The notes under the pieces were generated by a model that was not told the origin of the DNA, did not search any database, and worked only from the letters and a program-made list of their open reading frames with translations. A DNA stretch of 23,845 bases from a virus. Shown here one piece after another: positions 1 through 23,845 of this stretch (position 1 is its first letter; the number at the start of each line of letters is the position of its first letter). The DNA lies in the IMG/VR virus record IMGVR_UViG_3300032242_002150, positions 1-23,845 of that record; one strand, 5' to 3'. Made by a program: the position numbers and the translations under genes.

Positions 1-81
1 ATCGTTAAAGCCTATACCTAAGCCGTCAATCGACTTAGTGATAGACTTACGGAACTTCGAAATATCGAAGGCTTTTCCCAT
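1..81 (-). CDS. uvsX: UvsX-like RecA-family recombinase, N-terminal 27 codons only
   Basis: An open frame starts at an ATG at position 81 and runs off the left edge of the window. It encodes 27 residues beginning MGKAFDISKFRKSITKSI and ending in GLGIGFND. This resembles the N-terminus of UvsX/RecA-type strand-exchange proteins of marine T4-like phages, where an F-x-K-F-R-K-S-x-T-K segment precedes a G-F-x-D-P stretch and then the ATPase core. A good Shine-Dalgarno (AGGAG, about seven bases before the ATG) sits in the short gap after gp32. The position directly downstream of gp32 fits, since both proteins act together in recombination-dependent replication. The Walker motifs lie outside the window, so the call rests on the N-terminal pattern and the context. 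Confidence 0.6.
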   Translation of the reverse strand, partial: MGKAFDISKFRKSITKSIDGLGIGFND

Positions 82-96
82 AGTCTATCTCCTAAA

Positions 97-1116
97 TTAT
101 TGTTTTTGACGGTTACGGATCATCGCTAGGATGTCTTGTGCTCTTGAGCTTGCTTCCGCTCCGCTTGTCGAAGCCTCTGGTGTAGCTTTCGTTGCAACAG
201 GAGCCTGTTCAGCAACTTGGCTTGCGGGTGCTGACGCCGCACTCTCAAAAGGGACATCATCTTCATCCACAGTTGATGCTACTGGTGCTGGTGCCGCTTT
301 GGTATTGCTACCAGTTGCAGAACCACTACCGCCCATACCTGCTGGTTTGAAGTATTGACCCCAACGATCCATGTCAAATGCTTCGCCATCTACTGATGCT
401 TCGAACATTTCTTTCATGACCTTGAGTTCAACTTCGCCTGGCTTCTTAGGTAGGAAGCTCTTAAGATCAAACAAGCCATACTGGTCGATTGCGGCTTTTT
501 CAGCATCGCTTAAAGCACGTTCACGACGAGCCCATGTTGATGTTGAATAGTCTGCATAACCACCTTTAGATGTCTTAGTGATCTTGAAATCTAAACCGCG
601 AACATAGTCTGTTGGCAATTCTTCGATTTCACTGTCCATCAATGCGTTCTTGATGATGTTGTGGATTTGACTGCCGATAATAAAACGGCGGATTGGATTT
701 TCAGGAGTTTTGTCTTCCTGTAGTTTAGAGTCTACAACAAAACCTTGGAACAAGTAACTGCGCTTCTTCCAATATTTACGACCCATATCTTCCAAACTCT
801 TGTCCTTGAACCAAGGACGTACCTCAGTAAGGATAGGACAAGTCTCGCCCCACATTTCCATGCAAGGTACTTGTACTGTTACTGGTTTAGAATTGGTTTC
901 ACCTTTTACACCAGCGAAAGGCAATTTGATCATTGCACGTTCGATCCAGAAAAAAGTGTTGTTTGCATCGCCGTCTGGAAGGAAGCGAACAGTTGCCTGT
1001 TGACCTTCTGCGATATTCCAATGGGGGTAAATTGCGTTGTCTCCACCAGTTGAGCTACCAGTGTTTTGTTGAGATGTTGCTTGAAGTTTTGCTCTGATTT
1101 CTGCTAAAGTTGCCAT
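97..1116 (-). CDS. 32: gp32-like single-stranded DNA-binding protein
   Basis: This 339-residue protein resembles gp32 of T4-like cyanophages (T4 gp32 is about 301 aa). It coats single-stranded DNA during replication, recombination and repair. The core is recognisable from the FFWIERAMIKLPF region (about 55-67), the PCMEMWGETCP segment (84-94) and RKYWKKRSYLFQGF (113-126). The two cysteines C85 and C93 are present, but the CxxC half of the T4 zinc site is missing (CPIL instead), so classical zinc binding is doubtful. The C-terminal third (from about 260) is a low-complexity Ala/Ser/Pro linker carrying an acidic motif DEDDVPF (284-290) and ending in a basic tail. In T4 gp32 the acidic C-terminal domain recruits partner proteins. 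The ATG at 1116 follows AAGGAA at suitable spacing. uvsX begins 15 bases downstream of its stop. Confidence 0.93.
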   Translation of the reverse strand: MATLAEIRAKLQATSQQNTGSSTGGDNAIYPHWNIAEGQQATVRFLPDGDANNTFFWIERAMIKLPFAGVKGETNSKPVTVQVPCMEMWGETCPILTEVRPWFKDKSLEDMGRKYWKKRSYLFQGFVVDSKLQEDKTPENPIRRFIIGSQIHNIIKNALMDSEIEELPTDYVRGLDFKITKTSKGGYADYSTSTWARRERALSDAEKAAIDQYGLFDLKSFLPKKPGEVELKVMKEMFEASVDGEAFDMDRWGQYFKPAGMGGSGSATGSNTKAAPAPVASTVDEDDVPFESAASAPASQVAEQAPVATKATPEASTSGAEASSRAQDILAMIRNRQKQ

Positions 1117-1170
1117 AATGTTTTTCCTTAATGTTTATTTTATGTGCCGTTCTTTTAAAGCCAACTGACT

Positions 1171-1210
1171 AAAAAAGAAAAAGTGCATATAGTTAACTAT
1201 ACGCACTTTT
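1171..1210 (-). terminator. Intrinsic terminator between the 585-aa gene and gp32
   Basis: A 14-bp inverted repeat spans 1179-1192 and 1197-1210 around a four-base TTAA loop. The single mismatch on the plus strand (A opposite C) becomes a G-U wobble in minus-strand RNA, so the hairpin is complete only in the minus direction. It is followed on that strand by a T-rich run (complement of 1171-1178). The polarity matches the gene upstream, which ends at 1261. Confidence 0.85.
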
Positions 1211-1217
1211 ATTTATA
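1210..1217 (-). promoter_or_regulatory. T4-type late promoter (TATAAATA) for gp32
   Basis: A perfect TATAAATA octamer on the minus strand abuts and slightly overlaps the right arm of the terminator hairpin. With T4 late spacing (octamer at -13 to -6) transcription would begin near 1204, inside that arm. It would run through to gp32, which has its own Shine-Dalgarno just before 1116. The start site is inferred. Confidence 0.6.
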
Positions 1218-1260
1218 CTGTCAACTCCTAAGTAGGAGTATTTCTGGTAATTTTAACCAA

Positions 1261-3018
1261 TTAGCTAGTCAGACCACTTAGTCTGCGGATAGCTTCCATC
1301 TGCTTGTTATCGCTGTGCTTTTGGATCAAATAGTTACATAGCTTCTCTGCAAGCTCGCCTGCTGAATCGCCATACTTAACGCCAATGTGCGTAGCAACAC
1401 CGGTCTCGCCTCTTGGGAAAGCACCTGCGATTGGATCAAACATTGATTTTACCACTTCTGCGATTTCTTTGATTGGCAATGGTCCTGCTTCGGATTCTTC
1501 ATCTAAGCCTGCGCCGAACCCTGTTTGATCTTGACCTACTCTACCACTCTTGGCCATACTTTTGTATTTGGCAACATCTGGATCTACTTCATCCTCGCCT
1601 TCTTCACTGCCCATGTCCATAGGTGGAGCTGGTTTTTTATACTTTGGATCTAGTCCTGTATCCTTGCTTTGTCCAGTTACACGTTCCCATGCTTTGGTTA
1701 TTTGATCAAATGGTAAACCTAAGTAGCCCAGTGTATTTTCAAATTCTTTTTCTAGTTCTGGAGTAGGTTGTACCTCGCCTGCCTTGATTGCTTTATTAAG
1801 ATCTACGATATATTTCATTGTTTCGTGTTTTTCTTCTGGAGTTTGATCTCCGCTTTCACGAACTAGTTTAGCAGGACTAAATGGATCTAATTCATCTGTC
1901 CATGATTCAAACGCTTCGAAAGCTCCTTCCTTCTTAGCTTCTTCATTTCCTTCACCGTGTACTGGGCATTCATCTTGTCCGCCTTCCATATCACAGGTGC
2001 ATGTTTCTTTAGCTTCGCCTACTAGGTCTTCGAGTTCGACTACGCTTGTTTCATGCATGATACCATTTAGCAATGGAAAGTATTGAGCTAGATCATCTTT
2101 AAATGAGCTAATTGTAAATTTAGACTTAAAATCTGCTAAGGTAGTTTCGTCTAGTTCTGTTACTTGAACCAGTGGAGAAGAATCTAATGACTCCATCCAT
2201 GCTTCGTAATTCTTCTGTTTACCAATAGCTTCCATTGTATTGCGTAACTGTGTCAATTTGCTACTAGCACGATCTAAAATACCAACAGCTTCTGTTGTTA
2301 AGTTTTGGTTATTACCTACATGACGTTTGAATGAACCTAATTTGATAATATGTTCACTCATCGTTGTTATTGTTTGTCCAGCTTGGTCAAATGGGGTGCC
2401 GCCATTGGCTACGTGACGTTGCATGGCTTTAGCACCGGCTAGATGTATGAATGGATATTTGAAACGTTCACCAGCTTCATTCTCGATAAAGATAGCTTTT
2501 ACGTGACGGCTACGGCCACCAACAACATTTTCATCTACCGCCTTAGAATGGCGCAAAATTAATTTTGTGTTTTCTAGTTTGCGGTAACTGCTCATTGAGC
2601 TACCATAGTAATTTGATTCTTGCATAGCGTTTTCCTGTGGTGATCCATTTTGTGCTAAAAACTGGAAGTCATTTTGATCTAAAAAGTCTTTGCTGATATC
2701 ACGTGCATCAAAACGTAGTAATCTACGTTTGGCAAATCCTCTCATTTCTTTTAAGAAGTCATACCATAAGCCTGCTGACACATGGTCTATGCCTTCTACG
2801 ATTCCTTGGCTGTAAAATACTTTTAAACTGCCGATATTGTTGATACTGATACTGACTCTACCTAGATTATTTCCTTCTAAAATAAAGTCAAAATCAAACA
2901 TTCTGGCTTCTTTAGGGTCTAGTGTAACGGCACCGGATTGATCACCCATCTGTAAATTGGTGAAGCGGCTACGTACTTTGTCGAATAAATCTTGGGCTAT
3001 AATTTCTAGAGCGTTCAT
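1261..3018 (-). CDS. Conserved T4-like phage protein of unknown function (585 aa)
   Basis: I do not recognise a defined function. The N-terminal about 200 residues look folded, with a basic patch EMRGFAKRRLLRFDARD around 91-107 and an aromatic/basic segment around 175-202. From about 335 the chain becomes acidic and probably extended, and a more ordered helical C-terminus follows (about 515-585). Residues 340-354 hold a Cys-x-Cys-x8-Cys-x2-His cluster that could bind zinc. I recall similar proteins in T4-like cyanophages, usually left as hypothetical or structural. The gene lies between gp17 and gp32, with only nine bases separating it from the gp17 stop, and it ends at a terminator. There is no Shine-Dalgarno before the ATG at 3018, but a CATAAATA late motif ends six bases upstream. 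A virion role is a guess from its neighbours. Confidence 0.8.
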   Translation of the reverse strand: MNALEIIAQDLFDKVRSRFTNLQMGDQSGAVTLDPKEARMFDFDFILEGNNLGRVSISINNIGSLKVFYSQGIVEGIDHVSAGLWYDFLKEMRGFAKRRLLRFDARDISKDFLDQNDFQFLAQNGSPQENAMQESNYYGSSMSSYRKLENTKLILRHSKAVDENVVGGRSRHVKAIFIENEAGERFKYPFIHLAGAKAMQRHVANGGTPFDQAGQTITTMSEHIIKLGSFKRHVGNNQNLTTEAVGILDRASSKLTQLRNTMEAIGKQKNYEAWMESLDSSPLVQVTELDETTLADFKSKFTISSFKDDLAQYFPLLNGIMHETSVVELEDLVGEAKETCTCDMEGGQDECPVHGEGNEEAKKEGAFEAFESWTDELDPFSPAKLVRESGDQTPEEKHETMKYIVDLNKAIKAGEVQPTPELEKEFENTLGYLGLPFDQITKAWERVTGQSKDTGLDPKYKKPAPPMDMGSEEGEDEVDPDVAKYKSMAKSGRVGQDQTGFGAGLDEESEAGPLPIKEIAEVVKSMFDPIAGAFPRGETGVATHIGVKYGDSAGELAEKLCNYLIQKHSDNKQMEAIRRLSGLTS

Positions 3019-3024
3019 AATTTA

Positions 3025-3032
3025 TATTTATG
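3025..3032 (-). promoter_or_regulatory. Late promoter motif CATAAATA before the 585-aa gene
   Basis: The minus-strand octamer matches the NATAAATA late motif described for T4-like cyanophages. It overlaps the gp17 stop codon region and ends six bases before the ATG at 3018. With T4 spacing the transcript would start at 3019, leaving a one-base leader. Confidence 0.45.
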
Positions 3033-4614
3033 CTATTCCGCTAATGTAAATGGGCATGGGCATGACTACTTCATCGTCTGGGTGCTCGTTGAATTTTTCA
3101 TAGATAGCAGGATCCCAGTCCTGTAGCTGTACGATCATGCGAATTGCCAGCAATAGCGATAGCACTAGGTCATCGTGATGCCCTGTTTTTGCTTTAAAAC
3201 TAGCCCCGCCGGCAATAAATCCTTTAAGTTCGCTCATAAGAGCTTTGCTGTGTAGTTTAAGGATCTTGTGTTCGATTAGATGTTTTAGTTTGGCACAGGC
3301 GCTTATTTTGGCTTTTTCTGTAGTATTATAGCCCTTGCGGAAACGGCGGATGTGTCCTTTCTTTATTGGCTCGCTAAGGAATAGCCCGGGTATGCTTTCC
3401 TCACCTATTTCGTTGATGCTAACAAGTGCGGCTTCACCAATAGTATTGTTTTCTACAGAATAGTAAATGTTAGCCTGTGTTCCGACCTTTTGACATTCTT
3501 CATTTATAAACTTACAGATATCTCTGAGGATGCGTGCCTGCGCTTGCACAGGAGTCATATTGTGTTGCCATTCTCCTGCTTGCTCAAATGTAGGGATCTC
3601 AATGATCTGTATAGCTGACGGATCTCCACCTGTTCCTAGGCTAGGATCTAGGGATACAATATAGGTCATCCTCGGATCGATGTCTTTATACCAGCGAACT
3701 TGTCCTTGGCGGAATTTAGGTTCTTCCCCTACCATCTCAGCTAGATTAATACTGTTGATTAGAGTTTCGTCATAGATCAAGAATTCACAGCCATACTCAC
3801 GGCGGAAGCGTTCCTCGCCAATGCGACCCATCTCGACCTTGGCCCACTCGTCATCGCGATCCGGATGATCTGACCAGTGGCTTATGTAAGCATGGAATCC
3901 GTTCTCACCTACTTCTCTTTCGTTGCCATGTTCGTCAAACATACGATTAGCGCCAAACCAAATTTCAGCAAACTGATCCTCGTCTGAGTTTGGTGTTGAA
4001 GTTATGATCGCTTTACCACCAGTCGCTAGTGTAGGCGAAATTGAAGTCCAGAATTCTGTGGCAATGTTTGGCGGTACGAATGCGAACTCGTCGCAGTATA
4101 GTAGTGATATAGACATACCACGACCTGTATTTTCTGTTGTTGTTTGTGCTACGATACGTGAACCATTATCAAATTCGATTGACTGTTTATTATAACTTGT
4201 GACGCCGCAACGTATATGATCAGGACATAATTCATATGCATAGCGAATGCGTTGCATAATTTCCTGAGCACCTGTGTACTTGTGTGCCGCTATAAGAATA
4301 GTCTGGTCTGGATTGAACATTGCGTACCATAGCAAGTAACCGACTGCTGTTGTGGTCTTGCCACTTTGGCGCGGCAACATGTTAACATTGAATCGATAAT
4401 TATGTAAACTGTCTACAAGAGCATTCTGATATCCGTAGGCTTGATATTTGATCTTACCTCTAGTTGGATGCTGAATTGAAAAGAAATGTCTTAAAAAATA
4501 TTTGTGTCCATTAGTGGGATCAGTACATTCTTGTAGATCAAGTAAATCCTGCTCGCTAAACTTGACAGTTTTATGAGCTGTTTTGATTAAGGATGTATCT
4601 TTGTTTAATGACAT
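3028..4614 (-). CDS. 17: Terminase large subunit (gp17), DNA-packaging ATPase/nuclease
   Basis: This is the motor that cuts concatemeric DNA and pumps it into the prohead at the portal. The N-terminal ATPase shows a Walker A PRQSGKTT (81-88), a Walker B LLYCDEF with D175 and E176, and a coupling motif STPN (206-209). The C-terminal RNase H-like nuclease shows the acidic triad D323 in SLDPS, E388 in YSVENN and D481/D482 in GHHDD. At 528 aa it is a little shorter than T4 gp17 (610 aa) and complete. The small subunit gp16 lies upstream on the same strand, but two unknown genes separate them. A terminator sits just before the gene, and a GTAAATA motif ends five bases before the ATG with no Shine-Dalgarno. 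Its main message may therefore start at the ATG itself. Confidence 0.96.
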   Translation of the reverse strand: MSLNKDTSLIKTAHKTVKFSEQDLLDLQECTDPTNGHKYFLRHFFSIQHPTRGKIKYQAYGYQNALVDSLHNYRFNVNMLPRQSGKTTTAVGYLLWYAMFNPDQTILIAAHKYTGAQEIMQRIRYAYELCPDHIRCGVTSYNKQSIEFDNGSRIVAQTTTENTGRGMSISLLYCDEFAFVPPNIATEFWTSISPTLATGGKAIITSTPNSDEDQFAEIWFGANRMFDEHGNEREVGENGFHAYISHWSDHPDRDDEWAKVEMGRIGEERFRREYGCEFLIYDETLINSINLAEMVGEEPKFRQGQVRWYKDIDPRMTYIVSLDPSLGTGGDPSAIQIIEIPTFEQAGEWQHNMTPVQAQARILRDICKFINEECQKVGTQANIYYSVENNTIGEAALVSINEIGEESIPGLFLSEPIKKGHIRRFRKGYNTTEKAKISACAKLKHLIEHKILKLHSKALMSELKGFIAGGASFKAKTGHHDDLVLSLLLAIRMIVQLQDWDPAIYEKFNEHPDDEVVMPMPIYISGIA

Positions 4615-4619
4615 GCGTT

Positions 4620-4626
4620 TATTTAC
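4620..4626 (-). promoter_or_regulatory. Candidate late promoter GTAAATA directly before gp17
   Basis: The minus-strand heptamer lies between the terminator T-run and the gp17 ATG, with five bases left before the start codon. It is one base off the NATAAATA consensus. T4 spacing places the first transcribed base exactly at the A of the ATG (4614). Confidence 0.4.
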
Positions 4627-4628
4627 TG

Positions 4629-4656
4629 AAAAAAATAGGCTCCGAAGAGCCTATTT
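4629..4656 (-). terminator. Intrinsic terminator after the 353-aa gene
   Basis: A perfect 10-bp stem (4633-4642 with 4647-4656) closes on a TTCG tetraloop flanked by a C-G pair on the minus strand, a very stable loop. It is followed on the minus strand by seven Ts (complement of 4629-4635). It isolates gp17 from transcription of the preceding genes. Confidence 0.92.
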
Positions 4657-4674
4657 GGTAATTGCCTTTGATTT

Positions 4675-5736
4675 TTATTTCTTCTTGAATCGGTCTTTAA
4701 TTGCGCCTTTTTCTTCTTCATCTGCGCCTTCACGTCCGGCCTTTTGTAGTGCTTCAAAACCCTTCTTGCCATACTTTTTAATACCAGTGTATCTTTGTAG
4801 GCCGTTTTCGTTTACAAATTGTTGATAGTCTGACATTAGTTTTTCTGCTAAAGAGCCTGTTTCGTCTGTTGGTTCGATTGCCTCTACTGCATGTGCCTTT
4901 AATGGATTGTCGCCACCACGTGCTGGAGTTTGCTCAAAGTCACGCAGTCTGTTGATAACGTCTGCGAATGAGTTTGGATCGTACGCACGAGTTTGTTCTT
5001 TTGGACTATTGTCAAATAAACGTAATTCTTCAGCTACGTCAAAATCTTCTGGATCTTTTTTGCTTAGTTCATCAGCCATGTCGCGAACTTGATCAGCCAT
5101 TGCGCCTACATCACCGTCAGTTGGGGATTTGTCATCTGGCATGTGATTCATTTGACCTGCGAAATCTGTTTCTTCGTCATCCATAGTGATGTCGCCTGCG
5201 CCAGCGCCGCCGCCTTCTGGTTGCTCAGGGTCAAAACCTTCTTCATCATTTTCGATGCTGTCGATATGACCTAATGCTTTAGCGATATCGCTCATTGGCT
5301 CTTGGTGACCCATTGAACCTGCTGGTTGAGCTGTCAATGGCTCTTGACCTAAGTGGTCTGGAGTACCTAAATGATGACCTGCATCTTTAACGCCTGCTAG
5401 ATTCATGATTTGTGTTAGCATACTTGCTACTTCATCGCCAGTTGCGGCAGAAGCGTTCAAGCTAAAGTTAGCAGTTGGCTTAGATGCCATACCCATTGGA
5501 CCTGAACCCATCATGCCCATTGGACCACACTCGGCTAAACCTTCTGTTAGGCCTGATAGCTTTTGTAGTTCAGCAACACTTAAATGTTCTGTTACAACTT
5601 CTTCGCCTGTGTATTTGTTTAAACCAGTAACTGCATTGTTACCGTTAAATTCTTGTTCTTTTGATTCGGCCTTTACAACGTTAGGATTGTTTGTATCCAA
5701 CTCTGCTAGGCGTTTCATTACGTCGATCATTTGCAT
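4675..5736 (-). CDS. Conserved acidic phage protein of unknown function (353 aa)
   Basis: The function is unknown. The protein is acidic and low in hydrophobic residues, with a Met/Gly-rich stretch GPMGMMGSGPMGM (71-83), His-rich segments around 121-145 and an acidic region about 160-245. It ends in a lysine-rich motif, YTGIKKYGKKGFEALQKAG followed by REGADEEEKGAIKDRFKKK (316-353). A C-terminal block of this kind (KYGKxGxxxLxKAGxxGAxxEE) is familiar to me from hypothetical proteins of marine T4-like phages. AAGGAA precedes the ATG at suitable distance, and the start lies two bases past the stop of the 196-aa gene, so the two are probably translationally coupled. It sits between the terminase subunit genes and is followed by a strong terminator. 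A head-assembly role is only suggested by context. Confidence 0.8.
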   Translation of the reverse strand: MQMIDVMKRLAELDTNNPNVVKAESKEQEFNGNNAVTGLNKYTGEEVVTEHLSVAELQKLSGLTEGLAECGPMGMMGSGPMGMASKPTANFSLNASAATGDEVASMLTQIMNLAGVKDAGHHLGTPDHLGQEPLTAQPAGSMGHQEPMSDIAKALGHIDSIENDEEGFDPEQPEGGGAGAGDITMDDEETDFAGQMNHMPDDKSPTDGDVGAMADQVRDMADELSKKDPEDFDVAEELRLFDNSPKEQTRAYDPNSFADVINRLRDFEQTPARGGDNPLKAHAVEAIEPTDETGSLAEKLMSDYQQFVNENGLQRYTGIKKYGKKGFEALQKAGREGADEEEKGAIKDRFKKK

Positions 5737-5738
5737 AA

Positions 5739-6329
5739 TTATTTCCTTGGATCATAGTCAGATTGTTGTATCGGACTGGTTGTGTTTTCTTTGGAGTCAA
5801 CGTTATAGGTTGCGGCTGACTCTGTGGGAATTTGTTGGCCTTGCTCTTTGCGTTGGGCCTTAATAGTGTCATTCAATGCTTTTACAAAGCTCAAATTGTA
5901 TTCGGTGCCGTAATATTTTTTGCTGTCTACACTAGGAGATTCTGTGTAGTTAGGGTCCTGTAATAGCGTACCTTCGTGAGCCTCTCTAGGAGCCTGATAT
6001 TCTTCTGTTGGTTCAAATGGATTACGAACTACGATTTGATCTCTGCCTATTCTTAAGTTAGCTGACAGATACTCGTGAAGTTCCCACTGCGTAGTTGGAT
6101 AGTCTAGACTTACTTCATAGATGTTAACTTCTGCGTGTTTGATTAATGGGAAATCTAATGGAACACTCTGGATAGGTGTTTTGCCTGCTTTTTTGAAGCT
6201 AGCCACTTGGAACTTGTCAAGTAAAGTTTCTAGTGTTTTTTCGTTATCAGCAGATACATCTCCCGCAATCTTGACTCTGAAGTCATATGTGCGTTTGCTT
6301 TCGGTTAGGTATTCTTTGAATGATCTCAT
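5739..6329 (-). CDS. Conserved phage protein, possible head-targeted structural protein (196 aa)
   Basis: The protein begins MRSFKEYLTES, a short amphipathic start of the kind shared by several proteins of T4-like marine phages. It looks similar in spirit to head-delivery peptides. The next section (about 13-110) looks like a compact alpha/beta domain with a run PLDFPLIKHAEVNIYEVSLD. I recall close relatives in cyanophages annotated only as hypothetical. The C-terminal half is polar and probably flexible. The ATG at 6329 has AGGAAA upstream, and a late motif AATAAATA precedes that leader. The gene lies between gp16 and the 353-aa gene, both on the same strand, which fits a packaging or capsid role without proving it. 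Confidence 0.75.
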   Translation of the reverse strand: MRSFKEYLTESKRTYDFRVKIAGDVSADNEKTLETLLDKFQVASFKKAGKTPIQSVPLDFPLIKHAEVNIYEVSLDYPTTQWELHEYLSANLRIGRDQIVVRNPFEPTEEYQAPREAHEGTLLQDPNYTESPSVDSKKYYGTEYNLSFVKALNDTIKAQRKEQGQQIPTESAATYNVDSKENTTSPIQQSDYDPRK

Positions 6330-6346
6330 GTTTGTTTCCTGGTATA

Positions 6347-6838
6347 TTATTTATTCATATTTTTAAGTTTTTCCAGGAGGCTGTTACGGTCAGAAATGAC
6401 GTATCCTTCCCCTTCAACTATGCCGCCGTCAGTTCCGGGGCCGCTTTTCTTGTCTATTGCCAGCTTTTTAAGCTGTAGATCTATCATCTTTAATTTTTTA
6501 TCAATTTTGTTAGATTTAGCTGTTATTGCGGCCTGTAACATAGTTCCTGCTACTTCAAACATACGTGCTCCGTATCGAGCTTCTACATTCATGCCTAAAT
6601 CCATTAGATCGTCATAGGCTTTTTCGGCTTTGGACGCTAGGCCATCTAGTTCTTGATCGCTCATATCCCCTAGCCCTTTTACTTGCGGTAATGCGGCTGA
6701 TATCTTATCAAACTGTTCTAGGTTTTGTTGTAGATCAACATGCTGTACTTGTGTCATATCCAAGGTTTCTGGCTTGACAACGGGCTCTGCCTTTTTAGTA
6801 GGTTCGATGTTGAGAATTTCTTCGAGCTTTTTAGTCAT
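6347..6838 (-). CDS. 16: Terminase small subunit (gp16)
   Basis: This 163-residue protein matches the size of T4 gp16 (164 aa) and the central helical core of its cyanophage relatives. The core runs from SKAEKAYDDLMDLGMNVEAR (about 69-88) through a helix RMFEVAGTML to KIDKKLKMIDLQLKKLAI, forming the helical hairpin through which gp16 oligomerises. A flexible segment and the final DRNSLLEKLKNM helix follow. Gp16 recognises viral DNA and regulates the gp17 motor. The gene is eight bases downstream of gp4 with no strong Shine-Dalgarno, suggesting coupling. In many cyanophages gp16 directly precedes gp17; here two unknown genes intervene. Confidence 0.85.
   Translation of the reverse strand: MTKKLEEILNIEPTKKAEPVVKPETLDMTQVQHVDLQQNLEQFDKISAALPQVKGLGDMSDQELDGLASKAEKAYDDLMDLGMNVEARYGARMFEVAGTMLQAAITAKSNKIDKKLKMIDLQLKKLAIDKKSGPGTDGGIVEGEGYVISDRNSLLEKLKNMNK
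6348..6355 (-). promoter_or_regulatory. Late promoter motif AATAAATA before the 196-aa gene
   Basis: The octamer on the minus strand overlaps the stop codon of gp16. Its spacing leaves a short leader containing AGGAAA before the ATG at 6329, a normal promoter-leader-ribosome site arrangement. Confidence 0.55.
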
Positions 6839-6846
6839 AACTTTAC

Positions 6847-7287
6847 TTATCGCTTTTTACTGCCTGTATGGAAAATATCTGCCTCTGTTAACACCCTAAA
6901 AGTAAGCCCACGACCTCTAGCCCATTGTCTAGCCATTTCCCACTTGACTTGATTACGAACAAACTGTCCTTGATTGTAGGGATTTTTTCCAACATTTTCA
7001 ATCATGGTTTGATTGGCGGGTTTAACTTCCCAAATCTCAGAGTGTTTCTTTTGCTTTTTATCAACATAAACAACAAGAAAGTCTGGAACGTAAACTGTTT
7101 GTTTTCCAGTCAACGGATCTCTATAGGGAATTTTAACTGCTTCGCTGGCCCACTGTTGTATAGATTCGTTTTCATCGCACATCTTCATGACAGCGGCTTC
7201 CCAGCTACTACGATAATATGGAGTACCTCCACCTACGTACTTTTCTGGATTCTTGAGTATGTAGGGGCCACGTGCTGTATTTCTCAT
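6847..7287 (-). CDS. 4: Head completion protein gp4, TnsA-like nuclease fold
   Basis: The 146-residue protein resembles T4 gp4, which finishes DNA-filled heads before tail joining. Family landmarks are the NPEKYVG start region, YYRSSWEAA (24-32), KIPYRDPLTGK (52-62), VPDFLV (67-72), EIWEVKP (84-90) and the C-terminal NQVKWEMARQWARGRG helix. E30, D69, E87 and K89 form the pattern expected of a PD-(D/E)xK or TnsA-type endonuclease site, so it may trim protruding DNA. Its ATG shares one base with the stop codon of the preceding 124-aa gene (TAATG), indicating coupled translation. gp16 follows eight bases downstream. The nuclease activity is inferred from the motif only. Confidence 0.85.
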   Translation of the reverse strand: MRNTARGPYILKNPEKYVGGGTPYYRSSWEAAVMKMCDENESIQQWASEAVKIPYRDPLTGKQTVYVPDFLVVYVDKKQKKHSEIWEVKPANQTMIENVGKNPYNQGQFVRNQVKWEMARQWARGRGLTFRVLTEADIFHTGSKKR

Positions 7288-7661
7288 TAGGCTAAAATAT
7301 TTCTTTGTACACTATCCACGGGAATAAAAGATTGCGCCATACCTAAACTACTAGTTTTAAATCTGTTATAGTTAAGTATCTCGGTTACCAATGCAGATAT
7401 TTGTACATTGTCTAAACCCTGCAACGTATCAATAATCTGAAAAGGTTTATACCCGTCAACCTTAGCCTGTTTCATAATGATATAACTGATACTTTCTGCA
7501 CTGTGCTTATCAAAGCCTCTGCTGGTAAAGAATCCTACAGCGGCATCTACAGTAGCGGCATCCAGCGACAGAGTTGGTGTGCCATATTGATTAAACATCT
7601 GTAGAGTAGACTTGGCGCTGTCTGTAACTACTTCCTGGGGAATATTATTATATGTTGTCAT
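7287..7661 (-). CDS. Conserved T4-like structural-type protein of unknown function (124 aa)
   Basis: This small, largely helical protein is probably a member of a family common in T4-like cyanophages and seen next to tail genes. Its landmarks are VDAAVGFFTSRGFDKHSAES (about 38-57), a Q-V-D-G-Y-K-P segment, and a C-terminus with EILNYNRFKTSSLG followed by a V-Q-R-x-I-L ending. No enzymatic motif is visible. It starts two bases after the stop of the 584-aa gene with no Shine-Dalgarno, and its stop overlaps the gp4 start, so it is probably translated by coupling. A virion role is inferred from its relatives and its place between tail-tube and head-completion genes. Confidence 0.75.
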   Translation of the reverse strand: MTTYNNIPQEVVTDSAKSTLQMFNQYGTPTLSLDAATVDAAVGFFTSRGFDKHSAESISYIIMKQAKVDGYKPFQIIDTLQGLDNVQISALVTEILNYNRFKTSSLGMAQSFIPVDSVQRNILA

Positions 7662-7663
7662 GA

Positions 7664-9418
7664 TTAAAAGTCGTAATAGTCTTGTGCGGCATTTTCTGTA
7701 CCTGTAGTACTATCTGTCTTGGCTTGTAGGTTAGCATCTGCGTTAACTCCAACATTTAAATTGGCATTAGGATCTTTCGGTCCTTGTGTGTTATCGTCTT
7801 TCGCCACCGTCGGATTCTGTGCGATTGTCTGATTTGCATTTTTCAATGCTGTCTCGACCAGTGCTTGATTGTTTTGCAATACTGTAAGATTAGCTTGTAA
7901 TTTTGCAGGGTCTTGATAACCATTAGATGCATATTGATTACTAAATTCATCAGCCGCGGCTTGCCCGCCTATAGCCAATTGTTGAGCGTATGTGGTTTTA
8001 TAAACTGCTTCTTTACTCTGCGCATCTGATATCTGTGTCTGTAGTAACGAAAGTTGATCTTGATTCGCGGCAGATAATGATTCTAATTCGGCTACATCGG
8101 TTGGTAATAGATTTGGATCAAGAGGACTAAATCCAGCCACTACAGCACCAGTAGCCGCGACTTGGGAAGTTGCTCCACCTGGGGAATCAGTAGTTGCTCC
8201 ACCTGCTAAAACGGATCTAGGTGCCGCATTATTTTCGCCGTTAGTACTACTGTTATTGCCCCTAAACAAACTCAAGGCGCCTCCTACTACTCCGCCACCA
8301 ATTCCTACAGGAGAACCAGAAGGTATGTTGCCCTTGTTACCTATAGTACCTAATACCCCGCCTAGTATGCTGTAGCCTTCTGCCTGTATGCCTGCTGAAT
8401 TTAATTTACCAATATTTCTTGCTAGATTAGCCGCGCCTAGGGCAGTGCCTAATATGCTTGTAGGACCTGTATCACTGCCACCGAAAAGTTCTTCTGCGCC
8501 TGCAATAATTCCGCCAGGGCCAAACAGCGTACCAGTACCGCCGCCTTGTATACTCAAAGGACTTGGTGTAGTATCATAATGGAACGTTGCGAATCCTGGA
8601 GGATGATCCCTTCTTACACGCCCCTTGCCATAGAATACAGTTTCGTATTGGATAGTCATTTTGTTTTCTGAAAAACTAGCCTGCGACTGATCTAGGTGTG
8701 CATGATCCCAAGACGTTACTAATGGATTGACTAGTATATAGGAATTAAAGACATGCCTATTGAGTTGATAAAGTATGATCGCTTTAAAAAATGGTTCGCC
8801 CTGATTATTGTTTAAACCATATGCATTGGGCGGAACTGGAGTAGTTGCTGAATATTTTGTATTACCGTAAGCAGGATTAGTTGCGTTCTGTAGGTCATCG
8901 GAAGTTGGACTGCTGGCACTTGCATAGGTACTATCTGCATAGTAATATCTAAAATAATTTTGCCATAGATCATTAGTAACGTTGCTCATGTCATCATGAA
9001 AACTAATAGACACTGGCTGATAATTTATTTTTGTTTGTACAACTGTTTTGCGATTATATTGATTCAGCTGTTCTGTTTGAATTTGAAACTTAGGTAAGTC
9101 TGCGGCTTTGACTAATAGTCCTGCTTCTAAGTTTTGATTTTTGCCGTTATTAAAAATGCCTTTGGTGTTTGCACCGCCTAGCACTTGACCAATCGTACCT
9201 AGCAAACTTCCTGTTCTTTGATCGGATCCGGCGGATATTTGCGTTTGCGCTCTAGGATTAATAACCAGGAACGCATAATACATGTGCCCTGTCTTAGGAG
9301 TCAGAGAGTATAGATTGTCTCCATATAATCTAGCGGCATGTTGGAAGTCGCCTAGGGTTCCTTTAGGATGAGTAGCACCCGAAAAGACACCAGTGAGAAA
9401 GTCAGTAATATTTGGCAT
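7664..9418 (-). CDS. Putative tail-tube/baseplate-type structural protein (584 aa)
   Basis: The start is taken at the ATG at 9418. A longer frame back to a TTG at 9529 would run through the gp19 end and a terminator and is unlikely. The N-terminal about 270 residues look like a tail-tube-type domain: KTGHMYYAFLVINP (42-55), LPKFQIQTEQLNQYNRKTVV (108-127), PVSISFHDDMSN (135-146) and a late beta segment MTIQYETVFYGKGRV (254-268). This order is reminiscent of gp19/gp54-like proteins of T4 phages. A Gly-rich region (about 292-390) and a Gln/Ala-rich, probably coiled-coil segment (about 440-535) follow. The location straight after gp19 supports a tail role. No Shine-Dalgarno is present, and a CTAAATA motif ends four bases before the ATG. 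The exact T4 equivalent is not certain. Confidence 0.65.
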   Translation of the reverse strand: MPNITDFLTGVFSGATHPKGTLGDFQHAARLYGDNLYSLTPKTGHMYYAFLVINPRAQTQISAGSDQRTGSLLGTIGQVLGGANTKGIFNNGKNQNLEAGLLVKAADLPKFQIQTEQLNQYNRKTVVQTKINYQPVSISFHDDMSNVTNDLWQNYFRYYYADSTYASASSPTSDDLQNATNPAYGNTKYSATTPVPPNAYGLNNNQGEPFFKAIILYQLNRHVFNSYILVNPLVTSWDHAHLDQSQASFSENKMTIQYETVFYGKGRVRRDHPPGFATFHYDTTPSPLSIQGGGTGTLFGPGGIIAGAEELFGGSDTGPTSILGTALGAANLARNIGKLNSAGIQAEGYSILGGVLGTIGNKGNIPSGSPVGIGGGVVGGALSLFRGNNSSTNGENNAAPRSVLAGGATTDSPGGATSQVAATGAVVAGFSPLDPNLLPTDVAELESLSAANQDQLSLLQTQISDAQSKEAVYKTTYAQQLAIGGQAAADEFSNQYASNGYQDPAKLQANLTVLQNNQALVETALKNANQTIAQNPTVAKDDNTQGPKDPNANLNVGVNADANLQAKTDSTTGTENAAQDYYDF

Positions 9419-9422
9419 GAAG

Positions 9423-9429
9423 TATTTAG
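9423..9429 (-). promoter_or_regulatory. Candidate late promoter CTAAATA directly before the 584-aa gene
   Basis: The minus-strand heptamer lies between the gp19 terminator and the ATG at 9418. It is followed by CTTC and then the start codon. The same CTAAATACTTC 11-mer occurs before gp18. T4 spacing puts the first base of the transcript within one base of the ATG. Confidence 0.4.
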
Positions 9430-9433
9430 CCGT

Positions 9434-9464
9434 AAAAAAAGACCCAGATAAAACTGGGTCTTTT
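9434..9464 (-). terminator. Intrinsic terminator after gp19
   Basis: A perfect 11-bp stem (9437-9447 with 9454-9464) containing GACCCAG/CTGGGTC closes on a six-base loop. It is followed on the minus strand by a run of seven Ts, four of which also form the base of the stem. It lies 18 bases past the gp19 stop. Confidence 0.92.
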
Positions 9465-9482
9465 GTGTGGTATTGCCTAAGA

Positions 9483-10109
9483 TTAACCTGTAGCCAATGA
9501 ACCCAATGTACGTCCAACGTTTGTACCAATACCGATTGGATTGCCTGCGGTATCTGTTTGGATAGCGTTGTCGAACTTGATAGATAAACTGATATCTAGT
9601 GCTTCAGAACTTGAATAGTCAACTTGTTGATATGTAGCGTCTGTTACATAGCAACCAAGCAATTCAAATGTCTCAAGTACTGCTGGTTCAAATGCACCGT
9701 TACCACCGTCAAGGATTTCGATAACTGTAGTGAACTTGTAGTCGATACCTGAACTTGCTGATGCCTGCTCATAGAAGTCGAACTGCTTCTGGATCTGTTC
9801 GCCTACTAGTTTGCTAACTGCACTTGATTGATCATCACGTATTACAAGTGTGATCGGATCCCATGTGTGCTTGCCAGCATAGTTGATCTTTGAGTTGTAA
9901 ACATGTAATTCCATGTTTTCAAACTGAACCTTTGGACGAGTTACGTTCATTACCTGCTTGGTGATTTCAGTTGTTGGCTTTGTAACACCAAAATTCTGTA
10001 ACTGAACTCTAAAGCGATATTTCAGCTTTGGCATCAACAAGCCTTGGCTCATTGCGCTCTGACCTGCCGGTAGTGGAACTGATAATTTACTTAAACTTGC
10101 GATTGCCAT
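9483..10109 (-). CDS. 19: Tail tube protein gp19
   Basis: This 208-residue protein is the subunit stacked into the inner tube of the contractile tail, through which DNA passes. T4 gp19 is 163 aa; marine relatives are near 200. Recognisable parts are LKYRFRVQLQNFG (29-41), the MNVTRPKVQFENMELHVYNS stretch (53-72), YAGKHTWDPITLVIRDD (76-92) and the late FELLGCYVTDATYQQVDYSS segment. The ATG at 10109 has a strong AAGGAG site, and a TTAAATAC late motif stands further upstream in the gap after gp18. Its own promoter and strong terminator make it a single-gene transcription unit as well as part of read-through from gp18, consistent with the high copy number of the protein. Confidence 0.95.
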   Translation of the reverse strand: MAIASLSKLSVPLPAGQSAMSQGLLMPKLKYRFRVQLQNFGVTKPTTEITKQVMNVTRPKVQFENMELHVYNSKINYAGKHTWDPITLVIRDDQSSAVSKLVGEQIQKQFDFYEQASASSGIDYKFTTVIEILDGGNGAFEPAVLETFELLGCYVTDATYQQVDYSSSEALDISLSIKFDNAIQTDTAGNPIGIGTNVGRTLGSLATG

Positions 10110-10131
10110 CTAATTGCTCCTTATTCCTTTG

Positions 10132-10138
10132 TATTTAA
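10132..10138 (-). promoter_or_regulatory. Late promoter motif TTAAATA before gp19
   Basis: The motif lies in the 33-base gap between gp18 and gp19 on the minus strand. It is followed at suitable distance by an AAGGAG ribosome site and the gp19 ATG. It is one base off NATAAATA. Confidence 0.45.
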
Positions 10139-10142
10139 CCTA

Positions 10143-13100
10143 TTAACCTTTTGACATTGAACCTAAATTACCTGCGGCAATCGCACCTGTATTCAATAAG
10201 CGAACTGGAACATAAATGAATTCCACTGCTTTAACTGGTTCAATCGCTATGTCGATCCATAACTCTGATCTGTCAATTCTAGCAGGCGTATTGTTGCTAG
10301 AGTCACAAACTACCAAGTAGTCATAGATAGCACGTTGTCCGACAAGTTCTAACAAGAAACTGTCTACAGCGTTTTTAACTTCACTACGTGTAATTTGATC
10401 ATTTGGTTCAAATAGGTACGGACTTACTAAAATCTGTAGCTGTCTGCGTAGATATGCTACTAAACGAGCTACGTTAATACGATCTAATGAACTTGATGCA
10501 GGGGAACGTGTATAGTTACCAAAGTTAACAATACCGCTACCTGTTAGAGTTGCGATCGGATTGATGTGTCCGTTTTGTGCCATAACATCACGTATGCTTT
10601 GTGGCAATGGTGCTGTTTTGAACTCACCTGTTTGGCCATCGATATAACCAACTGATGTTGCGTTGTCTACGTTACCACGACGTACACCAGCTGGAGCAAA
10701 CCATTCGTATGATTTAGCATCGCTGTTGATGAATGTGCGTAACATCATATGGCTTGGCGGAACAACAATATAGTTGCCTGCATTATCGTTTGTATAACCA
10801 CTTGGATAGAAGAAAGCCATGAAGCTGTCGAAGCTTACTGATCCAACATCATTGTTGTCTAGTGCGCCATTTTTGTTCAAGCCCCAAGCTGACAATGAAG
10901 TGCCATCACTTGGTAAACGGAATGGTGTATCACCGATAACGAACGCTGTTTGACCACGGTCTGTGTTCATTGCGATCATGTTTTGTACTGTCTCAGGATA
11001 TCCTGGGCAAGCAATCAAGTTAAACACTAGACTGTCTGTGTCACGAACTGCTTGGTTAGAAGTAATCAATCCTTTTAAGGAAGATACTACGAAACCGCGC
11101 TGTGCGTGGCGTCCGAATGCGCCTGAACCGTCTGCATTATTTGGACTTACTGTTACCCAACGTGCTGTTGCATATTTGGTTGTTGAGTTAGATCCGTCCA
11201 TCGGTTCTGTGTAACGTGGGTTAACACCATTGTTAGCGTTAACGTTGATATAATTTTCATTATAACGTTTTACATTGAATCCTGAACGACGTAGATTCCA
11301 TAGACGTGTTCCACGTGGATAACCAGTTGGATCTGGTGCGTCTGGGTCTAGGTAATTGCTCAGCAACAAAGTCTGTATGCTAGCGGCCGCTGTTGAATAA
11401 CCATTAGTAGTCCAACGAGCATCTCTAAATTCCCAACCTGTCGGGCTAGTTTGATCTGATGGATCTTGTTTGACCCACTTTAGAGTATTGCCATTGTAAA
11501 CATAAATTGATTGGCCATATAGTTCGATGTTAGAACGATCGATCCAGATATCACCATCTGCTAGTGCTGTCTTGCCATCGCTTTGTTTTGTAGGCATTGT
11601 TGAGCTTACAATAGGACCGTTTGGATCTGATGCTGGGAAAGCTCCAGCAGTTCTGTAACCAACCCATGTTGTACCATTATTATACATAATGTCTACTTGG
11701 TCAGTGATAGAATCATACCATAATGTGCCGTCGGATGGAGGAGTTACAGGTTGTGTTGGACTTGCAGTTGTAAACAACGGAGCCCAGTTACTAGCTACAA
11801 ATTCAAAACCATCTGGTTCAAAGTCGCCTAATGGATAGAAGTTGGATGTGTATGCTTGTGATAGATTATCTTGGTTCCATGGAGTGAAACCTAATGTACC
11901 CATTACAGTAGTATTGTCGTTGAACTTGATGTTACCACCAGTTGCGTGTGTAATTGTAATAGTATCATTGGCATTGTGTGTAGCTGTAACGTTTGTCAAA
12001 CCAGCCGCATTAACAGCAGTTACAAAAGCACCCGCCCATGTATCACCTGCGCTAGGAGTTTGAATTGTGACAGTAACAGCATTACCGTATGTTGATTGAC
12101 CAACTAGTGTTTCTTTGATTTGAATTGTAGTGCCATTAACTAGCGTAGCAGGGCTAGATAATACCTTGCTTGTAATAGTTGTTGGGCTTACAGCAACACG
12201 TTGATTGATCTTGAAGTTTAATGTAATAGGACGCTGTGTTGAAGTTGATGCAAATCCGTCACCGTGATCGTAGTTGGCTTCAACAAACAATGTGCCAACA
12301 GGAATGTTAACACCACCACCTGTTTTATCAATGTTATAAATTGCAGATGCCATGTCATTGTAGACTGGAGCTGATACTTGCGAAAATGCCTGTGTTGATG
12401 CTGAATATTTCTTGATGATCCAACTTGCGCCGCTATTTGGACTAGTTGTCTTAAGATAAACAGAACCACTTGGAGCTGTTGCATAGTTAGGATATTGTGT
12501 ATGCGGAGCCACTGTCATTTGTGGTCCTGCATAAGTACCGGAAGGAATACCTAGAGTAGATAATGTTGATGCGTTACCGCCAACTACTATGCTTCCAGGA
12601 TATAGATCGGCATACAATTCTAACTTGCCAGATGAATTAGCTTTAGCACCAATACCTTTTGTATGTAATGCGCTGTTGATACTAGCAGAAATGCTTGCAA
12701 CGGTTGATGCAGTTGTAACTGTAATTGAATTACCGTTAATTGTAACAGCACCCGGTGTTGTTACAAAACTTGGATTACTTGCTGTAGCAACTACTGCTGG
12801 CCAGCTTGTTTGCCATGTTGTAGAAACGAATGTTGCGTTGTTTGCGTTAGAAGCAAATGATGTTTCACCTGAACTACCAACTTGTACCCAATTACCGTTT
12901 AGGTTTTTGTAATACATAGCGTTTCTGTCTGCAGAATCTAAAACTATAGCATATGAACCACTAGCACCTAGACTTGGTTTTAATGTTTCACCATCTGCGT
13001 TTACTGTGTTATTTGCTTTGTTTGCAGAATCAATGATGATAGGAGACTTGTTAGCAAATGTGCCTGTAGCAGAGTTCCATTCAAAAAGACCAAACAAAGT

Positions 13101-13529
13101 ATTGGAGTCATCTAACCAGTATGAGCCATCTGCGGGAGGACCGTGTGGAGCATCTGATTGTGCTGTTAGTTGGCTTAGGTCGATGTTTGTACGAACAACA
13201 TAGGCTTTAGAGCTAACACCTAACAATGAATAAGCGGCTTGTAGTCCGTATTCGTTAAGTTCGCCACCGTGGATCGGATTACCTTGAGTATCTGTATAGA
13301 ACAATGGAGTTCCAAAGGTATCTGTCAAATCACGTTGACTTGTAATTGTGTATACTTTTCCAGCGTTTGAAGGATCTGTTCCTTTAGCTAGGCCTGTACC
13401 TGAGGCATTTGTTTTGTTTGCGGCAGTAGCCACAAAAATTAACGGTGTGGTTCCTGGGCCTGCAGGAGTATAGAAACTTTCATCTATTACTGATACTTTT
13501 ACGCCCGGTGATTGTAATGTTGTAGCCAT
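10143..13529 (-). CDS. 18: Tail sheath protein gp18, greatly enlarged (1128 aa)
   Basis: The contractile sheath subunit surrounds the gp19 tube. Sheath identity comes from the N-terminus (SPGVKVSVIDESF, 7-19), the early ELNEYGLQAAYSLLG region (90-104) and the C-terminal third (about 800-1128). The latter has DSLVFNLIACPGY, INVARLVAYLRRQLQ, FEPND and the closing LWIDIAIEPVKAVEFIYVPV. T4 gp18 is 659 aa, so about 450 residues are extra, mostly between about 125 and 690. That insert contains tryptophan motifs of the form D-G-x-x-W-x-D with a following N-G-x-x-W (133-142, 599-623, 657-686). It also has two segments resembling the hook/flagellin IN motif (about 260-333 and 462-551). The insert probably sits on the outer sheath surface. 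The ATG at 13529 has a GGGAGAG site and a CTAAATA late motif upstream. Confidence 0.94.
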   Translation of the reverse strand: MATTLQSPGVKVSVIDESFYTPAGPGTTPLIFVATAANKTNASGTGLAKGTDPSNAGKVYTITSQRDLTDTFGTPLFYTDTQGNPIHGGELNEYGLQAAYSLLGVSSKAYVVRTNIDLSQLTAQSDAPHGPPADGSYWLDDSNTLFGLFEWNSATGTFANKSPIIIDSANKANNTVNADGETLKPSLGASGSYAIVLDSADRNAMYYKNLNGNWVQVGSSGETSFASNANNATFVSTTWQTSWPAVVATASNPSFVTTPGAVTINGNSITVTTASTVASISASINSALHTKGIGAKANSSGKLELYADLYPGSIVVGGNASTLSTLGIPSGTYAGPQMTVAPHTQYPNYATAPSGSVYLKTTSPNSGASWIIKKYSASTQAFSQVSAPVYNDMASAIYNIDKTGGGVNIPVGTLFVEANYDHGDGFASTSTQRPITLNFKINQRVAVSPTTITSKVLSSPATLVNGTTIQIKETLVGQSTYGNAVTVTIQTPSAGDTWAGAFVTAVNAAGLTNVTATHNANDTITITHATGGNIKFNDNTTVMGTLGFTPWNQDNLSQAYTSNFYPLGDFEPDGFEFVASNWAPLFTTASPTQPVTPPSDGTLWYDSITDQVDIMYNNGTTWVGYRTAGAFPASDPNGPIVSSTMPTKQSDGKTALADGDIWIDRSNIELYGQSIYVYNGNTLKWVKQDPSDQTSPTGWEFRDARWTTNGYSTAAASIQTLLLSNYLDPDAPDPTGYPRGTRLWNLRRSGFNVKRYNENYINVNANNGVNPRYTEPMDGSNSTTKYATARWVTVSPNNADGSGAFGRHAQRGFVVSSLKGLITSNQAVRDTDSLVFNLIACPGYPETVQNMIAMNTDRGQTAFVIGDTPFRLPSDGTSLSAWGLNKNGALDNNDVGSVSFDSFMAFFYPSGYTNDNAGNYIVVPPSHMMLRTFINSDAKSYEWFAPAGVRRGNVDNATSVGYIDGQTGEFKTAPLPQSIRDVMAQNGHINPIATLTGSGIVNFGNYTRSPASSSLDRINVARLVAYLRRQLQILVSPYLFEPNDQITRSEVKNAVDSFLLELVGQRAIYDYLVVCDSSNNTPARIDRSELWIDIAIEPVKAVEFIYVPVRLLNTGAIAAGNLGSMSKG

Positions 13530-13563
13530 TTACTAACTCTCCCAATAATGGTTTTATCAGAAG

Positions 13564-13570
13564 TATTTAG
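13564..13570 (-). promoter_or_regulatory. Late promoter motif CTAAATA before gp18
   Basis: The minus-strand motif leaves a leader of about 30 bases with a GGGAGAG ribosome site before the gp18 ATG. It is back to back with a plus-strand CATAAATA at 13591. Confidence 0.5.
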
Positions 13571-13590
13571 TGTGTATTGAATATTTTGCC

Positions 13591-13598
13591 CATAAATA
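13591..13598 (+). promoter_or_regulatory. Late promoter motif CATAAATA for the HNH-like gene
   Basis: A plus-strand octamer matching NATAAATA lies 33 bases before the ATG at 13631. It diverges from the gp18 promoter motif 20 bases away. Confidence 0.5.
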
Positions 13599-13630
13599 TC
13601 TATGGAAAAGGGCACCAAAAAGGGCTTGGT

Positions 13631-13969
13631 ATGATTAGATCATTGTGTAAGACTTGTGAAAAGAGACCTGTGGCAATAAACTATCACAAAGATGGTAGGA
13701 CATTCTATAGGACCACCTGCGACCATTGTTCTAGGAGTAGAGATATAGGCAGACCTAAATGGCAGATGTCTGGGTATCGAATAAAGGATACTTGCGATCG
13801 CTGTAATTACACGAGCAAGCACTCTGAGCAGTTTGACGTCTATTATGTAGACGGTGATCCTAGTAATTGTAAACTTGCTAATTTAAAGACAGTATGCGCC
13901 AACTGTCAACGCATACTGCATAAACTTAAACTTCCGTGGCGACGAGGTGACCTTCGACCAGATTTTTAA
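13631..13969 (+). CDS. Small HNH/zinc-ribbon-like protein with altered HNH residues (112 aa)
   Basis: The ATG at 13631 (MIRSLCKTCEKRP) is preferred over an upstream TTG at 13577, which gives unrelated extra residues. AGGG lies about nine bases before the ATG. Four Cys-x2-Cys pairs (CKTC, CDHC, CDRC and CANC) suggest one or two zinc sites. The segment FDVYYVDGDPSNCKLANLKTV followed by CANCQ follows the pattern of an HNH nuclease core (HHxDGxxxNNxxxNLxxxCxxCH). However, the paired histidines are YY, an asparagine is C and the final H is Q. I recall near relatives in cyanophages with the same appearance, so this may be a stable non-catalytic DNA- or RNA-binding family. The 3' end overlaps the kinase gene tail to tail by 44 bases. 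Confidence 0.75.
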   Translation: MIRSLCKTCEKRPVAINYHKDGRTFYRTTCDHCSRSRDIGRPKWQMSGYRIKDTCDRCNYTSKHSEQFDVYYVDGDPSNCKLANLKTVCANCQRILHKLKLPWRRGDLRPDF

Positions 13970-14582
13970 CGTGGGCATAGAGATCGTCGATGCTACCGTT
14001 ATTATCCATTACCGCATCAAAATCGGTACCTACCCATGCAGTTTCGCTAGCGTGGATACCTGATTTTTCTAAGATACTTTTACTAGTAGCCCAGGTTAGA
14101 TTGCCGTTCGGTCCTCGGTTAGTGCTAACTGCGGCTTCGTACCACTCAGGTTCGCCCCCACGAACTACCCGAACAACAATGCCGCCTGCGGCTTTGATTG
14201 ATTTGATTTCATTAGGGAATCTGCAATCGCTTATAACGATATCATCCTTGGAGTTGCGTAGTTTATTTTCCAGGGCCGCGATCCAGATATCATCATGAAA
14301 TCCTTTACGACATACTTCAGTACCCCAATATTGTAGGACCCAACGTGGAGTTAGATGCGGCATGTTTAGGCGTTCTGCCCACCACGGATCAACTTGTTCG
14401 CGCCATTCGCGGGCTGACTTAGTTCGCCCTTCTAGCATAGTGCGATCCCAACCAAAGACTTGTGCTACTGCGTCTTTAAGGCTGTTAGCAAAACTTTCTC
14501 TTCTGAAACCATGGAAATTTGTTAGATAGTCGGCAATAGTATCTTTGCCTGACCCAATAAAACCGCACACACCTATAATCAT
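13926..14582 (-). CDS. 1: Deoxynucleoside monophosphate kinase (T4 gp1-like)
   Basis: This 218-residue P-loop kinase would phosphorylate dNMPs to dNDPs for phage DNA synthesis. The Walker A GFIGSGKDT (7-15) is followed by the T4 gp1-like regions FANSLKDAVAQVFGW (about 36-50), REWREQVDPWWAERL and TPRWVLQYWGTEVCR. WVLQYWGTE-type motifs are typical of the phage dNMP kinase family. The later VISDCRFPNE segment is the substrate/lid-side strand. The ATG at 14582 has an AGGAG site held in the loop of a hairpin that also pairs the start codon. The gene follows gp13 and shares 44 bases at its end with the opposing HNH-like gene. A metabolic gene inside a neck/tail cluster is unusual relative to T4. 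Confidence 0.9.
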   Translation of the reverse strand: MIIGVCGFIGSGKDTIADYLTNFHGFRRESFANSLKDAVAQVFGWDRTMLEGRTKSAREWREQVDPWWAERLNMPHLTPRWVLQYWGTEVCRKGFHDDIWIAALENKLRNSKDDIVISDCRFPNEIKSIKAAGGIVVRVVRGGEPEWYEAAVSTNRGPNGNLTWATSKSILEKSGIHASETAWVGTDFDAVMDNNGSIDDLYAHVKNLVEGHLVATEV

Positions 14583-14605
14583 AGTATCTCCTAAACGATA
14601 CTATA
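14580..14605 (-). promoter_or_regulatory. Hairpin sequestering the start codon of the dNMP kinase
   Basis: In minus-strand RNA, UAUAGUAUC pairs with GAUACUAUG (eight Watson-Crick pairs and a U-G wobble) around an eight-base loop GUUUAGGA. The Shine-Dalgarno lies in the loop and its edge, and the whole AUG is in the stem. It may slow initiation until the message is opened. The function is inferred from the sequence only. Confidence 0.5.
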
Positions 14606-14645
14606 TTTTATTACAATGCGATTACAAGGTCAACTGATTTTGGCT

Positions 14646-15431
14646 TTAGCCTACTACAAACCACATGGGTTTTTCGCCAGTTCCATAATTGTTAATCTCC
14701 AAATCTAATTTTTCGATCATGGCGTTACCTTCTGTTTTGAGTTGGGTACCGTTGAGAGTAGTACCACCTTGTGGGCTGGTAATTTGATTGAACTTTTCGC
14801 GAGCTTCGCCTAGCATGAGTTTGCAAGTGGCTAGCGTATAGTCCTTGATCCATAAACCAGCATATGGATCATCTAGTAAAGCAAAATCTGGACGATGATT
14901 ATACAACCATAACAGCACAGTTTCTTCACCGCGTGGTCGTTGCATGATAGTCAGCTTGCGAGTCTGCGGATGATATGTAAATTGAATGTAACTACCAAAC
15001 ATTTTACCTACCATTTTTTGGTACTGAGCAAACGCATAGTAAGTTGCAAGGCCACCCATGTTGCTAGATGACAGCAAATAGGTATTTGTATAGGCTAAGT
15101 TAAATGGTTCAAATAGTGTGCCGCCATCGCCACCGCCTGTTCTACTACCGATGCTTCTACGGAAAACATCGCGAACTTCAATAACTTCGTTGCTTAGGAT
15201 GTATTCGTTTTGGTCCTGCTCTAGAGTCAAATATCCGTAGCTTTCTTCTACTGAATTAGCACTACGCTGACGATAACGAGATAGTGCGCGATCTATTGCG
15301 ATATTATAGTCTTTTGGTTCAAGCTCAACATCGATCATGCTTCCGCCTAAAAGCGACTTTACATAGTCAATTATCTGCTGACGGACTGGTGTTGTATCAT
15401 TAACAGGGTTGGGTGTATTAGCTGTGCTCAT
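14646..15431 (-). CDS. 13: Neck protein gp13 (head completion/tail joining)
   Basis: This 261-residue protein resembles gp13 of T4-like cyanophages (T4 gp13 is 309 aa), which with gp14 forms the neck to which the tail attaches. Landmarks are the helical start VRQQIIDYVKSLLGG (16-30), VELEPKDYNIAIDRALSRYR (35-54), an EVRDVFR segment, and the C-terminal GLWIKDYTLATCKLMLGEAR. A GGTTLNGTQLK stretch and a final FVVG follow. The start at 15431 faces gp14 across 28 bases. There is no Shine-Dalgarno, but GTAAATA ends five bases before the ATG, so T4 spacing would make the transcript start at the A of the ATG. gp13 and gp14 being on opposite strands is unusual, since they are normally adjacent and co-directional. 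Confidence 0.9.
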   Translation of the reverse strand: MSTANTPNPVNDTTPVRQQIIDYVKSLLGGSMIDVELEPKDYNIAIDRALSRYRQRSANSVEESYGYLTLEQDQNEYILSNEVIEVRDVFRRSIGSRTGGGDGGTLFEPFNLAYTNTYLLSSSNMGGLATYYAFAQYQKMVGKMFGSYIQFTYHPQTRKLTIMQRPRGEETVLLWLYNHRPDFALLDDPYAGLWIKDYTLATCKLMLGEAREKFNQITSPQGGTTLNGTQLKTEGNAMIEKLDLEINNYGTGEKPMWFVVG

Positions 15432-15436
15432 ATGAT

Positions 15437-15443
15437 TATTTAC
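15437..15443 (-). promoter_or_regulatory. Candidate late promoter GTAAATA before gp13
   Basis: The minus-strand motif ends five bases before the gp13 ATG. It is separated by one base from the plus-strand TATAAATA of gp14. Confidence 0.4.
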
Positions 15444-15444
15444 C

Positions 15445-15452
15445 TATAAATA
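15445..15452 (+). promoter_or_regulatory. T4-type late promoter TATAAATA for the gp14-gp15-Nudix operon
   Basis: A perfect octamer followed by C ends seven bases before the gp14 ATG. T4 spacing puts the start site at 15458, a two-base leader. It is the only promoter-like signal seen for this plus-strand operon. Confidence 0.65.
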
Positions 15453-15459
15453 CACTACT

Positions 15460-16677
15460 ATGCCAAGACTATCCCTTTACCGCCCCGAAAAAGGCAATGA
15501 TTTTAAGTTTTTAGATCGTGTAATTAACGAGCAATTTCAAGTGGGCGGCACTGACATTTATATCCACAAATATTTGGGCCACGTAGATCCTGCTACAGGA
15601 GAAGCTACACCTGCTACACCTAATAATTCAAACCCGATTCCAGAACTGGGTATACAAGATGTCTTATTGATGGAAAATCGTGATAGACACTACGAGCCTA
15701 ACGTATACATCTTGCGCGGCATTTACCAAATGCAAGATCTAGATTTTAATCTTAGTCAGTTTGGCCTATTCTTAAACAATGATAATATTATGTTACACTT
15801 CCATCTAAGTGGATGTGTAGAAACTCTAGGACGTAAAATCATGGCAGGTGATGTTCTAGAATTGCCTCACTTGAAAGATGAATATGCTCTAGATCAAAGT
15901 CTTATCGCCCTAAAGAGATTTTATGTTGTTCAGGAAGTAGCTCGCCCTACTAACGGATTTAGTCAAACTTGGTATCCGCATCTAGTTAGAGCCAAATGTG
16001 CTCCGCTAGTCGACACACAAGAATACAAAGAAATACTCGATACTGTACAAACAGATGCTGACGGAAATAGTACCGGCAGTACCCTACGTGATCTTATATC
16101 AACCTACAATGCTAGTATCGCTACAAATAATGCTGTGATACAACAAGCCGAATTAGATTCGCCAGCTAAAGGATTTGACGACAGTAATCTTTATGTAGTT
16201 CCACTAACTTCAGATGGTACTGTTGATTTGCAAGACGTAAGCGACACCAGCATCGATAATACTAATTGGGAAAACATGGATGCTTCTATCGTATTGAGAA
16301 GCCCCGATCATACATACTTTGTCAAGGGCGCAGGGGAAGGCGGAGTTCCCCCCAACGGAGCCAAATACAGTGCCGGAATTGAATTTCCGCCGCACCCAGT
16401 CAAAGGTCAATTCCACTTACGCATTGACTATCTACCGAATGTGCTGTTTAGATTTGACGGTGCGATATGGGTCAAGTTTGAAGACAAGGTCCGAATGACT
16501 CTAGATGAGTTTGGTACACAGGATGTAGCACCTGGCAAGCCTTTCGCAGGAAAAGAAGTGAGACGTACTCAGCTATCAGGATACATAAACAATGCTACGA
16601 CTGCAACTATTGGCGGTAGTGTTGTCAAAGAACGCCAGAGTCTAAGCAAAGCGTTAAAACCAAAGGCAGATAACTAA
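15460..16677 (+). CDS. 14: Neck protein gp14
   Basis: This 405-residue protein resembles gp14 of T4-like marine phages and is longer than T4 gp14 (256 aa). The N-terminal part has SLYRPEKGNDFKFLDRVINE (5-24), with VGGTDIYIHKYLG then EPNVYILRGIY. The middle carries FGLFLNNDNIMLHFH (101-115) and a GDVLELPHL segment, corresponding to the GDLIYFP region of T4 gp14. The extra C-terminal part includes GQFHLRIDYLPNVLFRFDGA followed by IWV (316-338). That is a tryptophan motif of the kind also seen in gp18 and gp15 of this phage. Gp14 forms the neck with gp13 and receives the tail. Its stop overlaps the gp15 start (TAATG). There is no Shine-Dalgarno before the ATG, and a perfect late promoter lies seven bases upstream. 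Confidence 0.9.
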   Translation: MPRLSLYRPEKGNDFKFLDRVINEQFQVGGTDIYIHKYLGHVDPATGEATPATPNNSNPIPELGIQDVLLMENRDRHYEPNVYILRGIYQMQDLDFNLSQFGLFLNNDNIMLHFHLSGCVETLGRKIMAGDVLELPHLKDEYALDQSLIALKRFYVVQEVARPTNGFSQTWYPHLVRAKCAPLVDTQEYKEILDTVQTDADGNSTGSTLRDLISTYNASIATNNAVIQQAELDSPAKGFDDSNLYVVPLTSDGTVDLQDVSDTSIDNTNWENMDASIVLRSPDHTYFVKGAGEGGVPPNGAKYSAGIEFPPHPVKGQFHLRIDYLPNVLFRFDGAIWVKFEDKVRMTLDEFGTQDVAPGKPFAGKEVRRTQLSGYINNATTATIGGSVVKERQSLSKALKPKADN

Positions 16678-18170
16678 TGGATTATTTTTATGACGGACAA
16701 CTGAGGAGATATCTAACTCAGTTTATGCGAGTAATGAGCAATTTTTCTTATAAGGATTCTAAAGGAAACCTTGTACAGATTCCTGTTCGCTACGGAGATA
16801 TGAGCCGACAAGTTGCACAGATATTAAACAAGAATTCTGAAAACACTATTCCGTCTGCTCCCTTTATTAGTTGCTACATTAAAAATTTAAAGATAGCACG
16901 TGAACGACTACAGAATCCCTATTATGAAAACACCCTAAATGTAAGAGAGCGGGCCGATCATTATATGGATGAGGATCCTAGCAGTCCTACATACGGAGAA
17001 ATTGTACAAGGTGCGGCTAACACACAGGGTGCAAACTATACTATCAATCGCTTGATGCCTACTCCTTATGATCTAGAATTTCAAGCAGATATATGGAGTT
17101 CTAATACTGAACAGAAACTACAGATATTAGAACAGATATTAGTCTTGTTTAGACCTGCAATGGAAATACAAACTACTAGTAACTTTGTTGATTGGACTAG
17201 TTTGAGTTATTTAGAATTATCGGATCTAACTTGGTCAACTCGCGCAATACCCCAAGGAGTAGAGCAAGATATAGATATCGCTAATCTATCATTTACTACA
17301 CCTATATGGATCAGTACTCCTATCAAAGTAAAACAATTAGGAGTTATTACAAATATCATTAATAACATATTCGTCGAACCTACAGGATCTATCGAAGCTA
17401 ATCCCTATGATGACGGAGCATTTTTCAATGGTCGTAAGCCTACTGCTGTTGCTGGTCATAGTTTGAAAAATCTAAACATAATAGTTTTAAACAATACAGC
17501 TACACTAGGACCAAATGTTAGTTGGTTTAAGATATTAGATGCCTATCCTGGAACGTTTGTCGCAGGAGTCAGTCAAATAAGATTCACTAAAGATCTAGAA
17601 ACAGAAGTTGTTGCTACGATGACGTTGAATCCAACTGACGAAACACAAATGATTTTGAATATCGATGCGTCGACCCTGCACACTAACAGTCAGGTACCTC
17701 CTAATAGTGGAAAGACCTATGTCGATGCTATTATAGATCCGACTACATTTACCACTGATTCTAATAATGTGGGAATACGCTATTTGATCTTAGAAGATAT
17801 CAATCCTGCATATAGACAAGTACAGTATATTGCTAATCCAGGATACGATCCTAATAATCCGGATAGTCCGCAACAACTAGTAAAACTAGATGCCAACGGA
17901 AATCCAGTATACCAACTAACACACCCAGATACTGCCTATGCTGTAAAGAATTTCAAGAATGCTGACGGTAGTGTATTTTCTGCCAATGCCAACGATATTA
18001 TTTCTTGGGATGGTACTAGTTGGTCAGTTATATTCGATTCTCTAGCAGGTACTGTTCCCACGTACATAACTAATATACGAACCGGTTCTCAATATTCATG
18101 GGATGGCCAACAGTGGACATCCAGTTATGAAGGAGAATATACATCGGGATATTGGCGTTTATTACTATGA
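16677..18170 (+). CDS. 15: Tail sheath stabiliser/completion protein gp15, enlarged (497 aa)
   Basis: The N-terminus MDYFYDGQLRRYLTQFMRVM and the following IPVRYGDMSRQVAQIL match the T4 gp15 pattern (YFYNSSFRRYATLMGDLFSN). Gp15 caps the top of the tail and joins it to the neck. The conserved region runs to about 215 and includes MPTPYDLEFQADIW, LQILEQILVLFRP and the FTTPIWIS strand. T4 gp15 is 272 aa, so about 220 residues are added. The last 60 hold two tryptophan motifs, ISWDGTSWSVIF (442-453) and YSWDGQQWTSSYEG (473-486), before a GYWRLLL end. Its ATG overlaps the gp14 stop by one base, and its own TGA overlaps the Nudix ATG (ATGA). All three genes are therefore probably translated from one message. 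Confidence 0.9.
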   Translation: MDYFYDGQLRRYLTQFMRVMSNFSYKDSKGNLVQIPVRYGDMSRQVAQILNKNSENTIPSAPFISCYIKNLKIARERLQNPYYENTLNVRERADHYMDEDPSSPTYGEIVQGAANTQGANYTINRLMPTPYDLEFQADIWSSNTEQKLQILEQILVLFRPAMEIQTTSNFVDWTSLSYLELSDLTWSTRAIPQGVEQDIDIANLSFTTPIWISTPIKVKQLGVITNIINNIFVEPTGSIEANPYDDGAFFNGRKPTAVAGHSLKNLNIIVLNNTATLGPNVSWFKILDAYPGTFVAGVSQIRFTKDLETEVVATMTLNPTDETQMILNIDASTLHTNSQVPPNSGKTYVDAIIDPTTFTTDSNNVGIRYLILEDINPAYRQVQYIANPGYDPNNPDSPQQLVKLDANGNPVYQLTHPDTAYAVKNFKNADGSVFSANANDIISWDGTSWSVIFDSLAGTVPTYITNIRTGSQYSWDGQQWTSSYEGEYTSGYWRLLL

Positions 18171-18592
18171 GCATAATTTGTAGCGGCGGATTATTCCTAA
18201 GCAAATCAACTAAGAAATTTTTAATACTACACAGATCAGAAGGCAAAACTGCTAGAACATGGGGTATTGTGGGCGGCAAACACGAGCCCAACGATCAGAC
18301 TCCCTATGAAGCACTATGTAGAGAGATCCGAGAAGAAATTGGATTTTTACCAGAAATAGAAAAGACTATACCCTTAGAGCAGTATGAAAGCAAAGATGGT
18401 ATATTCTATTATCACACCTATGTGTTGCTCGTCCAAGACGAATTTATTCCTCGTCTAAATCACGAACATTCAGGATATGCATGGGTTGAAAATGAGTGCT
18501 GGCCAAAACCGCTACACTCGGGCCTTAGAACTACACTCAGTAGCAAGACCAATCGAGCTAAAATCTCAACTATAATTGATTTATTGAATTAA
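18167..18592 (+). CDS. Nudix hydrolase
   Basis: The start is set at the ATG at 18167, which overlaps the gp15 stop as ATGA. A TTG five codons earlier is less likely. The 141-residue protein carries a Nudix box, GGKHEPNDQTPYEALC followed by REIREEIGF, with the REIREE core intact. The loop before RE is one residue longer than in classic MutT, and aspartate stands where MutT has the first conserved Glu; both occur in some Nudix subfamilies. The family hydrolyses nucleoside diphosphates linked to another group: damaged dNTPs, ADP-ribose, NAD, capped or polyphosphorylated nucleotides. The substrate cannot be told from the sequence. The C-terminal SGYAWVENECWPKPLHSGL is the usual Nudix back strand. 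As the last gene of a neck operon it would be a late gene. Its stop overlaps that of the opposing oxygenase. Confidence 0.88.
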   Translation: MSIICSGGLFLSKSTKKFLILHRSEGKTARTWGIVGGKHEPNDQTPYEALCREIREEIGFLPEIEKTIPLEQYESKDGIFYYHTYVLLVQDEFIPRLNHEHSGYAWVENECWPKPLHSGLRTTLSSKTNRAKISTIIDLLN

Positions 18593-19179
18593 ATGTCGTC
18601 GGCGATTAGATTGAAGCTGATGCTGATTCTATCTTCTTCAGATAAATTCTCTTCCACTCCATGATCTAACCAACTTGGGAAAGCTATAAACATTCCAGGT
18701 ACAGGTTGGAAACTATAACTCTTGTAATTATATTCTGCATCTTTGGCGCTATAGAAGTGCTGGCGTGCCGCAAGATTAGGATTGACGAATGTTATCTTTC
18801 CAGAACGCGGCGGAGTTTTAACATATAGAGTGCAGGCAAAAACACTACGTGGATGTATATGAGGAATCATATACGAGCCGGGAGGATTTACATTTACCCA
18901 GTAGTTGAGTAATTTTAATTTTGTAACGGACTCATAGTCCTTGATTAATGCACTAGTACAGCGTTCTATTATAGGCATTAGGACAGGATGAGCGATAGTA
19001 AGAACTTTACTGCTACCGCCACCACCGCGCTTGCTTGAAATATCTAGATTAGGCTGTGTTTGCACTACCTCTCTAGAAAACTTTTCTAACTCCTGTATTT
19101 CCTGTTCAGACAGATCATTTTTGATGGTCCATACAGGAGTAGGAAAAATATTACTTAACTTGAGATCAGATCCAACCAA
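18589..19179 (-). CDS. Putative 2OG-Fe(II) oxygenase-like protein (TIGR02466-type)
   Basis: The 196-residue protein resembles the small putative 2OG-Fe(II) oxygenases found in marine phages. It opens IFPTPVWTI (11-19). Its core has YWVNVNPPGSYMIPHIHPRS (93-112), then TLYVKTPPRSGKITFVNP, GMFIAFPSWLDHGVEEN (162-178) and RISISFN (184-190). H107 or H109, H173 and R184 are the candidate Fe and 2-oxoglutarate ligands. The usual HxD is HxH here, as I recall for this family. Such enzymes hydroxylate proteins or small molecules. The start is a TTG at 19179: an in-frame stop lies nine bases upstream, no ATG occurs until residue 68, and GAGG lies nine bases before the TTG. It overlaps the end of the 220-aa gene by 14 bases. 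The substrate is unknown. Confidence 0.7.
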   Translation of the reverse strand: MVGSDLKLSNIFPTPVWTIKNDLSEQEIQELEKFSREVVQTQPNLDISSKRGGGGSSKVLTIAHPVLMPIIERCTSALIKDYESVTKLKLLNYWVNVNPPGSYMIPHIHPRSVFACTLYVKTPPRSGKITFVNPNLAARQHFYSAKDAEYNYKSYSFQPVPGMFIAFPSWLDHGVEENLSEEDRISISFNLIADDI

Positions 19180-19828
19180 GTTGTTTTACCTCTAATGGAG
19201 TTGAACAATTCATTACGGCCTGCTTTTCACCCAACATCTGTCCTACTAAATTAGCCTGCATCTGTTGATAGCTGGCTTGTTTTGCGATGACTTGGTTAGC
19301 TAAATCTGCGATACTGATACCGCTAGATGCTGATATCACAGACAACATTGGTGTAGGGAAAAAAGGATTGGCCATGTAGGCTTTGGCTTCTTCTAGCTGT
19401 CCTGCAAATGTACTTGCTTCTAATGAACTTGTAGTAACGCTAAGGTTAGCAAATTTAGCATCGTATTCAAATTGTACCTCCAAACAGCTTAGATACTTGT
19501 AACCATCTAAGAACAATTTGACATCGTCTGAATTATCTAAAGTTGGAAAATGATGCATGTGGCCGGCTTCGATTTCTCCCGGATTATGATCAGCTACTGT
19601 AGTTACATTTGCTACACTACCACTATCTAGTACAGTATAGTTAATGTATTGTAAAGCGGCTTTTAGATGAGGATCAGTAATCTCTGTAATGCGATAAGCC
19701 GCAATTTGTTGAGCATTAAAATTGCTCATAGGTACATCAATCAAAATCCATCCGTGAGTAGCGTACTTTGCATCTGGCGGGAGCTGGAAAGTTAATGGCT
19801 GACCTGATTCAAGTTTCATTAAAATCAT
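19166..19828 (-). CDS. Unknown protein with a tail-fibre-assembly-like C-terminus (220 aa)
   Basis: The function is not recognised with certainty. The N-terminal half (1-110) looks like a beta-rich domain with an EAGHMHHFPTLDN stretch (about 87-99). The C-terminal half (about 128-220) is helical: SSLEASTFAGQLEEAKAYMA, PFFPTPMLSVISASSGISIA and then DLANQVIAKQASYQQMQANL. That order (helix, P-x-P-M/L, A-x-x-x-G-I-x-x-x-x-L, then a long helix with LVGQMLGEKQAV) resembles C-termini of phage tail-fibre assembly proteins. It could therefore be a fibre chaperone or a fibre-associated protein. The ATG at 19828 has AAGG upstream; a second ATG four codons in is possible. It lies between the 227-aa gene and the oxygenase on the same strand. 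Confidence 0.65.
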   Translation of the reverse strand: MILMKLESGQPLTFQLPPDAKYATHGWILIDVPMSNFNAQQIAAYRITEITDPHLKAALQYINYTVLDSGSVANVTTVADHNPGEIEAGHMHHFPTLDNSDDVKLFLDGYKYLSCLEVQFEYDAKFANLSVTTSSLEASTFAGQLEEAKAYMANPFFPTPMLSVISASSGISIADLANQVIAKQASYQQMQANLVGQMLGEKQAVMNCSTPLEVKQLGWI

Positions 19829-19855
19829 GTTAGTATGACCTTGCTTTATAAAGCG

Positions 19856-20539
19856 TTATTCTGACCTTGCTATCTTATCCTGTGAGCCGTCTGAATTAAA
19901 TTTAATCAGCGTTTCTTTGTCAGGAACTGATCCTAACTGTGGCACAGGGATATACGCGGCCATTTCATTTGTAATCTTCAATGCTTCCTGTAAGGTCACA
20001 TGGAAGATCTCTTCTGGTAGATCTAGCATCGCCTGTAGGTTACCGGTTGAAATTCTTCCAGTTGACACAATGTCTAATCCTGCTTGACGACCTAAACGTT
20101 TGACCCAGTAATCAATTTCTAAAGTGTCTTTCATAGAAAGAAGTTCAGCGATATCAAAATTCTGATTAAAGTATTCTAATACTTCGTAGAATGTCTCTAA
20201 TTCGTTTCTGATACGTTTTACTTCTTTTACACTTAGGTAAATTTTTTCTTCTAAGCTGTGAATTTCGAGATCGATTTCCATTTGATACAATGGATCGACT
20301 TCTCTTTCACGCTTTCTTTTTAAGATCTCAATTTTAAGTTGATTCTTTTTATCTTCGTATTCTGTTTTACGTAAATTTTCTTCACGTACTTCTGCTTCCA
20401 TAACAACCTGTTGAAGTTGTTTGATAGGTGTTAGCTGTGCTCCAACAACGAATTGTTTCATTTGGAAGTCGCTCATGCCCCTCGGCAATGCTTCAACTAA
20501 CTCAGCTATTTTCCAGTCTTTCTTTTGATTTGATTCCAT
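19856..20539 (-). CDS. Coiled-coil protein of unknown function, conserved in marine T4-like phages (227 aa)
   Basis: I do not recognise a biochemical function. The N-terminus has WKIAELVEALPRGMSDFQMK (9-28), followed by FVVGAQLTPIKQLQQVV. A long, highly charged helix runs from about 45 to 120 and looks like a coiled coil. Near the C-terminus a YWVKRLGRQAGLDIVSTGRI stretch is followed by a GNLQAMLDLPEEIFHVTLQE motif. A similar layout (long helix, then YWxxRLxxxAxxDI and GNLxAxLxxPEE) occurs in hypothetical proteins of cyanophages and related phages. The ATG has AAGG upstream and lies inside the halogenase C-terminal coding region, overlapping it by 38 bases. The two are thus probably made from one message. 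A structural or adaptor role is a guess. Confidence 0.7.
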   Translation of the reverse strand: MESNQKKDWKIAELVEALPRGMSDFQMKQFVVGAQLTPIKQLQQVVMEAEVREENLRKTEYEDKKNQLKIEILKRKREREVDPLYQMEIDLEIHSLEEKIYLSVKEVKRIRNELETFYEVLEYFNQNFDIAELLSMKDTLEIDYWVKRLGRQAGLDIVSTGRISTGNLQAMLDLPEEIFHVTLQEALKITNEMAAYIPVPQLGSVPDKETLIKFNSDGSQDKIARSE

Positions 20540-21869
20540 TTTTTAACCTTATCTCTGTTATGTATCTATAATGATTTGGCAACATTTTTTGTGCTAGATA
20601 AACCTGAACCTTAGCATCCTGTGTTAATTTAGGATAGTAATGATCTTCTCCAAATCCTCTTAGCAATTCATTCCATTGAAAATAAGGATAACCGTTATCG
20701 AGATTATCTTCCTTCGTTGGATATTTATATTTAAGAGAGTGCCAAAAATCCTGGAAGTCTTTTGAGTCGCGGGCGGCCTTACTAGCGGCTACCCAGAATG
20801 GCTCTGTACGACGACTAAAAGCATAATGGCCTAGTACAACAACTTTGATGTAACGTATTCTTGCTTGTATTTCTGAATTGGCCCACACATGATTTCTACG
20901 ACCTGCTATTACTTCTACAGCGTATTCTATGGTTTTACCTGCAAGATGTATAGCTGTAGCTTCCAGCGGCTCTATGAATCCACTGCTCATACCAGCCGCG
21001 ATGATATTGCCTTTGAATATTTCTTTGTAATAGCCCGGATGCATTGAGATTTTTCTAGGATTCTCTATTCCTGTAGCACTGGCAAACTCTGCTCGAGCAT
21101 CCTCATCGCTGATAAACTGACTACTGTAAATGTAACCGTTTCCAGTCCTATCATAAACAGGTATCTTAAAGCGCCAACCTGCTGTCATTCCTATGCTTGA
21201 TGTAAAAGGTTCGTATTCTTTTTCGGGATTAGTATAGGTCTTTTGCCCTACTATGGCAGTATCTACTAGGAGTTCCTTAGCATAGCTTTGGAATTGACTA
21301 GATGTTTTTCCTATCAATATTCTCTTAAATCCGGAACAGTCTACAAACCAATCTGCTTCAATACTGGTACCGTTGTCTAGGGTCACGCTTTTACAATTAT
21401 CATTTTCTATTTCTACATCTGTTATATCTGCGTGGATTAATTCTACACCCTGATCGGTACTGCGTTTTTGTAGCAGATCTGCAAGTTCCGAAGCTACGAA
21501 ATGACAACCGTGTGTGCTATCTTCATATAACCAAGGACATTTATTATTATTACCCACAGCCGCTGTTAGATCAGTACCCCATGTTTCCCATGCAGGATCG
21601 GTAGATAGCCAAAAAGGTGCATCGGCAAAATCTATAAACTTGATACCTAATTTAACTCCACCACCAGTGAGTGCAATTAGTTCTGTGGCTTTGACGCCTA
21701 GATCATTCAGCAGTTTCATTATGCTAGGCCAAGTGCCTTCACCTACACCGATTGTAGGTATGTTAGGACTTTCAACTAACTGTATTTGATAATTGGGGAA
21801 TTTTTTAATAAGATAAGCGGCAGAAAGCCAACCAGCTGTTCCACCGCCTACGATGCATATCTTCTTCAT
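20502..21869 (-). CDS. Flavin-dependent halogenase (tryptophan halogenase family)
   Basis: This 455-residue protein belongs to the tryptophan halogenase/PrnA superfamily, which uses FADH2, oxygen and halide to halogenate an aromatic or other electron-rich group. The Rossmann start KICIVGGGTAGWLSAAYLI (3-21) contains the family GxGxxGW motif as GGGTAGW. GVGEGTWP (41-48) is the second FAD contact. K73 in GGGVKLGIKF aligns with the catalytic lysine of PrnA (K79). The EPLEATAIHL segment (300-309) matches the EPLES region. The WxWxIP signature reads WRFKIP (232-237), with Phe for the second Trp. A cyanophage member (VirX1 of Syn10) is known to halogenate, with iodide preferred. A separate flavin reductase is normally needed and none is visible here. 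It lies just downstream of fibre genes and is co-directional with the oxygenase. The substrate is unknown. Confidence 0.88.
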   Translation of the reverse strand: MKKICIVGGGTAGWLSAAYLIKKFPNYQIQLVESPNIPTIGVGEGTWPSIMKLLNDLGVKATELIALTGGGVKLGIKFIDFADAPFWLSTDPAWETWGTDLTAAVGNNNKCPWLYEDSTHGCHFVASELADLLQKRSTDQGVELIHADITDVEIENDNCKSVTLDNGTSIEADWFVDCSGFKRILIGKTSSQFQSYAKELLVDTAIVGQKTYTNPEKEYEPFTSSIGMTAGWRFKIPVYDRTGNGYIYSSQFISDEDARAEFASATGIENPRKISMHPGYYKEIFKGNIIAAGMSSGFIEPLEATAIHLAGKTIEYAVEVIAGRRNHVWANSEIQARIRYIKVVVLGHYAFSRRTEPFWVAASKAARDSKDFQDFWHSLKYKYPTKEDNLDNGYPYFQWNELLRGFGEDHYYPKLTQDAKVQVYLAQKMLPNHYRYITEIRLKNGIKSKERLENS

Positions 21870-21880
21870 AACCCTACTTA

Positions 21881-22993
21881 TTAAGGTAGAGGACCGTAGC
21901 AGGCACTTCCTGAAGATTGGTTACGCTGACTATAGATTGAACCTAAAACTTGGATACTATCTGATGGATAGTACTGTTTCTGAGAAACGCTGTTCTGAGC
22001 GCCATTATATCCGGCGATATGATAACCATAGTCTTGTCCCATAACGCAACATTGCTCACCGTTGTTGTACTGTGAACTTGGCGAACTTTGCCAGCTTTCA
22101 CTTGCAACGTTGAAGCGGCTAAATGATGATGATGCGTTTGGATTCATCCACCACTTGAAGTATTTGCTTGGCATAGCCTTACCAGCTTGACCGCCACCAA
22201 ATGGAGCCTCACCTGCTAGTGCATTACTAGTTGACATGGTGTTATAGTTCCATCTGAACGCACCACCTTGACCTGGTGAATGATTATAAGCATAGTTGTT
22301 TTCTGTCGGTACGCCAGCACCGTATGAGTGTGATCCGTTGGTTTGATAACCAACACCCCATCCGTCTGTATTATAGTTTAGATAGTTACCTGTACCACCG
22401 ATTTGAATCATACCATAGTTGTTGTTTGAACCAACTTTGGTTCCGTTGTGCCATGAATTAGGTGAGTATGAACCTGTCGGGCGATTGTTAATAACTGTAA
22501 TAGTCCATGATGACCAGTCTTGTTTGTTGGCCTGAACGCTGGAGTTACCTTGGTGGTGATAAGCATACCACTCTGATGAGTGCCAGCCACCGTAGTAATT
22601 GGTAAACGATAGCGTTTGTGGTTGCTCTAAAGAAACGTCACAGCTATGATGCACACGTAGGATCTGTGACCAAATATTTCCGCCTACATAGCCGCCTGAT
22701 ACACAGCCCTGTTGGATGATAATTTCGTTTTTGTAATCGCTTGGCTTGGCTACAAACTTATACCACGAGTAGTAAGCCGCTGAACCGCCTGCTTTGATTG
22801 GGTCGTAGTTATTACCAGAAGGTCCTGTTGAAGGATATCTATTGGTCGAAAACACGAAGTCGTTGATATCACTTAGGTAAGCGATATAGCCCGGAGTGGC
22901 TGTTGCACTCAAATTTCCTCGTGCGGTATACTTGGCAGGAATAACGTTTCCTGTGTTATCAATAACTAAAAGTCCGTTGCTGTAAATTGCCAT
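21881..22993 (-). CDS. Gly/Asn/Ser/Tyr/Trp-rich adhesin-like virion protein (370 aa)
   Basis: No known domain is recognised. Composition is striking: very rich in Gly, Asn, Ser, Tyr and Trp, with few charged residues, as in receptor-binding tips of phage fibres. It begins MAIYSNGLLVIDNTGNVIPA and continues with short aromatic repeats such as YYGGWHSSEWYAYHHQGNSS and NYGMIQIGGTGNYLNYN. It ends with Cys-containing SGSACYGPLP. The region SWTITVINNRPTGSYSPNSW followed by HNGTKVG resembles a jelly-roll-like fold. It has an AATAAATA late motif and AAGGAA ribosome site before the ATG at 22993, and lies directly after a tail-fibre C-terminus. The halogenase starts 11 bases past its stop, so the two share a transcript. 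A host-binding role is inferred from composition and place. Confidence 0.7.
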   Translation of the reverse strand: MAIYSNGLLVIDNTGNVIPAKYTARGNLSATATPGYIAYLSDINDFVFSTNRYPSTGPSGNNYDPIKAGGSAAYYSWYKFVAKPSDYKNEIIIQQGCVSGGYVGGNIWSQILRVHHSCDVSLEQPQTLSFTNYYGGWHSSEWYAYHHQGNSSVQANKQDWSSWTITVINNRPTGSYSPNSWHNGTKVGSNNNYGMIQIGGTGNYLNYNTDGWGVGYQTNGSHSYGAGVPTENNYAYNHSPGQGGAFRWNYNTMSTSNALAGEAPFGGGQAGKAMPSKYFKWWMNPNASSSFSRFNVASESWQSSPSSQYNNGEQCCVMGQDYGYHIAGYNGAQNSVSQKQYYPSDSIQVLGSIYSQRNQSSGSACYGPLP

Positions 22994-23016
22994 TTTGGTA
23001 AATTCCTTATCTGTTC

Positions 23017-23845
23017 TTATTTATTAAGCAGTTGGGTTACCAACGCCTTTAATTCGTCTATTTGCGTCTGTTGCGCTCTGATAGTGTTCTCTTGTTCTTT
23101 TATTGCTTCTACCAACAGCGGAACGACTCTCTCGTACTGTGCTGTTAGGTAATTTTCACCTGATTTAGACTTAGTTTCTGTTGTTAAATTTTCATCTTGA
23201 TCAAATGGTGCTGGAACTACAACTTCCGGAATGACTTTTTGTAATTTTTGAGCACTTAAACCTAATTTTCTACGATCGCCCACTACGCCCAACGATTTAG
23301 CAATTTCATTATCGTAGTAATAGAAGCCTTCTAGTTCCATTACTTTTGCAACTGCATCAGTAATAGGACCTTCAATAATTTTTAATCTTTCGTCTGATGT
23401 TGCAGAATAGACATCGCCCACGACGTACAGCGTACCGCCGCAAGTTGAGTTGTTTGTGTCTAATTGCCAATACCACGGCCACTGGCTATTAACCTGGGTC
23501 CATGCTCCGTCACCAGCATCGGCGCCAGCACGTAACACGTATAATCTGTTGCTGTTATTGTGTAGATATGCATTATTTTCGTCCGTGTCACGGAAGTGAA
23601 TAGTTGGGTATGTGTTACGAATTGTTAAGTCACCACCTGACGCAGTATTGTTAACATAGAATGCGCTACCGCTAGAATATGTAGTTGTAATTTGCCCCGG
23701 CGTAGATAAGGCCCCAGAAGTACTTGCAACAGAAAGGGTATCACCGCTACCGCTGTTAGCAATAAAGTTATAGGTTTGATCAATGCGGAATCTGTAACCG
23801 CTCGCTCCAGTAGAACCATCGCCCCAACGCTGTAAATTAATAGAA
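23017..23845 (-). CDS. Tail-fibre protein, C-terminal part with S74 self-cleaving chaperone domain
   Basis: The frame is open from the stop at 23017 to the right edge, so the gene is cut by the window and only the last 276 codons are seen. The visible N-terminal part is a Gly/Ser/Thr/Asn-rich fibre shaft with ANSGSGDTLSVASTSGALST and TIRNTYPTIHFRDTDEN. An internal GTG at 23538 is not the start. The end is an intramolecular chaperone of the peptidase S74 type: SDERLKI (serine codon at 23397-23395), KVMELEGFYYYDNEIAKSLG, KLGLSAQKLQKVIPEVV and a closing trimeric coiled coil AIKEQENTIRAQQTQIDELK. In this family the domain drives trimer folding and then cuts itself off before Ser-Asp. The 370-aa gene follows 23 bases downstream. 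Confidence 0.85.
   Translation of the reverse strand, partial: SINLQRWGDGSTGASGYRFRIDQTYNFIANSGSGDTLSVASTSGALSTPGQITTTYSSGSAFYVNNTASGGDLTIRNTYPTIHFRDTDENNAYLHNNSNRLYVLRAGADAGDGAWTQVNSQWPWYWQLDTNNSTCGGTLYVVGDVYSATSDERLKIIEGPITDAVAKVMELEGFYYYDNEIAKSLGVVGDRRKLGLSAQKLQKVIPEVVVPAPFDQDENLTTETKSKSGENYLTAQYERVVPLLVEAIKEQENTIRAQQTQIDELKALVTQLLNK
23018..23025 (-). promoter_or_regulatory. Late promoter motif AATAAATA before the 370-aa gene
   Basis: The minus-strand octamer overlaps the stop codon of the fibre gene, as the 6348 motif overlaps the gp16 stop. A leader with AAGGAA and the ATG at 22993 follow. Confidence 0.55.

Follow-up and report, generated by a model that had tools for sequence, protein, structure and literature searches.

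Many uncultured T4-like phages of aquatic origin, which form a large group, and one cultured marine phage share a layout that differs from that of T4: in about a third to half of their genes with a late promoter, the box stands five bases before the start codon, and transcription probably starts on the first letter of the coding sequence, leaving the message without a ribosome-binding leader. Judging from the sequences, it is likely that gp55-type late promoters placed on start codons constitute a lineage-specific class of leaderless late messages, gp17 included; the messages are predicted to be leaderless because the late promoter lies five bases before the start codon. This reading draws on direct observations, namely the sequence itself, a conserved spacing, bimodal box distances, a contrast in Shine-Dalgarno (SD) sites, a gp55 homologue and restriction to certain lineages. 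The stretch of DNA analysed here (the window) is a 23.8-kb fragment (23,845 nucleotides) of an uncultured T4-like phage, and the junction in front of its gp17, which was noted first, is one member of this putative genome-wide class. The junction contains the following features.

4675-5736, minus strand: upstream gene of 353 aa without a family match (open reading frame and family search).
4629-4656, minus strand: intrinsic terminator with a 10-bp stem, TTCG loop and 7 T (sequence, fold, stem covariation in relatives).
4656-4647 and 4642-4633, minus strand: terminator stem arms, AAATAGGCTC and GAGCCTATTT, respectively (sequence).
4646-4643 and 4635-4629, minus strand: TTCG loop and T run of 7 T, respectively (sequence).
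4628-4627, minus strand: CA between the T run and the box (sequence).
4620-4626, minus strand: T4-type late promoter box GTAAATA, five bases before the ATG (sequence, conserved spacing), made up of G 4626 and the core TAAATA 4625-4620.
4619-4615, minus strand: spacer AACGC, followed by the gp17 ATG at 4614-4612 (sequence).
4614, minus strand: predicted transcription start, the A of the gp17 ATG (T4 box numbering and the pyrimidine-purine step in leadered promoters).
3028-4614, minus strand: large terminase subunit gene, gp17-like (phrog_36964, E 2e-117; 80 relatives at 64-90% identity).

The match of 3028-4614 to terminase large subunit families bears out the name gp17 given in the original prediction, and the minus-strand terminator described there (10-bp stem, TTCG loop, seven Ts) was correct in its elements and coordinates by sequence and fold. 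GTAAATA was likewise found five bases before the ATG as described, but the T run is separated from it by two bases, CA, and not by three. The hairpin has a folding energy of -14.4 kcal/mol (z -2.9), equally good folds occurred in 3 of 200 shuffles, and the junction shows the G+C hairpin followed by a T run that characterizes intrinsic terminators. No SD site was found before the gp17 ATG, again in line with the original prediction. A later gp17 start with a hidden leader is ruled out, because no other in-frame ATG, GTG or TTG lies between the upstream in-frame TAG and the gp17 ATG and coding conservation begins from residue 1-6. A chance box is also ruled out by shuffles and distance statistics: TAAATA is rarer in the window than expected (15 observed versus 27.6 in shuffles), while five copies lie 4-7 bases before gene starts where about 0.05 are expected (P ~2e-9). 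These boxes, a variant box and two leadered comparators are as follows.

3025-3030, minus strand: TAAATA 6 bases before ATG 3018 of the virion structural gene 1261-3018 (close in 65 of 68 relatives).
9423-9428, minus strand: TAAATA 4 bases before ATG 9418 of the tail-tube-like gene 7664-9418, behind a T run.
15437-15442, minus strand: TAAATA 5 bases before ATG 15431 of the head-tail adaptor Ad2-like gene 14646-15431 (sequence).
15445-15452, plus strand: TATAAATA 7 bases before ATG 15460 of the divergent virion structural gene 15460-16677 (sequence).
6844-6849, minus strand: variant box TAAGTA 5 bases before ATG 6838 (TAAGTA peaks at 5 in relatives).
6348-6353, minus strand: leadered comparator; ATG 6329 of gene 5739-6329 is preceded by TAAATA at 18 bases and, in the interval, by an SD-like AGGA.
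10132-10137, minus strand: leadered comparator; the tail-tube ATG 10109 has TAAATA 22 bases upstream and AAGGAG in the interval.

TAAGTA stood exactly 5 bases before the ATG in 12 of its 16 matches in relatives. For the tail-tube-like gene, the mechanical open reading frame 7664-9529 (minus strand) opens at TTG 9529, 111 bases upstream of the likely start; the true start is probably ATG 9418, because a terminator-like T run and TAAATA 4 bases away precede it. If the close class is real, this gene illustrates a warning for gene callers that start sites lacking an SD can be genuine in these phages.

T4 late transcription is a textbook system with SD-led messages, and the TAAATA box is the known gp55 site. 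T4 late promoters (TATAAATA, used with gp55, gp33 and gp45) share with the present junctions the core box, the lack of a -35 element and the predicted start register. The TATAAATA-like box at the -10 position of this group retains the TAAATA core but differs from T4 at -13/-12, which are not TA, and TAAGTA is also used. A gp55 homologue (phrog_12791, E 1e-77 to 1e-87) was identified in 6 of 11 long contigs of the group, while none was seen in the window, a 23.8-kb fragment; a search for gp45 with phrog_223 matched none of the records, nor any control. In T4 the late box occupies -13 to -6, the first base of the 8-bp box being -13 (PMC2988020), so with five intervening bases +1 falls on the A of the ATG, which agrees with the start proposed in the original prediction.

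The junction was compared across 80 terminase loci picked by protein similarity alone, which gave 49 distinct junctions. TAAATA or TAAGTA lay 4-6 bases before the ATG in 46 of the 49, and exactly 5 bases before it in 39; 25 different spacers occurred among the junctions with a conserved box. The alignment of relatives that had been suggested at the outset thus showed the box-to-ATG spacing to be conserved even as the letters within it change. Of the three exceptions, L069 arose from the choice of start; measured from the conserved ATG, its box too lies at 5 bases. In junctions with a T run ahead of the box, the hairpin sequences differ between relatives, and in 12 stems aligned in register every base pair was kept, three variable pairs having changed on both sides (16 double-change cells versus 0-2 in slid controls, the rows having been picked with the stem in register). 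The distance from T run to box was 3 bases in 23 of 29 junctions (range 2-4) and that from box to ATG in junctions with a T run was mostly 5 (range 4-8). Since both distances are near constant, terminator, box and ATG are held in register as one module, and part of the spacing rigidity may be inheritance of the whole module, as the T-run-to-box distance is also fairly constant. The module alone does not fix the spacing, an explanation ruled out by a tail-like cyanophage family with the same terminator and TAAATA, in which the spacing varies freely from 8 to 21 bases.

We then surveyed the distance from TAAATA to ATG in 82 related loci (822 kb, 452 nonredundant open reading frames of at least 90 aa). 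The 166 boxes found were distributed bimodally: a close group spans 4-9 bases and peaks at 5 (81 of the 166 boxes), 107 boxes lying at 4-7, and a more distant group occupies 15-27, while distances of 10-14 did not occur. Reordered hexamers, used as a distance control, gave no peak of their own beyond motif overlap. The distance class was gene-specific: the box was close in the terminase gene (64/80) and the next gene (65/68), and the structural gene like 5739-6329 of the window was leadered (13-30 bases) in 54 of 60 relatives. An SD motif was present in 1 of the 107 close genes, against 38 of 49 among the leadered ones and 78 of 205 among the rest; nearly all close genes thus lack an SD, as leaderless mRNAs do. 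The group would accordingly possess two kinds of late promoter, one 15-30 bases upstream with an SD leader and one at 4-7 bases without room for an SD. That TAAATA-N5-ATG instead acts near start codons as a translation signal or DNA element, or simply results from upstream TAA stops, is scarcely credible: the upstream stop codon does lie inside some boxes, but it is not involved in divergent pairs or behind terminators, the same box at 15-30 bases has an SD in between as expected of a promoter, and the box corresponds to the gp55 site in a group where gp55 is present.

The start register can be read from the leadered promoters, which are free of coding constraint. In these, T or C accounts for 60% at position 5 after the box and A or G for 76% at position 6; in the close class, position 6 is the A of the ATG and T or C stands at -1 in 99%. 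Because leadered promoters favour a pyrimidine-purine step in the same register, initiation at the A of the ATG is supported. Boxes also occur at 6, 7 and 8 bases from the ATG, those at 6-7 predicting leaders of 1-3 nt rather than none, and spacers of 7 bases have an A at position 5 in 83%. Such cases would suit a start a few bases upstream that leaves a leader of 1-4 bases, near-leaderless in function and not exactly leaderless, which as a general account we regard as quite improbable given that the dominant class is exactly 5, with its pyrimidine at -1 and the A of the ATG at the expected +1.

In the leaderless reading, the gp17 junction would act as a terminator-promoter module. The hairpin would end transcripts arriving from the upstream gene, host RNA polymerase carrying a gp55-like late sigma factor would recognize the T4-type late promoter with its TAA(A/G)TA core, and the new message would start at, or within about a base of, the A of the gp17 start codon, to be translated by direct recognition of the 5'-terminal AUG. 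The exact start base, the termination efficiency and the mode of translation are the steps that we infer.

The main rival accepts the box as a late promoter but holds that gp17 is mainly translated from read-through messages, by SD-independent initiation (S1, A/U-rich) or coupling, the leaderless message being minor. About half of the close junctions are without a clear hairpin (only 24 of 46 passed a simple test), so transcripts of the upstream gene may read through in many relatives; the upstream stop codon overlaps the box in some junctions, the region is A/U rich and neither message has an SD. Yet read-through leaves both the spacing fixed at 5 and the gap at 10-14 unexplained, a strong terminator precedes the box in the window, and divergent pairs have no co-directional gene upstream. 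In the window, the gap between the Ad2-like connector gene and the divergent gene next to it measures 28 bp and holds two boxes, 5 and 7 bases from their ATGs, and the same arrangement with different letters and lengths was found in four relatives (G001, G006, G011 and L188), the gaps in the five phages being 22-30 bp. So short a gap has no room for a leader of usual length, whose first base would have to lie within the opposite gene. On balance, we consider read-through unlikely as the main source of gp17 and prefer leaderless messages. Back-to-back late boxes, forming a compact bidirectional late promoter, were also seen in the 22-30 bp gaps of further divergent pairs at L089:7261-7288, L460:8543-8578 and L467:12313-12344.

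Long relatives showed the same two classes. In the 328-kb relative G006, one of 33 close genes and 25 of 45 leadered genes had an SD, and G001 and G011 showed the same split; the close genes of G006 include those for terminase, tail tube, tail fibre, an Ad2-like connector and a virion protein, together with a homing endonuclease-like gene and unknowns. When the raw pattern was counted at 4-7 versus 8-11 bases, the result was 52:17 in G006, 17:7 in G001 and 17:5 in G011, against 16:18 in T4, 9:19 in CBB and 22:25 in 121Q. A general T4-like trait is ruled out, since neither the whole genomes of T4, S-PM2 and PA5oct nor the CBB and 121Q counts showed enrichment. T4, whose late boxes usually stand 12-31 bases from the ATG with an SD between, has 32 at 12-35 bases and none at 4-7, which fits the caution in the original prediction that T4 is not known to use leaderless late mRNAs. 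PA5oct, a Pseudomonas phage and the closest cultured match to the window terminase (53% identity), has one box at 4-7 bases. The late promoters of cyanophage S-PM2, NATAAATA (PMC2984593), belong to the same box family and serve a T4-like late gene set; unlike the present group, S-PM2 has no box at 4-7 bases.

In the cultured pelagiphage HTVC008M, 13 boxes stand 4-7 bases from the ATG, 10 of them at exactly 5; a single box falls at 8-11, and the 12-15 range is empty. SD sites are nearly absent from its close genes and present in 8 of 10 leadered late genes; its deposited start codons coincide with the close-box ATGs, those of baseplate, head closure and DNA end protector genes included, and gp025/gp026 form a divergent pair with back-to-back boxes. 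HTVC008M differs in belonging to another phage family (Kyanoviridae) and in its own gp17, whose reading frame overlaps that of the gene upstream and is not preceded by a close box. Together with Ca. Pelagibacter ubique, it offers a cultured pair for testing.

A scan of IMG/VR with T7-N3-TAAATA-N5-ATG returned 80 loci, in 68 of which the ATG opens a reading frame of at least 60 aa or one running off the contig end; about half were terminases of the same phage group. In a control scan at spacing 9, 39 closed reading frames reached at least 60 aa; a single cyanophage family, in which the spacing varies freely, supplied many of them. In the IMG/VR sample, L213, L215 and L331-L395 represent a family starting ...NRNFLSPTGFKF, with a terminator, TATCTAAATA and a mostly SD-less leader of freely varying length.

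Leaderless mRNAs are familiar elsewhere: lambda cI is transcribed from PRM without a 5' UTR or SD. Mycobacterial leaderless genes likewise have neither, with the AUG at or near the 5' end (PMC4633059). Compared with these, the predicted messages would be driven by a phage late sigma factor and would serve many structural genes of a lytic T4-like phage. Our literature search found no paper joining leaderless messages and T4-like late promoters; a start-site study of Syn9 (10.1038/ismej.2015.210) fell outside its coverage, which leaves the absence unproven. If the reading is correct, a lytic phage can depend on leaderless translation to make its structural proteins, which bears on the tuning of translation late in infection. 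More tentatively, and with the odds against it, the late programme may be two-tier, the genes with SD leaders and a leaderless set (packaging motor, connector proteins) being tuned separately in translation, perhaps with a ribosome altered late in infection. The ribosomal protein bS21, a subunit located at the anti-SD site (PMC9723584), is encoded by G006 (G006:C1:151809-151964), HTVC008M, PA5oct, Atu_ph07 and Phosso. Phage bS21 as a simple cause is unsupported, as PA5oct, Atu_ph07 and Phosso encode it without comparable enrichment.

Matches to metagenome-assembled genomes comprised one Methylophilaceae bin and one Euryarchaeota bin, too weak for naming a host; the former holds a related terminase on a contig of 89 kb (CAJIZS010000002.1) assigned to an uncultured Methylophilaceae bacterium, which hints weakly at a host. 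The window also encodes a 2OG-Fe(II) oxygenase (18589-19179, minus strand) and a tryptophan halogenase-like gene (20502-21869, minus strand) with TAAGTA 5 bases upstream of its ATG, and HTVC008M too carries a halogenase and an oxygenase, in its case next to the terminase.
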